DNA of 64,000 nt from positions 1 through 64,000 of the forward strand of contig JAFUDJ010000020.1 of NCBI GenBank assembly GCA_017459445.1, in the 5' to 3' direction. This document shows positions 1-64,000 of this stretch, piece by piece. Positions within the stretch are counted from its first letter, which is position 1. The number at the start of each line of letters is the position of its first letter. The notes beneath the pieces are model-generated. The model was given only the letters and a program-made list of their open reading frames with translations. It ran no database searches and was not told where the DNA came from. Both the position numbers and the translations under genes were made by a program. The stretch comes from Prevotella sp. Its GTDB lineage: Bacteria > Bacteroidota > Bacteroidia > Bacteroidales > Bacteroidaceae.

Positions 1-13
1 AGAATTAAAGACT

Positions 14-772
14 ATGGCTAAGAATATAAGTTTCACTATTAAATTTTGGCGTCAGAATGGTCCGAAAGATGCGGGTCACTTCGATACGCACGAAATGCAC
101 GACATTCCCGATGACACCTCGTTCCTCGAGATGCTTGACATCCTGAACGAGGAGCTCATCAACGAAGGCAAGGAGCCCTTCGTGTTCGACCACGACTGCC
201 GCGAGGGTATCTGCGGTATGTGCTCTCTGTATATTAACGGAACGCCTCACGGCAAGACGGAGCGCGGTGCCACCACCTGTCAGCTCTATATGCGCCGCTT
301 CAACGATGGCGACGTCATCACCGTCGAGCCTTGGCGCTCAGCAGCCTTCCCCGTCATCAAGGACTGTATGGTTGACCGCAATGCCTTCGATAAGATCATT
401 CAGGCTGGCGGCTATACCACCATCCGCACTGGTCAGGCTCACGATGCCAACGCCATCCTCATCCCCAAGGAGGATGCCGACGAGGCTATGGACTGTGCAT
501 CCTGCATCGGCTGTGGCGCCTGCGTCGCTGCTTGTAAGAACGGCTCAGCCATGCTCTTCGTATCGTCGAAGGTCTCTCAGCTCGCCCTGCTTCCCCAGGG
601 TCGTGTAGAGGCTGCCCGTCGTGTGAAGAACATGATAGCCAAGATGGATGAGCTCGGCTTCGGCAACTGCACCAACACCCGCGCCTGCGAGGCCGTCTGC
701 CCGAAGAACGAGACCATCGCCAACATCGCTCGCCTGAACCGCGAGATGATTAAGGCAAAACTGGCTGACTAA
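14..772 (+). CDS. sdhB: Fumarate reductase/succinate dehydrogenase iron-sulfur subunit
   Basis: This is the electron-transfer subunit of the membrane-bound fumarate reductase/succinate dehydrogenase complex, passing electrons between the flavoprotein SdhA/FrdA and the quinone site. The 252-residue length fits the family. Cys62, Cys67, Cys70 and Cys89 form the plant-ferredoxin-type [2Fe-2S] site. Cys161, Cys164, Cys167, Cys170 and Cys174, with Cys219, Cys225 and Cys229 (the last followed by Pro), supply the two C-terminal ferredoxin-type clusters. The ATG at 14 starts MAKNIS and the reading frame is intact. The flavoprotein and cytochrome b genes probably lie just left of the window (inference). 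In anaerobic Bacteroidales this complex usually works as fumarate reductase in succinate formation. An oddity is that the last three codons and stop lie inside the first copy of a 36-bp tandem repeat. Confidence 0.95.
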
Positions 773-884
773 AGTTGAAGATTTTAGTCAAGGCTTCCAG
801 CTGACTAAAGTTGAAGATTTTAGTCAAGGCTTCCAGCTGACTAAAGTTGAAGATTTTAGTCAAGGCTTCCAGCTGACTAAAGTT
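765..884. repeat. 36-bp tandem repeat, 3.3 copies, overlapping the sdhB stop codon
   Basis: Three identical 36-bp units (765-800, 801-836, 837-872) are followed by a 12-bp partial unit (873-884). Each unit holds the perfect inverted repeat GACTAAA/TTTAGTC around a 9-nt loop, so the transcript could form three small hairpins in a row. The sdhB stop codon lies in the first unit. The copies show no differences, which suggests recent amplification or slippage. Confidence 0.95.
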
Positions 885-899
885 CACCTTATTTATAAT

Positions 900-932
900 A
901 AGAGCGCCGCAGAAACCATCTGTGGCGCTCTT
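900..932. terminator. Bidirectional hairpin terminator between sdhB and the transposase gene
   Basis: The arms 900-913 and 919-932 pair over 14 positions with one G-U pair around a 5-nt loop. A T-rich run follows on the plus strand. It lies between convergent genes and can end transcription from both sides. Confidence 0.85.
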
Positions 933-956
933 TATGTTTTCCATTTCAAGATGAGT

Positions 957-2309
957 CTATGCCTCTTTCCACCAACTATCCTTCATCCTGCAAATAGCTT
1001 GTGCAATGCAATTCATGGCTTTGCAGAAAGGGACACTGATGCTTTCCTCGTGACTTCTGTATTGATAAGCCCAAGGCGTGATTAGCAGTAGATTTCCTGC
1101 AGCACAGTCGTCCATATGGTTAGCTGAGGGATGGTAGATGTCGGCAAAGCCATTATCCTCTATCCGAATGACGGGATAGCCTGAAAGCAGGGCCGTGTCT
1201 AATATCTCCTGCTCACCTTTCGAGATACGGGCCGACACCAATACGGAACCCTTTGCAGCTTCTTCCAGACAGCGGGCCTTTTGTTGTGCAAACAGAGCGG
1301 CATCCTTACGATGGCAAACCACTGGCAACAGTCGCCGCTGCAGCAGTTGCGCATTACCATAGCTGTCGCACATAATCCGACCATTGGCCTGCAATAGCCG
1401 TTTTCCCAGCATGGCTACCGCTTCTGCATTCAATTGCTGTGGACATTCGCGCTGCAAATAGCCATATAATGCCCTAAGACTGACAGCGGTATCTATGGTG
1501 TGCCGTTGTGGTTGAAGCCACGCCCGGTTCATCGCTCGCTGTAGGCGGCAGCGAGGGTTGGCATGGATATAGGCCCGTTGCGTCGCCAGCTGCTCTGCAT
1601 CTACCGGCATCACGTCACAATAGCCGGCCTCGAACAGGGGCGACAGCTCTTTTATAGCCACCAACCGTTCCTTGGCGACCGAATCGCCAAGCACACTATT
1701 CCGCCCGTGCCTCTCTGCCGTTCCCGCTGTGTCTGCCTCTTCTGTTCCTGCCACCGCTGTGTCTGCCTCTGCTGTTCCAGCCTTTGCTTCTGCTGTTCCT
1801 GCCTCTGCTTCTGCAGTGCCTGCCTTTACTGTGCCTGGCGATTTGGTCGCCAGGTTACCCTCAGTCGTCAGGCCGCTTTTGCTTTCTGCCAATGCCCCCG
1901 TCATCACCCAGTATCGCCTGTTGCACCCATATTTAAACCCCGCAATGACGTGCCCCAGATGCGTCTTCTTACCACTGCGTGACACCACGTCGCTATGCGC
2001 CACCAACAGGAAGTGCAGATGCTCCGGCATCACGACATAGTCCTGTACCTCCAGCATCGGATACACCCGGCGGATGCTCTCTCGCAGTTCCTCTTCCACC
2101 ATCCGCCCTATAGGTGTCAGCTCCACATGCGGAGCCTCGCTGTCACCATCTGGCTTGTCCAGCCGCCCCACGACCCGTCCCAACGGCTGTCGGAGCCCTT
2201 TGGCTACGCTAATCGTGATATGGTAATACCCACAGCGGTCGTAGTCATGAGCCTGACTGCGCCGCTTCATGCTATGTATCGTTGGTTTCCTAATTTCTCT
2301 ATCCATCAT
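957..2309 (-). CDS. REP-associated (Y1/HUH) transposase-like protein with a long C-terminal extension
   Basis: The N-terminal part has the RAYT/IS200-like signature: the MPEHLHFLL motif carries the HUH pair at His97 and His99, and FKYGCNRRYW follows with Tyr127 as a candidate nucleophile. Such proteins nick and join single-stranded DNA at palindromes. At 450 residues this is much longer than most RAYTs. A low-complexity Ala-Gly-Thr-Glu segment (near residues 160-197) joins it to a C-terminal part with VLVSARISKGE, GYPVI and LLLITPW motifs, which recalls the Rossmann-like DprA/SLOG fold (inference). A TAnnTTTG box at 2327-2334 lies about 18 nt upstream of the ATG at 2309; the ATG at 2270 is the alternative start. 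No matching ends of an insertion sequence were seen, so it is probably a domesticated single copy. Confidence 0.72.
   Translation of the reverse strand: MMDREIRKPTIHSMKRRSQAHDYDRCGYYHITISVAKGLRQPLGRVVGRLDKPDGDSEAPHVELTPIGRMVEEELRESIRRVYPMLEVQDYVVMPEHLHFLLVAHSDVVSRSGKKTHLGHVIAGFKYGCNRRYWVMTGALAESKSGLTTEGNLATKSPGTVKAGTAEAEAGTAEAKAGTAEADTAVAGTEEADTAGTAERHGRNSVLGDSVAKERLVAIKELSPLFEAGYCDVMPVDAEQLATQRAYIHANPRCRLQRAMNRAWLQPQRHTIDTAVSLRALYGYLQRECPQQLNAEAVAMLGKRLLQANGRIMCDSYGNAQLLQRRLLPVVCHRKDAALFAQQKARCLEEAAKGSVLVSARISKGEQEILDTALLSGYPVIRIEDNGFADIYHPSANHMDDCAAGNLLLITPWAYQYRSHEESISVPFCKAMNCIAQAICRMKDSWWKEA
1719..1832 (-). repeat. In-frame 21-bp minisatellite inside the transposase-like gene
   Basis: Imperfect copies of a roughly 21-bp unit encode seven-residue repeats of the AGTAEAE/AGTAEAK type. 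The frame is kept throughout, so copy number can change the linker length without breaking the protein. Confidence 0.8.
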
Positions 2310-2326
2310 TATCCATCATTTGCATG

Positions 2327-2334
2327 CAAAGATA
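2327..2334 (-). promoter_or_regulatory. TAnnTTTG promoter box for the transposase-like gene
   Basis: The minus strand reads TATCTTTG, the Bacteroidota -7 box, just upstream of the start at 2309. It forms one end of a 59-bp divergent promoter cassette that also occurs near 10308-10367. Confidence 0.7.
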
Positions 2335-2377
2335 CGACTTTTTCTGATACTTTATTCGATAATTCGGGAATAATTCG

Positions 2378-2385
2378 TATATTTG
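2378..2385 (+). promoter_or_regulatory. TAnnTTTG promoter box upstream of the EVE-like nuclease gene
   Basis: TATATTTG within a segment shared with 4125-4170 and 10308-10367. It would give a leader of about 160 nt before the start at 2555. I see no strong structure in that leader. Confidence 0.65.
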
Positions 2386-2554
2386 CAACCGATATGTGTT
2401 GTTTAACTTATTTACACTAGTGAAAAGGAATAGAATAATCAATTGATAGTAGAGGGTCACGGGGACAGGCACTTCATCAATAACTCAGGTGCTCAGCAAA
2501 AAAGATGAGTTCTTGTAGTCGTGAGAAATTACGAAAAAAATTATATAGACTATC

Positions 2555-3526
2555 ATGGCTGTACATATTTTTACCGTATCAGAAGAGAACTATAAGGTTT
2601 GCATAGAGAGGGGACTTGTGGCCCTTCCCGAGCCAAAGGACGGGACAAGACGCGATAATGTCTTTGATGGTCTGTTGTCCCGCCTTTCTGGCATTAAAGA
2701 TGGCGACTATATTCTTATGTATGTCATCAAATCAAAGGAACTCCGTGGCGTATGGCAAGCAGAGGGACGACCTTTCTATGAAGAGGCACCTGTATGGGAA
2801 GACAGACAGTATCCATTTCGCTGTAAGATAAAATGGTCTGCATATAATTTCCAGAAGGCGCTGAAACTGGATGATATTAATGATTTGCGGAATTCGGGCA
2901 AGATATGGACGTGGGCCTTGGAACGCTCAACGGGTGTCAACACCATGTTCTCGATTTCTAATGGAGAGTTTTTCACCTTGCTTACAGAGTTTATGAAGAT
3001 AAACCCCTTTAGTACGCAGCAGGGAATCATTCGCCGGCCCTATCCGTATAAGGAGTTTAACATTATTGAGAACCTGCATATTCAGGAAAATCATCCAAAG
3101 TACGAGTTTACTATTATGGCATTGCTGAATGCAGAACTTGCTAAGGGTTCATACAGGGAAATCTTCGGAAACTATTCGGATTATTTATGTTATGTCCCTA
3201 CTAATTTAGGCAAGGAAATGGACATTATGCTTATGTATAACAGTCCATTGTCTACGGAGCAAATCGTTTCTTATGATATATTGGAGGTGAAAAGGGACGA
3301 ATTTGACGAAGCAGCCTTACAACAGCTGATAAGTTATGAGTCATGGTTTTTGCAAAAGAAGGTTGCAGGTGACTCCAATATGGTCAGGACAACGGCTATA
3401 GCCCAGTCCTTCTCCGACGAGGTTATTCATTATGTGGCGCAAAGGAAAAGGATAGAGAATAAGCCTATCAAGCTACTGCGATATGTTTATGAGAATAATA
3501 AATTGAATTTGGTAGATGAAGTTTAA
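2555..3526 (+). CDS. PUA/EVE-like domain fused to a PD-(D/E)xK nuclease domain
   Basis: The 323-residue protein has two recognisable parts. Residues about 1-100 resemble the EVE/YTH/PUA-like fold: an opening HIFTVSEENYKV strand-helix, GDYILMYV, GVWQ and a PFYEE...PVW...YPFRCKI stretch, as in domains that bind modified bases. Residues about 195-320 have a NucS-like PD-(D/E)xK core: Asp223, then Glu244-Val-Lys246, then an AALQQLISYE helix. By analogy with EVE/PUA-nuclease fusions it may cut nucleic acid with modified bases, that is, act in defence (inference). It overlaps the next gene by 11 nt, so the two are probably translated together. A stand-alone repair role is the main alternative. It has no close named family that I can recall. 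Confidence 0.7.
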   Translation: MAVHIFTVSEENYKVCIERGLVALPEPKDGTRRDNVFDGLLSRLSGIKDGDYILMYVIKSKELRGVWQAEGRPFYEEAPVWEDRQYPFRCKIKWSAYNFQKALKLDDINDLRNSGKIWTWALERSTGVNTMFSISNGEFFTLLTEFMKINPFSTQQGIIRRPYPYKEFNIIENLHIQENHPKYEFTIMALLNAELAKGSYREIFGNYSDYLCYVPTNLGKEMDIMLMYNSPLSTEQIVSYDILEVKRDEFDEAALQQLISYESWFLQKKVAGDSNMVRTTAIAQSFSDEVIHYVAQRKRIENKPIKLLRYVYENNKLNLVDEV

Positions 3527-4115
3527 ACTCAGTAATACCAATATCTCCATTGCCCTCGGTCTGGTGGCGGTGGGGGTGGCCGTGGTGTTCCGGCTGTTCT
3601 CAGAGGCCGACTTGTGGTTTCAGATGTTTTCGGCCATCTTGGGTGTTATCATCACGATTATTATTACAAACCTACTGCTGAACAGTCAGACCAATAGCGA
3701 CATTGAGCGGGAGCGCAGTTCGGAGGTGTTCCGTGAGAAGCTGCGCATCTATCAGGAGTTCCTGCAAGCACTCTACGATGTGTTGAAGGAGGAAGCCGTG
3801 ACGCCCGATGAAGCCATGCGCTTGCAGTTCCAGACATCGTATATCGCTATGCATACCAGCAGCCAGCATATCCGCGAGGTCAGCGAGTGCGTGTCAAGTA
3901 TCGTAAAGATGTATTCGCAATGCCCCAATGAGCATGGCCGAAAGGTGTTGCAAGACAAGGAACTGCTCTTGAAGAACCTGTTCCGCATCGTTGAGATATT
4001 CCGTCAGGAACTTTACACGGATAAGCCCGATTTCAATCGCGAGGATATTGCCCAAGCCATCAAGAACTTCGACTATGCCTACGACTACTTCATGGCAAGT
4101 TGCCGATTGAAATGA
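3516..4115 (+). CDS. Two-TM membrane protein with a helical cytoplasmic tail
   Basis: This 199-residue protein has two hydrophobic segments near residues 9-26 and 34-54, followed by a long charged helical region (DIERERSSEVFREK onward) that is likely cytoplasmic. I recognise no catalytic motif and no named family. The 11-nt overlap with the preceding EVE-like/nuclease gene implies a shared transcript and function. Small two-TM proteins with helical tails are often membrane effectors or anchors in defence operons, but here that is only inference. The gene is followed directly by the first copy of the repeated leader RNA. Confidence 0.75.
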   Translation: MKFKLSNTNISIALGLVAVGVAVVFRLFSEADLWFQMFSAILGVIITIIITNLLLNSQTNSDIERERSSEVFREKLRIYQEFLQALYDVLKEEAVTPDEAMRLQFQTSYIAMHTSSQHIREVSECVSSIVKMYSQCPNEHGRKVLQDKELLLKNLFRIVEIFRQELYTDKPDFNREDIAQAIKNFDYAYDYFMASCRLK

Positions 4116-4161
4116 AGATAACTTTTTCGTGTATTTTATTCGTTAATTCAGAAATAATTCG

Positions 4162-4169
4162 TATATTTG
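4162..4169 (+). promoter_or_regulatory. TAnnTTTG promoter box of the first leader RNA / mntA-hepT transcript
   Basis: TATATTTG within the promoter segment shared with 2378-2385 and 10360-10367. It is the only visible promoter ahead of mntA-hepT and of the RNA copy that continues after hepT. Confidence 0.7.
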
Positions 4170-4312
4170 CCGTCAGAAATGCAGTTAACGTATTGTCAAA
4201 CCCTTTAAATAGAATAGCCGATGAAGTAAAAACAGAACGAAGAACGCTAACCGACCCGTAATGTTGAGGCCCAGCCTCACGAGGTCACAGAGAGATTTAA
4301 CAAACCACTGAA
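4170..4312 (+). ncRNA. Structured leader RNA, copy 1, 5' part
   Basis: This matches 10368-10500 closely. Shared parts are a TGAGGC-CCA-GCCTCA hairpin (4265-4279), the block GAGGTCACAGAGAGATTT after it, and two short segments, ACAGAA (4232-4237) and ACGCTA (4244-4249). Together those two segments are complementary to a single 12-nt run at 5048-5059. The element is then interrupted by mntA-hepT and resumes near 5025. Confidence 0.75.
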
Positions 4313-4323
4313 CATTGACGCAG

Positions 4324-4620
4324 ATGAAAACAACCAACGAATACATCGACCTTATTAAAGCTCACTCCGACGAGCTCCGCACCCAGTTCGGAGTCAAGAC
4401 GTTACGTCTCTTTGGCTCTGTCTCTCGCGGTGAACAGCATGAGGGTAGCGATGTGGACGTTTGTGTGGAGATGGAGCCGCGTGCCTATCTTGTTGTGCGA
4501 CTGAAGCGCTTTTTGGAGAAACAGTTAAATAACCGTGTAGATGTTGTACACATGCACCCTCATATTAATCCATACTTACTAAAAGAAATTGAGCATGATG
4601 GAATTTACGTCATTCAATGA
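4324..4620 (+). CDS. mntA: MntA-type nucleotidyltransferase antitoxin
   Basis: A 98-residue minimal nucleotidyltransferase of the MNT family, which neutralises the partner HEPN toxin, in studied systems by attaching AMP groups to it. The active-site pattern is complete: Gly31-Ser32 in GSVSRGE and Asp43-x-Asp45 in GSDVDV. I place the start at the ATG at 4324 rather than the TTG at 4315, because the decayed copy at 11381 begins at the equivalent ATG. The 3' end overlaps hepT. The module lies inside the repeated leader RNA and appears to use the RNA's promoter at 4162. Confidence 0.88.
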   Translation: MKTTNEYIDLIKAHSDELRTQFGVKTLRLFGSVSRGEQHEGSDVDVCVEMEPRAYLVVRLKRFLEKQLNNRVDVVHMHPHINPYLLKEIEHDGIYVIQ

Positions 4621-4981
4621 CCGAGAAAGAGTAAGGATAAAATTTGAGCAGATTGACAACGCCATTGACCAACTGAAAGAGTGGAACAAGGATGTCCAAT
4701 CTGCCGAGGACTATTATGTGTCCCCTGGAGGCATGCAAAAACTTGCAGCAAACTGTATGCTCATTGAGGCTATAGGCGAAAGTATCAAGCAGATAGATGC
4801 GATTACCCAAGGAGAGCTGTTACCCAGGCGCTCGGAGATTCCTTGGCCTGATGTCATAGGCTTGAGAAACCATATAGCTCATGGTTATTTTGACATCAAC
4901 GGCTATCTGGTCTTTGACACCATCAAGAACGACCTTGACTCTTTGCAGATCGCTATAAAGTACTTCCTTGATACTATTTAG
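4595..4981 (+). CDS. hepT: HepT-type HEPN ribonuclease toxin
   Basis: A HEPN-fold protein of the DUF86/HepT type, 128 residues. The ribonuclease signature R-x4-H-x-Y is present as RNHIAHGY (Arg91, His96, Tyr98). It overlaps the end of mntA by 26 nt, the usual arrangement of the pair. The start could be the ATG at 4595 or at 4598; a TTG lies upstream at 4589. The toxin probably cleaves RNA when free of MntA (known for the family). A small perfect hairpin (4998-5015) follows, without a T run, so transcription may read on into the second half of the leader RNA. Confidence 0.87.
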   Translation: MMEFTSFNDRERVRIKFEQIDNAIDQLKEWNKDVQSAEDYYVSPGGMQKLAANCMLIEAIGESIKQIDAITQGELLPRRSEIPWPDVIGLRNHIAHGYFDINGYLVFDTIKNDLDSLQIAIKYFLDTI

Positions 4982-5024
4982 TATTACTCTCTCGTCTCCA
5001 CCGCTTTGACGGTGGCAGGATGCA

Positions 5025-5257
5025 CATTATTATATTAACTTACAGAATAGCGTTTCTGTTCGACTTATTACATAGATATTGAGCTTTCAGCTCTTGTCTC
5101 TCTCCAACTTGAAACCGCCAAATTCAGCTACGGAGAGCAAGCAGTCCAGAAAGTTCACGTCGTTAGGGCGTGGACTATTCTTGCTTGTTTCGTAGCATGG
5201 TTACTTGGCGGTACCGAAGTTGGAGAATAAGCAAACGAATGGTTCCGCCTTTTTTAT
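5025..5257 (+). ncRNA. Structured leader RNA, copy 1, 3' part with terminator/antiterminator
   Basis: It resumes the element where copy 2 continues at about 10512. Visible helices: TAGCGTTTCTGT (5048-5059) pairing back to 4232-4249; GAGCT/AGCTC near 5080-5092; a 10-bp helix 5101-5110 with 5217-5226; CCGCCAA (5115-5121) with TTGGCGG (5205-5211); GTTCACG (5153-5159) with CGTGGAC (5169-5175). The terminator arm GGCGGTACC (5207-5215) pairs with GGTTCCGCC (5241-5249) and is followed by six T. It shares bases with the 5205-5211 arm, so the two helices exclude each other. The peptidase gene starts 21 nt after the T run. Confidence 0.78.
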
Positions 5258-5276
5258 CCTAAAAATTGCACAAACG

Positions 5277-6995
5277 ATGAAAGAAAGAACTACTATTACA
5301 TTATTTGCCGTTCTTTTTGCCATTATGGGAATCCATGCACAAGCCGTTGCACCCATGCTGAAAAGCCTTTGGCATCAAGGATATCCTTTTAATAAAGACA
5401 TTCCAAACAGAGTGAATGCAGGTTGCGGTCCGATAGCAGTTGCACAGATACTCAATTATTATCAGTACCCTGTTCATGGATATGGGCATGTTACGCTGTA
5501 TAATGATTTAGACTATTCGATGCATACCATCGACTGGGACAACATCATCAATACGTATGACGAATATAATGAAGTTCAGGCAAACGCAGTCGCTAACCTT
5601 GTATGGCATGTTGGAGCCGCAATGACCCTTAAATACCCAAACAATGGTACAGACAACAATCGCATGATATGGGGATTACAGAAGTACCTGCACATCTCGC
5701 CGAAATGTAGGTTCCGATTACGTAAATTCTACTCGACAGAACAATGGTTGAAGATGCTTGATGAGCAACTAGCATCCGGACATCCTGTTTATTACCGAGG
5801 ACGAGCATTCCGCTATGGATGTGACCCTTCGGGAATTGGCCATATTTTCGTCATAGATGGGAAAAACGAAGAAGGATTGTATCACTTCAACTTCGGGCAT
5901 GCCAATAAAGAACAAGATAAGTACACTAGTCTGGATGTTATCAACCAAAGCGCAGATATTTATCCTGGCGATTACGGAATCTACTACAATTGGGAACAAG
6001 GTATGGCAACTGACTTATATCCCGACGAATATTTCAACGAGGAAGAGTTCAATGACTATCCCGTATATCTGGATGAGCCATTGCACCTCAACTACGACCG
6101 CAAAATGGACGAGCTTACTATCCCCATAGGCGAAACATTCTATCTGAGTACCAAATTGCATATATATACCAAAGATTATTTTATTAAAAATGAAGGCGGA
6201 AACAATTGGACATGGCAACGTGCTCTTGGCGTATATCATGACAGTAAATTCTTAACTGCCATCTATTCGCCACAAAGTCAGTCATTCACTATTAGTAGTT
6301 CTATCAGTTCAACGCTTCCCTTTTCCATTCCAGCCTCTTTAGAAGACGGAGAATACGAGTTGAAAGTTGTAATACGAAGAAATGATGACGAATCATGGAA
6401 GCCCGTCTGGGATATTGCCCCCAATCACATAGCAGCAACAGTAAATAACGGATATGTGACGCTAAAGACCATGGGTGACCACACACAGGAGACACATCTG
6501 TATCTAACAGAACCCATCAAAAAAATAGGAGATTATCATAATGAAGTCAACGGAATATTATATTCAATGAGAATAAAGAATCCGACGGACAATAACTTTG
6601 AGAACAATATTAAGTTTACTATTAAGGGACTCGACGGAAAAGACAGCAAAGACTTCGAGCAGATGGCCTCGGTATATGCTGGCTGTGAGGTTGAATACCA
6701 TTTTCTAATACCCTATAATGAATATTCTGATGTCAGCAGCCTTGGGCATTTCAACGTTGAAGCAAGTTATTATGAACATAACACGAATCAATATGTCAAA
6801 TTGACAACCGATGTTCCAGACATCTCTTCAGTCTTGACCATTAAGGATGAGGTACGTCAAAGATACATTTCCATATATGACACAAATGGGAGACTACGGA
6901 AACGTGTTTCTGACAGTATTGCCCCGCTGAGCGGACTCCCAAAAGGTTGCTATGTTATAAAGCAGGGAGCTACAACTCGAAAAGTGATTAAATAA
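5277..6995 (+). CDS. Secreted C10-family (streptopain-like) cysteine peptidase
   Basis: A 572-residue secreted protein. The start at 5277 gives a normal signal peptide (MKERTTITLF...IHAQA); the in-frame ATG at 5205 lies inside the leader RNA and is unlikely. The catalytic Cys50 sits in AGCGPIAVAQ and His189 in GHIFVIDG, matching family C10. The rest is beta-rich, ending in an ISIYDTNGR...GCYVIK tail like the sorting tails of type IX secretion cargo. Cys50 directly follows the signal peptide, so the inhibitory propeptide of classic streptopain is missing. It is probably a surface or secreted protease. Its expression is likely controlled by the leader RNA that ends 21 nt upstream. Confidence 0.85.
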   Translation: MKERTTITLFAVLFAIMGIHAQAVAPMLKSLWHQGYPFNKDIPNRVNAGCGPIAVAQILNYYQYPVHGYGHVTLYNDLDYSMHTIDWDNIINTYDEYNEVQANAVANLVWHVGAAMTLKYPNNGTDNNRMIWGLQKYLHISPKCRFRLRKFYSTEQWLKMLDEQLASGHPVYYRGRAFRYGCDPSGIGHIFVIDGKNEEGLYHFNFGHANKEQDKYTSLDVINQSADIYPGDYGIYYNWEQGMATDLYPDEYFNEEEFNDYPVYLDEPLHLNYDRKMDELTIPIGETFYLSTKLHIYTKDYFIKNEGGNNWTWQRALGVYHDSKFLTAIYSPQSQSFTISSSISSTLPFSIPASLEDGEYELKVVIRRNDDESWKPVWDIAPNHIAATVNNGYVTLKTMGDHTQETHLYLTEPIKKIGDYHNEVNGILYSMRIKNPTDNNFENNIKFTIKGLDGKDSKDFEQMASVYAGCEVEYHFLIPYNEYSDVSSLGHFNVEASYYEHNTNQYVKLTTDVPDISSVLTIKDEVRQRYISIYDTNGRLRKRVSDSIAPLSGLPKGCYVIKQGATTRKVIK

Positions 6996-7146
6996 TCAGG
7001 GTTCCGCTGTCACTATTAAAAAATCATAGAATTGTCCCCAATTCCCCAGTAACCTGTTGTCATGAAATACCAAAGGCGTATGTAAGTGTGACTTTATGGC
7101 TTCAGATAATTAATTTAAGTATAAAAACTAAAAAGTAAAAACAAGT

Positions 7147-7650
7147 ATGAAGAAAATTTTATTTTTACAATTGCTATTGTTAAGTGTGTTGAATCTTCCG
7201 GCACAGAGTGAAAAGTCATGGAAAGTTGATGCTGCTACAGGGTATCAGTTTCTAACAAGTGGAGGTGGAGGAATGTTTGCCTTGAATTTAGGAATACAAA
7301 GGCAATTTAACAATTGGTTTTCATTGGGATTTACCACCGGTAGCTATTTCCCGAAGTCAGGCAAGCCTATGATACCATTCTTGGTAGATGCCAGAGGAAA
7401 ATATCCTATAGCAAATACAGAACTGGCTTTGCTTGGAATTGTACGTGCTGGATATTACATGGACACTAACAATCTTGGAGCGGACTCTTTTAAAACTTTT
7501 GGCTATGAGCTATTACCTGGTGTACAAATGCAAGTGAATGACAAATTAAGTGTTCGTATAAACACAGGCTTTCAGTCAATACATAACACGTCTGAAGGAA
7601 CTGATTTCCAAATGATACCAATTTTGATAGGTGCATCTTTTACATTGTAA
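7147..7650 (+). CDS. Small outer-membrane beta-barrel protein
   Basis: A 167-residue protein with a signal peptide (MKKILFLQLLLLSVLNLPAQS) and alternating hydrophobic strands (GGMFALNLGIQ, WFSLGFTTGSY, LALLGIVRAGY, KLSVRINTGFQ, IPILIGASFTL) that fit an eight-stranded barrel of the OmpA/OmpX-like size class. The C-terminus is hydrophobic, as is usual for barrels. No function can be assigned. It stands alone on the plus strand and a hairpin follows at 7674-7714. Confidence 0.7.
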   Translation: MKKILFLQLLLLSVLNLPAQSEKSWKVDAATGYQFLTSGGGGMFALNLGIQRQFNNWFSLGFTTGSYFPKSGKPMIPFLVDARGKYPIANTELALLGIVRAGYYMDTNNLGADSFKTFGYELLPGVQMQVNDKLSVRINTGFQSIHNTSEGTDFQMIPILIGASFTL

Positions 7651-7673
7651 AAGGAATTTGAGAGTGGATAATA

Positions 7674-7714
7674 GCGGTTCTACTGATTCACTTATAGGAA
7701 TTAGGTGGAACCGC
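7674..7714 (+). terminator. Hairpin terminator after the barrel gene
   Basis: Arms 7674-7683 and 7705-7714 pair with one mismatch around a 21-nt loop. A CTTTGTTT run follows. Confidence 0.65.
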
Positions 7715-8110
7715 CTTTGTTTGATAGTTTGGAATTATTACCCTCTCTCATGCCCCATACCCTTCACCGAATACCTAACCCGCTGACATACAGGCAGTCA
7801 CAGTGAAGGATTTTCACGGATGGGTACTAATAGATAGTGAAGCAAAAACATCAGCAAACGGAGCCGTAGAAGCGCAGTTAAGCTTTGCTGACGTAGGTCG
7901 GCTGTTATGCTGACGTTCGTCAGTAGCTTTGCCGACCTACGTCAGCAAAGGAAAACCAATCTTTTCAAGACGTAATCCACCATACATTAGAGGCTTCAGC
8001 CATAGGTGGGCATCTAACTAAGCCTGAGCCATCAAACCTTCACCAAAAGTCATTATATATCAAGAAGTTGTGTCTCTGGAATGAGAAAATGCAAACTAGG
8101 GTTGTAAACT
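7715..8110. other. Non-coding gap containing a large nested palindrome
   Basis: I see no plausible gene here. The only strong structure is the nested hairpin at 7883-7950. The rest has no repeat or promoter that I can support. Confidence 0.6.
7883..7950. repeat. 20-bp perfect inverted repeat enclosing a second hairpin
   Basis: Arm 7883-7902 is the exact reverse complement of 7931-7950. The 28-nt interior holds a second perfect hairpin, CTGACG (7910-7915) with CGTCAG (7918-7923), whose stem shares GCTGACG with the outer arm. It is stable enough for a cruciform or transcript stem-loop. No T run follows on either side, so a simple terminator is unlikely. Confidence 0.92.
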
Positions 8111-8170
8111 ATGATTGCGGAAAATTCGCATAAACTTTGCGAGTTATTTGTTTGTGTCAACTGAAAGTGT

Positions 8171-8178
8171 TATCTTTG
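8171..8178 (+). promoter_or_regulatory. Promoter of the DUF3843-like gene
   Basis: TATCTTTG with a TTTG -33 element at 8147-8150, spacing 20. The whole 8120-8195 stretch resembles 11455-11530 in front of the ATPase gene. Confidence 0.75.
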
Positions 8179-8202
8179 TACACAAAATGAAGAGTAGATA
8201 AT

Positions 8203-9690
8203 ATGCCACTACACGTATCAGTACAAAACATTCAGCGGATGCATCCGAAAGGGATGGAGTCGTCGACGGATTTTTATTATGCCAAGATTGGCAATCAGTT
8301 GCTAAAGAGTATCCAGAGAACTGGGGCAGTCAAGGTCTTTGGCAATGAGGTGTTGGAAATCATGGCCATTAAGGTAGTACTCTATTTCGAGGATATTATC
8401 TGTGATGGTGGCATCTGGCGTAGCTTTGTCAATAAGCATCGTGAACTATATGGAAAAACGTTGCCGTTCTATCCTGTCGATGAGAAGGACTATCAAGCTG
8501 ACGAGCCTCACGTAGAAGATATCCGCTATCTGCTTTGGGAAGTGGTGATGGATTGTTACCAAGATGTTATGATAAATCCACAGGACAAGTTGCTTGCTGA
8601 GATTGCTAAGATATTCTATGATGTACTGGATGCCGAGTTTGAGAAGGCTCCTATCAATGAAGGTATGCAGCAGTTCTTCCAAGAGGCTACGTTTATGGCC
8701 GATTTCATCGAGATGCGTGAGATGTTGGGCTGGCTTTGGATGGATTGCTATCTGACTGAGGGACACAAGAAGTTTGATGTTGCCGAAGAGATGATTGACG
8801 AGGTCTGCGATGTGCTGCATTTTGACAATCATGACCCACGGGCCATCTATGCTGCGCTCAGCCAGATGGTGTTCCGATACCAATGTGGCCCGTTGGCGCT
8901 TTTTCCCGCTGAGTGGCTGGCTCTTCTGATGGAGACTGTCGGTAATCATGCCTATGCCGACATGCTGAGAAACATTGACTATCGGAAGTATGAGGTTTAT
9001 CTTTTGGAGAACTTCGATACACAGACGATTCATCTGAAGAACACCAAGGACGAAGAGTTCGTAATCAGCATGGACGGTTATGGTGATATGAGTCCTGAAA
9101 CTTTGTGCAATACTGAGGGCTGCGTGGCTTCCTTTGTCCGCTATAATGGACGATGGGAACCGAACGGAATGGATTCGTGGGGCAATTTCCGTCAGGCTTA
9201 CGAGGATATCAAGGAAAGGCAGAAACGCTATGGTGTCGGCCTGCCGCCAAAGAACTACAAGCTGCTGATGAAGGAATCAGGTGGCAGCCCGCTGTTTTAT
9301 TTCCGCAATGGCAAGGAAGTGCGTGAGTTTATGATAAAAGGTGTGGGTATTCCTGAAACAATGATGCGCCCTTCTGATATGGACGACAAGGAATTTATCA
9401 TAGCCTTTGTTCCTTCCGCCAACGAGAGCGTTGCCTTTGCCTATGGGGTGGCCAACTGTGTGAAGGATGCCCGTAACCCCTATTATGGCATGAAGTATCA
9501 CGACGATGATGCCATGATGCTGATTTCTGACACAGAAATCTGTGACCCTGCTATGTTACGCTACCTGATTCAGCATCATATGCTGCCCGATGCTTCGTTT
9601 AACGATGACCCAGAAGACAAGGAGTCACTGCAACTTGCTCAGGATAATCTGGACTTCATAGCCCGAACGGTACGGCGACACTTATATTAA
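8203..9690 (+). CDS. DUF3843-like protein of unknown function
   Basis: A 495-residue protein without signal peptide or membrane segments, so probably cytoplasmic. It is mostly helical and rich in acidic and aromatic residues. The opening (MPLHVSVQNIQRMHPKG...DFYYAKIGNQL) resembles what I recall of the Bacteroidota DUF3843 family, but I cannot confirm this. No catalytic motif stands out. It has its own promoter (8171-8178), closely related to the one in front of the ATPase gene at 11537, and ends before a bidirectional terminator shared with ferritin. Confidence 0.75.
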   Translation: MPLHVSVQNIQRMHPKGMESSTDFYYAKIGNQLLKSIQRTGAVKVFGNEVLEIMAIKVVLYFEDIICDGGIWRSFVNKHRELYGKTLPFYPVDEKDYQADEPHVEDIRYLLWEVVMDCYQDVMINPQDKLLAEIAKIFYDVLDAEFEKAPINEGMQQFFQEATFMADFIEMREMLGWLWMDCYLTEGHKKFDVAEEMIDEVCDVLHFDNHDPRAIYAALSQMVFRYQCGPLALFPAEWLALLMETVGNHAYADMLRNIDYRKYEVYLLENFDTQTIHLKNTKDEEFVISMDGYGDMSPETLCNTEGCVASFVRYNGRWEPNGMDSWGNFRQAYEDIKERQKRYGVGLPPKNYKLLMKESGGSPLFYFRNGKEVREFMIKGVGIPETMMRPSDMDDKEFIIAFVPSANESVAFAYGVANCVKDARNPYYGMKYHDDDAMMLISDTEICDPAMLRYLIQHHMLPDASFNDDPEDKESLQLAQDNLDFIARTVRRHLY

Positions 9691-9712
9691 TTCTAATACG
9701 AGTTGTCTGTTG

Positions 9713-9748
9713 AACCATAAATGGGGCTCAAAGGCCCCATTTATGGTT
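9713..9748. terminator. Bidirectional terminator between the DUF3843-like gene and ferritin
   Basis: A perfect 15-bp stem, arms 9713-9727 and 9734-9748, with a 6-nt loop, lies between convergent genes. Confidence 0.9.
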
Positions 9749-9763
9749 GTCAGTCGGTTCTGT

Positions 9764-10252
9764 TTACTCTTTCACCTGCCCTACGATGTCGTCGATGGTG
9801 GCAACGGTGTGGCCGTCGCGGTGGCGGAAGAGGTTCAGAATGTCGCGGACGGTCTTCTCCTCCTCTACCTGCTCGTCGATGAACTGGTCGACGAAATTGA
9901 TAGAGGCGCGGTCATGCTCGGCATCGGCAACGTCAGCCAGTTCGTTGATTTTCTCAGTGACCCACATCTCGTGTTTCAGTGTGCGCTCAAAGATGTCCTT
10001 CGGGTCTTGGAAGTCCTGCTCAGGAGCATCGATGGCTGTTACCACGGCCTCGCCGCCACGGTTCAGCACGAAGTCGGCCATCTTCAGGGCATGTTCCTTC
10101 TCTTCGTTCGAGTGGTCGAACATCCAGGCAGCAAAGCCTTTCCAGCCCTCCTTACGGAACCAGAAAGCCATCTGCAGATAAAGGTTTGATGAGTACAGTT
10201 CTGCTGTGATTTGTGCGTTAAATGCATCTTGCATTTTCTTTGTAATGTTCAT
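9764..10252 (-). CDS. ftnA: Ferritin (non-haem iron storage)
   Basis: A 162-residue bacterial ferritin that oxidises and stores iron in a 24-subunit cage. Ferroxidase ligands are visible: Glu18 in ITAELYSSNLYL, Glu51 and His54 in SNEEKEHA, with further acidic and Gln residues downstream. Length and the absence of a haem-binding Met segment fit FtnA rather than bacterioferritin. An AAGGAAC ribosome site precedes the ATG at 10252, and a TAnnTTTG box lies at 10308-10315. That promoter is divergent from the second leader RNA, sharing a 60-bp cassette with it. Confidence 0.95.
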   Translation of the reverse strand: MNITKKMQDAFNAQITAELYSSNLYLQMAFWFRKEGWKGFAAWMFDHSNEEKEHALKMADFVLNRGGEAVVTAIDAPEQDFQDPKDIFERTLKHEMWVTEKINELADVADAEHDRASINFVDQFIDEQVEEEKTVRDILNLFRHRDGHTVATIDDIVGQVKE

Positions 10253-10307
10253 AGCTTGTTCCTTTTAAATTTTCGTATCAGAATTATAAATGTGGTAAAT
10301 GTGACTG

Positions 10308-10315
10308 CAAAGTTA
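10308..10315 (-). promoter_or_regulatory. Ferritin promoter box
   Basis: The minus strand reads TAACTTTG, 56 nt upstream of the ferritin ATG. It is one end of the divergent cassette ending at 10367. Confidence 0.7.
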
Positions 10316-10359
10316 CAACTTTTTTCTGTTACTTTATTCGTTAATTTGAAAATAATTCG

Positions 10360-10367
10360 TATCTTTG
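10360..10367 (+). promoter_or_regulatory. Promoter box of the second leader RNA
   Basis: TATCTTTG directly upstream of the conserved RNA. The surrounding segment matches 2327-2385 and 4125-4169. Confidence 0.75.
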
Positions 10368-10734
10368 CCAACAGAAATATGCAGTAAACATAATGTTGAA
10401 CCCTTTAAACAAGAATAGCCAATGGAGTAAAACAGAACGAATAAACGCTAACCGACCTACACGTTGAGGCCCAGCCTCACGAGGTCACAGAGAGATTTTA
10501 ATAACAACCAAATTATTAACTTACAGAATAGCGTTTCTGTTCGTACTTATATAAAAAATTTGAGCTTTTAGCTCTTGTTCTTTGCACTCGAAACCGCCAA
10601 AACTTCGAATATAGTAAGAACAAGTAGATGAAAGTTCACGCTTGATAGGCGTGGACTATTTGTTGCTTGTCACTATATAGGTTACTTGGCGGTACCAGAG
10701 TGCAGATAAGCATCGAATGGTTCCGCCTTTTTGT
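10368..10734 (+). ncRNA. Structured leader RNA, copy 2, intact
   Basis: Visible helices, 5' to 3': ACAGAA (10432-10437) and ACGCTA (10445-10450) with 10529-10540; hairpin TGAGGC-CCA-GCCTCA (10465-10479); GAGCT/AGCTC (near 10562-10574); a 7-bp helix 10583-10589 with 10698-10704; CCGCCAA (10594-10600) with TTGGCGG (10686-10692); GTTCACG (10634-10640) with CGTGGAC (10650-10656); terminator GGCGGTACC (10688-10696) with GGTTCCGCC (10719-10727) and five T (10728-10732). The 10583/10698 helix has a different sequence in copy 1 yet still pairs, which is compensatory change. The terminator and the CCGCCAA helix compete for the same bases. The next start codon is 19 nt after the T run. Confidence 0.82.
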
Positions 10735-10751
10735 ACAAAAATGTTTCTATT

Positions 10752-11174
10752 ATGAAAAAATTTTTTATTCTTGTCACCTTAGCATCGCTATCGACTCTTG
10801 TTAATGCACAAATTAACCCGTTTTATAATCCTTATGCTGCTTACCAACAGCATATGCAGAACGTAATCGAACAACAGAACCGTCAGCTTGTCGAGGGATT
10901 TAGAGAACATATGAAAAACTTTAATTGGAATCAATCTGTTCCTGTTCAACAAAACAACTATTATGATAGCGAGTCTAATACATCAACACAGCAACCGCAA
11001 TCCACGCAAGGATACACAAAAACTTGCGGTGTTTGTCATGGTACTGGTAAATGTCGTAACTGTGTCAATGGATGGGTAAAACGAATATCAGGACAGGATG
11101 GACCATGTCCGGTATGCCCCAACCACAATGGCTTATGTAGTTCATGCGGTGGTCGTGGAAGTTGGAAAGAATAA
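10752..11174 (+). CDS. Small secreted protein with a DnaJ-like zinc-finger tail
   Basis: A 140-residue protein. The ATG at 10752 gives a clear signal peptide (MKKFFILVTLASLSTLVNAQ); the upstream ATG at 10731 falls inside the terminator of the leader RNA. The middle is Gln/Asn-rich. The last 45 residues hold repeated Cys pairs, CGVCHGTGKCRNC...CPVC...CSSCGGRG, with CxxCxGxG spacing as in the DnaJ central zinc finger. Zinc-finger tails of this kind occur in secreted Bacteroidota proteins of unknown role. It is probably controlled by the leader RNA directly upstream. Confidence 0.78.
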   Translation: MKKFFILVTLASLSTLVNAQINPFYNPYAAYQQHMQNVIEQQNRQLVEGFREHMKNFNWNQSVPVQQNNYYDSESNTSTQQPQSTQGYTKTCGVCHGTGKCRNCVNGWVKRISGQDGPCPVCPNHNGLCSSCGGRGSWKE

Positions 11175-11221
11175 AGCAAACACTTAAGGGATTTCTCTTT
11201 GTAATATTATTAAGCGCCGTA

Positions 11222-11245
11222 GGTCATGGTGACAGTCACTTGACC
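11222..11245 (+). other. Small perfect-ended hairpin
   Basis: GGTCA pairs with TGACC at the ends and GTGA with TCAC inside. It lies between the secreted-protein gene and its terminator. Confidence 0.55.
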
Positions 11246-11257
11246 CGTTAACAATCA

Positions 11258-11303
11258 AAACCTCAGCAGATAGAGAGCAAAGTGTTTTCATCTGCTGAGG
11301 TTT
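11258..11303 (+). terminator. Strong terminator after the small secreted protein gene
   Basis: A perfect 14-bp stem (11258-11271 with 11290-11303) is followed by TTTCTTTTTT overlapping its end. Confidence 0.92.
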
Positions 11304-11510
11304 CTTTTTTCATGATTCATTTTGGAGTTTCCGGAATATTGTGTATCTTGCAATGTTGAATCAGCCATAGCGTCATTCTAATGAAAGCGACAAGCGAATA
11401 TATTGACCTAGCGCACAGAATCCGATCTTTTGCGTGGTTTGCGAAAAAAATCGCAACGAAAAAAATCGCATAAACTTTGCCGTTTGTTTGTAAGTATCAT
11501 ATTTAAGTAT
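11304..11510. other. Gap between terminator and ATPase promoter
   Basis: Apart from the mntA remnant at 11335-11430 and short direct repeats of an AAAAAAATCGCA type (near 11444-11471), I see nothing here. Confidence 0.5.
11335..11430 (+). pseudogene. Decayed mntA start with remnants of the leader element
   Basis: From the ATG at 11381, the first ten codons read MKATSEYIDL against MKTTNEYIDL of mntA at 4324, with 23 of 30 bases the same and most changes silent or conservative. Similarity is lost after that. Just upstream, GTATCTTGC, AATGTTGAA and ATAGC fragments echo the 5' part of the leader RNA. It looks like a deletion remnant of a third leader RNA/mntA copy. Confidence 0.55.
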
Positions 11511-11518
11511 TATCTTTG
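11511..11518 (+). promoter_or_regulatory. Promoter of the ATPase gene
   Basis: TATCTTTG with a TTTG -33 element at 11487-11490, spacing 20. It is a near copy of the promoter at 8171-8178, including the ACTTTGC block upstream and the AAAATGAAG after the box. Confidence 0.75.
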
Positions 11519-11536
11519 TACGCAAAATGAAGATAA

Positions 11537-12601
11537 ATGAAGAATCCATTTAAGTATGGTGTACTTGTTGACAACGAGTTTTTCACCGATAGAAACGAAG
11601 AGTTGAAGGAGGTTCAGAGGACGCTGGACAGCGAGAATCATCTGATAATGATTAGTCCTCGAAGGTTTGGCAAATCGAGTCTTGTAGCCAAGGCAGTCAA
11701 AGCCACTGGGCGGCCATGTATCTCGCTCAATATGCAAAATATGTTGAGCGTCGATGATTTTGCCTCTAAACTGTTACGTGAACTGTTCCGTCAGTATCCT
11801 ATGGAGAGAATCAGGCATCTCATGTCTCATTTTAGGATTGTGCCAACGGTCTCTACTAACCCCGTGACGAATGGTGTTGATGTCTCGTTTCAACCAGTGT
11901 TGAACAGCATGGTATTGTTGGAGGATGCGATGGCTCTGATAGAAAAGGTCAGCACAGAAGACAAAAGGCTGATAGTGGTATTCGATGAATTCCAGGAGAT
12001 TCTCAACATTCGCAAGGGCCTGGACAAGCAACTGCGTTCTATCATGCAGCAGCAGGAACACCTGAATTATGTCCTGTTGGGAAGCCAGGAGTCAATGATG
12101 ACGGAGATATTCGAGCGGAAGAAATCACCGTTTTATCATTTCGGCAAGTTAATGCACCTGAATAAGATACCATACAACGATTTCAAGGAATATGTATCGG
12201 CTCGATTGCCATTGAAGGAGCAGGATAAGTTGAATGTTATTGTAGATGAGATACTTTCCTTTACAGGGCTACACCCATATTATACTCAGCAGTTGTCAGC
12301 CCAAGTCTGGGATATGATGACTTACGACGGACTTGTTGATGAGGTTGTAGCGGAGGCAATCGCTTATATTGTGCGTACTCATGACTTGGATTTCGAACGT
12401 CTTTGGCTGAACTTTAACCGTACCGACCGCTCTATCATGATGAACCTGAGTAAGGGCATCAATCCTTTACAGAATCGCCAAGTGGCCACAAGCACATCAT
12501 TTAGCGGAATAAAGCGGTTGATGAAAAACGGGTATGTAATCCGTGTGACAGATTATGAGATAGAGGACCCATTCTTTAAAGAATGGATTATTGGTTTGTA
12601 A
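11537..12601 (+). CDS. Archaeal-type ATPase (STAND-like P-loop protein)
   Basis: A 354-residue P-loop ATPase of the ATPase_2 family, common in many copies in Bacteroidales. The Walker A loop is SPRRFGKSSL (residues 40-49) and the Walker B strand is RLIVVFDEF (near residues 143-151). GSQESMMTEIF resembles the sensor-1 region. The C-terminal third (LDFERLWLNFNRTDRSIMMNL onward) looks like the winged-helix part usual in this family, and the protein ends in DPFFKEWI, also typical. The cellular role is unknown; members are often found with mobile or defence genes. The ATG at 11527 is out of frame. Confidence 0.85.
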   Translation: MKNPFKYGVLVDNEFFTDRNEELKEVQRTLDSENHLIMISPRRFGKSSLVAKAVKATGRPCISLNMQNMLSVDDFASKLLRELFRQYPMERIRHLMSHFRIVPTVSTNPVTNGVDVSFQPVLNSMVLLEDAMALIEKVSTEDKRLIVVFDEFQEILNIRKGLDKQLRSIMQQQEHLNYVLLGSQESMMTEIFERKKSPFYHFGKLMHLNKIPYNDFKEYVSARLPLKEQDKLNVIVDEILSFTGLHPYYTQQLSAQVWDMMTYDGLVDEVVAEAIAYIVRTHDLDFERLWLNFNRTDRSIMMNLSKGINPLQNRQVATSTSFSGIKRLMKNGYVIRVTDYEIEDPFFKEWIIGL

Positions 12602-12702
12602 ATACCGTGATTGGAGGTCGATTCCTCTGATTACAGTGCTTTCATAAAAAACCATCAATGAATAGTGCTAAAATTTATGGCTCAACATTTCCCGTCAAAA
12701 CT

Positions 12703-13485
12703 TCAGGCAACAATCATAATCCCTGTGAAGATTCTGCCGCTGTTGATGCCTAAGCGGCGGGCGGAGAAGTAGTCGGCGGCATGCTGATAGGTGCAGATGG
12801 GCGACACGCTGACTGACGTAGGGGGAAGGCCTGCAGCCAGCAGTTGCTGGCGATTACACTCAGGCAGGTCGATGTGCCATTTTTCTTTGCGGCAACTGAT
12901 GGCGGGCATGTCGAAACCAGCTTGCGCGAAGGCGTCATAGACCTCATCGCCCACCTCGAAGCTGTCCAGATGGATACCCGGGCCTATCAGTGCCCTCAGC
13001 TGTTCGGGGTGGGTGCCGTAGGCTGCCGTCATTTCCGCAACCGTCTTTTCTACGATGCGGGCTGCCGTTCCCCGCCATCCGGCGTGTACGGCACCTATGG
13101 CATGGTGTGCATGGTCGTAAAGCAGGATAGGGATGCAGTCGGCGGTCGACACGCCAATGCAGACACTCCTCAGGTTAGTCGTCAGCGCATCAAAGCCCTC
13201 CAGCGCCTCGCGCCGCTGCCGCTCCGTCAGCGCCAGCAGCGCCTCGTTAACCAGTGCCGTTCTGGTCTGGTGTACCTGATGGGGCATCAGTAGCCGTTCG
13301 TCACTGATGCCGAGCAGCGTACACAGTGCTTTGCGATTCCTGCTGATGTCTTCTTCCTGGTCGCCACAGTAGCGGTTGATGTTAAACCCGGCATAGCTGC
13401 CGGTGCTATATCCCCCATGGCGTGTGGTGCTGAAGGCTACTACGCCAGTTCCTATGTCGTAGTAGTGTAGTTGCGGTTGCTGCAT
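12703..13485 (-). CDS. YfiH-type multicopper/purine nucleoside phosphorylase-like protein
   Basis: A 260-residue YfiH (DUF152/LACC1-like) protein. Family enzymes cleave purine nucleosides, and some were first reported as polyphenol oxidases. Typical motifs are FSTTRHGG, PHQVHQT, STADCIPILL, GAVHAGWRGT and the C-terminal CTYQ with FSARR. These carry the conserved His and Cys metal ligands. The start at 13485 begins MQQPQLHYYD; the longer frame to 13581 would run across the promoter box at 13507-13514. It is a single gene, convergent with the ATPase. Confidence 0.88.
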   Translation of the reverse strand: MQQPQLHYYDIGTGVVAFSTTRHGGYSTGSYAGFNINRYCGDQEEDISRNRKALCTLLGISDERLLMPHQVHQTRTALVNEALLALTERQRREALEGFDALTTNLRSVCIGVSTADCIPILLYDHAHHAIGAVHAGWRGTAARIVEKTVAEMTAAYGTHPEQLRALIGPGIHLDSFEVGDEVYDAFAQAGFDMPAISCRKEKWHIDLPECNRQQLLAAGLPPTSVSVSPICTYQHAADYFSARRLGINSGRIFTGIMIVA

Positions 13486-13506
13486 ACCCTTAATCTGTTT
13501 TAGGCG

Positions 13507-13514
13507 CAAAGTTA
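13507..13514 (-). promoter_or_regulatory. Promoter box of the YfiH-type gene
   Basis: The minus strand reads TAACTTTG, 22 nt upstream of the ATG at 13485. It supports the shorter start. Confidence 0.7.
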
Positions 13515-13588
13515 CAACATTTTCCCCGATTATCGTTTCGCCACAGAAGAAAAAATACTTGTTTCTTTGTTTTATTCCCAACTTTTCG

Positions 13589-13620
13589 TACCTTTGCCGT
13601 TGTAAACAACGGCGAAGGTA
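13589..13620. repeat. Inverted repeat built on a promoter box
   Basis: Two 15-nt arms (13589-13603 and 13606-13620) match at 14 positions around AA. The left arm opens with the promoter box TACCTTTG. It may be an operator upstream of the lyase gene. Confidence 0.7.
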
Positions 13621-13675
13621 CTCACGCTCGACAAAAAAAGAATTGGAATTCTTTGTTTTTGTTCTCGCTTAATCG

Positions 13676-13683
13676 TACCTTTG
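13676..13683 (+). promoter_or_regulatory. Promoter of the PL9-like lyase gene
   Basis: TACCTTTG with TTTG at 13652-13655, spacing 20. It lies 38 nt upstream of the ATG. Confidence 0.75.
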
Positions 13684-13720
13684 CCCCGTGAAGCAAAGAC
13701 AAACCATTCAGTAATTAATA

Positions 13721-15292
13721 ATGAAAACAAAACTACTACTGTTAATCACGGCTTTTCTGTGTGTATCGGCCATGAGCATGGCCACCAACTACTATGCTGC
13801 ACCCGGTGCCAAGGGCGACGGCAAGAGTATTAACACCCCCGGCGACTTGAACACGCTGGCGAATAAAACCATTGCCGGTGGTGACTCGCTGTTCCTTTTG
13901 GACGGTGTCTACTACGTAACGGCTACCGTGGATGTGAAGAATGCGGCAGGTACGGCAGACAAGATGACCTTCGTGGGAGCCTACAAGGATGCGCACCCCA
14001 TCATCGACGGCAGCAAGATGGCGTATAGCAACAACAGCCAGTCGAACGGATTGCGAACCCGCGTCGCCTATATCCACCTGAAGAACATCACCGTGCGCTA
14101 TACTGGTTTCAAGGGTTTCCTCATCGGTGGCAGCTACAACAAGATAGAGAACTGCACGGCACAGGCCAACGTCGACTCGGGCTTCGGTGTGAAGGAAGCC
14201 GACAACTGCACGTTCATCAACTGCGACTCGTTCGACAACTTCGACTACCAGCTGGGCGGCACGTCGAGCCCCGACTTCGGCGGCAATGCCGACGGCTTCT
14301 GCGACAAGCAGTTCTCGGGCGGTGGAAACACCTATATCAACTGCCGCGCCTGGAACAACAGCGACGACGGCTGGGACCTCTACAAGCGCGTGACCTCGGC
14401 GCCCATCATCTTCATCAACTGCATCACCTACAACAACTCGCCCGAATACTACGACTTCACCGGCAATCCCCGTCTGGAGACCGACAAGTCATGGTTCGAC
14501 AGCGTGGAGGGCAAGACCATGGAAACGTCGAAGGGCCATGTCGACACGTGGTATCGCACCCACTACTATAACAACGGCAACAAGAACGGCTTCAAGATTG
14601 GCGGAGCCGGCGTGGCCACCGACGTGGAGATGTACCGCTGCCTGGCTATTGCCAACACCGTCAAGGGCTTCGACCAGAACTATACGCAGGGCAACGTGAA
14701 GCTGTACAACTGCTCCGCCTACGACAACAAGGCGAACTACCACTTCGACTCGGAACCGATGAAGAGCCTCGACATCAAGAACAGCATCAGCTACTATTCT
14801 CACGAGGCTGATTACACCAAGCCTAAGGATGACTGGTGGAAAGATGTCATCACCGTAGGCAACTACACCCATAGCAGCAACTCATGGGACATGGCTGGAA
14901 TGGCCCCCGCCGATGCAGACTTCATCAGTCTTGATCCGGCTTCCAGCATCGGCGGACGCGACGACAGCGGCAGCTTCAACGTGCCTACCATGCGTCTGGC
15001 AAAAGGCAGCAAGTTCATTGATGCCGGAGAGGTGATTGCCGGATACAACGACAACGACTACAAAGGCAGCAAGCCCGACCTGGGATGGAAGGAGTTTGAG
15101 GACGAGGTGCCAACAGCCATCTCCGAGGACCTGAGTACGCTGAACGGGGCACGCCGGCTGAACATCTACACGCTGAGTGGCCGAATGGTGGGAATGGTCA
15201 GCGACGGCCGTCTTGACGCGCTGCACCTGCCCAGCGGCATTTACGTCGTCCGCGACTTCGATACCAACAAGGCCGTGAAGATTCGCCGATAG
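13721..15292 (+). CDS. Secreted PL9-like pectate lyase (right-handed beta-helix)
   Basis: A 523-residue secreted protein with signal peptide (MKTKLLLLITAFLCVSAMSMA). The body is a right-handed beta-helix with repeated NCxA/NC turns (NCTAQANVDSGFGV, NCDSFDNFD, NCRAWNNSDDGWDLYKR, NCITYNNS, KNGFKIGGAG). The DDGWDLYK and KNGFKIGG motifs are those of polysaccharide lyase family 9, which cut polygalacturonate by beta-elimination with calcium. The last 80 residues form a sorting-type tail (LNIYTLSGRMVGM...LPSGIYVV). It is likely exported to act on pectin outside the cell. A strong hairpin follows the stop. Confidence 0.82.
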   Translation: MKTKLLLLITAFLCVSAMSMATNYYAAPGAKGDGKSINTPGDLNTLANKTIAGGDSLFLLDGVYYVTATVDVKNAAGTADKMTFVGAYKDAHPIIDGSKMAYSNNSQSNGLRTRVAYIHLKNITVRYTGFKGFLIGGSYNKIENCTAQANVDSGFGVKEADNCTFINCDSFDNFDYQLGGTSSPDFGGNADGFCDKQFSGGGNTYINCRAWNNSDDGWDLYKRVTSAPIIFINCITYNNSPEYYDFTGNPRLETDKSWFDSVEGKTMETSKGHVDTWYRTHYYNNGNKNGFKIGGAGVATDVEMYRCLAIANTVKGFDQNYTQGNVKLYNCSAYDNKANYHFDSEPMKSLDIKNSISYYSHEADYTKPKDDWWKDVITVGNYTHSSNSWDMAGMAPADADFISLDPASSIGGRDDSGSFNVPTMRLAKGSKFIDAGEVIAGYNDNDYKGSKPDLGWKEFEDEVPTAISEDLSTLNGARRLNIYTLSGRMVGMVSDGRLDALHLPSGIYVVRDFDTNKAVKIRR

Positions 15293-15320
15293 AAACCAAT
15301 TGATGATATCGCATTAAACA

Positions 15321-15353
15321 ACACCCCCGCAGACTAACAATCTGTGGGGGTGT
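15321..15353. terminator. Bidirectional terminator
   Basis: Arms 15321-15333 and 15341-15353 pair almost perfectly with a 7-nt loop between convergent genes. Confidence 0.9.
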
Positions 15354-15382
15354 CTGTTACTATAAAACCAAACAACTACTAA

Positions 15383-16327
15383 CTATTTTTTTAAAACAAC
15401 CTTTTTCCCATGAAGAATATACAAACCATTTTCGGGATGGGCAACGCGGCGGCCCTGCAGGTCAAAGTATGTATGAGCAACCTGAGGGGCAGTAGTTACA
15501 GCCTGAATGCCAGTGATATCATCGTCGGTCAGGATAATCTTAATTTCTGGGCATTTCTCCTGAATCTGGTCGAAATACTGGTCTTTCAGAATGACACCAC
15601 GCAGGTCGAGTGAGACTGCTGTTGCTGCGAGCTTATCCTTCAAGATGGCAAAGTCATCGTAGTCAACACGGAACCAGTTGTCGTTAGCATTCTGGCAGTC
15701 ACCACGCATGAGCGAGCCGGTCACGACAACGTTGCCCGTCAGCGAGTTGTCCTCAATGTCCGCCAACTTCTTACCGCTAACCATCGGCATAGGCTCGATG
15801 ACGACATTATCAATATAAACATCCTGCGGCTCGTCAACACTGACAGTCTGTGCCTCAATGGCGAAGACGCCAGGGTAGTCGTTCATGTTGACGTTGGTCG
15901 AGAAGTCCAGTACAACTTTCTGCCACTTACCGGCACCACCGTACCAGGCTGCCGTCTTCTCCCAATAGTTGTTAGCACCATTCGTTGGGTCGGAAACTTC
16001 CACCTTGACATTCTCGTTCTGAGCTTTCTTTATCATGAATGAGAAGCGGCGGTTGCCCTGCAGGTCGGGTGTCATCCAGTCACGGAAAGGCAGGGCTACG
16101 TGCTTCTGGCCGAAGTCATTGCCCGTCATGGTGAACTTCAGACACTTCTCAGAGGTATTGATGCCATCCTTCTCCGGGTTCTCCACTACCGAGGGATTTC
16201 CTCTGTCCCACCAACCACCAAATTGGTTACGTGAAGTGACCGATTCGTCCTCGCCGTCCCAAAGAACGGTCTGTGCATTACATACTGTTGTGGCAAACAA
16301 TGTTGCTAAAAGGAAAAATTTCTTCAT
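15383..16327 (-). CDS. Secreted protein with a galactose-binding-like domain and sorting tail
   Basis: A 314-residue secreted protein with signal peptide (MKKFFLLATLFATTVCNAQ). Residues about 20-190 form a beta-sandwich with the character of a carbohydrate-binding domain (TVLWDGEDES, GWWDRGNPS, WQKVVLDFS, DVYIDNVVIEP). The middle (near 195-270) has the look of a short leucine-rich or cadherin-like linker. The end (YFDLQGRRV...GLYILHGKKVVLKK) is a sorting-type tail. There is no catalytic motif, so it is probably a surface glycan-binding protein. It is divergent from the toxin-antitoxin pair and has a promoter box at 16382-16389. Confidence 0.72.
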   Translation of the reverse strand: MKKFFLLATLFATTVCNAQTVLWDGEDESVTSRNQFGGWWDRGNPSVVENPEKDGINTSEKCLKFTMTGNDFGQKHVALPFRDWMTPDLQGNRRFSFMIKKAQNENVKVEVSDPTNGANNYWEKTAAWYGGAGKWQKVVLDFSTNVNMNDYPGVFAIEAQTVSVDEPQDVYIDNVVIEPMPMVSGKKLADIEDNSLTGNVVVTGSLMRGDCQNANDNWFRVDYDDFAILKDKLAATAVSLDLRGVILKDQYFDQIQEKCPEIKIILTDDDITGIQAVTTAPQVAHTYFDLQGRRVAHPENGLYILHGKKVVLKK

Positions 16328-16381
16328 ACGCTTTACTGATTATTTTGTTAGTGAATAATGTTTGTTGCGGTTTCCTGAATG

Positions 16382-16389
16382 CAAAATTA
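16382..16389 (-). promoter_or_regulatory. Promoter box of the secreted glycan-binding-like protein
   Basis: The minus strand reads TAATTTTG, 55 nt upstream of the ATG at 16327. Confidence 0.65.
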
Positions 16390-16548
16390 GAACGAATCGC
16401 TTATTTCGGCTGTCAATTATGTTTCATTGAACCACAAAATACGTTCGTTGAAACAATCGTCGACCATAAAGGCAAATTTGTTTAGCGCATAAAAATAGCA
16501 ACCCTGTCTTTTTTCATGCTTTTTCTTTGCCGTATTGGAATTTATTTG

Positions 16549-16556
16549 TAAATTTG
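16549..16556 (+). promoter_or_regulatory. Promoter box of the ParE-type toxin-antitoxin pair
   Basis: TAAATTTG, 28 nt upstream of the ATG at 16584. Confidence 0.65.
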
Positions 16557-16583
16557 CAAGCAGTAACGAAAACGATAGGGAAT

Positions 16584-16853
16584 ATGAATGCAGCATCAAT
16601 GAACAACCTTTGGAGTTATATTCAAGGGCTTTCGCTGACCGTTAACAACCGCAAATGGTTGGCAGAACGGCTGATAGAACCGTTTAAGGAGGAGACGGCC
16701 GCCCCCCCCGTGCTACAAACATGGGAAGAGGCCATTGCTGACCTTGACGAGTCAGAGAAAGAGTTTGAGCGTGGAGACGTGCTTTCTGGTGAAGCATTCA
16801 ACGCACAATGTCAGGCACTGATTGACAGCTTTGCAGCAAAGCCATGCAAATAG
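16584..16853 (+). CDS. Putative antitoxin of a ParE-type pair
   Basis: An 89-residue protein upstream of, and overlapping by 10 nt, a RelE/ParE-type toxin gene. The N-terminal half (LWSYIQGLSLTVNNRKWLAERL) is the helical opening often seen in Bacteroidota antitoxins of this class, and the acidic middle (EEAIADLDESEKEFERGDV) would contact the toxin. A run of eight C at 16702-16709 lies inside the coding sequence and could slip. The ATG at 16599 is an alternative start. Confidence 0.78.
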   Translation: MNAASMNNLWSYIQGLSLTVNNRKWLAERLIEPFKEETAAPPVLQTWEEAIADLDESEKEFERGDVLSGEAFNAQCQALIDSFAAKPCK

Positions 16854-17152
16854 AAGTTTCAAAACGTGCTCAGCACCAATGGCTCCGCATACTTGTGTAC
16901 TATAATGAGATGGGTGGGGAGAGGGCTGCCTTCAGACTTCATCAGAAGTATTTGCAAAAGCAGGCACGTCTGTTGAAATATCCTGAGAGTGGCTTTCCGG
17001 AACCTCTGTCGCGTGACAGGAAGATTCTTTATCGCGCTGCTATTATCAATGACTATTACAAACTTATCTATTATGTAAGAGGTGATGTCATTCGTGTTGC
17101 AGCATTCTGGGATATGCGTATGCATCCTGATAAATTACGTAAGACCATATAA
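16844..17152 (+). CDS. RelE/ParE-superfamily toxin
   Basis: A 102-residue protein of the RelE/ParE fold. The pattern fits: an N-terminal strand and two helices (QHQWLRILVYYNEMGGERAAFRLHQKYLQKQARL), then PESGFPEPL, the YRAAIINDYYKLIYYV strand pair, and IRVAAFWDMRMHPDKL at the end. It resembles ParE (gyrase poison) more than ribosome-dependent RelE, but the target is not known. The next gene's promoter starts just after its stop codon. Confidence 0.85.
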   Translation: MQIEVSKRAQHQWLRILVYYNEMGGERAAFRLHQKYLQKQARLLKYPESGFPEPLSRDRKILYRAAIINDYYKLIYYVRGDVIRVAAFWDMRMHPDKLRKTI

Positions 17153-17157
17153 ATTTG

Positions 17158-17165
17158 TATCTTTG
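17158..17165 (+). promoter_or_regulatory. Promoter box of the GH13 gene
   Basis: TATCTTTG, 43 nt upstream of the ATG at 17209 and 5 nt after the toxin stop. Confidence 0.75.
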
Positions 17166-17208
17166 CACCCCACATAGAAGCTGAAAATAATTAAAAAATA
17201 AGGAAACG

Positions 17209-19248
17209 ATGAAAAAAATCCTATTGTTTTTTGCCATGGCAGCAGTGCTGTGTGGCTGTAGCGGAAACGCAGAACTGAAGCGTGTGGCCACGGGTGAGCC
17301 GATACTTCCGATTCGGGAGGCTGGCGACACGACGGTGGCCTATCTGACTGACTATCTGCCGAGTGTGGACTTGAGCAAGCTGGATGATATTCGCGTGACG
17401 GACGGTTACACAGGAATGGAAGTCAGGGACAGCGTGTTGATGCTTTACGGCACGACGGGAAAGGTCGGCGTGATGAGTGTAGGCAGCCGTGACTGCGAGG
17501 TGGACATCCCCATCCTGCCGAAGCTGCCGGTGGTGCAGGGGCTGACGACGGTTGGCATCGAGGACGGCCAGCTGCAGCTGAGGGTGGACACGACCCTGCA
17601 GTCGCTTCAGTTCCGTTGCTTTGTGCAAAACGTGTTAATGCCGGAAGAGGCGTTGCAGGACAATGGGAACGGAACATTCGACGTGGACCTGAAAAAGCTG
17701 CCGAAGCAGCAAGGCCGCAGCTTTCTCCGCGTCTTCGCCGCCAATGGCCAGGTGCTGCTGAACGACCTGCTGATTCCCTTGCAGGACGGCAGTCCCGTGC
17801 TTGACGCTAACCAGCTTACCCGCCACGATGCCAACGCCCAGGTGCTGTACAGCCTGTTGGTGGACCGCTTCAACAATGGGCGGCTTGACAACGACGAGCC
17901 GCTGAACCGTCCAGATGTAGACCCCCGCGTGGACTACAAGGGTGGTGACCTGAAAGGTGTCACGAACAAGATTCAGGAGGGCTTCTTCGACAGCCTGGGC
18001 ATCAACACGCTCTGGATTTCCCCCATCACGCAGAATCCGAAAGATGCCTGGGGACAGTATCACAATCCCGACACGAAGTTCTCCGGCTATCACGGCTACT
18101 GGCCCATCTACAATACGCAAATCGACCATCGCATGGGTACGGATGCAGACCTGAAGGAACTCCTTGCGAAGGCCCATGAGCACAAGATGAACGTCATACT
18201 CGACTATGTGGCCAACCACATGCACATCAACTCGCCGACGCTGAAGGCACACCCCGACTGGATTACCGACAGCATACTGCCTGACGGACGCCGTAACTTT
18301 GAACTCTGGGATGAGGCGCGCCTGACCACATGGTTCGACAAGCACATCCCTACGTTGGACCTGGAGCGTGAGGAGGTGTGCGAAGCCATGACCGACACTG
18401 CGCTCTACTGGATTGAGCACTACGACTTCGACGGCTATCGCCACGATGCCTGCAAGCATATTCCGCTGAACTACTGGCGGATGTTCACCCGCAAGATGAA
18501 GACCCGCTACCCCGACCGGCCGCTGTGGATGATTGGTGAGACGTATGGCGACAACGAGCTGATTGGCTCCTACGTGAAGACGGGTATGCTGAATGCCCAG
18601 TTCGACTTCAACATCTACCATACGGCTATCGACGTGTTAGGCAAGAAGGGTGAGTCGATGAAGCGTCTGGCCGAGACCATTGACGAGTCGCTGGCCTCCT
18701 ACGGCGCTCATCACACGATGGGTAATATCTCCGGCAATCACGACAAGATACGGTTCATCTCGCTGGCCGGTGGTGCCATCAGCTGGGACGAGGACGGCAA
18801 GGCTGCTGGCTGGAACCGTAACATCGGAGTCACCGCCGACGGCAATGCGGAACGCGAGACCGTTGCCTTCAAGAAAGCACTGCTCTTGGAGGTGCTGAAC
18901 CTTACCATTCCCGGCGTCCCCTGTATCTATCAGGGCGATGAATACGGCCAGTGTGGTGCCAACGACCCAGACAACCGCCGTATGATGCGCTTTGGTGGAT
19001 TATCTGCCAACGAGCAGTGGATTCGCGGGCAGATGGAGCAGCTCATCCACCTGCGTCGCAGCAGCATGCCGCTCCTCTACGGTGACTATAAGCTGCTGTA
19101 CGTGGACGACAGCGTGCTGGTCTTCTCACGTACCTATATGGGTAAGGAGGTCGTCGTGGCACTGAACAACAGTGCGGACGAGGTCCATCTCAAGGTGAGA
19201 GACCGACAAATCGACATTGCTCCCTACGGCTTCCTCTGCGAAAGTTAG
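17209..19248 (+). CDS. GH13 alpha-amylase-family lipoprotein
   Basis: A 679-residue glycoside hydrolase of family 13, anchored as a lipoprotein (lipobox AVLCGCSG). After an N-terminal beta-sandwich region (about 20-210) comes the TIM barrel: ILDYVANHMH (region I), FDGYRHDACKH with nucleophile Asp413, IGETYGD with acid/base Glu444, and SGNHDKIRF with Asp512. The PGVPCIYQGDEYGQ strand is also typical. It probably cuts alpha-1,4 or 1,6 glucans at the outer membrane, in the manner of SusG or neopullulanases. No SusC/D genes are adjacent. Confidence 0.9.
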   Translation: MKKILLFFAMAAVLCGCSGNAELKRVATGEPILPIREAGDTTVAYLTDYLPSVDLSKLDDIRVTDGYTGMEVRDSVLMLYGTTGKVGVMSVGSRDCEVDIPILPKLPVVQGLTTVGIEDGQLQLRVDTTLQSLQFRCFVQNVLMPEEALQDNGNGTFDVDLKKLPKQQGRSFLRVFAANGQVLLNDLLIPLQDGSPVLDANQLTRHDANAQVLYSLLVDRFNNGRLDNDEPLNRPDVDPRVDYKGGDLKGVTNKIQEGFFDSLGINTLWISPITQNPKDAWGQYHNPDTKFSGYHGYWPIYNTQIDHRMGTDADLKELLAKAHEHKMNVILDYVANHMHINSPTLKAHPDWITDSILPDGRRNFELWDEARLTTWFDKHIPTLDLEREEVCEAMTDTALYWIEHYDFDGYRHDACKHIPLNYWRMFTRKMKTRYPDRPLWMIGETYGDNELIGSYVKTGMLNAQFDFNIYHTAIDVLGKKGESMKRLAETIDESLASYGAHHTMGNISGNHDKIRFISLAGGAISWDEDGKAAGWNRNIGVTADGNAERETVAFKKALLLEVLNLTIPGVPCIYQGDEYGQCGANDPDNRRMMRFGGLSANEQWIRGQMEQLIHLRRSSMPLLYGDYKLLYVDDSVLVFSRTYMGKEVVVALNNSADEVHLKVRDRQIDIAPYGFLCES

Positions 19249-19330
19249 TGGAGCAGGAGAGTGTCAACTCTTAGCTGGAAGAAATTTTAACGCGCTGATT
19301 ATCATTAAAATAAGATATCTTTTTGTGTCA

Positions 19331-19360
19331 ATCGCCCGATACCTCTTGACATCGGGCGAT
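19331..19360. repeat. Inverted repeat ahead of the TonB-domain gene
   Basis: The perfect arms ATCGCCCGAT (19331-19340) and ATCGGGCGAT (19351-19360) have a 10-nt spacer and end 8 nt before the promoter box. It may be the terminator of the GH13 gene or an operator. There is no T run. Confidence 0.75.
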
Positions 19361-19368
19361 TGATATTG

Positions 19369-19376
19369 TATCTTTG
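19369..19376 (+). promoter_or_regulatory. Promoter box of the TonB-domain gene
   Basis: TATCTTTG, 19 nt upstream of the ATG at 19396. Confidence 0.7.
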
Positions 19377-19395
19377 CAGCAAAAAACGAAACGTT

Positions 19396-20241
19396 ATGAA
19401 GAAAATTTGGATTATCATTGTATTGGCCGGGGTGCTGTCATGTTTAACAGCCACAGCGCAGGAAACGCTTATTCCTTATAGGCCAGGTTGTGGACCTGTC
19501 GACGAAGAGAAGGTGTACGACGTGGTGGAGCAGATGCCTTCGTTCCCAGGAGGCCCTGCCGCCATGATGGATTTTATCAGTCGCACCATCACTTATCCGG
19601 TTAGTGCCTTGAAGCAAAACCTTCAAGGGCGGGTCATCGTCACCTTCGTCGTGGAGAGAGACGGCAGCCTTTCACATGCGAAAGTCGTCAAGAGCGTTGC
19701 CCCAGACATGGACAAGGAGGCGCTTCGCGTCGTCAAGAAGATGCCCCGTTGGATTCCCGGCCAGCAGAATGGCTGCAAGGTGAAAGTGAAATACACGGTT
19801 CCCGTCACCTTCCGCCTTAATAAGCAGCCAGTACAGCCTGTCGATAGGAGCAAGGTGATAGGTTCGAAACACGACATCAGCATTGAACAACAGCAGCAGG
19901 AACAAAGACGAGACACCACCCGCCATGTTTTTTGCGAAATACCAGAGCAAATGCCTGCCTTCCCAGGTGGTAAACGAGCGCTGTTGAAATATTTGGAAGA
20001 AAACGTTCAATATCCAAAGGAATTGGAGGAAACAAGTGTGCAGGGTAGGGTGATAGTCACCTGTATCGTGGAGAAAGATGGCAGTATTACAGGGACAAAA
20101 GTAGTTAAAGGTCTTTGTCTTGCTTTAGACGCAGAGGCACTGCGTGTTGTCAGCGCCATGCCCAGATGGATACCAGGCAAACGAATGGGAGAGCCTATCC
20201 GTGTGAAATATGTCATCCCCGTATGTTTCCGCCTCCAATGA
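19396..20241 (+). CDS. Secreted protein with two TonB C-terminal domains
   Basis: A 281-residue protein with a signal peptide (MKKIWIIIVLAGVLSCLTATAQ) followed by two TonB-C domains. Each has the FPGG motif, a helix, YP, then the GRVIVTFVVERDGSL / GRVIVTCIVEKDGSI strand, the VV helix and MPRWIPGxxxG. The second copy is clearly a duplication of the first. There is no Pro-rich spanning region and no lasting membrane anchor, unlike classical TonB. It is probably a soluble periplasmic protein, perhaps binding TonB boxes or peptidoglycan (inference). The start at 19396 gives the signal peptide; the upstream ATG at 19360 lies before the promoter box. Confidence 0.85.
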   Translation: MKKIWIIIVLAGVLSCLTATAQETLIPYRPGCGPVDEEKVYDVVEQMPSFPGGPAAMMDFISRTITYPVSALKQNLQGRVIVTFVVERDGSLSHAKVVKSVAPDMDKEALRVVKKMPRWIPGQQNGCKVKVKYTVPVTFRLNKQPVQPVDRSKVIGSKHDISIEQQQQEQRRDTTRHVFCEIPEQMPAFPGGKRALLKYLEENVQYPKELEETSVQGRVIVTCIVEKDGSITGTKVVKGLCLALDAEALRVVSAMPRWIPGKRMGEPIRVKYVIPVCFRLQ

Positions 20242-20266
20242 AGTGCTGCGGCTGACTGGCATTTGT

Positions 20267-21124
20267 TTACGCCGAGCGCAGAATAGCAATGTCTATCTTC
20301 TTGCTCAGTCGACTCTTGGTGCTACGGATAGCTTGTTCGGAGCAGCAGAACGAACAGGCCTTCTGGCGGTCGCTCTTGCCGTAGTACTCCATGATGCAGA
20401 AGAAGGTTTCCTTGGGTGTCAGGGGCGCTGAGGCTTTGTCCAACAGGGCGGCAAGGCTGGCATCCACCATCGGCAGCGTATGGAGCACAGCCTGCTCCTC
20501 CTGCTTGCCCATCTGGCTGATGTTCTGGTCGTTGATGATGGCAAAGAGCACGTCGATGCCCTGTTTGGCCTCGCCAATGGGAAGGACGGCGGAATTCGTA
20601 AAGTTTGACTCCTTGCTCAACATCTCGCGGCGGACACTGTCCATGCGCTGCCGATAGAGGGCGGCCAGCGTCCGCATCCGACGGATGTACCAGTAGCAAA
20701 CGACACCGGAAATCAGCAAGAGCAGGATAATGGCTGCGGCATAGTACCGACGGTCACGGTCGGCCCTGACTTGTTCCACCTGCCACTGCACGTCCATCAC
20801 GTCCGCATAGTTTTCCGGCGATATTGTCTGCATCAGCATCTGCAGTTGCTCCTGTTTCCCTTCCCGATAGTAGATATAGCAGAGCAATACCAGCGAACTG
20901 TATTCCATGGTGGAGTCATTGCTCAGCATCACGGAGCGGTAGGCATACGCCTCAGCTTTGTCAAGTGCATTGTCGAACATCTCCCGATAGGCCCAATCCT
21001 GATAGACGGCAGCACTGTCCTGTCCGCCATCACCCCGTATGGTGGCGGATGACGGTGTTTCTGCTCTTTGACAGGCACTAAGCAGGCAGAATGCAGTCAG
21101 CATGAGGGCCAATGGTCTTCTCAT
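20267..21124 (-). CDS. Membrane-anchored regulator-like lipoprotein (TPR + TM + helix-turn-helix-like)
   Basis: The product carries a lipobox-like CLLSACQR near the N-terminus, TPR-like helices (about 40-125), one membrane segment (YYAAAIILLLLISGVVCYWYI, about 130-150) and a cytoplasmic C-terminal part ending in SEQAIRSTKSRLSKK that looks like a helix-turn-helix. This layout is common in Bacteroidota one-component sensors. The ATG at 21133 would overlap the promoter box (21131-21138), so I favour the ATG at 21124, which leaves little or no 5' leader. Target genes are unknown. Confidence 0.7.
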   Translation of the reverse strand: MRRPLALMLTAFCLLSACQRAETPSSATIRGDGGQDSAAVYQDWAYREMFDNALDKAEAYAYRSVMLSNDSTMEYSSLVLLCYIYYREGKQEQLQMLMQTISPENYADVMDVQWQVEQVRADRDRRYYAAAIILLLLISGVVCYWYIRRMRTLAALYRQRMDSVRREMLSKESNFTNSAVLPIGEAKQGIDVLFAIINDQNISQMGKQEEQAVLHTLPMVDASLAALLDKASAPLTPKETFFCIMEYYGKSDRQKACSFCCSEQAIRSTKSRLSKKIDIAILRSA

Positions 21125-21130
21125 CGCGTG

Positions 21131-21138
21131 CAAAGATA
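21131..21138 (-). promoter_or_regulatory. Promoter box overlapping the upstream start of the regulator-like gene
   Basis: The minus strand reads TATCTTTG. Its position implies transcription starts at or next to the ATG at 21124. Confidence 0.6.
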
Positions 21139-21380
21139 CACAGTTTTTCTGAATCTGCCAAAATATTCATGTGTCAAAAATGTGCCTTTGCAAAAACAAA
21201 CCATCTGGAATCCAGCCAGTTAATTCTGGCGCGTGTGTCAATCTCTGTCACCCTATTGCAGAATCTCGACGGCTTTGTTATTTTCTTCTCTTTTCTAGAA
21301 TTTGACCTGAAAAGATTGTGTTTTTCCTCACACGTTGCAAAAAAAGAACAAATTCTTTTGTTTGGCTCTCACTAATTTCG
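21139..21380. other. Divergent intergenic region
   Basis: A+T-rich spacer between divergent genes. Apart from the promoter boxes at both ends I see no gene and no strong hairpin. Confidence 0.5.
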
Positions 21381-21388
21381 TAATTTTG
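21381..21388 (+). promoter_or_regulatory. Promoter box of the SPFH gene
   Basis: TAATTTTG, 42 nt upstream of the ATG at 21430, with TTTG elements about 20 nt further up. Confidence 0.65.
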
Positions 21389-21429
21389 CACACAGAAACG
21401 AAGCATGGTTTGTGTAAATAAAAGATGAT

Positions 21430-22305
21430 ATGGCAAAGAACAACATGAAAGCTTTTGAGAATCCGATTTTCCGCAACATCGCCATTGTAGGAGGATGCTT
21501 GTTAATAATTCTTATTTTCTTCGCAACCTGCTGCACGGTTGTCGATTCTGGTGAAGTGGGTATACGTTTTCACAAGTGGTCACTCTCTGAACAGGACTAT
21601 GGAGGTGTGGAAGGCACCTGTAAGGGATGGGTTTTCTACAACCCCGTCACGACGAACGTTTTCACCTATCCCACCTTCACTCAGCGAAAGCAGTATGAGA
21701 CATTCTCCGTGAATGCCAAGGACGCTTCGCTTTTCGAGATGGACCCGACAATCGCCTATCGCATCAACCCCGACAAAGCGTGCGACATCTTCACGAAGTA
21801 TCGTGTGGGTGTAAAAGAACTGGAGGAGGGATATATTCGCACTTGCATCTACGAGGCCTATCGGACCTGTGCTAACCAGTATACCTCTGACTCGTTGATG
21901 TCCAACCGTGCCAACTTCGAGCGTGACGTTCGCAACCGTTTGGAGAAGTCGCTCATGTCCGAGGGCTTTCTCGTTGAAGAGTTTACTTCAAAGATTACGC
22001 CCCCGAAGTCGCTGCTCTCGATGATTGATGCCAAGAACACTGCCATCCAGAGTGCGCTGAAAGCTGAGAATGAAGTAAAGGAGGCTGAGGCTAATGCCAA
22101 AATAGCCGTAGCCAAGGCGGAGGGTAACGCACGTGCCATGAAAATTAAGGCTGATGCTGAGGCTTATTATAACCGTACTATCGCAGCCTCACTGTCACCG
22201 ATGATTGTTCAGGAGGATATGATAGAAAAGTGGGATGGAAAGATGCCTCAGATTGTTGGCGGTAATGGTATGATGCTTGATATATCTAAGATTGTAGGTA
22301 AATAA
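21430..22305 (+). CDS. SPFH/Band 7 (prohibitin-like) membrane protein
   Basis: A 291-residue protein. One N-terminal membrane segment (NIAIVGGCLLIILIFFATCCTVVD, about 17-40) is followed by the SPFH domain (DSGEVGIRFHKW...MDPTIAYRINPDKA) and a long Ala/Glu/Lys coiled coil (KAENEVKEAEANAKIAVAKAEGNARAMKIKADAEAYYN). This is the prohibitin/HflK-like layout. Family members form large membrane rings and regulate membrane proteases. The gene has its own promoter and lies 90 nt upstream of dinB with no clear terminator between them. Confidence 0.9.
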   Translation: MAKNNMKAFENPIFRNIAIVGGCLLIILIFFATCCTVVDSGEVGIRFHKWSLSEQDYGGVEGTCKGWVFYNPVTTNVFTYPTFTQRKQYETFSVNAKDASLFEMDPTIAYRINPDKACDIFTKYRVGVKELEEGYIRTCIYEAYRTCANQYTSDSLMSNRANFERDVRNRLEKSLMSEGFLVEEFTSKITPPKSLLSMIDAKNTAIQSALKAENEVKEAEANAKIAVAKAEGNARAMKIKADAEAYYNRTIAASLSPMIVQEDMIEKWDGKMPQIVGGNGMMLDISKIVGK

Positions 22306-22395
22306 TAAGATTATCAGACAGCTGCGCTTGGCACAACATCAGCGGAACCATTCTGGCAGGCCTCTTCCTGAGCAGGGATAAGCAGCACTAACTCA

Positions 22396-23517
22396 ATGAT
22401 GACAGAGCGGCGCATCATACATATCGACATGGACCAGTTCTTTGCTGCCGTCGAGCAACGCGACAATCCGGAGTTGCGGGGCAAGCCCGTGGCTGTGGGA
22501 CACGACGGCCAGCGCGGCGTGGTGTCAACGGCCAGCTACGAGGCCCGCCGGTTCGGCATCCATTCGGCGCAGAGCATTCAGGTGGCCAAGCGGCGCTGTC
22601 CGCAGCTCATCATCGTAGAGCCCCACTTCCAGAAATACAAAGAGGCGTCGCTGCAGATACGTGACATCATGCACGACTATACCGACCTCATTGAGCCTTT
22701 GTCGCTGGACGAAGCCTTCCTCGACGTGACGGAGAACAAGCGGCACATACCGCTGGCCGTCGACATTGCCCGCGACATCAAACAGCGTATTCTGGAAACC
22801 ACAGGACTGACGGCCTCTGCCGGGGTCAGCTACTGTAAGTTCCTGGCCAAGATAGCCAGCGACTGGCGCAAGCCCGACGGCTTGACGGTGGTACTTCCTG
22901 ACGATGCCCGGGCTTTCATCGACCAGCTGCAGGTGAACCGCATCTGGGGCGTGGGACACAAGACGGCAGAGCACATGCACCGCATGGGCATCTTTACGGG
23001 TGCCGACCTGCGGCGCTGTTCGCTGGCTCATCTCGTGCAGGAGTTTGGCAAGATGGGGCGCGTCTTCTACGACTTTGCCCGAGGCATCGACGAACGCCCC
23101 GTCATCTCGGAGTGGGAGCGGAAGTCGGTCAGTTGCGAGCAGACGTTCGAGAAGGACATCTCGTCAGCTTCTGCCATCGTCATTGAACTTTACCATACGG
23201 TGGAGGAACTGTTGCGCCGACTGGAGAAGACCGGCTTCGAAGGGCGCACATTGACGCTGAAGGTCAAGTTTGCCGACTTCCACCAGATTACGCGCAGCCT
23301 GACGGCCTCAGCCATGCTCCGCACCAAGCAGCAGATACTACCGATGGCCAAGCAACTGATGGGCGAGGTAGACTATAGTCGTGAACACCCCATCCGCTTG
23401 TTGGGACTGGGCGTGTCGCATGCCGTTGCCGACAGCTACGAAAGCGCCTCACCGCCAGCGTCGCTATGGAGAGAGCTGGAACTGCAGTTCGAGCCTTGGC
23501 CCGACAGTGAGTTATAA
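22396..23517 (+). CDS. dinB: DNA polymerase IV (Y-family)
   Basis: A 373-residue translesion polymerase. The catalytic acids are in IHIDMDQFFAAVEQ and SLDEAFLDVT, the fingers motif is STASYEARRFGIHS, the thumb has VNRIWGVGHKTAEHM and the little-finger region ends near LLGLGVSH. It copies damaged templates with low fidelity. The double ATG at 22396/22399 leaves two possible starts. No SOS box is recognisable. The C-terminus ends soon after the little finger, with no clear beta-clamp motif. Confidence 0.95.
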   Translation: MMTERRIIHIDMDQFFAAVEQRDNPELRGKPVAVGHDGQRGVVSTASYEARRFGIHSAQSIQVAKRRCPQLIIVEPHFQKYKEASLQIRDIMHDYTDLIEPLSLDEAFLDVTENKRHIPLAVDIARDIKQRILETTGLTASAGVSYCKFLAKIASDWRKPDGLTVVLPDDARAFIDQLQVNRIWGVGHKTAEHMHRMGIFTGADLRRCSLAHLVQEFGKMGRVFYDFARGIDERPVISEWERKSVSCEQTFEKDISSASAIVIELYHTVEELLRRLEKTGFEGRTLTLKVKFADFHQITRSLTASAMLRTKQQILPMAKQLMGEVDYSREHPIRLLGLGVSHAVADSYESASPPASLWRELELQFEPWPDSEL

Positions 23518-23525
23518 CCATAAAG

Positions 23526-25034
23526 ATGAAATCTTTAAAAAAATCCATGATGCGTTCATACATTACTCTTTTATTATTGCTGTCGGCATACGTGGCGACG
23601 GCAGAAACTGGAAAGTGGAAGAGCCTGGCCACAGGAACCTCGCTCAACTATACCACCTCTGCGGCTACAGGAACAAAGGCCACCGACGTGAACGGCATGC
23701 CCATGACGGTGGTGTATCTTGAGAACCTCGGCTTTCAGAAGATAGGCCAGAACAGTAATGCCGACGATGTGGCATGGCTGCGCAGTCAGGGCTATCAGGT
23801 CGTGGAATTGGACTATGCGCACAGCGAGAAGGCGGTGTCGCCGACTTTGAACCAGGACATCATAGCCATCAACAGCAGCCTGCAGGGTGGCAGGTTCTGT
23901 GGCTGCGACTGTTCGCCGTATCGTTCCTATATCCTGATGGAGGGTTACCGCATCAGCCGTGACATTCCCTATTACCAGGACGCCCCCGGCGTGTATAACT
24001 ACCCTGACGTCTACAAGGACACGGCGGGCGACATGCTCTATCTGGACCTCGTCTATCCTGCCAATCCCTCTGCCGCCGTACCTGTGGTAGTCACCTTCTC
24101 CTACAGTAACAGCTTTGCCACGGTCAGCAGCGGCCAGCTGACCGATACCAACAAGCATAAACGCATGTATCTGCCCTACTTCTGGGGAGCGTTCAAGGAC
24201 AGTTTCGTGGAGGGTGCCTCTGCCGTTGGCTTTGCCTGGGCCGTTTGCGACCATCCTAAATATTGCGACTGGGGGCAGGGGCGATATGCCGGTGGCGGCA
24301 ACAAGAGCTTAGGAGCCATTGAGGTCAACCCCGATGCGGCACGCAAGGTGAAGTCGGCCATCAGGACCGTGCGGGGCGTTGGCAGAAGCCTCGGCCTCAG
24401 CGGCGAGGTGGTGGTCACTGGCTTCTCGCGCGGTTCCACGGCTGCGGCACTGGCCGTTGGCGACGGACAGACGGATGCTTTTGAAGATGCCTCGCGGGGA
24501 CGCTTTGCCGACGAGAGCAGTCTGGTGCAGTGCGCCCTGTTGGGACCGGGCATGTTCGACTATGAAAGCACCCTGTCGTCCTCTAACGAATACATCCGTA
24601 TGAGTGCTTTCGTCTCGAATACAGGCTCGTCATGGGAGCAGCAGGGGGCGTTGGCCACTATCCAAGGCAGCTCGTCGGCTCCGACTCTCTTCTTCCATAA
24701 CACCGACGATTTCTATGCTGACAAGAACAAAGACCCGCAAGGCCTCTATGCCACGCAGGCAGCCCTGATGAAGGCAAGACTTGACGCCGTAGGGGTAGCG
24801 ACGGAGATGCTGACTGACTACAGCACCGGCCATGCCGTGCCGCAGAGCGCTGCCACGTTGCAGCAGATGTATGACTTCATGTTGCGCCACGTATCTGTGG
24901 ATACGGGCATCAAAGCGGTCAACGTACAAACAGCCGATGCAGCTGCTGCACCAGTCTACGACCTGTTAGGCCGCAAAGTCAGCTCCGGCTACAAAGGCTT
25001 TGTCGTGAGAAATGGCCGTCTGTATCATCAATAG
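23526..25034 (+). CDS. Secreted alpha/beta hydrolase with sorting tail
   Basis: A 502-residue secreted protein; the signal peptide runs about to residue 27 (MRSYITLLLLLSAYVATA, from Met8 or Met9). An alpha/beta-hydrolase core follows. VVVTGFSRGSTAAAL holds the nucleophile elbow with Ser301, FFHNTDDFYA has the acid Asp candidate, and TGHAVPQ the His. Family members with this look are often esterases acting on plant polysaccharides (inference). The end, PVYDLLGRKVSSGYKGFVVRNGRLYHQ read in parts, is a sorting-type tail. It starts 8 nt after dinB, so the two may be co-transcribed. Confidence 0.75.
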   Translation: MKSLKKSMMRSYITLLLLLSAYVATAETGKWKSLATGTSLNYTTSAATGTKATDVNGMPMTVVYLENLGFQKIGQNSNADDVAWLRSQGYQVVELDYAHSEKAVSPTLNQDIIAINSSLQGGRFCGCDCSPYRSYILMEGYRISRDIPYYQDAPGVYNYPDVYKDTAGDMLYLDLVYPANPSAAVPVVVTFSYSNSFATVSSGQLTDTNKHKRMYLPYFWGAFKDSFVEGASAVGFAWAVCDHPKYCDWGQGRYAGGGNKSLGAIEVNPDAARKVKSAIRTVRGVGRSLGLSGEVVVTGFSRGSTAAALAVGDGQTDAFEDASRGRFADESSLVQCALLGPGMFDYESTLSSSNEYIRMSAFVSNTGSSWEQQGALATIQGSSSAPTLFFHNTDDFYADKNKDPQGLYATQAALMKARLDAVGVATEMLTDYSTGHAVPQSAATLQQMYDFMLRHVSVDTGIKAVNVQTADAAAAPVYDLLGRKVSSGYKGFVVRNGRLYHQ

Positions 25035-25047
25035 CCATCATGCAGAT

Positions 25048-26046
25048 ATGACGCTCATCAAAAGAAACACATTCCGTTTTATTTCCTGTTTCCTGTGGAC
25101 GGCCCTGCCGATGGCCGCCCAGCAGCCCATGGTGATGCCTCCGTTTCTGAAGGCTGGCGACACCATCGCCGTGGTTTCGCCTTCGAGCAGTCCGGAATCG
25201 GCAATGGTGGCCAAGGGGTGTGCCGCCCTAAGGGAATGGGGATATGTCCCCGTGGTGGGGCCTAACGCCTTGAACCGCTATCACGACTTCGCAGGAACAG
25301 CCGACGAACGGGCTGCCGACATGCTGTGGGCTTTACGGGAACCTGCCGTCAAGGCCATTATGTGCAGCCGGGGAGGCGACGGCGCCGTACAGGTGTTGAA
25401 GCGCATCCCGCTTAGCGAGTTCCGCCGTCATCCCAAGTGGCTCATGGGGTTCAGCGACGTGACGGCCCTGCACAGCGCAGTAGTGTCAGCCGGCGTGATG
25501 AGTCTTCATAGCACCATGTGCGACGGTATTGCCGCCCGTGGCGAGCGCGACTCGGTCAATGCCATCCTGCGCGGTCTGCTGCAGGGCGAGCTGCCCCGTT
25601 ATCAGGTGCCTGCCCATCCGCTCAACCAGCATGGCGAGACCGAGGGAATGGTTGTTGGCGGCAACTTCTCCGTCTTCTGTGGGCTGGCTGGCTCTGACTA
25701 CGATTTCCTGACGACACGGGCTGCTGACGGATTGATACTCTTTATCGAAGACACCCATGAGTCCATTTCCAAAGTCGACCGCATGCTTCACCTGCTGGAC
25801 GTCCGGGGCATCCTCGGCCGGCTGCGGGGCATTGTCGTGGGCCACTTTTCCAAGTATAAGAGTCCTGACGCAGGCTTTGCCGATGTGTACGACATGCTTC
25901 ACGAATACCTGCAAACGCTGGACATCCCCGTCTGCTATGATTTCCCGGTGGGCCATCACAGCGGTTTGAATCTCCCTATGATAGAAGGCTGCAGGGCCAC
26001 CCTGCGTGTCGGACCAGAAGGTACAGTGCTTACATTTATTAAATAA
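25048..26046 (+). CDS. S66-family LD-carboxypeptidase, exported
   Basis: A 332-residue LD-carboxypeptidase (LdcA/MccF family), which removes the terminal D-Ala from murein tetrapeptides or related substrates. Motifs are VVSPSSSPES, MCSRGGDGAVQVL, the nucleophile segment MGFSDVTALH, and VGHHSGLNLP near the end with the His. A signal peptide (FISCFLWTALPMAAQQ) places it in the periplasm, whereas classic LdcA is cytoplasmic. I choose the ATG at 25048, 13 nt after the previous stop; the ATG at 25012 overlaps the previous gene. Confidence 0.85.
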   Translation: MTLIKRNTFRFISCFLWTALPMAAQQPMVMPPFLKAGDTIAVVSPSSSPESAMVAKGCAALREWGYVPVVGPNALNRYHDFAGTADERAADMLWALREPAVKAIMCSRGGDGAVQVLKRIPLSEFRRHPKWLMGFSDVTALHSAVVSAGVMSLHSTMCDGIAARGERDSVNAILRGLLQGELPRYQVPAHPLNQHGETEGMVVGGNFSVFCGLAGSDYDFLTTRAADGLILFIEDTHESISKVDRMLHLLDVRGILGRLRGIVVGHFSKYKSPDAGFADVYDMLHEYLQTLDIPVCYDFPVGHHSGLNLPMIEGCRATLRVGPEGTVLTFIK

Positions 26047-26072
26047 TATGCCACAAATTCAATTTTTATTGT

Positions 26073-26080
26073 TATCTTTG
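26073..26080 (+). promoter_or_regulatory. Promoter box of the two-gene surface protein operon
   Basis: TATCTTTG, 55 nt upstream of the ATG at 26136. Confidence 0.7.
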
Positions 26081-26135
26081 CACACTGAAAAAGCAATTCA
26101 ATAAGATAAATATATTATAAACACTTATTTTTATC

Positions 26136-26603
26136 ATGAAAAGAAAACTTCTGTTAGCTATGTTCATCGGCGCCTTTGCAACCATGACAAAAGCCGAAGA
26201 CCGTGTGCTCAAGGTATTGCAGACGGACGGACAGGTGACCACCATCAGCCTGAACGATGAGCCGCGCACTACCTACGCCGATGGTAATCTTGTCATTACC
26301 ACCAGTCAGACCACCATCACCTATCCTTTGGAGAAGGTGCGTCGCTACACTTACGAGTCTCTTGCCACAGGCATTAGCACGAAGCCGTCCTTGAAAACTG
26401 AGATGTCGCAGAACGGCGAGGCACTGACTTTTACGGGACTGAAGTCTGGCGAGACCATCATGCTCTACAACATTGCAGGGCAGATACTTCGTCGAATCAA
26501 CTCTGAGAAAGAGGGCGCGACGACTGTCAGCGTAGCCGACTTGCCTGCTGGGATGTATGTGGTAAAACTGAATGACGTAACCTATAAAATCACGAAGCGA
26601 TGA
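26136..26603 (+). CDS. Small secreted protein with sorting tail
   Basis: A 155-residue secreted protein. The signal peptide is MKRKLLLAMFIGAFATMTKA. The middle has short beta strands (RVLKVLQTDGQVTTISL, TYPLEKVRRYTYES). The C-terminal 70 residues form a sorting-type tail (MLYNIAGQILRRI...LPAGMYVVKL). The stop overlaps the next start as ATGA, so it is co-translated with the large caspase-like protein. The N-terminal part resembles the opening of that protein, which also begins with a beta module on a VxxxDG pattern. Function is unknown. Confidence 0.7.
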   Translation: MKRKLLLAMFIGAFATMTKAEDRVLKVLQTDGQVTTISLNDEPRTTYADGNLVITTSQTTITYPLEKVRRYTYESLATGISTKPSLKTEMSQNGEALTFTGLKSGETIMLYNIAGQILRRINSEKEGATTVSVADLPAGMYVVKLNDVTYKITKR

Positions 26604-29600
26604 GACACAACATTATTAAGACTACATTGGCCTTGGTGATGGCACTGCTTGTCACGCCGATGGTGGCCCAGGATTTTCTGAACATCTATTTTCACGATGG
26701 AACGTTCCGTATATTTCACTTTGACAACGTCAAGGAATTATGTGTAACCAGATATGATGCAGAAGGCATTGGCCATGATGATTACCAATACCAACATGTC
26801 ATAACCCTGAATGAAGAATTTGTCTATGACCTTGCTGACATTGACAGTATCTCGTTCACAAAATACAACGACCAGGTTGTGGAAGAGAATGTGCAGTCAG
26901 CCATGCAAACCGTACTCCCTGCTTTGTCGCAATGTGAGACGGCAGGAGAAGTCGCTAAGTATCTGGATCAAATAAAAGAATCAGAAGGAGTTGAGACCGC
27001 TTGGATAGAGAATGGCGTGCTATACGTCAAAATTGAAGGCTGGCAAAATCTCAAATTCTATTTTAACAATTACGTCAATGTGGATGAGGTGGCAGAGGCA
27101 AACCTTTCCAGGAAACTCATGGAGAGGCTGTCTGGCATGAGGCGAATCAATAATGCTGACGGCAAGCAGCTGAAGGCAGTGGTCGCTAATCAGCAACATT
27201 CAGATGAACATTCTTTTCGTGATATTCAGCGAAATAATTATATGCTGCCATTAACCAATAAACTAAATGAAGCTGGATATGACGCAGTGTACTCGGCCTC
27301 AGCGGATTTGGACTTCTTCAGCAACGGTATGTACGATTACGATGTGGTGTTTCTTAGCACCCACGGTGGTTACTCCGAAAAAGACGGACATTCTCTTCTT
27401 ACCAGCGAGTATTTAGGAGAGATAGACCAAAATGCCAGCGATTCTAAGAAAAATGCATTTGGAAAAGAAATGATAAGTAAATACGATGAACTATTTCTTA
27501 ATCCTAATTTTAAGTTTTCTGCAGATGACCTTGACTTGTCAATTGCTACCGAAGGGAGGATTGTGGATGGAGAAGAGATTCAATATTATGTAGCCTACGT
27601 AGGGATAAAGGAATCTTTCTTCAAGAATGCAGTTACAAAAAAATTCAAGAACCCGAATTCCATTTTTTTCAATGCAGCATGCATGTCTGTAATGAATAAC
27701 TACTCATTGGCCGACATATTGAGAAACGAAAGGAATTTGGGCTCTTATCTAGGCTATTCCCAATCCAACTACTATGGACAGATGGCAGGTTGCACCATGC
27801 TGATGGACATGCTGGATGGTATTTCCGCAGAAAAAGCATATTATAATTTAGAGTCGAATAAAATATATGTACAAAATGAAGTTCAGTTAATAACTGGAAC
27901 CTATAAGGACGAAGTCATCAAGGAGTATGATAAGAAAGGAAATCTGACGAGTGATTATACGGCCAGCCTCATATTATTGCCTGCAAATAGCAACCAGATT
28001 GACAAACGGTTTATTACTCCCGTTTTCACACTGCCAAGAACTCATGAGGAAGTTATGAAAGACTACGCAGAGAACGGCAAGGTCACTATAAAAGCCATTA
28101 CCACGACGCTTAATCCCTCTAGACTCAGCATGGGCTTCAGGTATGGTATCAACAGCAATGATTTGACAGAACAAATCAATGCGGAATCTCAATTTGAGGT
28201 GACAGACACCGGCTATGGTAACTACTGCATGGAGTCGACTCTTGACAATCTGCAGATGGGTAAGACCTATTATTACCAAGCTTTTACCCACGATGGGTGG
28301 TTCTTTAACTACGGTGACGTCGTGTCGTTCTCCATCGACCACCCGGCCCTACAGCTTCACACCAACAGCGTCAGCATGGAGGCAAACACGACGACCGACG
28401 TGGTGATTCAGCAGGGCAGTGGCAATTACACCGTGAAGAGCAGCAACTCCGACGTGGCTGAGGCTACAGTCGACATCGACCACGTACACATTCTGGCCTA
28501 TGCGGCCGGCGAGGCAACCATCACGGTGACCGACGTGCTGAGCGGCAAGACGGCTGACATCCTGGTGACTGTGACAAAACCCAAGGAGACACCCGCAAAT
28601 GCGATAGACCTGGGACTGCCCAGCGGTACCCTGTGGGCCAGCTATAACGTGGGTGCCACAAAGCCTGAGGAATACGGCGGCTACTTTGCATGGGGTGAGA
28701 CCGACACTAAGGATTACTATGGTTGGGACAACTACATCCATTGCGACGGCACCAAGGACACCTGCCATGACTTAGGTGCCGACATTGCCGGTACGGACTA
28801 TGACGTGGCACACGTTCACTGGGGAGAGAAATGGACGACTCCCACAAAGGCACAAATCAACGAGCTGACCAAGCAGTGTACGAAAGAATGGACCACGCAG
28901 AACGGTGTGAAGGGCTGCAAGATTACCGGTCCGAACGGCAACAGCATCTTCCTGCCTGCTGTAGGCTTCTCCGTCTACTCGTACCTACCTTATCAGGGGG
29001 GTGAAAGTGGCTTGTACATGTCAAGCACCGAGTGCGACAGCAGCGAGAACTGGTGTCTGAACACCGATGAGAAAACTTTTACATGGAATGGCATTTGGAA
29101 GTTCTACGGCTATGCTGTCCGTCCCGTTATTAGTCCTGAGCCCGAATACGTGGAAAATGCCGACCAGCCTCTGGACTTGGGACTGACCAGCGGCACTCTG
29201 TGGGCACAGTGCAACTTAGGAGCCAGCCAGCCCCATGAGCCAGGCAACTACTATGCCTGGGGAGAGACCAAGCCCAAGGATAAGTACACCAAGGCAAATT
29301 ACGCGCTCTACGACAGTAACACCGATACGTATACTGACATTGGTACGGACATCAGCGGCACGCAGTATGATGCAGCCACCGCAACACTCGGCAGCAGTTG
29401 GCACATGCCCACCTACGCAGAATTCACGGAACTGAAGAATGAGTGCGAGTGGAAATATGCCGTGATGAACGGTGTGAACGGCTACCGTGTGACTGGCCCT
29501 AACGGCAAGAGCATCTTCCTGCCGTGTGCCGACAATCAGGAGGACGAGAGCACTTATCCCGCAGCACCGTCAGACACTGATGGCTTCTACTGGTCATCGC

Positions 29601-29716
29601 GGCAGATGCAGGCCGGATATACCATATCCCTGCATTTCGATGAGAATGGCGCATACTGGCCTCATGGCTATCTGAGCTTCATGGGCTTTAGTATTCGCCC
29701 AGTCAAGAGCAAGTGA
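26600..29716 (+). CDS. Large surface protein: caspase-like protease domain, Ig-like domain and two FISUMP-like modules
   Basis: A 1038-residue secreted protein with signal peptide (IIKTTLALVMALLVTPMVAQ). Residues about 190-430 look like a caspase-fold (clan CD) protease: DVVFLSTHGGY carries His255 and IFFNAACMSVM carries Cys361, the His-Gly and Ala-Cys pair of C25/C11/CHAT-type enzymes. A Big-type domain (about 585-665) follows, then two FISUMP-like modules (about 670-850 and 855-1038) with the repeating LGLxSGTLWA, YAWGET, and GPNGxSIFLP motifs. It shares an ATGA junction with the previous gene. The His-Cys gap of 106 is long, so activity is not certain. It may be a surface adhesin-protease. 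Confidence 0.7.
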   Translation: MRHNIIKTTLALVMALLVTPMVAQDFLNIYFHDGTFRIFHFDNVKELCVTRYDAEGIGHDDYQYQHVITLNEEFVYDLADIDSISFTKYNDQVVEENVQSAMQTVLPALSQCETAGEVAKYLDQIKESEGVETAWIENGVLYVKIEGWQNLKFYFNNYVNVDEVAEANLSRKLMERLSGMRRINNADGKQLKAVVANQQHSDEHSFRDIQRNNYMLPLTNKLNEAGYDAVYSASADLDFFSNGMYDYDVVFLSTHGGYSEKDGHSLLTSEYLGEIDQNASDSKKNAFGKEMISKYDELFLNPNFKFSADDLDLSIATEGRIVDGEEIQYYVAYVGIKESFFKNAVTKKFKNPNSIFFNAACMSVMNNYSLADILRNERNLGSYLGYSQSNYYGQMAGCTMLMDMLDGISAEKAYYNLESNKIYVQNEVQLITGTYKDEVIKEYDKKGNLTSDYTASLILLPANSNQIDKRFITPVFTLPRTHEEVMKDYAENGKVTIKAITTTLNPSRLSMGFRYGINSNDLTEQINAESQFEVTDTGYGNYCMESTLDNLQMGKTYYYQAFTHDGWFFNYGDVVSFSIDHPALQLHTNSVSMEANTTTDVVIQQGSGNYTVKSSNSDVAEATVDIDHVHILAYAAGEATITVTDVLSGKTADILVTVTKPKETPANAIDLGLPSGTLWASYNVGATKPEEYGGYFAWGETDTKDYYGWDNYIHCDGTKDTCHDLGADIAGTDYDVAHVHWGEKWTTPTKAQINELTKQCTKEWTTQNGVKGCKITGPNGNSIFLPAVGFSVYSYLPYQGGESGLYMSSTECDSSENWCLNTDEKTFTWNGIWKFYGYAVRPVISPEPEYVENADQPLDLGLTSGTLWAQCNLGASQPHEPGNYYAWGETKPKDKYTKANYALYDSNTDTYTDIGTDISGTQYDAATATLGSSWHMPTYAEFTELKNECEWKYAVMNGVNGYRVTGPNGKSIFLPCADNQEDESTYPAAPSDTDGFYWSSRQMQAGYTISLHFDENGAYWPHGYLSFMGFSIRPVKSK

Positions 29717-29755
29717 CCCATAGGAAACTCATTTAAGCGGTTTTGTCAATAGTAA

Positions 29756-29803
29756 GCTCCGCCATCATTCTGTCTGCTTGATGTTTAAGAATGGTGGCGG
29801 AGC
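29756..29803. terminator. Terminator after the caspase-like gene
   Basis: Arms 29756-29771 and 29788-29803 pair over 15 of 16 positions. TTTT follows on the plus strand. The flavodiiron gene converges from the right. Confidence 0.9.
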
Positions 29804-29844
29804 CTTTTATCAGGAAGGTTTTTGCGACCCAATTGCGGGCGTAT

Positions 29845-31044
29845 TTACTCTTTTAGGCGCTCGGCCATGGCGCGGCCGAGGGCTTCGCACTGTGCCTTGG
29901 TTTCAGGCGTGAGGCTCTGCTTGATTTCCACGGGCTGCCCTACAGCCTCGAAGTGCAGGCGCTCGTCGTTCCAGCGCTGTATCTCGCTGACGGCCTTCGA
30001 TGCCCATCCGTAGGAGCCGAACCATCCGAGGAGGTGGTTCTTGATGTCCTTGCCGGCCAGCTCGCTGAGCAGCACGTCCATTCCGTGGTAGAGGGCTGTG
30101 TTATACGTCGGCGCACCGACGATGAGACCACGGTAGCGGAAGACGTCGCGGATGATGTAGGAGTGGTGCGTCTTGGACACGTTATGGACGACGATGTTCT
30201 TCACGCCGGCTTCGGAGGCGGCACGGGCGATGACCTCGGCGGCGCGCTCGGTATTGCCGTACATGGTGCCGTAGCAGATGACGAGGCCCGGCTCGGTCTC
30301 GTACTTTGAGAGCCGGTCGTAGATGGCGATGACTTTCTGAATGTGCTCGTGCCAGACGGGGCCGTGGGTGGCGCAGATGTAGTCGAGCTTGATGCCGGCG
30401 AGTTTCTTGAGGGCGTTCTGTACCGGTGTGCCGTACTTGCCGACGATGTTGGAGTAGTAGCGCTCCATCTCGGGCCAGAAGGTGTCGCAGTTGATTTGGG
30501 CGTCGATGATGCCGCCATTGAGGGCTCCGAAGCAGCCGAAGGCGTCGCCGCTGAAAAGGGTGGTGGATGACGGGTGCTGGGCGTTGGTGGCAAGGGTGAC
30601 CATGGTCTCAGGCCAGTGCACCATGGGCGTGAGGACGAAGCTGAGCGTGAGGCAGCCAAGGGGCAGCGTGTCGCCGTTCTTCACCTCCAGCGTGTCGTCA
30701 GTGATGCCGTAGAAGCCTTCCATCATCTGGAATGTCTTCTTGTTGCCGACAATCTGGATGTCGGGGTAGTATTTCTTGATGAGGGCGATGGAGCCGCTGT
30801 GGTCGGGCTCCATGTGGTTGATGACGAGGTAGTCGACGGGACGGTCGCCGATGACTTCGCGGATGTGCTCCATATATTGCGTGAAGAAGTCGACCTCGAC
30901 GGTGTCAATGAGTACGGTCTTCTCGTCGTCGATAAGGTACGAGTTGTAGCTGACGCCGTAGGGCAGGGGCCACAGGCCTTCGAAAAGTGACTTGTTGCGG
31001 TCGTTGACGCCTACGTAATAGATGTTGTCTGTAATGTTCTGCAT
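29845..31044 (-). CDS. Flavodiiron protein (A-type flavoprotein, oxygen/NO reductase)
   Basis: A 399-residue protein with an N-terminal metallo-beta-lactamase-like diiron domain (HMEPDHSGS, FSGDAFG, ATHGPVW) and a C-terminal flavodoxin domain (CYGTMYGNTERAAEVIA, near residue 257, then VGAPTYN). The diiron ligands His/Glu/Asp/His are present. These proteins reduce oxygen to water or nitric oxide to N2O, protecting strict anaerobes. It is a single gene downstream of tRNA-Leu on the same strand. Confidence 0.94.
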   Translation of the reverse strand: MQNITDNIYYVGVNDRNKSLFEGLWPLPYGVSYNSYLIDDEKTVLIDTVEVDFFTQYMEHIREVIGDRPVDYLVINHMEPDHSGSIALIKKYYPDIQIVGNKKTFQMMEGFYGITDDTLEVKNGDTLPLGCLTLSFVLTPMVHWPETMVTLATNAQHPSSTTLFSGDAFGCFGALNGGIIDAQINCDTFWPEMERYYSNIVGKYGTPVQNALKKLAGIKLDYICATHGPVWHEHIQKVIAIYDRLSKYETEPGLVICYGTMYGNTERAAEVIARAASEAGVKNIVVHNVSKTHHSYIIRDVFRYRGLIVGAPTYNTALYHGMDVLLSELAGKDIKNHLLGWFGSYGWASKAVSEIQRWNDERLHFEAVGQPVEIKQSLTPETKAQCEALGRAMAERLKE

Positions 31045-31130
31045 AGTGGTATTCTGTTTGTTTTACGGTTTCTCTTAAAAGGGAAATACGCAGGCAACGG
31101 TCTCCTGCCATCACCTGCGTAGTCTCAGCG

Positions 31131-31214
31131 TGCCGCGAGCGGGACTCGAACCCGCACAGCCGCTATGGCCAAGGGATTTTAAGTCCCTCGTGTCTACCAT
31201 TCCACCATCGCGGC
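31131..31214 (-). tRNA. tRNA-Leu (anticodon TAA)
   Basis: The minus strand folds as a class II tRNA. The acceptor GCCGCGA pairs with TCGCGGC, the anticodon loop reads ACTTAAAAT with TAA, a long variable arm is present (GGCCATAGCGGCT region) and the T arm is GCGGGTTCGAGTCCCGC. CCA is not encoded. Confidence 0.96.
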
Positions 31215-31284
31215 AGCAGACTGCTTGTTGCAAATCGGTTGCAAAGGTAAGAAAAAAAAGTGAAACAAAGAAATGCGGAAGCAA

Positions 31285-31327
31285 ATTTTTCGCTCTTCAC
31301 TCTTCACTTTTACTTACTTTTCACTTA
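31285..31327 (-). repeat. Period-7 GTGAARA spacer array after the zinc-ribbon lipoprotein gene
   Basis: On the minus strand, units GTGAAAA, GTGAAGA and close variants repeat every 7 nt, starting at the stop codon of the lipoprotein gene. Confidence 0.7.
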
Positions 31328-31918
31328 ATAGCGTTTTGTGCCCACTGAAATATAGCCATAGGGGCCTGTTGTTGATGCCGCATACTTTTGAAGTCCCGTG
31401 TCGTCCTCCTCGCCGTCGAGCACGATGCCGTTATTGTTCAGGTCGTAGCGCTTGTGGCATTTGCGGCAGGTGCCGATGCCGCTGAAGGCCACGTCGACGT
31501 AGTAGGTGGGGCTGAGCATGTTGTTTTCGCGTCTCACACAGTTGGGACATTGTGCGTCGTAGCCGACAAAGCCTCCGTTCGGCTCCGTGTTAAGCGTCTG
31601 GAAGCCGACGATGATGCCGTTGTTCAGCCCCAGGATATACTTTGCCTCCTCTTCCTCGGCACTCTCGGGCTGCTGGCTCTCGTCGCCGAGGTTGTTCTTG
31701 AAGTTCAGGTATTTCTTGCCGGCAAACACCGACTCGCTGATGAGGCAGAAGATGCCGCGCGAGTTATAGTCCATGACCGATGCCAGCGTGGCGTCGACGT
31801 GGATGTCGTTTTTGTAGGCGAAACGGCAGGGCCACGTGCTGTATTCCTGTTCTGCCTCGCAGGCCGTCAGCATCAGGGCGGTGGCCAGCAGCATCCGTGC
31901 GGTGTGGTTGATGTTCAT
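31325..31918 (-). CDS. Lipoprotein with a four-Cys metal or cluster site
   Basis: A 197-residue lipoprotein (lipobox LMLTACEA). The C-terminal half has CPNC and, about 30 residues on, CRKCHKRYDLNNNG. That resembles a zinc ribbon or a Rieske-like layout, but the strict C-x-H Rieske pairs are not present, so a zinc or structural site is more likely. It overlaps argH by 4 nt (stop/start) and closes the pyrE-argH cluster. It has no named family that I can recall. It seems conserved in shape with Bacteroidales lipoproteins next to argH (inference from memory, not checked). Confidence 0.72.
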   Translation of the reverse strand: MNINHTARMLLATALMLTACEAEQEYSTWPCRFAYKNDIHVDATLASVMDYNSRGIFCLISESVFAGKKYLNFKNNLGDESQQPESAEEEEAKYILGLNNGIIVGFQTLNTEPNGGFVGYDAQCPNCVRRENNMLSPTYYVDVAFSGIGTCRKCHKRYDLNNNGIVLDGEEDDTGLQKYAASTTGPYGYISVGTKRY

Positions 31919-33252
31919 TTTAGCAGGTTCTTTTCGGCGTCGGTCATTTTTTGGAAGTCGAACCCTTCCAACACAGTATCCATCAGGGAGGCAATGCGGT
32001 CGTTGCAGAGGTTGCCGATGCTGCCCTCATGGGTGTGGCGGATGTCTTTGTCGGGCCGGAAGGTGCCTGCCTCGATGTCAAGGCCTACCTGCTTGTAGGC
32101 ATCGCGGAAGGGTATGCCTTCCGCCACAAGGCGGTTGACGGCCTCGACGCTGAACATAGGGTCGTACATAGGGTTGTCGAGGATGTCCTTGCGGACCTCT
32201 ATCTTATTAATAATGTACGCGCACATAGCAAGACAGTCCTTCAGCTCGCCGAAGGCAGGCAGGAACACCTCCTTGATAATCTGCAAGTCGCGGAAGTAGC
32301 CCACGGGCAGGTTGTTCATGATGAGTGTCACCTGCTGTGGCAGTGCCTGTAGCTTGTTCGACTTGGCACGAATGAGCTCGAAGACGTCGGGATTCTTCTT
32401 GTGTGGCATGATGCTGGAGCCTGTGGTGCACTCCTTAGGCAACTTGACGAATGAGAAGTTCTGCGAGTTGAACAGGCAGGCGTCGAAGGCCAGCTTGGCC
32501 AACGTGCCGGCTATGGTGGCTATGGCAAAGCCTACGTTGCGCTCCATCTTGCCACGGCCCATCTGGGCATAGACCACGTTGTAGTCCATCGAGTCGAAGC
32601 CCAGCAGGTCGGTGGTCATCTGGCGGTTCAGGGGGAAGCTGGAACCATAGCCTGCGGCAGAGCCCAACGGGTTACGGTTAGTCATCTTGTAGGCGGCCTG
32701 CAGAAACAGCATGTCGTCCGTCAGCGACTCAGCATAGGCTCCAAACCACAGCCCGAAGCTCGATGGCATGGCCACCTGCAGATGGGTGTAGCCCGGCATG
32801 AGTACGTCCTTATACTGGTTGGACTTCTGGATGAGTTCGTCGAAGAGTACCTTTACGGCGTTGGCAATCTCCATCAACTCGTGTCGTGTAAAAAGCTTCA
32901 GGTCTACCAGCACCTGATCATTGCGTGAACGGCCCGAGTGTATCTTCTTGCCCATGTCGCCCAGACGGCGCGTCAGCATCAGCTCCACCTGCGAGTGGAC
33001 GTCCTCGACGCCCTCCTCGATGACGAACTCACCACGTTCAGCCACCTCGTAGATGTTCTTCAGTTCAGCCAGCAGCAGGGGCAGCTCGTCCTTGCCGATG
33101 AGGCCGATGGACTCCAGCATGGTGATGTGGGCCATGGAGCCCAGCACGTCGTACTTGGCCAGATAGAGGTCCATCTCACGGTCACGACCTACAGTGAAGC
33201 GCTCTATCTCCGCATTCACCTCAAAGTTCTTCTCCCAAAGTTTGTTTGCCAT
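31915..33252 (-). CDS. argH: Argininosuccinate lyase
   Basis: A 445-residue enzyme of the fumarase/aspartase superfamily that splits argininosuccinate into arginine and fumarate, the last step of arginine synthesis. The signature GSSIMPHKKNPD holds the catalytic loop Ser, and SRNDQVL and HLQVAMP are also typical. The ATG at 33252 starts MANKLWEKNFEV. It lies in a minus-strand cluster after pyrE and an SRPBCC gene. The 5' spacer is a period-8 repeat array. Confidence 0.97.
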   Translation of the reverse strand: MANKLWEKNFEVNAEIERFTVGRDREMDLYLAKYDVLGSMAHITMLESIGLIGKDELPLLLAELKNIYEVAERGEFVIEEGVEDVHSQVELMLTRRLGDMGKKIHSGRSRNDQVLVDLKLFTRHELMEIANAVKVLFDELIQKSNQYKDVLMPGYTHLQVAMPSSFGLWFGAYAESLTDDMLFLQAAYKMTNRNPLGSAAGYGSSFPLNRQMTTDLLGFDSMDYNVVYAQMGRGKMERNVGFAIATIAGTLAKLAFDACLFNSQNFSFVKLPKECTTGSSIMPHKKNPDVFELIRAKSNKLQALPQQVTLIMNNLPVGYFRDLQIIKEVFLPAFGELKDCLAMCAYIINKIEVRKDILDNPMYDPMFSVEAVNRLVAEGIPFRDAYKQVGLDIEAGTFRPDKDIRHTHEGSIGNLCNDRIASLMDTVLEGFDFQKMTDAEKNLLK

Positions 33253-33259
33253 TGTCTTA

Positions 33260-33325
33260 TCGGATTTCCGATTTTTCGATTTTTCGAGGTTTCGATATTT
33301 CGAAATTTCGATGTTTCGAAATTTT
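33260..33325 (-). repeat. Period-8 TCGAAANN array upstream of argH
   Basis: Read in the direction of argH, TCGAAA recurs every 8 nt with two variable bases between. The same type of array occurs at 41318-41383 and 51750-51790. Confidence 0.85.
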
Positions 33326-33326
33326 A

Positions 33327-33740
33327 TTAAACAAAAGGAATCTGCGAGAGAGCGTCAGCGATTTTCTCAACACCGTCCTGCAAGGGACCGCTGACCATGC
33401 CTTTCAGCATGAAGGGGATGTCGGCCTTGACGGTGACCTTCATCTTGCTGGTGGTCTCTGTCACGGGCAGCACCTGTATCCATACGTTGAAGGGCAGGGG
33501 CGACTGCTCCGTCTCGAACTTCACGCACTTGTTCTCTTCGCGCTCCACGATACGCAGTTTCAGCTGGCCTACGGGGGCAACATTGATGCTCACCGTGTCG
33601 CTGTCGAAGGCAAAGTCCTTTACCTTGTCTTCTGGCACGCGGTCGCGCACACGTTCCAAATTACTCAAATCACTGATATTGCGATAGACATCCTCCACGG
33701 GATAGGCTATCTGCTTTACACTGCTTTCAAACTTAGTCAT
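33327..33740 (-). CDS. SRPBCC-fold small-ligand or lipid-binding protein
   Basis: A 137-residue protein of the SRPBCC/START-like superfamily (polyketide cyclase/dehydrase type). The opening (FESSVKQIAYPVEDVYRNISDLSNLERV) is the usual first strand and helix pair, and KIADALSQ in the last helix closes the cavity. Its ligand is unknown. It overlaps the end of pyrE by 8 nt, so the two are probably translated together. No signal peptide; likely cytoplasmic. Confidence 0.82.
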   Translation of the reverse strand: MTKFESSVKQIAYPVEDVYRNISDLSNLERVRDRVPEDKVKDFAFDSDTVSINVAPVGQLKLRIVEREENKCVKFETEQSPLPFNVWIQVLPVTETTSKMKVTVKADIPFMLKGMVSGPLQDGVEKIADALSQIPFV

Positions 33741-34371
33741 TCTGTTTCCAGGTACTTGGTGACTTGCGCCACTCGTTTAACACTTCTATTTCTTCGGGCT
33801 TGATGTAGCCCGTCTCGGCAGCCTGTTCCAGTACAGCCTGATAGTCGCTCAGTGTGATAAGCCGCACGCTGGCTTCGCGGAACGCCGCCTCTGCCACGGG
33901 GAATCCGTAGGTAAACGAGGCCACCATGCCGATGACCTCCACGCCGTATTCACGCAAAGCGGCTACGGCTTTCAGACTACTACCGCCCGTGCTGATGAGG
34001 TCTTCGACTACCACGACCTTGGCACCCTGTCTTAGCTCGCCTTCCACTTGGTTACCCATGCCGTGGTCTTTCGGCTTCGGACGGACGTAGGCATAGGGCA
34101 GTCCTAGCTCGTCGGCCACCAAAGCCCCTTGTGCAATGGCTCCCGTGGCGACACCCGCCACGGCCTCAGCCTCAGGGAAGTTCTCCTGAATGAGGTGGCA
34201 CAGCTCCAGTTTGACAAACGACCGTACGTCAGCGTATCCGAGCGTCTTGCGATTATCGGTATAGATGGGCGATTTCCAGCCTGAGGCCCAGGTGAAAGGC
34301 TCTTGCGGCTGTAGCTTGATGGCGCGGATGTCCATCAGTTTCTGTGCGAAAATCTTCTTGATAGTATCCAT
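33733..34371 (-). CDS. pyrE: Orotate phosphoribosyltransferase
   Basis: A 212-residue enzyme that joins orotate to PRPP to make OMP in pyrimidine synthesis. The PRPP motif is VVVVEDLISTGGSS, and AGVATGAIAQGA and YVRPKPKDHG are typical of OPRTase. The start at 34371 (MDTIKKIF) fits the promoter box at 34402-34409; the longer frame to 34404 overlaps it. It is the first gene of the cluster pyrE-SRPBCC-argH-lipoprotein. Confidence 0.96.
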   Translation of the reverse strand: MDTIKKIFAQKLMDIRAIKLQPQEPFTWASGWKSPIYTDNRKTLGYADVRSFVKLELCHLIQENFPEAEAVAGVATGAIAQGALVADELGLPYAYVRPKPKDHGMGNQVEGELRQGAKVVVVEDLISTGGSSLKAVAALREYGVEVIGMVASFTYGFPVAEAAFREASVRLITLSDYQAVLEQAAETGYIKPEEIEVLNEWRKSPSTWKQND

Positions 34372-34401
34372 TTCTGATAGTTTGTTTTGTCCTAATGGCG
34401 G

Positions 34402-34409
34402 CAAAGGTA
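34402..34409 (-). promoter_or_regulatory. pyrE promoter box
   Basis: The minus strand reads TACCTTTG, 30 nt upstream of the ATG at 34371. Confidence 0.75.
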
Positions 34410-34489
34410 CGAAATAAAATAGGAAATAAGAAATAAAAAATTAAAATTATCCTTAAACCTTATTATTGTTAATGCGTCAAAATAAGGTT

Positions 34490-36982
34490 ATGAAAAGAAT
34501 TCTTTTGGCAATGATACTGGCTTCCGCTGTGCTGGCGGCGTTCGCGCAGGGTACGGTGAGAGGGAAGGTGATGGACAAGCAGACCGACGAGGCCATGCAG
34601 TTTGTCAATGTCGTGGTGCAGACGACGGCGGGCAAGATGGTGAAGGGGGCCATTACGGATGCTTCCGGTCAGTTTGTGGTGAACGGCTTGCCTGACGGTG
34701 TCTACCGTTTGCAGGTGTCGTTCGTTGGATACAAGACACTGATGCGCAGTTTCACGCTATCGGCGCAACATCGTCGCGAACACTTCAATGCCCTCTACCT
34801 CAGCGAGGATGCAACGACGCTGAAGGAAGTGCAGATAACGGGTCAGCGCTCGCAGATGAAGCTGGAAGTGGACCGTAAGACTTTCACCGTCGACCAGGTG
34901 TTGGCAGCAGCCGGCGGCAATGTGACCGACCTGTTGGAAAACATTCCCAGCATTGAAGTGACGACAGACGGCGAGATTTCACTGCGTGGCAACAGTAGCG
35001 TGGAGGTATGGATAAACGGCAAGGCCAGCGGGCTCACGACGGACAACCGCTACGAGATACTGCAGCAGATTCCCGCAGAGTCGATAGAGAAGATAGAGGT
35101 TATCGACAACCCCTCGGCCAAATATTCGCCGGAAGGGTCGGCAGGCATCATCAATATTGTGCTGAAGCGCGACCGTAAGGCCGGCTACTATGGTTCGCTA
35201 CAGGCAGGGGCCAACAACCAGAAGGGGTGGAACGTCGGTGGCAACATCAATTACTCCAGCGGTGTGCTTGATGCCTATGCCAATGTGGGCTATCGCCGCC
35301 GCCGTGGCAATGGCGGCTCGGAGAGCCAGCAGCACTACAAGCAGACCAGCCAGTACCAGAACAACGATGAGGACCGTTCTAACAAAGGGGGCGGACTATT
35401 TGCCCGCATGGGTCTGACTTGGCACTTCACCAAGAACGACGACCTCACACTGGGTGGCATGACCCTGCAGGGAAAACGGAGCGACGGCAGCACCTCACTC
35501 TATCGTTACGGAGCCATCGGCGCCCAGCAGGATGACTACCGCATGTTCCGCCAGACGTCGGGCGATGGCAACAACCACATGTATCACGGCGAACTGGGCT
35601 ATGAACACCGCTTCAGCGAGCAGCATAAGCTGACGGCCCATGCGGAATACAACCGCTGGATGAGCGACAACGATAACATCTATCAGGACTCCACATGGTA
35701 TATGGCCGTCATGCCGCATACAGCCACGTATAGCTACCAACTGCGCCCTCTGCACATCCGCAACCGCTCGTGGGAGGTGAAGGTGGACTATGAGAACCAG
35801 TTGTCGGAGAGTGTTAAGCTGGAGGCAGGCTACAACGGGCGCTTCTCTCACGAGGATACACCGCAGGAGTCATGGGCGGCACCTGACTGGGACGGCTCGT
35901 ACATGGTGGAGGACGCGGCCTATTACAACCGCTTTATCTATGATATGGACACGCATGCCCTCTATGCCACGGCCAATGTGAAGCTTGGCCGGCTGGGCAT
36001 CATGGCAGGACTGCGTGGCGAATACTGGAAAGTCAATACCGAGAGCTATGACTATGCACAGGAATATCTGGGGGCACCGCGCAACGACCCTTACAAAAAG
36101 GACTTCTTCCAGCTGTTTCCTTCGCTGTTCCTGAACTACAACCTCACGGAGACGGCCCAGCTCCAGCTGAACTATACACGGCGCCTGCGGCGTCCGTGGG
36201 GTGGGGAACTGAACTCCTTCCGCAATACCCGCGACGCCTCAATGGTGGAGTTCGGTAATCCGGAGCTGACGCCGGAATACACGCATTCACTGTCGCTGAA
36301 CTTCCTGAAGACATGGGCGCAGCATACGCTCAGCATTTCAACCTACTACCGTCCCACGACGGATGTCATGCAGCGCATCCGCTACCAGAACGCAGAGGAC
36401 GGCATGATGTACATGACGCGGATGAACCTGACCAAGCGGCAAAGTCTGGGCGTGGAGATTATCGGAAAGAACAAGCTGTGGCGCATCCTCGACCTGACCA
36501 CGACGCTCAACGGATACTATAACAAGCTGGATGGCTTCTCGTATGTCATCGACGGCCAGGCCGTAACGGGCGAGGGCGACGAAAGCTTCTCATGGGATGC
36601 CCGCATGCTGGCCTCCGTCATCCTGCCTTACGACATCTCTGTGCAGGCTACTGGCAATTACCGCTCACGTGGCGTCATCACGCAAGGCTATCGCAAACCT
36701 AATGCCTCGCTCGACCTTGGCTTGCGCAAATCGTTCTTCAACAAGAAAATAGCGCTGTCGCTGAACTGGCGTGATGTGTTCAATACGCGCCATTGGGAGA
36801 ACTATACCGAGAGCGATACTTTTTGGCGCCACCAGAAAAACTGGCGCGACCCGCGCATCAACGTCCAGCTGACCTGGAACTTCGGCAATATGAATAACGA
36901 CCGGAAACGCGGACAGCGTGAAGAACTGCAGAGTGATGATTCGCAGCAGAGCGGCGGCTATGGCGGTGGCGGCGAGGAGTAA
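34490..36982 (+). CDS. TonB-dependent outer-membrane receptor
   Basis: An 830-residue receptor with signal peptide (MKRILLAMILASAVLAAFAQG). A CarboxypepD-regulatory-like domain (about 22-105, TVRGKVMDKQTDEAM) precedes the plug (about 115-225, with LLENIPSIEVTTDGEISLRGNSSVEVWINGK and EKIEVIDNPSAKYSPEGSAGIINI) and a beta barrel of the outer-membrane receptor type. It ends in a His-free Gln/Gly-rich tail. No SusD partner lies next to it, so it is probably a stand-alone importer of iron chelates, peptides or oligosaccharides. The ATG at 34466 is the alternative start. Confidence 0.88.
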   Translation: MKRILLAMILASAVLAAFAQGTVRGKVMDKQTDEAMQFVNVVVQTTAGKMVKGAITDASGQFVVNGLPDGVYRLQVSFVGYKTLMRSFTLSAQHRREHFNALYLSEDATTLKEVQITGQRSQMKLEVDRKTFTVDQVLAAAGGNVTDLLENIPSIEVTTDGEISLRGNSSVEVWINGKASGLTTDNRYEILQQIPAESIEKIEVIDNPSAKYSPEGSAGIINIVLKRDRKAGYYGSLQAGANNQKGWNVGGNINYSSGVLDAYANVGYRRRRGNGGSESQQHYKQTSQYQNNDEDRSNKGGGLFARMGLTWHFTKNDDLTLGGMTLQGKRSDGSTSLYRYGAIGAQQDDYRMFRQTSGDGNNHMYHGELGYEHRFSEQHKLTAHAEYNRWMSDNDNIYQDSTWYMAVMPHTATYSYQLRPLHIRNRSWEVKVDYENQLSESVKLEAGYNGRFSHEDTPQESWAAPDWDGSYMVEDAAYYNRFIYDMDTHALYATANVKLGRLGIMAGLRGEYWKVNTESYDYAQEYLGAPRNDPYKKDFFQLFPSLFLNYNLTETAQLQLNYTRRLRRPWGGELNSFRNTRDASMVEFGNPELTPEYTHSLSLNFLKTWAQHTLSISTYYRPTTDVMQRIRYQNAEDGMMYMTRMNLTKRQSLGVEIIGKNKLWRILDLTTTLNGYYNKLDGFSYVIDGQAVTGEGDESFSWDARMLASVILPYDISVQATGNYRSRGVITQGYRKPNASLDLGLRKSFFNKKIALSLNWRDVFNTRHWENYTESDTFWRHQKNWRDPRINVQLTWNFGNMNNDRKRGQREELQSDDSQQSGGYGGGGEE

Positions 36983-37031
36983 AATTTAGTTAATGATATA
37001 TAAACGGCAGAGAGGATTATGATTTTTTTCT

Positions 37032-37039
37032 TACCTTTG
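37032..37039 (+). promoter_or_regulatory. Promoter box of the large lipoprotein gene
   Basis: TACCTTTG, 33 nt upstream of the ATG at 37073. Confidence 0.7.
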
Positions 37040-37072
37040 CAATAATATATTAAACAATTAGATATAAGTGAA

Positions 37073-39154
37073 ATGAGAAAGAGAAAATTAAGGTTTGTGC
37101 TATTTGTATCTATGGTACTTGTAGTGTTTGTCAGTTTTAGTTGTAGCAAATCAACAGATGGTGATGGCAAGAAAGAAGGCGGCGATAAGTCTACCGAGGA
37201 GTTGTTATCGAGAGAAATCCCTGTTGACTTGGCAATAGAAGATGTTGGGGACAAAACACTAAATATCGTAACAATTGGCGGCTCTCAGACTGCTGAGGAT
37301 GGAGGGAATGTAATAACTGTTGTTAAAAATGAGAAACCTCAATGGGTGTTTGTCACTAATGCCAACGACGATGTCGTGATGATGGCTCGTAAAGTGTTAG
37401 CCGAGAATCAGCAGTTGACTATTGATGCTCGCACTACTGCTATTGCAATGGTAGCTATTCATCCATTAGTCGCACCCATTGTTGAAGACTACGACCAGTT
37501 GGAAAAACTCATAGAAGAGAATCCTCATTTCCCAGCTCTACTTGTTGCCGTAGAAAATAGCATAGAAAAAATGGGTAATCTTTTTGCGCAGGACAACTAC
37601 AGCATTGCAGTTGCCTTGAGCGAATTACTAGATGATTTATGCGAAGATCCTTCGGACATTATCCAAACGTCGCGCGCTAGTATGGCAACAAGAGCATCGT
37701 CTGTTAACGTAAATTCCTATCCAATGGAAGTCACTATGTCTGGGAAAAACGTTACCATGCGTATGACAGGTCTTGCTCCATCTTACTATGGTACAGTCAC
37801 AACACCGTCTGGAGAGACACAGAACTTGTCAGTAAGGACAGCAACAGACTATTCAGGATGGCAGTGGATAAAGAAAGGTATTGACTGGATGAAAGACCGG
37901 GAACAGGAAGTGAACTATGGAAATCCTGTCACTGTATCTCTTTCCGCTATAGGTAACTACAAGTTCAGTCTTTCTAAGAACAACATAAAAGGCTATGGCG
38001 ATTTTGGATTACAGATTTTTATAAACATCAGCAATGCCTGTGGTTTGCCGGATTGGTCGAATTATGCCGAGGCTATTAAAGAACAAATTGGGGAATATGT
38101 TGGAGAAGTACTATTGGGCAAGCAGGAATTTAGTTGGGAGGATTGCTTGGAAATGACCGTAAGTATTACCAGTTCAATACTTGCTGACAATCTAAGCCTC
38201 CAGCACGAGTGGAAGGGTGACGAATTTTCAAAAAGTATAGGGAACATGTTTAAAAAATTTGCCACGGCTTTCAACTACTATGACAAGATTTCCAATGGTG
38301 CAAATGCTGCTGGTAGGATTGCGTGGTTTTTCACAGCACCCGAAGACATCAACTTCTGCTTAAGCTCATATAGCAGTGGTATCCATTCCTGTAGCGAGGC
38401 ATATATTGATGTGGTAGGTGGAAACGAACAGGAAGGTGAGGCAAATCAAGCTCTTCTCTTACCCCTGAAGGTTCGCGTACGTATGCTTGACGAACAAGGG
38501 CAGGAAATCCCCAATGTTTACATGAAAGTGAAATTCAAAGTAGTTGAAGGTAGCGGCTCCGTATCTACAGAGATGGTCGGTACTGATAGCGAAGCCAGTG
38601 TATATTGGACATTAGGCGAAGGAGAACCTGGCGACATCCAAAAAGTGGAAGCTTTCATAGTAGACGTAATAACAGGTGAACAGATTACAGAGCCTGTAGT
38701 GTTTACCGCCAAATTAAAGAAGTCAAGCGATATTACAATACGCCTTGATTGGCATAAGCTTAGCGGAAATACGGACATTGACTTACACGTGATTGATCCT
38801 TTTGGTTATGAGATTTACTTTGCAAATTCAAGTTCTTATAGGTCGGGAGGCTGGTTGGACAGAGACGATGTCGTAGGCCCCGGCCCAGAACACATTTATT
38901 TTGAAAATGCTCCCGCAGGCGATTACCAAGTAAAAGTCCATTACTATGGCAGTGAGACAAGGGCTGTCACCACCTATCGTGTTACAGTTACTGCACTGGG
39001 GCAGACAAGGACATATTCTGGTTCCATAGCTTATCATCAGTTGATTCCTATAACAACCATTACTATTCCTTCTTCCCCAACCCGCTCAGAACAATTGTTA
39101 TTCCGGCAGCCAATAGAACTTCCTTCGTGGAAGGAGTATCCTCTCAAGAATTAG
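37073..39154 (+). CDS. Large lipoprotein with a DUF2135/YfaP-like C-terminal domain
   Basis: A 693-residue lipoprotein (lipobox FVSFSC-SK). It has an N-terminal beta region, a helical middle (about 270-430), an Ig-like segment (near 460-555, VRVRMLDEQGQEIPNVYMKVKF) and a C-terminal domain with DIDLHVIDPFGYEIYF and PAGDYQVKVHYYG, the pattern of the YfaP/DUF2135 family. It is A+T-richer than its neighbours, with different codon use, which suggests horizontal acquisition. The function is unknown; a surface role is likely. Confidence 0.78.
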   Translation: MRKRKLRFVLFVSMVLVVFVSFSCSKSTDGDGKKEGGDKSTEELLSREIPVDLAIEDVGDKTLNIVTIGGSQTAEDGGNVITVVKNEKPQWVFVTNANDDVVMMARKVLAENQQLTIDARTTAIAMVAIHPLVAPIVEDYDQLEKLIEENPHFPALLVAVENSIEKMGNLFAQDNYSIAVALSELLDDLCEDPSDIIQTSRASMATRASSVNVNSYPMEVTMSGKNVTMRMTGLAPSYYGTVTTPSGETQNLSVRTATDYSGWQWIKKGIDWMKDREQEVNYGNPVTVSLSAIGNYKFSLSKNNIKGYGDFGLQIFINISNACGLPDWSNYAEAIKEQIGEYVGEVLLGKQEFSWEDCLEMTVSITSSILADNLSLQHEWKGDEFSKSIGNMFKKFATAFNYYDKISNGANAAGRIAWFFTAPEDINFCLSSYSSGIHSCSEAYIDVVGGNEQEGEANQALLLPLKVRVRMLDEQGQEIPNVYMKVKFKVVEGSGSVSTEMVGTDSEASVYWTLGEGEPGDIQKVEAFIVDVITGEQITEPVVFTAKLKKSSDITIRLDWHKLSGNTDIDLHVIDPFGYEIYFANSSSYRSGGWLDRDDVVGPGPEHIYFENAPAGDYQVKVHYYGSETRAVTTYRVTVTALGQTRTYSGSIAYHQLIPITTITIPSSPTRSEQLLFRQPIELPSWKEYPLKN

Positions 39155-39194
39155 TAAAAGGTATGTTTAGGAAAGATTTAGTTAAATAATCATA

Positions 39195-39229
39195 AAACGT
39201 GCGACGACCGGTAAGACCGTCGCACGTTT
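39195..39229 (+). terminator. Terminator before the ribosomal protein operon
   Basis: A perfect 12-bp stem (39195-39206 with 39218-39229) ends in TTTT. Confidence 0.88.
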
Positions 39230-39244
39230 TACATAAAAAAGTAG

Positions 39245-39252
39245 TACCTTTG
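39245..39252 (+). promoter_or_regulatory. Promoter box of the rplM operon
   Basis: TACCTTTG, giving a leader of about 200 nt before rplM at 39460. Confidence 0.75.
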
Positions 39253-39259
39253 CAGTCCG

Positions 39260-39400
39260 ATTATTGGGGGAGAGACTTAGAATCCCCCGTGAGCCGTGTG
39301 TAAATAGTGGTGTCTTTGGCCGGGCACGACGGTTTGTGAATCACGCCTCAGCACAGACGTTAGACTACAAGCAGGGAGTTAGACCTCTGCGTGTAGTAGT
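39260..39400 (+). ncRNA. Structured leader of the rplM operon (putative ribosomal-protein autoregulatory leader)
   Basis: The leader folds into at least two good helices: GGGGGA (39266-39271) with TCCCCC (39283-39288), and an 11-nt pair of arms 39364-39374 with 39387-39397 (ACTACA/TGTAGT outside, GCAG/CTGC inside). A long structured leader before rplM points to regulation by L13 or S9. L13 leaders of Bacteroidota have been described in the literature, but I cannot check whether this one belongs to them. Confidence 0.6.
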
Positions 39401-39459
39401 TCATGTGCATAACGAGAAAGAAAAATAAATGTTTTTTAGTAGTAAAATTAAACAAAGAA

Positions 39460-39927
39460 ATGAACACTTTAAGTTACAAGACTGTTTCCGTATCGAAGGA
39501 AGCTGCCCGCGAGCAGAAAGAATGGCTCGTGATTGACGCTACCGACCAGGTGGTAGGCCGTCTTGCTTCGAAGGTCGCAAAGATTATTCGCGGAAAGTAC
39601 AAGCCCACCTTCACTCCTAACCAGGACTGTGGCGACAACGTAATTATCATCAATGCCCAGAAGATTGTCTTCACGGGTAAGAAAGAGACCGACAAGGTGT
39701 ACACTCGCTACACGGGCTATCCCGGTGGCCAGCGCTTCAACACGCCTGCCGAGCTGCGCAAGAAGCCCTTCGGTACAGAGCGCATCCTGAAGCATGCCGT
39801 GAAGGGTATGCTGCCCAAAGGCCCCCTTGGCCGCGCACTGCTGAACAACCTCTATGTATACGAGGGAACCGAGCATCCGCACGAGGCTCAGAAGCCCAAG
39901 GCTATCGACATCAACCAGTACAAGTAA
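39460..39927 (+). CDS. rplM: 50S ribosomal protein L13
   Basis: A 155-residue early-assembly protein of the large subunit. Motifs WLVIDATDQVVGRLASKVAKIIRGK (read in parts) and KGMLPKGPLGR are diagnostic. I set the start at 39460 (MNTLSYKTVSV), because the in-frame ATG at 39403 lies in the structured leader. It is the first gene of rplM-rpsI-rpsB-tsf, all on the plus strand. Confidence 0.97.
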   Translation: MNTLSYKTVSVSKEAAREQKEWLVIDATDQVVGRLASKVAKIIRGKYKPTFTPNQDCGDNVIIINAQKIVFTGKKETDKVYTRYTGYPGGQRFNTPAELRKKPFGTERILKHAVKGMLPKGPLGRALLNNLYVYEGTEHPHEAQKPKAIDINQYK

Positions 39928-39954
39928 ATTAGAAACAACAAATAGAAAATAAAG

Positions 39955-40341
39955 ATGGAATACATCAATGCAATAGGTCGTCGCAAGAGCTCGGTAGCTC
40001 GCGTTTATTTGTCAGAAGGTACTGGCAAGATTACGATTAACAAGAAGGACTTGGAGGTTTATTTCCCCTCTGCCATCCTGCAGTACGTGGTGAAGCAGCC
40101 GCTGAACCTGCTGGAGGTCGCTGAGAAATACGACATCAAGGCTAACCTCGACGGCGGTGGCTTCACCGGTCAGAGTCAGGCCTTGCGTCTGGCTATCGCC
40201 CGCGCCCTGGTTAAAATCAATGCCGAGGACAAGAAGAACCTGAAGGACCATGGCTTCCTGACCCGCGATGCCCGTGAGGTTGAGCGTAAGAAGCCCGGAC
40301 AGCCAAAGGCTCGTCGCCGCTTCCAGTTCAGTAAACGTTAA
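39955..40341 (+). CDS. rpsI: 30S ribosomal protein S9
   Basis: A 128-residue small-subunit protein. The GRRKSSVARVYLSEG opening, GGGFTGQSQALRLAIARAL (in parts) and the C-terminal FQFSKR with the tail that reaches the P-site tRNA are typical. It follows rplM by 27 nt, the usual pair. Confidence 0.97.
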   Translation: MEYINAIGRRKSSVARVYLSEGTGKITINKKDLEVYFPSAILQYVVKQPLNLLEVAEKYDIKANLDGGGFTGQSQALRLAIARALVKINAEDKKNLKDHGFLTRDAREVERKKPGQPKARRRFQFSKR

Positions 40342-40458
40342 TATACTGGACAGTTTAGTATCTAAACCGATTGGATTCTGGCAAGACTACCATTCGGTTG
40401 ATTCTAACAAAGCAGAATTAAAAAAGAAAGTAAACACCCAAAAACAAAAGAAACAACA

Positions 40459-41307
40459 ATGGCAAGAACAAATTTTGAACAGTTGCTGCAGGCTGGCTGC
40501 CACTTCGGCCACCTGAAGCGTAAGTGGAACCCCGCCATGGCTCCCTACATCTATACCGAGCGTAACGGTATTCATATTATCGACCTGCACAAGACCGTCA
40601 TCAAGATTGACGAGGCTGCAGATGCCCTGAAGCAGATTGCCAAGAGTGGCAAGAAGATTCTGTTCGTCGCTACTAAAAAACAGACTAAGGAAATCATCGC
40701 CGAGAAGGCTCAGAGCGTTGGTATGCCTTACGTGACAGAGCGCTGGCCGGGTGGTATGTTGACCAACTTCCCGACTATCCGCAAGGCCGTGAAGAAAATG
40801 GCGAACATCGACAAGCTGATGCAGGATGGCACTTATGCAAACCTCTCAAAGCGCGAGTTGCTGCAGGTGACCCGTCAGCGCGCCAAGCTGGAGAAGAACC
40901 TCGGTTCTATCGTTGACCTGACCCGTCTGCCCAGCGCACTTTTCGTGGTTGACGTGATGAAGGAGCAGATTGCCGTTCGTGAGGCTAACCGTCTCGGCAT
41001 TCCCGTGTTCGGTATCGTCGACACCAACTCTGAACCCAAGAATATTGACTTCGTTATCCCCGCTAACGACGATGCCAAGGACTCTGTAGAGATTATCCTC
41101 TCTGCCTGCTGCGCCGCTATCAATGAGGGTATCGAGGAGCGCAAGGTGGAGAAGGCTGACGAGAAAGCTGCCGACGCACAGGCTGAGGCTGAAGCTGCCG
41201 AGAAGGCTCCCCGTCAGGCCCGCCGTCCCCGCAAGGCTGCTGAAGAGGCTGCCGAAGCTCCCGTAGCCGAGGAGGCAAATGCTGAAGAGGCACCTGCCGC
41301 TGAGTAA
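40459..41307 (+). CDS. rpsB: 30S ribosomal protein S2
   Basis: A 282-residue small-subunit protein. GCHFGHLKRKWNP, RWPGGMLTNFPTI and VVDVMKEQIAVREANRLGIP (in parts) are diagnostic. The last 60 residues are an Ala/Glu-rich extension (ADAQAEAEAAEKA...) that is longer than in E. coli. It is separated from rpsI by 117 nt and followed by tsf after a period-8 repeat spacer. Confidence 0.97.
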   Translation: MARTNFEQLLQAGCHFGHLKRKWNPAMAPYIYTERNGIHIIDLHKTVIKIDEAADALKQIAKSGKKILFVATKKQTKEIIAEKAQSVGMPYVTERWPGGMLTNFPTIRKAVKKMANIDKLMQDGTYANLSKRELLQVTRQRAKLEKNLGSIVDLTRLPSALFVVDVMKEQIAVREANRLGIPVFGIVDTNSEPKNIDFVIPANDDAKDSVEIILSACCAAINEGIEERKVEKADEKAADAQAEAEAAEKAPRQARRPRKAAEEAAEAPVAEEANAEEAPAAE

Positions 41308-41317
41308 TCAAGTCGTA

Positions 41318-41383
41318 TTTCGAAATCTCGAAACTTCGAGCCCTCGAAACTCCGAAATCTCGAAATACCGAAACATCGAAACA
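41318..41383 (+). repeat. Period-8 TCGAAANN array between rpsB and tsf
   Basis: Eight or so units of TCGAAA plus two variable bases, read in the direction of tsf. It is the same class as 33260-33325 and 51750-51790. Confidence 0.88.
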
Positions 41384-41412
41384 TAATAATAACGAAAAGA
41401 AAGAAAATAATT

Positions 41413-42408
41413 ATGGCTATTTCAATAGACGATATCAAGAAGCTTCGCGCCATGACAGGCGCAGGTCTGGCTGACGTGAAGAAGGCTCTGACCGAGGCCG
41501 AGGGCGACTTCGACAAGGCTAAGGAGCTGCTCCGTGAGCGTGGCCTGGCTATCGCTGCCAAGCGTAGCGACCGTGAGACTTCCAATGGTTGTGTACTCGT
41601 AAAGGCTGTCGACGGCTTTGCTGCCATGATTGCCCTGAAGTGCGAGACCGACTTCGTGGCTAATGGTGCCGACTTCATCGCTCTGACGCAGAGCATCCTT
41701 GACGCTGCCGTTGCCAACAAGTGCAAGGACATCGAGGCTGTCAAGGCTCTCGACATCAACGGCCAGAGCGCCCAGGAGGCTGTCACACAGCGCTCGGGTA
41801 TCACCGGCGAGAAGATGGAGCTGGACGGTTACCTCGTACTCGAGGGTGACAACATTGAGGTCTACGACCACATGGGCAAGCACACCCTGTGCACCATGGT
41901 ACAGACCAATAAGCCTGCCGCAGAGCAGGGACACCTCGTTGCCATGCAGGTGGCTGCCATGAAGCCCGTTGCACTGGATGCCCAGAGCATTGACCAGAAG
42001 ATTCTGGACGAGGAGTACAAGACGGCTGTCGAGAAGACCAAGCTGGAGCAGGTGCAGAAGTTTGTGGACATGAAGCTGAAGAAGGCTGGCATCAACCCCA
42101 ACCTCGTTGACTCAGAGGACCACATCGAGAGCAACACCAGCAAGGGCTGGCTTACACCGGAGCAGGCCGACGAGGCTCGCAAAATCATTGCCGAGGCCAA
42201 GGCCGAGGGCGAGGCTCAGCTGAAGATGCCTATGATTGAGGGCATTGCCAAGGGCCGTGTGGAGAAGTTCAAGAAGGAGAACTGCCTCGTTGACCAGGAG
42301 TTCCAGTTCGGTGACGGTGACAAGGCTACTGTTTCCCAGTGGCTCGCCAAGCAGGACAAGGAGCTGAAGATTACCGACTTCAAGCGCTTTACACTGGTGG
42401 CTGACTAA
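41413..42408 (+). CDS. tsf: Elongation factor Ts
   Basis: A 331-residue guanine nucleotide exchange factor for EF-Tu. The opening MAISIDDIKKLRAMTGAGLADVKKAL (in parts) and ALKCETDFVANGADF are diagnostic. It closes the rplM-rpsI-rpsB-tsf operon and is followed by a 17-bp terminator. The length is about 50 residues longer than E. coli Ts, usual for Bacteroidota. Confidence 0.97.
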   Translation: MAISIDDIKKLRAMTGAGLADVKKALTEAEGDFDKAKELLRERGLAIAAKRSDRETSNGCVLVKAVDGFAAMIALKCETDFVANGADFIALTQSILDAAVANKCKDIEAVKALDINGQSAQEAVTQRSGITGEKMELDGYLVLEGDNIEVYDHMGKHTLCTMVQTNKPAAEQGHLVAMQVAAMKPVALDAQSIDQKILDEEYKTAVEKTKLEQVQKFVDMKLKKAGINPNLVDSEDHIESNTSKGWLTPEQADEARKIIAEAKAEGEAQLKMPMIEGIAKGRVEKFKKENCLVDQEFQFGDGDKATVSQWLAKQDKELKITDFKRFTLVAD

Positions 42409-42432
42409 GCCGCTGCTGTCAATCCAAGAATA

Positions 42433-42474
42433 GAGTAGGAGGTAAACACCATGATGAGTGTTTACCTCCTACTC
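42433..42474 (+). terminator. Terminator of the rplM-tsf operon
   Basis: A perfect 17-bp stem (42433-42449 with 42458-42474) with an 8-nt loop and GATTTT after it. Confidence 0.95.
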
Positions 42475-42575
42475 GATTTTGAAGCATAGGGAACCTGTAT
42501 CGAATTGAATGTTCGACAAACGATGAGCATTTTGTCCGATTTTTATCAAATTATGTGCACGTCATTTTTTCTCTA

Positions 42576-43019
42576 AGAAAATTTTTCTCAAAAAGTGGCT
42601 CAAGCCTACACTACTTGACTTATCGTGTTTATATTCAGCGCGTTAAGTAGTGTGGGCTGCCTTCACTTTCTATGGGCAAGCCTACACTAAACGGTCGTTT
42701 TGAGATGACAAAATAGCGAAAATGCCTGGTAACAATAGGGGTTACTGACAGTAACCATGGCGGTTACAGTCAGTAACCATGGCAGTTACGGACAGTAACC
42801 ACGGTGGTTACTGCAATTTTTCAAGATAAAAGTCTGCTGGAGGTGCCATAAAAGTGTGCGGAAAGGAAAATGAAAAATGTTGTGATTATTCGTAATTTTC
42901 CGATTTTGTGTAGGCTTGACTATGGAAAATAAAGGCAGCCTACACTACTTAACCTACTGAATATAAATGCGATAAGTCAAGTAGTGTAGGCTTGAGCCAC
43001 TTTTTAAGGAAAAATTTCT
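42576..43019. mobile_element. 444-bp inverted-repeat element (MITE-like), non-coding
   Basis: The left arm (42576-42694) and right arm (42900-43019) are inverted copies over about 119 bp with roughly 85-90 percent agreement by eye. Each arm also contains its own inverted pair of the motif GCCTACACTACTT, so that motif recurs six times in alternating orientation (near 42604, 42644, 42681, 42908, 42938 and 42978). The 205-bp centre holds the 22-bp hairpin array at 42740-42814. There is no ORF. A non-autonomous element with long inverted ends is the simplest reading. I could not identify a target-site duplication. Confidence 0.75.
42740..42814. repeat. Three tandem 22-bp hairpins plus a partial unit
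   Basis: Units 42740-42761, 42762-42783 and 42784-42805 each form a GGTTAC...GTAACC hairpin (8, 6 and 5 bp), then a 9-bp partial. The variable bases sit mostly in the loops and the linkers. Confidence 0.9.
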
Positions 43020-43050
43020 TTTGGAAAAAGCGATAACATGCACCGCCTTT

Positions 43051-46029
43051 TTACTTCACCATCACCTTCTTGCCGCCTTTGATGTACAGGCCGCCATGCG
43101 TAGGAGCGGAAGTAAGGCGGCGGCCATCCAGCGTGTACCAGTGATTGTCGGACGGTTTGTTGTCGGCCATGACCGTGCTGACGCCCTGCGACTCTGCCGG
43201 CGTCAGGGTGATGTTGACCAGATACTGTGTAGCGAGCAGACCGGTCTTGTCAAAGCCGATGGCGACACCTGCCGACGGAGTGCTGTAAACCTGTGTGGTG
43301 GCGTTGTATTGGAAAGTCACCGCAGGCAGCAGCGCACCTGATGACGTGTTGAAGGCCTGGAAGTAGAGCGGGTATTTATAGCCGGATTCTTCCCGGTCGT
43401 CAAAATCGCCCAGGTATTGTGGCGACTTGAAGGTCAGCCTTCCGTCGCTGTCGAGCTCTCCCGCGATGATGCTTTCCGGCAGGAAGGGCGTGACGCCCTG
43501 TAAGTAGAACTGCTGTCCAACGGTGGCGCACTTGACCTTATACGACTTGCTGACCATGCGTCCATAGTCGTCGGGCTCCTGGTAGGTCATGTCGTATTCC
43601 GTGAGGTTCAGGTCTTCAGGCAGCGTGATGACACGGTCTTTCTCCGTGGCAAGGGTCATTCCCATATAGTAGGCAAGATACCTGATGTCGTCCTTCGAGG
43701 TGCTGATGATGATGTCGTCGTAGCTGATATAGGCAGACTCGCCGTCGTACTCGAAGCTGACGGCATTGCCGATGACGGGATTGCCGTCTTTGTCGGGCTC
43801 GGCAGCCAGCAGGTACAGCTCAGAGCCGTTGTAGTAGCCTAGCATTTGTCCGGAGGGGAAGGTCAGGGTGTTGCCCTCGCGCGTACCTTTTATCCATGCG
43901 CCGGGCAACAGGTCGGTGATGCCTTGCAGCCATACGTTGTCGCCGCTGAATCCTATCTTTGCCTCGCTCTCATAGGGAATCCAGGACACGCCGTCGTTGA
44001 AGCCGGTAGTGGCTATCAGCGTCTGCGTCTCCAGTCCTACGGGGGGCACGGTGATGTCGGTTGCATCCGGCGTATATACCGACTCATAGTCGCCGTAGCC
44101 AATCCATTCAAAGTCGAGATAGTGGAATGTGCTGCCGAAGGCGCGGTTCACAGCGCTGAGGATGTGGTTCTCGTCGGTGCCTTGCAGCGTGATGGAGCCG
44201 TCGTCGTTGATGGTGTAGACAACCTCCTTGACGTCCTCGTCGACTTTGAATGTCGCCAGTTCCTGCTGGATGTCTTCGTCGAATGTCGTGCCGGGCTTCA
44301 TCATCCAAATCTGGACGGCCATGTCGAACGAGCGGGTGTAGCAAACGTACTGCCCTAACGGCATGACGATGGACTTCCCGTCATCGCTGAGCGTGCCCTT
44401 GACCCATCCGTCGTACAAGGCATTCAGGTCGGACACGGGGAACTGCATGTAGACGACATTGTCGTCGGCGAAGACGACATTCATCGCGCCCGTCTGCTTG
44501 CGGGTCTGTATGTTGCCCGGCTCGTCAGTCACCTCATAGCGCGTCATGCCGCTGCGCTGGTATACGCGCAGCTGTCCCTCGGGCTGTTTGACAATCACGT
44601 TGATGGCTTCATGGAACGGTGGCTCGCCGATGGTGTAGTGGAAGACGAGGTCGCCCAGCTGGAATCCCGCTCCTTGGTTATAGAACGCGATGGTGCCGTC
44701 GGGTATCAGCAGTTCGTATTCTCCCTCTTCCGTTACCTTGTCCATGTTCCATCCCACGATGGCCGTCCTGTTCACGTCGAGAATGCTGAGCTCCCAGGTC
44801 GAGCCTGTAGTCTGGTTGGTAAGCTTGGCGTTGCCGTAAGTGCCGCCGATGTATGCCGGGAACAGGACGCGGATGCCTTCCAGATAGTCCACCTTGCCCT
44901 CTGCCGGGTCGGTGGTAATCTGGTCGCGGAAGGTCTTCGCCTTGTCGATGATGGAGTATTTGAAGGACATGGGCAGCAGCTCGTTGCCGTCGGCCGTGAT
45001 GGCTCCCTCGTCGATATAGAGCGTATAGTCGCCGGGCGTGGTTACCTGCTCGTTTAGCGTGATGGTGACGACGTTGCCGTTAGCCTCAGCCACGCCATCC
45101 ATGGAGAATGCTGCGTCCTGGTCGTTTTTCAGCATGAACCCTCCGTTCTGCCTGACGGTATAGGTGAACTGTGCTGGCAGCGTCATGGTGAAGCTGTGAA
45201 GCTGCTCCACCTGGCTGTGGCCTTCAGGGCTCATCCTGACGGCTTCGTAGTTGAAGTCGAACGCCTTTCTGTCCTTGCCTTCCACTTTCAGCGTCCAGCC
45301 TCTGCCAATGACGTGGTTGGGCACCCAAGTGGCGGTGAACGTATAGGTCTGGTAGTAGGAAAGGTCGGTATCCAGCACGAAGTTTGCACCTTTCTCCCCT
45401 TCGCTTATCCAGCCTTCAGGAGCCTCCAGCGTCAGTTCGTCATAGCCGAGCCACGTGTCGTCGTTCACGACGAGCTTGAACTCATAGTTTCCGCTGTATT
45501 CGTCAATGTCGATGGTGCCGGTGTATACGTTGCCTTCACCCTCCATGACGACGTTGACGCCGTTCTCGTACCAGTCGTCTTCAAAGCCGCCCTGAATCTC
45601 CACCTTGGAAATCGTGGCAACGGCATAGGTCCTCACCGTTATGCCACTGCCGACGTTGATGCCGTTGGAGGGGGCGTTCTCGCCTTCTTGCAGGACGTAC
45701 AGCAGGTTGTCCTCGCCGGGAATGGCCAGGTCGTCCGTCTGGTTCCACTTGTCGTCGAACGTATGTGTGTTGGCCGCAGCACCGCTATGGCGTACGATAA
45801 TCATCATGGTGTACTCGTCGGGAATGGTGACTTTAAGGATTCCTTCGTCACCTGCTACTTCCTGGAAGTCAAGCCAGCCGGTCTTCGAGGCGTCGTTGTT
45901 CCAGACGTAAAGCGCCAGCTTGGCACCGAAGTTAGTCCAACAGGTAGGCTCCACGTAGACGGTTCTGGATGCCAGTGCGCTACTGATGCCAAGCATCATC
46001 AGGGCAAAAAGGGAAAGAAATCTTCTCAT
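43051..46029 (-). CDS. Large secreted multi-domain protein with sorting tail
   Basis: A 992-residue secreted protein; the ATG at 46029 gives the signal peptide MRRFLSLFALMMLGISSALA. An N-terminal starch- or carbohydrate-binding-like module (VYVEPTCWTNFGAKLALYVWN) comes first, followed by SusE/F-like or Ig-like repeats (about 130-490) and then three copies of a beta domain of about 150 residues (about 495-920) that share a pattern with VYMQFPVSDLNALYDGWVKG / VWLQGITDLLPGAWIKGT / FYLQGVTPFLPESIIAGE (each read in parts). The tail is HWYTLDGRRL...GLYIKGGKKVMVK. It is probably a surface protein. No catalytic site is recognised. Confidence 0.72.
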   Translation of the reverse strand: MRRFLSLFALMMLGISSALASRTVYVEPTCWTNFGAKLALYVWNNDASKTGWLDFQEVAGDEGILKVTIPDEYTMMIIVRHSGAAANTHTFDDKWNQTDDLAIPGEDNLLYVLQEGENAPSNGINVGSGITVRTYAVATISKVEIQGGFEDDWYENGVNVVMEGEGNVYTGTIDIDEYSGNYEFKLVVNDDTWLGYDELTLEAPEGWISEGEKGANFVLDTDLSYYQTYTFTATWVPNHVIGRGWTLKVEGKDRKAFDFNYEAVRMSPEGHSQVEQLHSFTMTLPAQFTYTVRQNGGFMLKNDQDAAFSMDGVAEANGNVVTITLNEQVTTPGDYTLYIDEGAITADGNELLPMSFKYSIIDKAKTFRDQITTDPAEGKVDYLEGIRVLFPAYIGGTYGNAKLTNQTTGSTWELSILDVNRTAIVGWNMDKVTEEGEYELLIPDGTIAFYNQGAGFQLGDLVFHYTIGEPPFHEAINVIVKQPEGQLRVYQRSGMTRYEVTDEPGNIQTRKQTGAMNVVFADDNVVYMQFPVSDLNALYDGWVKGTLSDDGKSIVMPLGQYVCYTRSFDMAVQIWMMKPGTTFDEDIQQELATFKVDEDVKEVVYTINDDGSITLQGTDENHILSAVNRAFGSTFHYLDFEWIGYGDYESVYTPDATDITVPPVGLETQTLIATTGFNDGVSWIPYESEAKIGFSGDNVWLQGITDLLPGAWIKGTREGNTLTFPSGQMLGYYNGSELYLLAAEPDKDGNPVIGNAVSFEYDGESAYISYDDIIISTSKDDIRYLAYYMGMTLATEKDRVITLPEDLNLTEYDMTYQEPDDYGRMVSKSYKVKCATVGQQFYLQGVTPFLPESIIAGELDSDGRLTFKSPQYLGDFDDREESGYKYPLYFQAFNTSSGALLPAVTFQYNATTQVYSTPSAGVAIGFDKTGLLATQYLVNITLTPAESQGVSTVMADNKPSDNHWYTLDGRRLTSAPTHGGLYIKGGKKVMVK

Positions 46030-46089
46030 AACGATATTTTTTGTTTTGTTTTGACGTACTAGTGTGCTATTTCCTAATAGACTGAAACG

Positions 46090-46097
46090 CAAAGTTA
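46090..46097 (-). promoter_or_regulatory. Promoter box of the large secreted protein gene
   Basis: The minus strand reads TAACTTTG, 61 nt upstream of the ATG at 46029. Confidence 0.7.
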
Positions 46098-46173
46098 GGC
46101 AATTCTTCTGAATTGTCAAAATATTCAGTATGTATTTTAAGGATTATTTAGTTTTTCCCGGTGGTAGAAACGG

Positions 46174-46210
46174 AAAACACTCTATAGACCTGTCGTCTAC
46201 AGAGTGTTTT
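46174..46210. terminator. Terminator after tRNA-Met
   Basis: The arms AAAACACTCT (46174-46183) and AGAGTGTTTT (46201-46210) are perfect, with an inner TAGAC/GTCTA pair. It follows the tRNA on the minus strand. Confidence 0.85.
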
Positions 46211-46215
46211 TCTTG

Positions 46216-46289
46216 TAGCGGGAGGGGGACCCGAACCCTCGACCTCCGGATTATGAATCCGACGCTCTAACCAGCTGAGCTACCCCGCC
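46216..46289 (-). tRNA. tRNA-Met (anticodon CAT)
   Basis: The minus strand folds as a normal 74-nt tRNA. The acceptor is GGCGGGG, the D arm GCTC...GAGC, the anticodon loop TTCATAA and the T arm GGTTCGGGTCC. CAT could also be read as the precursor of tRNA-Ile2. The 5' G with no unpaired C1 argues against initiator tRNA. CCA is not encoded. Confidence 0.93.
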
Positions 46290-46443
46290 ATCAAGCCTTT
46301 CGGAAAGGCTGTTTTGAAAATCGAGTGCAAAGGTAGTAAATTAAAATGAGAATGATGTCGGTAGGAATGAGAAATATTCGACAGTTAAAGTTTTTTAACT
46401 GTTAATAAGCGTTACGAGCGTACCTATTATCAATTATTCTTCG

Positions 46444-46451
46444 TACTTTTG
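46444..46451 (+). promoter_or_regulatory. Promoter box of the START-like/LptF operon
   Basis: TACTTTTG, 53 nt upstream of the ATG at 46505. Confidence 0.6.
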
Positions 46452-46504
46452 CAAAATCTAATCACTCTTAGCACTTATCTGCTAAATACAAACGAAGAGA
46501 GACT

Positions 46505-46903
46505 ATGCAGAAACTAACCATAGAGTACCCACTGTCAACACGTTCGCCCAAGATTGTATGGGACATGATTAGCGATGCGGCAGGCATGCAGAAGTGGCTG
46601 GCCGACAAAGTGACAGAGGAGAACGATACCATGACGTTCACATGGGGCCATCCGTGGACAGAACGCGATACGAAGCAGTCGCGCATACTTGAGAAAGAGA
46701 AGTACGACCACATCAGCATGCTGTGGGACTACCATGAGGACACTCCCGAGGCAGTGTGGGAAATGCGCATAGAGCAAAGCGACCTGACGGGACAACTGAC
46801 CCTGCTCATCACCGACTACGCTGCCGACGATGATGAGGAAGAAGACTTACGCGGCATTTGGAGCGACAATCTGGAACGCTTGCACCGTGTCAGCGGACTG
46901 TAG
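46505..46903 (+). CDS. START-like (AHSA1-type) small protein
   Basis: A 132-residue protein with the START-like/AHSA1 fold (IEYPLSTRSPKIVWDMISDAAGMQKWLADKV in parts), a hydrophobic ligand cavity type common in Bacteroidota. It is cytoplasmic and has no catalytic site. It ends 7 nt before the LptF/G-type permease gene, so the two are probably co-transcribed. Confidence 0.8.
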   Translation: MQKLTIEYPLSTRSPKIVWDMISDAAGMQKWLADKVTEENDTMTFTWGHPWTERDTKQSRILEKEKYDHISMLWDYHEDTPEAVWEMRIEQSDLTGQLTLLITDYAADDDEEEDLRGIWSDNLERLHRVSGL

Positions 46904-46910
46904 CCTACCC

Positions 46911-48848
46911 ATGTTCCGAATCAAGAAGTTAGACATATTCATAGCCCGGCAGTTCGCCATGCTGTTTGTGGCCACTTTCTTCATCTGCCAGTTTGTGCTG
47001 ATGATGCAGTTCCTGTGGCGTTACGTTGACGAACTGATAGGCAAGGGCTTGTCGATGGAGGTGCTGGCCCAGTTCTTCTGGTATATGGGCTTGATGCTCA
47101 TGCCGCAGGCCTTCCCTCTGGCCATCCTGCTGTCGTCGCTCATCACCTTCGGCAACCTTGGCGAGAGCTCAGAGCTGACGGCCATCAAGGCTGCCGGCAT
47201 CTCGCTGCTGCAAGCCATGCGCTCGCTGACGCTCATCGTGGTGTGCATAGCCTGCATGTCGTTCTATTTCCAGGAGTATATCGGCCCGCGTGCCTTCATC
47301 TCCTTTCAGCAGCTGCTGCACTCGATGAAGCAGAAAAGCCCGGAGGTGGAGATACCCGAGGGCATCTTCTACGACGGCATTCCCAATTCCAATCTGTATG
47401 TCCAGAGGAAGGACATGCAGACGGGTATGCTCTACGGCATCATGATTTACCGCATGAACGGCGGCTACGAGGATGCGGCGGTTATCCTGGCCGACTCCGG
47501 TCGCATTCAGTCGACGGAAGAGAAAAAGCACCTCTTGCTGACGCTCTACAGCGGCGAGTGGTTTGAAAATATGCGCCAGTCAGGGCTGAACGTTTCGGCC
47601 AACGTGCCCTACCGCCGGGAGACGTTCTCCACGAAAAAGATACTCCTCGACTTCGACGGCGGCTTCAACATGGCCGACGTGGGCGGTATCTCGGCCGACG
47701 CGCGTTCAAAAAGCATGGGCCGCATCCTGCACGACTTGGACAGCATCCGCGAGTTCAACGACTCCGTAGGCCATTCCTACTTCTACGAGGCGCGCAGCTT
47801 TGTCTTCAACCAACCGTCGTTGGAGAAGAAAGACTCGCTGGAGGTCATCAGGACGGCTGCTACGGCTACTGTCGACATCGACTCCATCTACGCTGCGCTG
47901 ACCGGTGAGCAGAAACAAACCGTCGTCATGGCTGCCACCAACAATGCGCAGATGGCAATGGGCAACCTGGAGTTCAAGGCCGACTATTCTTTCTGGCTCA
48001 ACCGCGAGGAGCGCATGCACCAGATGGAGGCTATCAACAAGGTGACGCTGTCGCTCTCGTGCCTCATCTTCTTCTTTATCGGCGCCCCCTTGGGAGCCAT
48101 CATCCGAAAGGGTGGCCTGGGCATTCCCGTCATTGTCAGCGTCATTGTGTTCATCGTCTTCTATATCCTCGACAGCACGGGCATGAAGATGGCCCGCGAT
48201 GACAACTGGACGGTGTGGTTCGGCAAGCTGCTGGGCACCGCTGTGCTGTCGCCCATCGCCATATTCTTCACCTATAAGGCCAACAACGACTCCGTGGTGT
48301 TCAACATCGACCTGTACAAGAACATCCTGATGCGCATGCTCGGCCTGCGCACCAAGCGCAACATCACCCGCAAGGAGGTCATCATCGAGGACCCGAAATA
48401 CCTCACCGATGCCGAGATGCTGAAGAACGTCAGCGGCGAGGTGGACCGCTACTCGGAGGAGCGCCGTCTGCTGCGCTGGCCCAATCCCGTCAAGGTGTTC
48501 TTCCGGCCTGGCGACGACCACGAGATTGCACATATCAACACGGTATTGGAGACGGCCATAGAGGACCTGTCGTATACCAAGGACAAGTATGTGTTGCTGA
48601 AAATCAACCAATATCCAGTCATTGCCACGCATGCACACACCAGACCCTTCGAGCGTAAGTGGCTTAATGTGGTGACGGGTCTGTTCCTGCCTACCGGCAT
48701 CTTCTTCTATTTCCGCATGATACGCTTCCGCTACCGTCTCTATAAGGACCTGCAGCATATCCTGCGCATCAACCAGAAACTCATACCGCGCATCGTCGAA
48801 CTGGGCGACCTCCAGCAGGAGCTGGGCATCACGGTCAGTGACAATTAA
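46911..48848 (+). CDS. LptF/LptG-type (YjgP/YjgQ) permease
   Basis: A 645-residue inner-membrane permease of the LptF/LptG family, which together with LptB extracts lipopolysaccharide from the inner membrane. Three TM segments in the N-terminal part ([54 protein letters not shown]) are followed by a large periplasmic jellyroll region (about 110-370) and three C-terminal TM segments ([19 protein letters not shown] onward). The ATG at 46911 begins [11 protein letters not shown]. The extra 130 residues after the last TM are longer than in E. coli LptF. Confidence 0.9.
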
Positions 48849-48879
48849 GGAATAACCGAAAAGACTTTTATATAAGATA

Positions 48880-50091
48880 ATGGAAAAACAGCGATTAAAT
48901 ACTATCGAAGAGGCTCTCGCCGACTTCCGTGAAGGCAAGTTCGTCATAGTCGTCGACGACGAAGACCGCGAAAACGAGGGCGACCTCATCTGTGCCGCCG
49001 AGAAAATCACCCCCGAGATGGTGAACTTCATGTTAAAGAACGCCCGTGGCGTGCTCTGCGCTCCCGTCACCATCAGCCGTGCTGAGGAACTGGAGCTGCC
49101 TCATCAGGTGCAGGACAACACGTCGCTCTTAGGAACGCCCTTCACCGTCACCGTCGACAAGCTGGAAGGCTGCACCACCGGTGTGTCGGCCCACGACCGC
49201 GCCGCCACCATCCGCGCCCTCGGCGACCCTGCCTCCACCTCCCGTACCTTCGGTCGTCCCGGCCATATCAGTCCGCTGTATGCCCAGGACAACGGCGTGC
49301 TGCGCCGCTCCGGTCATACCGAGGCCGCCATCGACCTCTGCAAGTTGAGCGGGCTGTTCCCCGCCGGTGCCCTCATCGAAATCATGAACGACGACGGCAC
49401 CATGGCACGCATGCCGCAGCTCATGGACTTTGCCAGCGCGCACGACCTGAAGATTATCACTATCAAGGACCTCATTGCCTATCGCCTGCAGAAGGAAAGC
49501 ATCGTCGAGAAAGGCGAGGAGGTTGACATGCCCACCGACTATGGACACTTCCGCCTCATCCCCTTCCGCCAGAAATCGAACGGACTGGAGCACATGGCGC
49601 TCATCAAGGGTGAGTGGCGCGAGGACGAGCCGGTGCTGGTGCGCGTCCACTCCTCATGTATGACGGGCGACATCCTCGGCTCCAAGCGCTGCGACTGTGG
49701 CGAACAGCTGCACAAGGCCATGCAGATGATAGAGCAGGAAGGGCGCGGCGCCATCGTCTACATGCAACAGGAAGGCCGTGGCATTGGTCTGATGAACAAG
49801 ATTGCTGCCTATAAGCTGCAGGAAGAGGGCTTCGATACCGTCGATGCCAATGTGCACCTTGGCTTCAAGCCCGACGAGCGCGACTACGGTTGTGGCGCAC
49901 AAATCCTGCGCCAATTAGGTATCCAGAAGATGCGTCTAATGACCAACAATCCCGTGAAGCGCGTCGGTTTGGAGGGCTATGGCTTGGAAATAGTCGAGAA
50001 CGTACCCATTGAGACGACCCCTAACCCCTACAACCTGCGCTACCTGCAAACCAAAAAGGAGCGTATGGGCCATACGCTGCACTTGAAGTAG
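48880..50091 (+). CDS. ribBA: Bifunctional DHBP synthase / GTP cyclohydrolase II
   Basis: A 403-residue riboflavin-synthesis enzyme. The N-terminal half (about 1-205) is 3,4-dihydroxy-2-butanone-4-phosphate synthase with [12 protein letters not shown] and HTEAAIDL. The C-terminal half (about 206-403) is GTP cyclohydrolase II with the zinc-binding [17 protein letters not shown] pattern (Cys-x10-Cys-x-Cys) and [10 protein letters not shown]. It starts 31 nt after the LptF/G gene and is convergent with a response regulator. Confidence 0.97.
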
Positions 50092-50109
50092 TAATCAAAG
50101 TCTCCTTTG

Positions 50110-50466
50110 CTATTCGCCCAGATACTTGGCTAACATAGCCATGCAGGCCGTTGCGCTGACTGGCTTTGGCAGAAAATCGACACAGCCGGCCTCAAAGGCC
50201 CGCTGGCGGTCGCTGTCGAAGGCATTGGCCGTCAGCGCAATGACCGGCAGGGCGGGGCATTGTGCTTTCAGCTGGCGGGTGGCCTCCAGACCGTCCATGA
50301 CAGGCATCTTAAGGTCCATCAGCACCAAGTCGGGCTTCTCCGAGAGGGTCTTTTCTACCGCTTCCTTGCCGTTGCAAGCCCGGAAGAACTCGTATTGTTT
50401 CTTCAGTATAAACGTCATCAGCAGGTAATTGCTGTCGTTGTCTTCAGCTACTAATATTCTTTTCAT
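50110..50466 (-). CDS. Single-domain response regulator (CheY-like)
   Basis: A 118-residue receiver domain with no output domain. Phospho-acceptor Asp51 is in LVLMDLKMPVMDG, with the acidic pair EDN near residues 8-10, ALTAN and the PKP Lys near the end. It is probably phosphorylated by a hybrid kinase elsewhere. It has a promoter box at 50516-50523 and lies divergent from holB. Confidence 0.93.
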   Translation of the reverse strand: MKRILVAEDNDSNYLLMTFILKKQYEFFRACNGKEAVEKTLSEKPDLVLMDLKMPVMDGLEATRQLKAQCPALPVIALTANAFDSDRQRAFEAGCVDFLPKPVSATACMAMLAKYLGE

Positions 50467-50515
50467 AAAACCGTTATTCCGTGGTATAAAGGGAGCAAGT
50501 ATCGTTAATTGTTTA

Positions 50516-50523
50516 CAAAAGTA
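50516..50523 (-). promoter_or_regulatory. Promoter box of the response regulator
   Basis: The minus strand reads TACTTTTG, 50 nt upstream of the ATG at 50466. Confidence 0.6.
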
Positions 50524-50567
50524 GTGTTTTTCTTTTTAAAATCCTTGCTATTCCCGCACTTTTTAAC

Positions 50568-50575
50568 TAATTTTG
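50568..50575 (+). promoter_or_regulatory. Promoter box of holB
   Basis: TAATTTTG, 20 nt upstream of the ATG at 50596. Confidence 0.6.
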
Positions 50576-50595
50576 CATTCACAATCCGAAAAGCG

Positions 50596-51741
50596 ATGAA
50601 CACTTTCGAGCAGGTGATAGGTCAGCAGGAGGCCCGGCAACGGCTGTCGCAGATGGTCGACGAAGGGCGTCTGCCCCATGCTGTCATGCTCTGCGGCCCG
50701 TCGGGCGTAGGCAAGATGGCCTTGGCCATCGGGCTTGCAAAGCTGCTGCTCTGCGAGAAAGTGGAGGGCGGCATGTTCTCCGAGGGGCCTGAATACGTTG
50801 AGAGTGCTATGCTCAGGAAGCTGGAGCATCCGGACTTGCACTTCACCTATCCCACTATCAAACTGCCGTCGATGAGCAGCGACCACAAGCCCGTCAGCGA
50901 CGACTTTGCCCAGGAGTGGCATGAGCTGGTGATGGCCGGCTACTACTTCACCATGACGGAGTGGCTCGAAATGATGGGCGGCGAGAACCAGCAGGCCATC
51001 ATCACGGCCGGTGAGAGCGACAGCCTTATCCGCAAACTGTCGCTGAAATCGAGCCAAGGCGGCTACAAGGTGAGCATCATCTGGCTGCCGGAACGTATGA
51101 ACATTGAATGTGCCAACAAGATACTGAAGCTCTTGGAGGAACCGCCCCAGCAGACGGTGTTCATCATGGTATGCGAGGAGCCAGACCGGCTGTTGGAGAC
51201 TATCCGCAGCCGTGTGCAACGTATTGACGTGAAGCGAATCAGCGATGCCGACATCGAGCAAGCCCTTTGCCGGCAGCGCGGCGTAGACGAGGAGACGGCC
51301 CGCCGGACGGCGCGCATGGCCAACGGCAGCTGGCTGAAAGCACTGGAGATGCTGAATGCCAACTCCGAGAACGAGCTGTTCCTTGACCTGTTCCAGTCGC
51401 TTATGCGTCTGGCCTACCAGCGCAAAGTCAAGGAACTGAAGGCATGGAGCGAGCGTCTGGCAGCCATGGGCCGTGAAAAGCAGAAGCGCTTTCTGGAGTA
51501 TCTGCTACGGTTGGTGCGTGAGAACTTCATGTACAACTTCCAGCAGGCAGAGCTATGCTATATGACGCAGCGCGAGGAAGACTTTGCCCGCAACTTCGCC
51601 CGTTTCGTCAACGAACAGAACATCCTGCCCATCAGCGACCTGACCAACCGTGCCATCCGCGACATCGGGCAGAACGCCAATGCCAAGATAGTATTCTTCG
51701 ACATGGCCCTGCAAATGATAGTGCTGCTGATTCAGAAATAA
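50596..51741 (+). CDS. holB: DNA polymerase III delta-prime subunit
   Basis: A 381-residue clamp-loader subunit of the AAA+ family. The opening MNTFEQVIGQQEARQRLS, P-loop GPSGVGKMALA (about residues 35-45), the sensor region and KLLEEPPQQTVFIMVCEEPDRLLETIRSR (in parts) are diagnostic. The residues after the SRC/SRV region differ from DnaX, supporting delta-prime. It is followed by ricT after a period-8 repeat spacer, and holB-ricT-gldH appear to be one transcript. Confidence 0.93.
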   Translation: MNTFEQVIGQQEARQRLSQMVDEGRLPHAVMLCGPSGVGKMALAIGLAKLLLCEKVEGGMFSEGPEYVESAMLRKLEHPDLHFTYPTIKLPSMSSDHKPVSDDFAQEWHELVMAGYYFTMTEWLEMMGGENQQAIITAGESDSLIRKLSLKSSQGGYKVSIIWLPERMNIECANKILKLLEEPPQQTVFIMVCEEPDRLLETIRSRVQRIDVKRISDADIEQALCRQRGVDEETARRTARMANGSWLKALEMLNANSENELFLDLFQSLMRLAYQRKVKELKAWSERLAAMGREKQKRFLEYLLRLVRENFMYNFQQAELCYMTQREEDFARNFARFVNEQNILPISDLTNRAIRDIGQNANAKIVFFDMALQMIVLLIQK

Positions 51742-51749
51742 TACCGGTA

Positions 51750-51790
51750 TGTCGAAATATCGAAATAACGAAATATAACAAGTCACGAAA
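51750..51790 (+). repeat. Period-8 TCGAAANN array between holB and ricT
   Basis: A shorter array of the same class as 33260-33325 and 41318-41383, read in the gene direction. Confidence 0.7.
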
Positions 51791-51796
51791 TAAGCA

Positions 51797-52918
51797 ATGG
51801 AGAAAGAACTCATGATAATGACCGGCTGCGACCGGGGACTCTGCAAAAAAGGCATAGGCCGCCAGGACCGGCAGCTGAACACGTACGACTGGCTGGCCGA
51901 CGTTCCGGGCAACGTAGACACCACCGACCTGGTGGAGGTGCAGTTCAAGCACACCCGTAAAGGCTATTACCATAATGTCAACAAACTGCCGCTGCAGAAG
52001 GGCGACATCGTAGCCGTCGAGGCCAACCCCGGCCATGACATCGGGGTGGTCACGCTGACGGGCCGCCTGGTACACCTGCAGCTGAAGAAAGCCAACCTGA
52101 AGTCGGCCGACGACATCAAGCGCGTCTACCGCATTGCCCGCCCCGTGGACATGGAGAAATACCGCGAGGCCAAGGCCCGCGAGCATGCCACGATGATAGA
52201 GAGCCGCCAGATAGCCAAGAACCTCGGGCTGAAGATGAAAATCGGCGACGTAGAGTATCAGGGTGACTGCAACAAGGCCATCTTCTACTACATTGCCGAC
52301 GAGCGCGTGGACTTCCGCCAGCTCATCAAGGACCTGGCCGCCACGTTCCATGTGCGTATCGAGATGAAGCAGATAGGAGCGCGCCAGGAAGCAGGGCTTA
52401 TAGGTGGCACGGGTCCCTGTGGCCGCGAACTGTGCTGTGCCACGTGGATGAAGAACTTCGTCTCGGTAGGCACCGCTGCCGCCCGTTTTCAGGACATCTC
52501 GCTCAACCCCCAGAAGCTGGCCGGCATGTGTGCCAAGCTGAAGTGCTGCCTGAACTATGAGGTCGACGACTATGTGGAGGCCAGTCGCCGCCTGCCCGCC
52601 AAGGACATCCAGCTGCAGACTTTGGACAGCGACTACTACTATTTCAAGGCCGACATCCTGGCCGGGCTCATCACCTATTCCACCGACAAGAACGTTGCGG
52701 CCAATCTGGAGACCATCACGGCAGAGCGTGCCAGGCAGATAATCGAGATGAACCGCAGCGGCGTGAAGCCCGAGTCGCTGGTGGAGGGTGCGACGCGGAA
52801 AGCACCGAAGGGGCCGATGGACCTGGCAACGCAGGAGAACATCAACCGTTTCGACCGTGCCAAAAAGAAAAAGAAGAAGAAAAAGCAACCGTCGCAGCCC
52901 AAGAATGGCAAGGAGTAA
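51797..52918 (+). CDS. RicT (YaaT)/PSP1-family protein
   Basis: A 373-residue PSP1/RicT protein. In Bacillus RicT acts in a complex with RicA and RicF on RNA processing and on biofilm and competence. The Cys pattern is present: IGGTGPCGRELCCATWM, MCAKLKCCLNYE, and GCDRGLCKKG near the start. The tail is Lys-rich (AKKKKKKKKQPS). It overlaps the start of gldH by 14 nt. In Bacteroidales the pair is conserved. Confidence 0.9.
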   Translation: MEKELMIMTGCDRGLCKKGIGRQDRQLNTYDWLADVPGNVDTTDLVEVQFKHTRKGYYHNVNKLPLQKGDIVAVEANPGHDIGVVTLTGRLVHLQLKKANLKSADDIKRVYRIARPVDMEKYREAKAREHATMIESRQIAKNLGLKMKIGDVEYQGDCNKAIFYYIADERVDFRQLIKDLAATFHVRIEMKQIGARQEAGLIGGTGPCGRELCCATWMKNFVSVGTAAARFQDISLNPQKLAGMCAKLKCCLNYEVDDYVEASRRLPAKDIQLQTLDSDYYYFKADILAGLITYSTDKNVAANLETITAERARQIIEMNRSGVKPESLVEGATRKAPKGPMDLATQENINRFDRAKKKKKKKKQPSQPKNGKE

Positions 52919-53393
52919 CCACCACACCTTATTATATATATACGCAACGCTCAGCGTCGTACTGGCCGCAGCCCTCGCAGCCTGCGGCCACGGCACGGCC
53001 TATAACCACTTCCATCACGTCCCCGTGGCGGGCTGGGAGAAGAATGACACGCTAACGTTTGCCGTTCCCTCGCTGCCGACCGGTGGGATGTACCGGGAGG
53101 AGTTGGCGCTGCGCATCAGCGGCGACTATCCCTTTATGGGACTTAGCCTTATCGTGGAGCAGACCGTACTGCCGTCGCATGCGACGCGCTGCGACACTCT
53201 CAGCTGCCAACTCATCGACCACCACGGCAATGCCGTGGGGCGCGGCGTCAGCCAGTATCAGTATGCCTTCCCCCTGCCGGCACAGAAGCTGGCCCCAGGC
53301 GACTCGCTGCGCATAGCCGTCCGCCACGGCATGAAGCGCGACATACTGCCTGGCATTACCGACATAGGCATCCGTCTGAGACGGGAGAACTAA
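52905..53393 (+). CDS. gldH: Gliding motility lipoprotein GldH family
   Basis: A 162-residue lipoprotein (lipobox LAAALAAC-GH). GldH is required for gliding in Flavobacterium and is present in non-gliding Bacteroidales as part of the outer-membrane set. The beta-rich body with FHHVPVAGWEKNDTLTF and LPGITDIGIRLRREN at the end is typical. I place the start at 52905 (MARSNHH), inside the end of ricT; the longer frame would be a poor Arg-rich extension. Confidence 0.85.
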   Translation: MARSNHHTLLYIYATLSVVLAAALAACGHGTAYNHFHHVPVAGWEKNDTLTFAVPSLPTGGMYREELALRISGDYPFMGLSLIVEQTVLPSHATRCDTLSCQLIDHHGNAVGRGVSQYQYAFPLPAQKLAPGDSLRIAVRHGMKRDILPGITDIGIRLRREN

Positions 53394-55732
53394 GCGTCAG
53401 CGGCGTATTCAGTAGGCGATACGCCGTATTTCTGTTTGAAGCAACGTGAGAAGTATCGGGCATCGGCATAGCCACAACGGTATGCGATGTCCGCTATGTT
53501 TGGCTTTTCGTGAGCATCGGCATTGCGCAGCAGCTGCTGTGCCTTCTGCATCCTTGCGCGAGTGAGCAGCTGGGCAGCGGTGATGCCGACCAGCGAGCGC
53601 AGCTTGCGGTTAAGGCTGCTCCTGCTGGTGGCCGCCTGTGCCGCCATGTCGTCAATGTTGGCGTCGCTGTTGGCGATATTCTCTTCCACGTACTTCATGA
53701 CCCGCTCCAGGAACTTGCGGTCGCTTTCCGACAACTCTGGCGGCAGCACTACGGCGGCGTTGTTGTCGTCCGTTGGCCTGTCTTGCTTGGCTGACGACTC
53801 CAGCAGAGCCATGTATTTCCCTAATAATTCGCGGCGCTGCCGATGAAGTTGGCGGACGTGGAACACGGTATAGACTACTCCGGTAATCAGGGCAATGGCG
53901 CATAGCCAGCCCAGCAGGCGCGCCCAAAGCGTCTCATACCAGTGGGGCTTGACCACGATGACCAGCTTCCGGGTGTTGTCGGTCCAGCGGCCATAGCGGT
54001 CGGTCGACTGAATGGCAAGGACATACACTCCGGGCGGCATGTCGAAGAAGGTCAGCGAGTGGTCGTCGCTGGCGTGGCTCCAATCCGAATGGTCCAGCTT
54101 GTTCCGGTAGCAGATGGTAGAGTTGTCGGTATAGTCCAATGCTGCAAAGGAGATGGAGAAGCTGCGCTCGTCCGTGTCCAAGACAATGGTGTCCCGTACA
54201 CAGACGCCCATGTCCGGCTGCTTGCCATTGATGCTTAGCTCCGTGAATACCAGGGGTGGCGTGTATTCTGCCGAGTTCAGGCTGTGCCGGGTGGCTATAT
54301 AGGCCCCCTGTTCCTGCCCGAACAGCCACGAGCCGTCGAACAGCTGCATGGGCCGCTCCTCGGAGAAGTGGCTGGCGGTGTTCCAGAAGTTGCGCGAATA
54401 GGTCACCGTCCGGTCGTGCCAAGGGTCAAAGTCCATCACCCTGTCGGTTGACACGACCATCAGCCGACCGTCGCTTTGCAAGGCCATGGCCAGACAGGCG
54501 TCAGACGTCAGCGAGGATGTCGCCCTGTTGAAATGCGTAAACACAGGCGTGTCAGCCAGTATCTCCTGCTCCGTAGTCATGTCAATGCCGTTGTTCTCCG
54601 TAGCGATGAAGAGATGACCGGCCTTGTCGCTGATGACATCCATCGTGGCATTGTTGGAGAGGCTTTCAGCCCGCTTGCCGTCGCGGGTCACCATGCGGAA
54701 GGTGCTCTGGCGGATGTCGCGCTGGTTAATCTGTCCCACTACGACTCCATTGGTCGTAGCGCCAATCACATTGCCGGAAGGTGTCAGCAGGATGCGCCGC
54801 ACCTTCCCGCCGCCATCCTTCAGCCCGTCATGGTTATGGAAATGCACAAATGCCGGAGCTTTCGCCGCCGGGTCAGGCACACACACCACGCCGTCCCCGA
54901 AGGTAGCGAGCCACAACCGTCCACTCTGGTCCTCCACCAAGTGATAGATGACGTCATGGGGCAGTCCTTGCAGTTGCTTGACCTCATAGCTACCGTCAGC
55001 TTGCTCCCGCAGCCGCAGCAGCGCACCCGGCTTGCATCCTATCCAGATGTCACCGTTGCGCGTTTGCATCATGCTGTAGGCGCGATAGCCAAAGGCCGTC
55101 TTCTGCTGTCGTATCCGTCCGCTACCGTCCAGAAAGCCTATCAGCGCGTTCTTGTCGTCATAGAGCCGGATGCACTCGTCCTCCTTCGTGGCCAGCCACC
55201 ACCGGCGCTTGTTGTCCTTCAGGAAGGCCCGGGCCTGCACATTCTCCGTCCCGCTGACGATGTCGGCCAGATGCCGGTCGTGGCTCTCCTTGCTGATGCC
55301 GTAGCGTTCTATGTGCCACAGGTTGCCTTCCTGGTCTTGGAACGAGAGGCGGTTCTTGCTTTTCGGCAGCCGCGCTCTCATGGCAGCCGGCACGTCCTTC
55401 ATCTCGTAGGTCTTCGTATCCAGTTTGAAGAGGTCGGCATCCGTGCAGCAGACGATATTGCCGTCGTCGTCCAGCACCATGCGGCGTATCACCTCCGACT
55501 GGATGCTGGTGCCGTCGCCCGGCTGGGCCTTGACCTGGCGGAACGTGTAGCCGTCGAAGCGGTTCAGCCCGTTCCAGGTTGACAGCCAGATAAATCCCTG
55601 CCGGTCCTGCAAAACGTCGGACACTATCCAGTGGGACAACCCGGAACGGTCGTCATAAACCGTGGACTGTTGCGCCCCGGCAGGCAGGACACAACACATC
55701 AAAAGGTATAGTCGCAGTAGGTGTTTAGGCAT
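53390..55732 (-). CDS. Two-component-propeller / AraC one-component regulator lacking a kinase domain
   Basis: A 780-residue sensor. The signal peptide is MPKHLLRLYLLMCCVLPAGAQ. A seven-bladed-type propeller of Reg_prop units (about 20-480, DRQGFIWLSTWNGLNRFDG and similar) is followed by a Y_Y_Y domain (about 520-610, LAIQSTDRYGRW), one TM segment (about 620-640) and an AraC-type HTH (about 690-780, RSSLNRKLRSLVGITAAQLL and YADARYFSRCFKQKYGVSPTEY). Hybrid two-component systems normally have a histidine kinase and receiver between the TM and the HTH; these are absent here. It is divergent from the GH95 gene, which it probably controls. The stop codons of this gene and gldH overlap. Confidence 0.88.
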   Translation of the reverse strand: MPKHLLRLYLLMCCVLPAGAQQSTVYDDRSGLSHWIVSDVLQDRQGFIWLSTWNGLNRFDGYTFRQVKAQPGDGTSIQSEVIRRMVLDDDGNIVCCTDADLFKLDTKTYEMKDVPAAMRARLPKSKNRLSFQDQEGNLWHIERYGISKESHDRHLADIVSGTENVQARAFLKDNKRRWWLATKEDECIRLYDDKNALIGFLDGSGRIRQQKTAFGYRAYSMMQTRNGDIWIGCKPGALLRLREQADGSYEVKQLQGLPHDVIYHLVEDQSGRLWLATFGDGVVCVPDPAAKAPAFVHFHNHDGLKDGGGKVRRILLTPSGNVIGATTNGVVVGQINQRDIRQSTFRMVTRDGKRAESLSNNATMDVISDKAGHLFIATENNGIDMTTEQEILADTPVFTHFNRATSSLTSDACLAMALQSDGRLMVVSTDRVMDFDPWHDRTVTYSRNFWNTASHFSEERPMQLFDGSWLFGQEQGAYIATRHSLNSAEYTPPLVFTELSINGKQPDMGVCVRDTIVLDTDERSFSISFAALDYTDNSTICYRNKLDHSDWSHASDDHSLTFFDMPPGVYVLAIQSTDRYGRWTDNTRKLVIVVKPHWYETLWARLLGWLCAIALITGVVYTVFHVRQLHRQRRELLGKYMALLESSAKQDRPTDDNNAAVVLPPELSESDRKFLERVMKYVEENIANSDANIDDMAAQAATSRSSLNRKLRSLVGITAAQLLTRARMQKAQQLLRNADAHEKPNIADIAYRCGYADARYFSRCFKQKYGVSPTEYAADA

Positions 55733-55757
55733 TTTAGCTTCCAGTAGATTAACGGGG

Positions 55758-55765
55758 CAAAGGTA
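55758..55765 (-). promoter_or_regulatory. Promoter box of the propeller/AraC regulator
   Basis: The minus strand reads TACCTTTG, 26 nt upstream of the ATG at 55732. Confidence 0.7.
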
Positions 55766-55872
55766 GCAAAAAAATCCCATTCCATCGACATCTGTGGCTT
55801 CTTTTTCTCACTTTGCGCCCTTTTTTATCATCCCTTGCGCCTATTTTGCACGCCGATGTAAAAGAAACAAGA

Positions 55873-55880
55873 TACCTTTG
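55873..55880 (+). promoter_or_regulatory. Promoter box of the GH95 gene
   Basis: TACCTTTG, 46 nt upstream of the ATG at 55927. Confidence 0.75.
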
Positions 55881-55926
55881 CGGCAAAATTTCAAGAATAC
55901 AAACATCTAAAAAACTTCAATCGACA

Positions 55927-58900
55927 ATGAACAAGACAAGAAAGACTCTTCTGCACTTGGGAGCACTGCTCATGTTGCTCCTGTGCCCGATGGGTGTCAT
56001 GGCCAGCCAGACGGCTGTGGCCAAGTGGGTATTCTCGACAGGCTATGATGCCGAGAAGACCGGAAGCACGGTAGTAGTCTACACCCCCAACACGCTGGGC
56101 TGGTCGCAGATTGCCAACACCAAGTGGACGACCACTCAGCCCTATTTCCGGCCTAACGAGTGTGCGCTGCTTCCCGAAGACTGCTACGTGACGGTCCACA
56201 CCAGCGACGGCAAGTGGCAGGTCACGTCAAGCGGCTCCACTCCCAGCTATCTGTTGCGCCTGAACACGGCGTCCACCAACAAGTTCACGGCTCCGTCAGA
56301 CTATACGGACGGCTCGAAGCACGACCAGTACTTTGAGGTGTCCATGCCTACGACGTCGCTGACCAATATCAAGCTGAACTTCGCCATTGGCGACGGCTCC
56401 AGTTCGGCCACCAAGTTCGGCGTGGTCTACTCCGTGGACGGCGGCAGCACGTGGACTGTGCTGAGCGACTACACGTCGGGCTCGCACTGGAATACCTACG
56501 TAGACGCGAACTATAATCTGAATGCCGACAACAAGGAGCGGCTGATAATCCGCATGCTGATACAGTCGGCTACCAAGACCAGCAACTATAACCTGAAGTA
56601 CGTCAACATTCTGGCAGAAGACACACAGGCACCGCAGCTGGTGGACATCACCCCGGCCGACGGTGACGTAGACGTCATTCCGACAGGCAAGGTCATCCTG
56701 CGCTTCAACGAGAATGTCGTCGTCAAGGGCGGAGCCGTGGCCACACTGACTAATAACGTGACCAAGCAGAGCCACAGCCTGACTCCCGTCGTCAATGCCA
56801 ACAAACTGTCGTTTACCTATGAAGAGCTCGACCTGACGACGTCGTACACCTTCACGCTGCCCGCGAACGCACTGGCCGATTTGGCCGGAAACGTATTCAG
56901 CACGGCGGTCACTACGACCTTCACCACTTCCGACACGCGCCCCGTGCCACCTCCCGTGCTCGACAGCAAGAACCGCCTCTGGTACCATCGCCCCGCCAAA
57001 TATTGGGAAGAGGCCCTGCCGCTGGGTAACGGCCGCCTCGGCGCCATGGTCAGCGGAAGTGTCGCCAAGGACACGCTGCAGCTGAACGAGGACACCTTCT
57101 GGGGACAGTCGCCCAACCGCAATCACAACAGCAAGGCCAAGGCCGTCCTTTCACAGGTCCAGCAGTATATCTTCAACAAAGACTACGCCGCAGGCCAGAA
57201 GCTGGCCATCCCCAACTGGATGTCGGCAGGCTCGCACGGTGCTCAGTATCAGGCCGCAGGCTGTGTGCTGGTAGGATTCCCCGGCCATCGCTATGACGAC
57301 GAGGAGGCCGGACAGACCGCTGATGCCCGCGACGCCCAGGGCTATGTCCGCTCGCTGGACCTCTCCACGGCTACTGCCACCACCTCTTATCTCGTCGACG
57401 GCGTCACCTATACCCGTACCGTCTTCACCTCGTTCGACGACAACGTGACCATCATGCGCCTCGAGGCCTCTGAGCCGGGCAAACTGAACTTCAACGTTTG
57501 CTTCGCCGCCCCGAACAAGACCAACATGGCTAAGCTCGGCATCAACAAAATCACCGGCGACGGCATGATAGAGGCCTCGCTTATCCCGGCAAGGGCGCAG
57601 ACGGAGAATGTCGACAACAAAGTGAACTGCTATACCTTTATCAAGGTCGTCAACGACGGTGGCACACAAGTCAGCAGCGGCAAGCAGAACGTCCTGGAGG
57701 GCGGACTGGTAGCCGGCAACCCGACGACGCCGGCTATCGAGGTCAGCGACGCCACGTCGGCCACCATCATCATCTCGTCGGCCACCAACTTCGTCAACTA
57801 CGACGACATCAGTGCCGATGCCGAGGCCAAGGCACTGGGCTATATCACCTCTTATATGAATAAGGAGAAGAGCTACGCCGCCTCACTGGCTGACCATACG
57901 GCCAAGTATCAGGAGCAGTTCAACCGCGTCAGCCTGGACCTCGGTGCCAATGCCGCACAGGAGGTGAAGGACACGGAGACCCGCATCAAGGAGTTCCGCT
58001 CTACGGCCTCCGACCCCGGACTGGTGTCCAATTACTTCCAGTTTGGCCGCTACCTGCTCATAGCCTCTTCACAGCCCGGCACCCAGCCCGCCAACCTGCA
58101 GGGCATCTGGAATCCCAACGCCCGCCAGTACCCGGCATGGGACTCGAAGTACACGTCGAACATCAACGTCGAGATGAACTACTGGCCTGCCGAGGTGGCT
58201 AACCTCGCTGAGTGCCACAATCCGTTCATCGAGATGGTCAAGGACGTCGCCGTCACCGGTGCTGAGACGGCACAGGAGATGTACGGTGCCCGTGGCTGGA
58301 CGCTACACCACAATACCGACATCTGGCGCACGACGGGTGCTGTCGACAATGGCTCCGTCGGTGTCTGGCCCACCTGTAATGCATGGTTCTGCTCACACCT
58401 GTGGGAGAAGTACCTCTTCTCCGGCGACAAGCAGTATTTGGCTGAGGTCTACCCCGTGCTGAAGGGCTGTGCCCAGTTCTTCCAGGACTTCCTCGTCAAG
58501 GACCCCAATACGGGCTACATGGTGGTATGCCCCTCGAACTCGCCTGAGAACCATCCGGGCATCGGTTCCTACACCGACGACAACGGCAAGTCGATGAATT
58601 GTGCCCTCTTCGGCGGCGTGGCCATGGACAACCAGATGGTCTACGACGTGCTGAAGAACACGGCTGAGGCTGCCCGCATCCTTGATACGGACGCCGACTT
58701 CGCCACGCAGCTCGACGAACTCAGGGCCCAGCTGACCCCGTATAAGATTGGCAAGTACGGTCAGGTGCAGGAGTGGCAGGAAGACTGGGACCGCGAGAAC
58801 AACTCGCACCGTCACCTCTCTCACCTCTGGGGTGCCTATCCCGGCAACCAGGTGTCGCCCTACACGAATCCTACTGTCTATCAGGCAGTGCATAAGTCGC

Positions 58901-59661
58901 TCGTCGGTCGTGGCGATGCTGCCCGTGGCTGGTCTATGGGCTGGAAGGTCTGCCAGTGGGCCCGCATGCTGGACGGCGACCACGCGCTGACTATCATCAA
59001 AAACCAGTTGCGCCTGATGGACCCGAATGCTACTATGAACGATGCCGACGGTGGCACCTACGCCAATATGTTTGACGCGCATGCCCCCTTCCAGATTGAC
59101 GGAAACTTCGGCTGCTGTGCCGGTATAGCAGAGATGTTGCTGCAGTCGCATGCCGGGTTCATGCATGTGCTGCCTGCCCTGCCGTCCGCTTGGTCTGATG
59201 GCGAGGTGAAGGGCCTGCGCTCCCGTGGTGGTTTTGAGGTCACCCGCCTGCAATGGAAGATGGGCAAGGTCGTGTCGCTGAAGGTGAAGTCGACCATTGG
59301 CGGCAACCTGCGCCTGCGCAGCAACACCCCGCTGAAACTGGCCGATGGTACGCCGCTCGCCACCGCCTCGGGCACCAATAGCAATGCGCTGATGCAGGCC
59401 TACAACATGCCGGAGCCCATCGTGGTGAACCCGTCGAAGATTCCGCAGACGAATCTTCCCACCACCTACCTCTATGACATTCCCACCGTTGCCGGTCAGG
59501 AGATAGAGCTGGTTGACCAAAGCGCTGTAACGGGCCTTGAGACCATTCGAAGCCAGCAGCCGTCAGCCTCTGCCGCCATCTATGCCGTTGACGGCAAGCG
59601 CGTGACGGACGCCTACCACGGCATCGCCATTACCAACGGTCGGAAATACGTGCAGAAGTAA
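55927..59661 (+). CDS. Secreted GH95 alpha-L-fucosidase-family enzyme
   Basis: A 1244-residue secreted glycoside hydrolase. The signal peptide ([26 protein letters not shown]) is followed by a beta-sandwich region (about 30-220), an Ig-like segment (about 230-335) and the GH95 body (from [25 protein letters not shown] in parts). Family residues can be seen in [14 protein letters not shown] (two Asn) and [13 protein letters not shown] (Asp). GH95 enzymes remove alpha-1,2-linked L-fucose, or galactose in some members, from plant or host glycans. The tail is a sorting type ([13 protein letters not shown]...GRKYVQK). It is divergent from a propeller/AraC regulator. The upstream in-frame ATG at 55813 crosses the promoter. 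Confidence 0.92.
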
Positions 59662-59667
59662 CGCGAG

Positions 59668-59708
59668 GACGTGCCTCAGGGACGGTTGGGCCGCCCATGA
59701 GGCACGTC
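59668..59708. terminator. Hairpin after the GH95 gene
   Basis: A perfect 11-bp stem, arms 59668-59678 and 59698-59708. Confidence 0.7.
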
Positions 59709-59726
59709 ACGTTGCTGCAATGTGGT

Positions 59727-59767
59727 AATCCCCTGCCTCCGGAATTGTCTTCCGCAGGCAGGGGATT
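59727..59767. terminator. Strong terminator between GH95 and rodA
   Basis: A perfect 12-bp stem (59727-59738 with 59756-59767), with an inner GGAA/TTCC pair, followed by TTTGTTTTT on the plus strand. Confidence 0.9.
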
Positions 59768-59846
59768 TGTTTTTACGCACTCAGGGGGAGTGAAGGCTTA
59801 CAGCATCCGGACTTGACGCTTGTCCGGTGGATACTGCCCCTCATCC

Positions 59847-61325
59847 TTAGTTGCGCATCAGGTTGCGGCTGGCATCCAGTCGCAGGAAGATGAAGAGCAG
59901 CAGGGTAAAGCCCCACAGCGAGGAGCCGCCATAGGAGAAGAACGGCAGTGGAATGCCGATGACGGGTGTCAGTCCCAGCACCATGCCTACATTGATAAAG
60001 ACATGGAAGAGGAAAATGCTGACCACGCAATAGCCATAGACGCGCCCGAAACGGAACGGCTGCCGCTCGGACAGGTGGATGAGCCGCAGGATAAGGGCCA
60101 GGAACAGTAGCAGCACGCCGGCGGAGCCGAGGAAGCCTTCCTCCTCGCCGACGGTACAGAAGATGAAGTCGGTATCCTGCTCGGGCACGAACTTCAGCTT
60201 GGTCTGCGTGCCGTTCAGGAAGCCCTTGCCCTCCAGACCGCCCGAGCCGATGGCTATCTCTGACTGGTGCACGTTGTAGCCGGCGCCGCGCAGGTCTTCA
60301 TCCAAGCCTAACAGCACGTTGATGCGCGAGCGCTGGTGCGGCTCCATGACTTGGTTCATGATGAGGTCGGCGCCATAGTAGAAGACGACGGAGCCCAGGC
60401 TGAAGAGGGCGATGAAGAAATAGTTGCGCAGCCGGCTCCCCAGCCCCTCCCATACCAGCCAGCCCATCATTGCCACCGTCAGCACTATCTGGACGTAGAC
60501 GATGTCGAAGACGGGTGTCAGCGAAGGTATTAGCGACAACAGGTAGGCGGCCAGCGTGACACCCACGCAGCAAAGCAGCATGCGCAGCGCCTTGTGCTGG
60601 TTGCAGTACACCCACACCATGCCGATGGAGAACAGCTGTATCAGCAGCAGCACCGCGAAACGGCCGATGGAGGTCGGCGAGCCGTCGAAGAACACGTCGG
60701 CATAACGGATGCCTACCACGAAGTAGACCACCAGGGCTACCCCGGTGAAGAGGATGCTCCCCGGCATGCCCTCACGGTAGAACATGAGGAAAAACGACAG
60801 GTAGACCAGCGCGGAGCCTGTCTCCCGCTGCCCCACGATGCACAGCATGGGTAGGAATATCAGCAGCAGGGCGGCGGCAAAATGCTTCCACTGCTGGATG
60901 CTGTAGCCATAGGTAGACATCAGCTTGGCCAGCGCCAGCGCCGTGGCAAACTTCGCAAACTCCGCCGGCTGCAGCCGCAGGGAGCCTATGACCAGCCACG
61001 ACCGCGAGCCCTTGATGCTGTGCGGATTGAAGATGGTGGCAAAGAGCAACAGCAGCAGTAGGGCGTAGATGACGTAGGCAAAGGTGTCGTAGAAGCGGTC
61101 GTCGAGCATGATGATGACGAAGCCCAGCACGATGCTCGTGCCTATCCATACTATCTGCATGCCTGAGCGGGTGGAGAGGCTGAAGATGTCAGGCTCGTCG
61201 TACGAATAGCTGGCTCCGCACACGCTAATCCAGCCGAACGTCAACAGGGCGATATAGATGAGTATCGTCCACCAGTCAATGGAGCGCAGCACGCTCGTGC
61301 TCCGTCTATCTGCTTGTTGTGCCAT
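59847..61325 (-). CDS. rodA: Rod-shape peptidoglycan glycosyltransferase RodA
   Basis: A 492-residue SEDS-family glycosyltransferase that builds side-wall peptidoglycan with PBP2. About ten TM segments (WTILIYIALLTFGWISV onward), with GSRSWLVIGSLRLQPAEFAKF (in parts) and the conserved Asp/Glu loop, and GIPLPFFSYGGSS at the C-terminus, the RodA/FtsW signature. It overlaps mrdA by 20 nt and closes the mreC-mreD-mrdA-rodA cluster on the minus strand. Confidence 0.96.
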   Translation of the reverse strand: MAQQADRRSTSVLRSIDWWTILIYIALLTFGWISVCGASYSYDEPDIFSLSTRSGMQIVWIGTSIVLGFVIIMLDDRFYDTFAYVIYALLLLLLFATIFNPHSIKGSRSWLVIGSLRLQPAEFAKFATALALAKLMSTYGYSIQQWKHFAAALLLIFLPMLCIVGQRETGSALVYLSFFLMFYREGMPGSILFTGVALVVYFVVGIRYADVFFDGSPTSIGRFAVLLLIQLFSIGMVWVYCNQHKALRMLLCCVGVTLAAYLLSLIPSLTPVFDIVYVQIVLTVAMMGWLVWEGLGSRLRNYFFIALFSLGSVVFYYGADLIMNQVMEPHQRSRINVLLGLDEDLRGAGYNVHQSEIAIGSGGLEGKGFLNGTQTKLKFVPEQDTDFIFCTVGEEEGFLGSAGVLLLFLALILRLIHLSERQPFRFGRVYGYCVVSIFLFHVFINVGMVLGLTPVIGIPLPFFSYGGSSLWGFTLLLFIFLRLDASRNLMRN

Positions 61326-63153
61326 AAGCGATGTGCCTGTGTTGGAACTCCGTGGCCTTCTTTTCCGAGGCCTCCGAGAGCTTACCGTTAATATACTGTT
61401 CCATTATCAGCCCGCCAATCGGAACGCCGTAGGTGGCACCCCAGCCGCCATTCTCGACGTAGACGGCGACGGCTATCTTCGGCTTCTCCATCGGTGCAAA
61501 GCCCATGAACACCGAGTGGTCGTGCCCCTTGTTCTGCGCAGTACCCGTCTTGCCGCAGGCCACAAAGTCGTAATGGGCCAGCGCCTTGCACGTGCCGCCC
61601 GTCGCCGAGGCGCGCATGCCCTGTACCACGTAGTCGTAGGCAGCGCGGCTGGCCAGCGTGCGGTGGCGGCGTGTGTAGAGCGTGTCCAGCTTCTCGTGCT
61701 GCACCTGTTTCACCACATGGGGCGTGATGAACCATCCCCGGTTGGCAATGGTGGCGCCGAGGTTGGCTATCTGCAGCGGCGTCGCCGTCACCTCGCCCTG
61801 CCCGATGGCGATGGAGATGACGGTCAGTCCGTTCCATGACTTCTTGTAGCGCTCGTCATAGTAGTCGCCGTTGGGTATCATGCCACGGCTCTCACCCGGC
61901 AGGTCGACACCCAGCTTGTAGCCGAAGCCCATGCTGACCATGTAGTCGCGCCATCGGTTCATGGCGTTGTGCACGCTGCCGTACTTCGACAGGTGCTGGT
62001 TAATCATATAGTAAAGGCCCCAGCAGAAGTAGCCGTTGCACGATGTCGACAGCGCCGGCACCAGCGCCAGCGGCGACCCGTGGCCGTGGCAGCCCACGTG
62101 CAGCCCCTTGAAGTTAAAGCCGTGCCCACACGGGTAGGCGGTCTGCGTCGGGTGTGTGATGCCTTCGGTGACGAATGTCAGGCCCTGCGTCGTCTTGAAG
62201 GTGGAGCCTGGCGGGTATGTGCCCATGATGCTGCGGTCGTAGAGGGGTTTCAGCGCGTTGGCACTCAGCATGCGGTGACTCTCCGAGCGCTTGCGGCCCA
62301 CCATCATGCGCGGGTCGTAGTTGGGCGAGCTGACCATGCACAGCACCTCGCCCGTCGACGGCTCGATGGCCACGATGCTGCCTATCTTGCCCTCCATCAG
62401 CCGCTCGCCCAATGCCTGCAAGTCGCCGTCTATCGACAGCTGCAGGTTCTTGCCAGCCACCGGGCGGCGGTCGAAGCGCCCGTTCATATAGCGCCCCTGC
62501 ACCCGGCCGTGGGCGTCGCGCAGCAGAATCTGCATGCCTTTCTCACCCCGCAGCTGCTTTTCATAGCTGCGCTCCACACCGGTCTTGCCGATGTAGTCGC
62601 CCGGCAGGTAGTAGTCGTCGGCCTCGATGTCTTTGGGCGACACCTCTGCGACGTCGCCCAGCACGTGGGCGGCAAAGGGATATTGGTATTGGCGGATGCT
62701 GCGCTGTTGGAAATAAAAGCCCGGAAAGCGGAATATTTTTTCCTGGAACACCGAGAAGTCGGCCTCAGACAGCTGGCTCATAAACAGTTGCTGCGTGAAG
62801 CGCGAGTAACCAATGGTGTGCTTCACTTCGTCCATACGGCGGTCGAAGTCTTCACGGCTGATGTTCAGCGCCTTGCAGAACTCCAGCGTGTCAAGGTGGT
62901 CCTTGGCCTCGTTCATGACAACCATGATGTCGTAGGCAGGCTGGTTGTAGACGAGCAACTGACCCTTGCGGTCCCTGATGACGCCGCGCGACGGGTATTC
63001 TATCTTCTTGAGGAAGGCGTTCGAGTCGGCACTTTTCTTGTAGTCCTCACTCGTAATCTGCAGCTGGAACAGGCGCAGGATGTACACCACCACTATCATG
63101 ATGGCCACCCCTCCAATGACAAAGCGTCGGTTCTCCAGCTGAAAATCCTTCAT
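61306..63153 (-). CDS. mrdA: Penicillin-binding protein 2 (elongation transpeptidase)
   Basis: A 615-residue class B penicillin-binding protein. One N-terminal TM segment (FVIGGVAIMIVVVYILRLF) anchors the dimerisation domain and the transpeptidase. The motifs are in order: PPGSTFKTT (SxxK Ser), LSTSCNGYF (SxN) and CGKTGTAQNKG (KTG). It cross-links lateral-wall peptidoglycan with RodA. I use the ATG at 63153 (MKDFQLENRR); the longer frame to 63522 has no sense as PBP2 and overlaps mreD. Confidence 0.96.
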   Translation of the reverse strand: MKDFQLENRRFVIGGVAIMIVVVYILRLFQLQITSEDYKKSADSNAFLKKIEYPSRGVIRDRKGQLLVYNQPAYDIMVVMNEAKDHLDTLEFCKALNISREDFDRRMDEVKHTIGYSRFTQQLFMSQLSEADFSVFQEKIFRFPGFYFQQRSIRQYQYPFAAHVLGDVAEVSPKDIEADDYYLPGDYIGKTGVERSYEKQLRGEKGMQILLRDAHGRVQGRYMNGRFDRRPVAGKNLQLSIDGDLQALGERLMEGKIGSIVAIEPSTGEVLCMVSSPNYDPRMMVGRKRSESHRMLSANALKPLYDRSIMGTYPPGSTFKTTQGLTFVTEGITHPTQTAYPCGHGFNFKGLHVGCHGHGSPLALVPALSTSCNGYFCWGLYYMINQHLSKYGSVHNAMNRWRDYMVSMGFGYKLGVDLPGESRGMIPNGDYYDERYKKSWNGLTVISIAIGQGEVTATPLQIANLGATIANRGWFITPHVVKQVQHEKLDTLYTRRHRTLASRAAYDYVVQGMRASATGGTCKALAHYDFVACGKTGTAQNKGHDHSVFMGFAPMEKPKIAVAVYVENGGWGATYGVPIGGLIMEQYINGKLSEASEKKATEFQHRHIAYGTTSR

Positions 63154-63173
63154 GGCGTACCCCCTCCCCGTGC

Positions 63174-63671
63174 TTATTTCCTGGCTATCTCGAAGGCAAA
63201 TATCAGCGCCAGCGTTATCAGCGTGCTGCCAAGGACGCACATCGCCCACAGCAGCCAGTTGAAGAAATTGAAGAATTCCAGCGAATAGAACACCAGACAG
63301 TAGAGCAACACCAGCGCAACAATATAATAGGTGTACTTCACCGAGCCGATGGTGGCCAGCGACGGCTTCAGGTCTTCTGCGGAATCGCGCGGCACGAACA
63401 GCTCGAAGAAGTAAGGCTGTACGGCAGCTATTAGCGTCAGCGAGGCCGATGCCAGGCCCGGCGTGTTGGAGAAGGCATCTACCAGCATGCCCATCAGGAA
63501 TCCCCACAGCAGAATGCCCCACTTGGGATAGTTGCGGGGGAACATGGTGATGAAGTAGACGTAGAATAGCGGCGTGGCACAGTTGAACAGGTGGATGCGA
63601 CCCAGCACCACCGCCTGCACCAAGACAAAGGCGACAAACAAAGCTACGCGTTTCAATAAATCCGATGACAT
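63174..63671 (-). CDS. mreD: Rod shape-determining protein MreD
   Basis: A 165-residue inner-membrane protein with about five TM segments (VALFVAFVLVQAVVLGRI at the start) and the MreD-typical WGILLWGFLMGMLVDAFSNTPGL (in parts). It works with MreC, RodA and PBP2 in cell elongation. It starts after a period-7 repeat spacer that begins at the mreC stop and ends 20 nt before mrdA. Confidence 0.92.
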   Translation of the reverse strand: MSSDLLKRVALFVAFVLVQAVVLGRIHLFNCATPLFYVYFITMFPRNYPKWGILLWGFLMGMLVDAFSNTPGLASASLTLIAAVQPYFFELFVPRDSAEDLKPSLATIGSVKYTYYIVALVLLYCLVFYSLEFFNFFNWLLWAMCVLGSTLITLALIFAFEIARK

Positions 63672-63679
63672 CCTAATGA

Positions 63680-63757
63680 TTTACCATTTACTGATTGACC
63701 ATTTACGATTGAACATTGCCCATTGACTATTGCCGATTGACCACTGGTTCATTGCAC
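63680..63757 (-). repeat. Period-7 GTCAATN/GTAAATN array between mreC and mreD
   Basis: In the gene direction, ten or so units of the type GGTCAAT, CGGCAAT and AGTAAAT repeat every 7 nt. The array begins at the mreC stop codon and ends at the mreD start. Confidence 0.85.
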
Positions 63758-64000
63758 ATTCAGCTTCAGCGAGTCCTTGGCGGCCTGCATCAGGTGCACC
63801 CGCTCACTGATGGACTGGTCGGTGATGACCACCACGTCGCGCAGTTTGCCGAAGTCGGTTGACAGGCGCACCTTCAGTTTATACGACAGGCCGTCGCGCG
63901 AGTTGTACACCTCGTCAATCTGTCCTACCAGCACACCGGCGGGGAAGATGCTCGAGTAGCCGTTCGTCTCCACCCATTCGCCGCGCTTGAAGCGGGCATG
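63749..64000 (-). CDS. mreC: Rod shape-determining protein MreC, C-terminal part (runs off the window)
   Basis: The last 83 residues of MreC are present: RGEWVETNGYSSIFPAGVLVGQI (in parts) and the closing beta strands are typical. The N-terminus, including the TM segment and coiled coil, lies beyond the right edge. It precedes mreD, mrdA and rodA on the minus strand. Confidence 0.92.
   Translation of the reverse strand, partial: HARFKRGEWVETNGYSSIFPAGVLVGQIDEVYNSRDGLSYKLKVRLSTDFGKLRDVVVITDQSISERVHLMQAAKDSLKLNVQ

Follow-up and report, generated by a model that had tools for sequence, protein, structure and literature searches.

The window, that is, the whole stretch of 64,000 nucleotides of Prevotella sp. 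DNA analysed here, carries two copies of a leader RNA on the forward strand: copy 1 consists of two separated halves (4196–4299 and 5033–5254), and copy 2 is uninterrupted (10360–10732). A BLAST search of the window's own genome with a 401-nt query covering copy 2 (10340–10740) returned five places, including the query itself. The 5' half of copy 1 (4142–4298) was 85% identical to query positions 1–159 and the 3' half (5033–5254) was 79% identical to positions 175–393, which bears out the repeated leader with two copies recognised in the first-pass annotation; further matches lie on contig C35 (76%) and, weakly, on C27. For copy 2 at full length, the calculated folding energy is −102.7 kcal/mol (z = −5.9), a value that none of 100 shuffled sequences reached.

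Two complete, overlapping genes are located between the halves of copy 1 on the same strand: mntA (4324–4620), encoding a nucleotidyltransferase antitoxin of 98 aa (PF01909, 1.3e-13; PADLOC PDC-S09, 2.2e-24), and hepT (4595–4981), encoding a HEPN RNase toxin of 128 aa (PF01934, 8.6e-15, scanned from 4589). The ATG starts were chosen, TTG starts being listed slightly upstream. The neighbouring PF01909 and PF01934 products carry the GSX10DXD and RX4HXY motifs, the latter as RNHIAHGY, and the stretch 4324–4981 is therefore a predicted MntA/HepT toxin–antitoxin (TA) pair, complete and between the leader halves, as had been claimed; the motif definitions and the facts on HepT/MntA are those in the available part of PMC7641770. 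Apart from mntA and hepT, no ORF was found between the halves, either in the window or in a second copy with the same arrangement, L077.

In copy 1, transcription could start from the motif TATATTTG at 4162–4169 (+), the sole TAnnTTTG in 4100–5330, in accordance with the single visible promoter described before; we take TAnnTTTG to be the −7 promoter motif of Bacteroidota. It is followed by a 5' domain that we call type A (4196–4299, from alignment and a covariance model match at 4196–4298), which forms the 5' UTR of mntA and contains a minimal ORF, ATG-AAG-TAA (4221–4229, an ATG-NNN-stop pattern), and a helix GACC..GGTC around the hairpin GAGGC-CCA-GCCTC (4253–4286, from the sequence and the structure of the same model). 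An alternative 5' hairpin, type B (CCACCG..CGGTGG, 4987–5021), begins 6 nt past the hepT stop. Copy 1 has a type A half ahead of mntA and a type B hairpin ahead of the 3' half; the first-pass account of the halves and the gene pair was right but overlooked the type B hairpin. A local hairpin, ACAGAA-UAGCGU-UUCUGU (5042–5059), which occurs in both A and B types, precedes the 3' core domain (5079–5254), where the covarying helices, the antiterminator helix ACCGCCAA (5114–5121)/TTGGCGGT (5205–5212), assigned from folding, alignment and sequence, and the terminator GGCGGTACC (5207–5215)/GGTTCCGCC (5241–5249) with its T run (whole terminator 5207–5255) are found. The next gene (5277–6995, +) encodes a secreted C10 peptidase-like protein (PF01640, 5e-38).

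Copy 2 has the same parts without the inserted genes, all on the forward strand: the motif TATCTTTG (10360–10367), the sole TAnnTTTG in 10290–10770; a type A domain (10397–10498, matched by its model) with the minimal ORF ATGGAGTAA at 10422–10430; the 3' core domain (10560–10732); and the terminator GGCGGTACC (10688–10696)/GGTTCCGCC (10719–10727) with a T run (10688–10732). It leads an ORF (10752–11174) for a small protein with a signal-peptide-like start and no Pfam family. In both copies, the start codon lies about 20 nt past the terminator.

The distribution of the leader was followed with R1, a covariance model of the 3' core built from 23 copies, including both window copies, which score 165.7 bits (copy 1) and 165 bits (copy 2) as training members. 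Within the genus, R1 had a match at E ≤ 1e-3 in 136 of 249 genomes (44 of 107 among the high-quality ones), with at most 11 reported matches per genome; these copy numbers are upper bounds because strong copies may be counted again on the opposite strand. At 1e-7, 66 of 295 genomes of the order had matches, spread over 50 of the 184 Bacteroidales genera sampled; at 1e-5, so did 7 of 198 genomes of a phylum sample, the window's own counted. A motif scan of named genomes gave at least 119 stretches, whose titles, among the matches listed, include Prevotella, Segatella copri, Leyella stercorea, Xylanibacter, Palleniella and Bacteroides acidifaciens. Scanning 80 genome regions with R1 yielded 121 matches, namely 83 sense copies (two in the window) and 38 antisense echoes; 80 of the at least 119 named stretches contributed 81 further matches. 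After 18 duplicates were merged, 146 distinct copies were available, and the search across Bacteroidales proposed in the first-pass annotation has thus turned up a widespread element.

No leader match was obtained in the window with the 4227 families of Rfam 15 at the gathering threshold; in a permissive scan of both copies, the best family was STnc420 with 24.4 bits against 70 required, and four distant loci gave no match up to E 0.1. The same Rfam scan placed the L13-Bacteroidia ribosomal protein leader RF03127 at 39266–39342 of the window. No description of the leader was found by title or abstract start in the literature, nor in the available parts of PMC8040213, PMC9723704, PMC7366714 and PMC2864571; an earlier unnamed listing among the thousands of candidates in PMC8040213 is possible. 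A search of a phage collection with one query found no match and a plasmid search with one query found a single Phocaeicola record, so phages or plasmids are not indicated as carriers. The leader belongs to a large Bacteroidales RNA family absent from Rfam 15.

RNAalifold on the 23 copies of the R1 set gave 13 of 40 pairs with changes on both sides. In an alignment-free test, the strands of helices H2 and H4 were cut out by their flanking motifs, which was feasible in 99 of the 146 copies. The cognate strands of H2 paired at −7.16 kcal/mol compared with −1.74 ± 0.18 kcal/mol when strands were dealt among copies (200 shuffles, 88 distinct pairs), and those of H4 at −6.77 compared with −1.44 ± 0.19 kcal/mol (200 shuffles, 93 distinct pairs); both helices therefore covary about 28–30 standard deviations beyond shuffled partners, with kinship of the copies ignored. 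The non-Watson–Crick cells of H2 comprise 28 G-U, 1 A-C and 7 others, and this asymmetry indicates that the + strand is selected as RNA. H4, with 3 G-U, 1 A-C and 8 others, is uninformative on the strand, and H5 has 117 G-U and no A-C cells, although its search pattern partly fixes the letters. The leader is a real structured RNA, conserved and covarying 5' of a gene on the same strand, as expected of an attenuator. The first-pass annotation had named a lack of further copies, or of covariation between them, as the outcome that would speak against it; with 146 copies and strong covariation, neither is the case.

The 3' domain appears to be built as a switch. In an alignment of 63 rows (62 of 63 new copies and window copy 2, L159 being omitted as a near duplicate of the training row L023), the antiterminator strands ACCGCCAA/TTGGCGGT are paired in nearly all rows, and the antiterminator and the terminator have GGCGG in common. 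The terminator hairpin alone is calculated at −18.2 kcal/mol in copy 2 and −13.8 kcal/mol in copy 1, and forcing the terminator costs 10.6 and 16.9 kcal/mol, respectively, so the mutually exclusive terminator of the earlier account is borne out thermodynamically: in both window copies, the terminator and a more stable antiterminator are predicted to exclude each other. In terms of the conserved domain, the antiterminator helix CCGCCAA/TTGGCGG together with the covarying H2 excludes the terminator GGCGGTAACC/GGTT.CCGCC-U. The strand AGAACAAG also has alternative partners, an upstream strand (a pseudoknot) or a downstream arm: RAGAACAAG pairs with upstream CTTGTTCTY or downstream TRCTTGT, both largely kept in the 63 rows, with the end pair of RAGAACAAG/CTTGTTCTY being C-G in 43, T-A in 13, T-G in 4, C-A in 2 and a gap in 1. 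We infer a two-state design in which, by energy alone, read-through would be the default and termination would need help or a trapped intermediate; failing a ligand or such an intermediate, the terminator may rarely form, the antiterminated fold being so stable.

The 5' part is more variable. Among the 146 copies, 28 have a type A domain and 15 the type B hairpin directly beside the 3' domain, and the rest have more distant 5' parts. Twelve of the 15 B-type copies (including L068, L081, L086, L087 and L133) lack a detectable 5' half in the 0.4 to 4 kb of upstream sequence covered, and the A half is therefore not needed by the 3' half. A TAnnTTTG motif of their own is present in 23 of 28 A-type, 0 of 15 B-type and 51 of 97 remaining copies, compared with 9 of 124 and 3 of 114 control windows.

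The order of A domain, gene pair, and then B hairpin with 3' domain recurs in three copies with two TA types. Besides the window copy, these are L077 (genome G081), with mntA-hepT at the same junction, and L170 (Prevotella sp. RGIG4807), with a PIN pair whose PIN protein is 39% identical to the PIN_3 protein of L066. L082, where an antitoxin gene stands behind an A domain and ahead of a full leader copy, is a partial recurrence, so the insertion of ORFs at this junction, for which the first-pass annotation suggested looking in other genomes, does repeat, albeit with an A-domain/TA order in only 4 of 146 copies. With R2, the model of the A domain, 36 places were found in 31 of 249 genomes; by coordinates, 22 lie beside an R1 match, three lead TA genes (the window, G081 and G034), one is weak (G116), and ten are truncated or decayed, a classification made partly by eye. 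Such truncated relics imply that the family turns over. Small palindrome-like repeats, inserted around the position that corresponds to copy 1's TA junction, are common to copies at different loci (L070/L071, L078/L095 and L129/L137).

Two features of the 5' part concern the ribosome. ATG-NNN-stop is present in 31 of 32 A domains, the middle codon taking seven forms and the stop two, and two copies of another subtype, L070 and L072, have ATG-GGC-TGA at the matching position; a universal minimal ORF was rejected, as the pattern is not found in every subtype. The motif AAAGGAGGT, which we take to be the complement of the 16S 3' end (a Shine–Dalgarno complement), occurs within the last 320 nt, in the leader 5' part, in 18 of 146 copies (e.g., L108, L163 and L177) and in 0 of 121 control windows. 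Judged from these sequence patterns, the minimal ORF and the Shine–Dalgarno complement suggest ribosome engagement as the input of the switch. According to the available part of PMC9976891, Bacteroidota mostly ignore Shine–Dalgarno pairing.

A same-strand small ORF ends 60–420 nt upstream of the leader in 70 of 146 copies. A Pfam scan of 65 of these ORFs, five SdhB being left out, gave PIN_3 (6), PDDEXK_2 (4), HepT (4), DUF2442 (3), NTP_transf_2 (2), HTH_3 (2) and PemK (2), and additional near TA families were GNAT in L084 and AbiEii in L143; we presume the GNAT, HTH/HTH_3 and DUF2442 genes near the leader to be TA genes. The control, a random draw of 140 from the 198 small ORFs in other parts of these loci, had at least 2 PIN_3 and at least 4 HTH_3 (best 25 of 98 families). 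TA homologues make up 26 of 87 ORFs ending within 420 nt upstream and 21 of 79 at 420–1000 nt, compared with 0 of 205 at 1000–4000 nt upstream, 0 of 129 just downstream and 8 of 118 further downstream, a count that is biased towards near proteins because its seeds came from the near set. On this seeded basis, a TA gene or fragment (fragments in L115, L082 and L182) immediately precedes the leader, in the same direction, in 25 of 146 copies, and seven classes are represented: PIN, MntA/HepT, DUF4160/DUF2442, GNAT, HTH antitoxin, PemK/MazF and AbiEii. The TA stop lies 87–410 nt ahead of the core, and in most of these copies the TA genes precede the complete leader and do not divide it. Rpn-like PD-(D/E)XK nuclease genes, named by eye, lie directly upstream in L085, L093, L123 and L126.

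The promoter motif in the region −300 to −90 is present in only 1 of 25 TA-upstream copies compared with 76 of 115 others (p = 4e-9, kinship ignored; six copies whose upstream sequence is shorter than 300 nt were left out). The lone motif, in L135, is inside the toxin gene, and that of L129 is further up, between the TA stop and the leader. The TA and type counts should not be read as numbers of independent events, given the kinship among copies and the sdhB locus that several of the B type have in common. An SdhB ORF was called within 4 kb in 4 of 25 TA-upstream copies, which is an undercount, as antisense ORFs hide some; the TA link is therefore not confined to that locus. Among 40 copies of other families, co-directional TA-like pairs were seen upstream in only three (L311, L324 and L332; by eye from translations). 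At the site downstream of sdhB (window 14–772; L081, L086, L087, L103 and L133), the leader is constant, the upstream TA genes are swapped or missing, and the downstream surface genes are swapped. After sdhB in L068, L081 and L086, there are type B 5' ends with neither promoter motif nor TA genes, and given such copies, some leader copies may be silent relics.

On the downstream side, a same-strand ORF starts within 220 nt in 70 of the first 83 copies. The Pfam scan of these 70 ORFs returned 56 families, the best 25 of which include LRR_5 (BspA-type, 9), dockerin (4), Por_Secre_tail (4), TonB_C (3) and C10 (1) and have no shared pathway. By eye, most downstream N-termini are signal-peptide-like among the matches listed.

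Taken together, these observations lead us to favour, with moderate confidence, a cis-acting leader with a predicted conditional intrinsic terminator in front of lineage-specific secreted or surface genes, in which TA operons supply transcription into the terminator. In copy 1, transcription would start at the A-domain promoter and pass through mntA-hepT; on reaching the 3' domain, the transcript would either terminate near 5255 or read through into the C10 peptidase gene. Because transcription would run in this way from the A-domain promoter through the gene pair to the 3' domain, the TA operon would be the promoter-bearing part of a leader-gated operon. The input of the switch might be ribosome engagement of the 5' domain, through the minimal ORF in type A and the Shine–Dalgarno complement elsewhere, a suggestion we make with less assurance. 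The extension of this idea to an attenuator that senses translation and receives its transcription from TA operons, in which toxins acting on tRNA or mRNA alter ribosome engagement and thereby gate the downstream surface protein, seems to us unlikely.

It is quite conceivable, if somewhat short of probable, that TA modules enter a permissive, AT-rich junction by insertion or recombination and have no functional link, the leader simply insulating the downstream gene from TA transcription. Other small elements do occupy the same linker in the A-type copies L071, L078, L095 and L224 (that of L071 is also in L070), the TA type at the sdhB locus is swapped or absent beside a constant leader, and truncated leader relics are common. 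However, TA classes are commoner than other genes at the upstream position, and the promoter motif is nearly always absent beside TA genes, which insertion alone need not give. The first-pass annotation proposed that the RNA could still fold around the two genes through the helix 4232–4249/5048–5059, so that the TA cassette would be carried inside one structure whose halves pair across it. Complementarity between 4235–4249 and 5048–5061 does exist, is kept in copy 1 and L077, and the junction recurs with two TA types, but the 3' strand is also occupied by the competing local hairpin 5042–5059, which has a closing pair of A-T in 41, G-C in 4 and G-T in 2 of the 47 copies (of 146) fitting its pattern. 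The long-range helix could be scored in 21 of 28 A-type copies (one of them, L082, misread), which show pairs that do not vary, a single wobble due to a change on one side, and mismatches, with no compensatory change on both sides; its 3' strand is conserved also in those B-type copies that have the alternative hairpin and in which a 5' partner was not detected, and two translated genes intervene. The long-range helix was rejected as an organiser for its lack of covariation, and we regard a cassette carried within a single fold as very improbable.

Still less credible is that the element acts at the DNA level as a site of recombination or transposition, of the RAYT/REP hairpin or attC type, and not as an RNA. 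The element is multi-copy, its antisense strand also scores with R1 (the 38 echoes), and 7 of 146 copies are preceded, at no more than 330 nt, by genes for transposases that we presume to be RAYT-like. Yet a strand-symmetric hairpin constraint is not what we see, with G-U far exceeding A-C in H2 (28 to 1) and H5 (117 to 0), an asymmetry on which the DNA-site reading was rejected; moreover, the A-type promoter is at a fixed place, and the terminator U-run is followed by a start codon. Of the seven RAYT-like genes (in L071, L073, L079, L080, L095, L110 and L145), six are divergent, and only that of L145 matches Pfam Y1_Tnp, at E 0.0016 and below the family cut-off; another RAYT-like gene is located at window 957–2309 (−).

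The favoured reading of a TA-fed, leader-gated operon can be compared with known systems. Terminator-type riboswitches and attenuators have a structured 5' leader with an exclusive antiterminator and a U-run terminator; the present leader shares the structured 5' RNA, the exclusive hairpins and the presence of several loci per genome, but differs from both in having no Rfam 15 entry or known ligand, in its heterogeneous surface-protein targets in place of a metabolic pathway, and in the TA genes that immediately precede it in 25 of 146 copies. The window pair resembles MntA/HepT systems in its overlapping PF01909/PF01934 genes and both motifs, and departs from them in lying between two leader RNA domains and running into a terminator. 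ORFs are also found in RNA elements such as HEARO/OMEGA, group I and II introns and retrons, and copy 1 likewise places a protein-coding unit inside or next to a large structured RNA; unlike these, the leader has no Rfam match, most copies have no ORF inside, and in the window and L077 the halves enclose no ORF for a transposase, nuclease or reverse transcriptase. REP/RAYT elements are multi-copy structured elements, as is the leader, which also has RAYT-like genes beside some copies but is selected on one strand as RNA. We rate the leader as one of the attenuator type, with the proposed TA-fed operon as the unusual part; the leader family and the TA coupling go beyond what was originally claimed, and the loop-hosting fold is weaker.

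A family with no Rfam 15 entry probably controls sets of surface proteins in gut Prevotella and relatives, and its repeated coupling to TA genes offers a testable answer to the question of how chromosomal TA modules serve the genes next to them. The motif is present in cultured strains (Segatella copri iAQ1173, Leyella stercorea DSM 18206 and Bacteroides acidifaciens DSM 15896), which make the family approachable. In the other Bacteroidales families, an HTH protein of about 80 aa follows the RNA in at least 11 of 40 copies (L299–L302, L305, L307, L309, L310, L316, L317 and L334); of five tested, three have an HTH family hit with E < 0.01, which in one case is above the curated cut-off, and several have a HIGxxI N-terminus (L300:2172–2405, L305:2072–2341, L307, L310, L316, L317 and L334).
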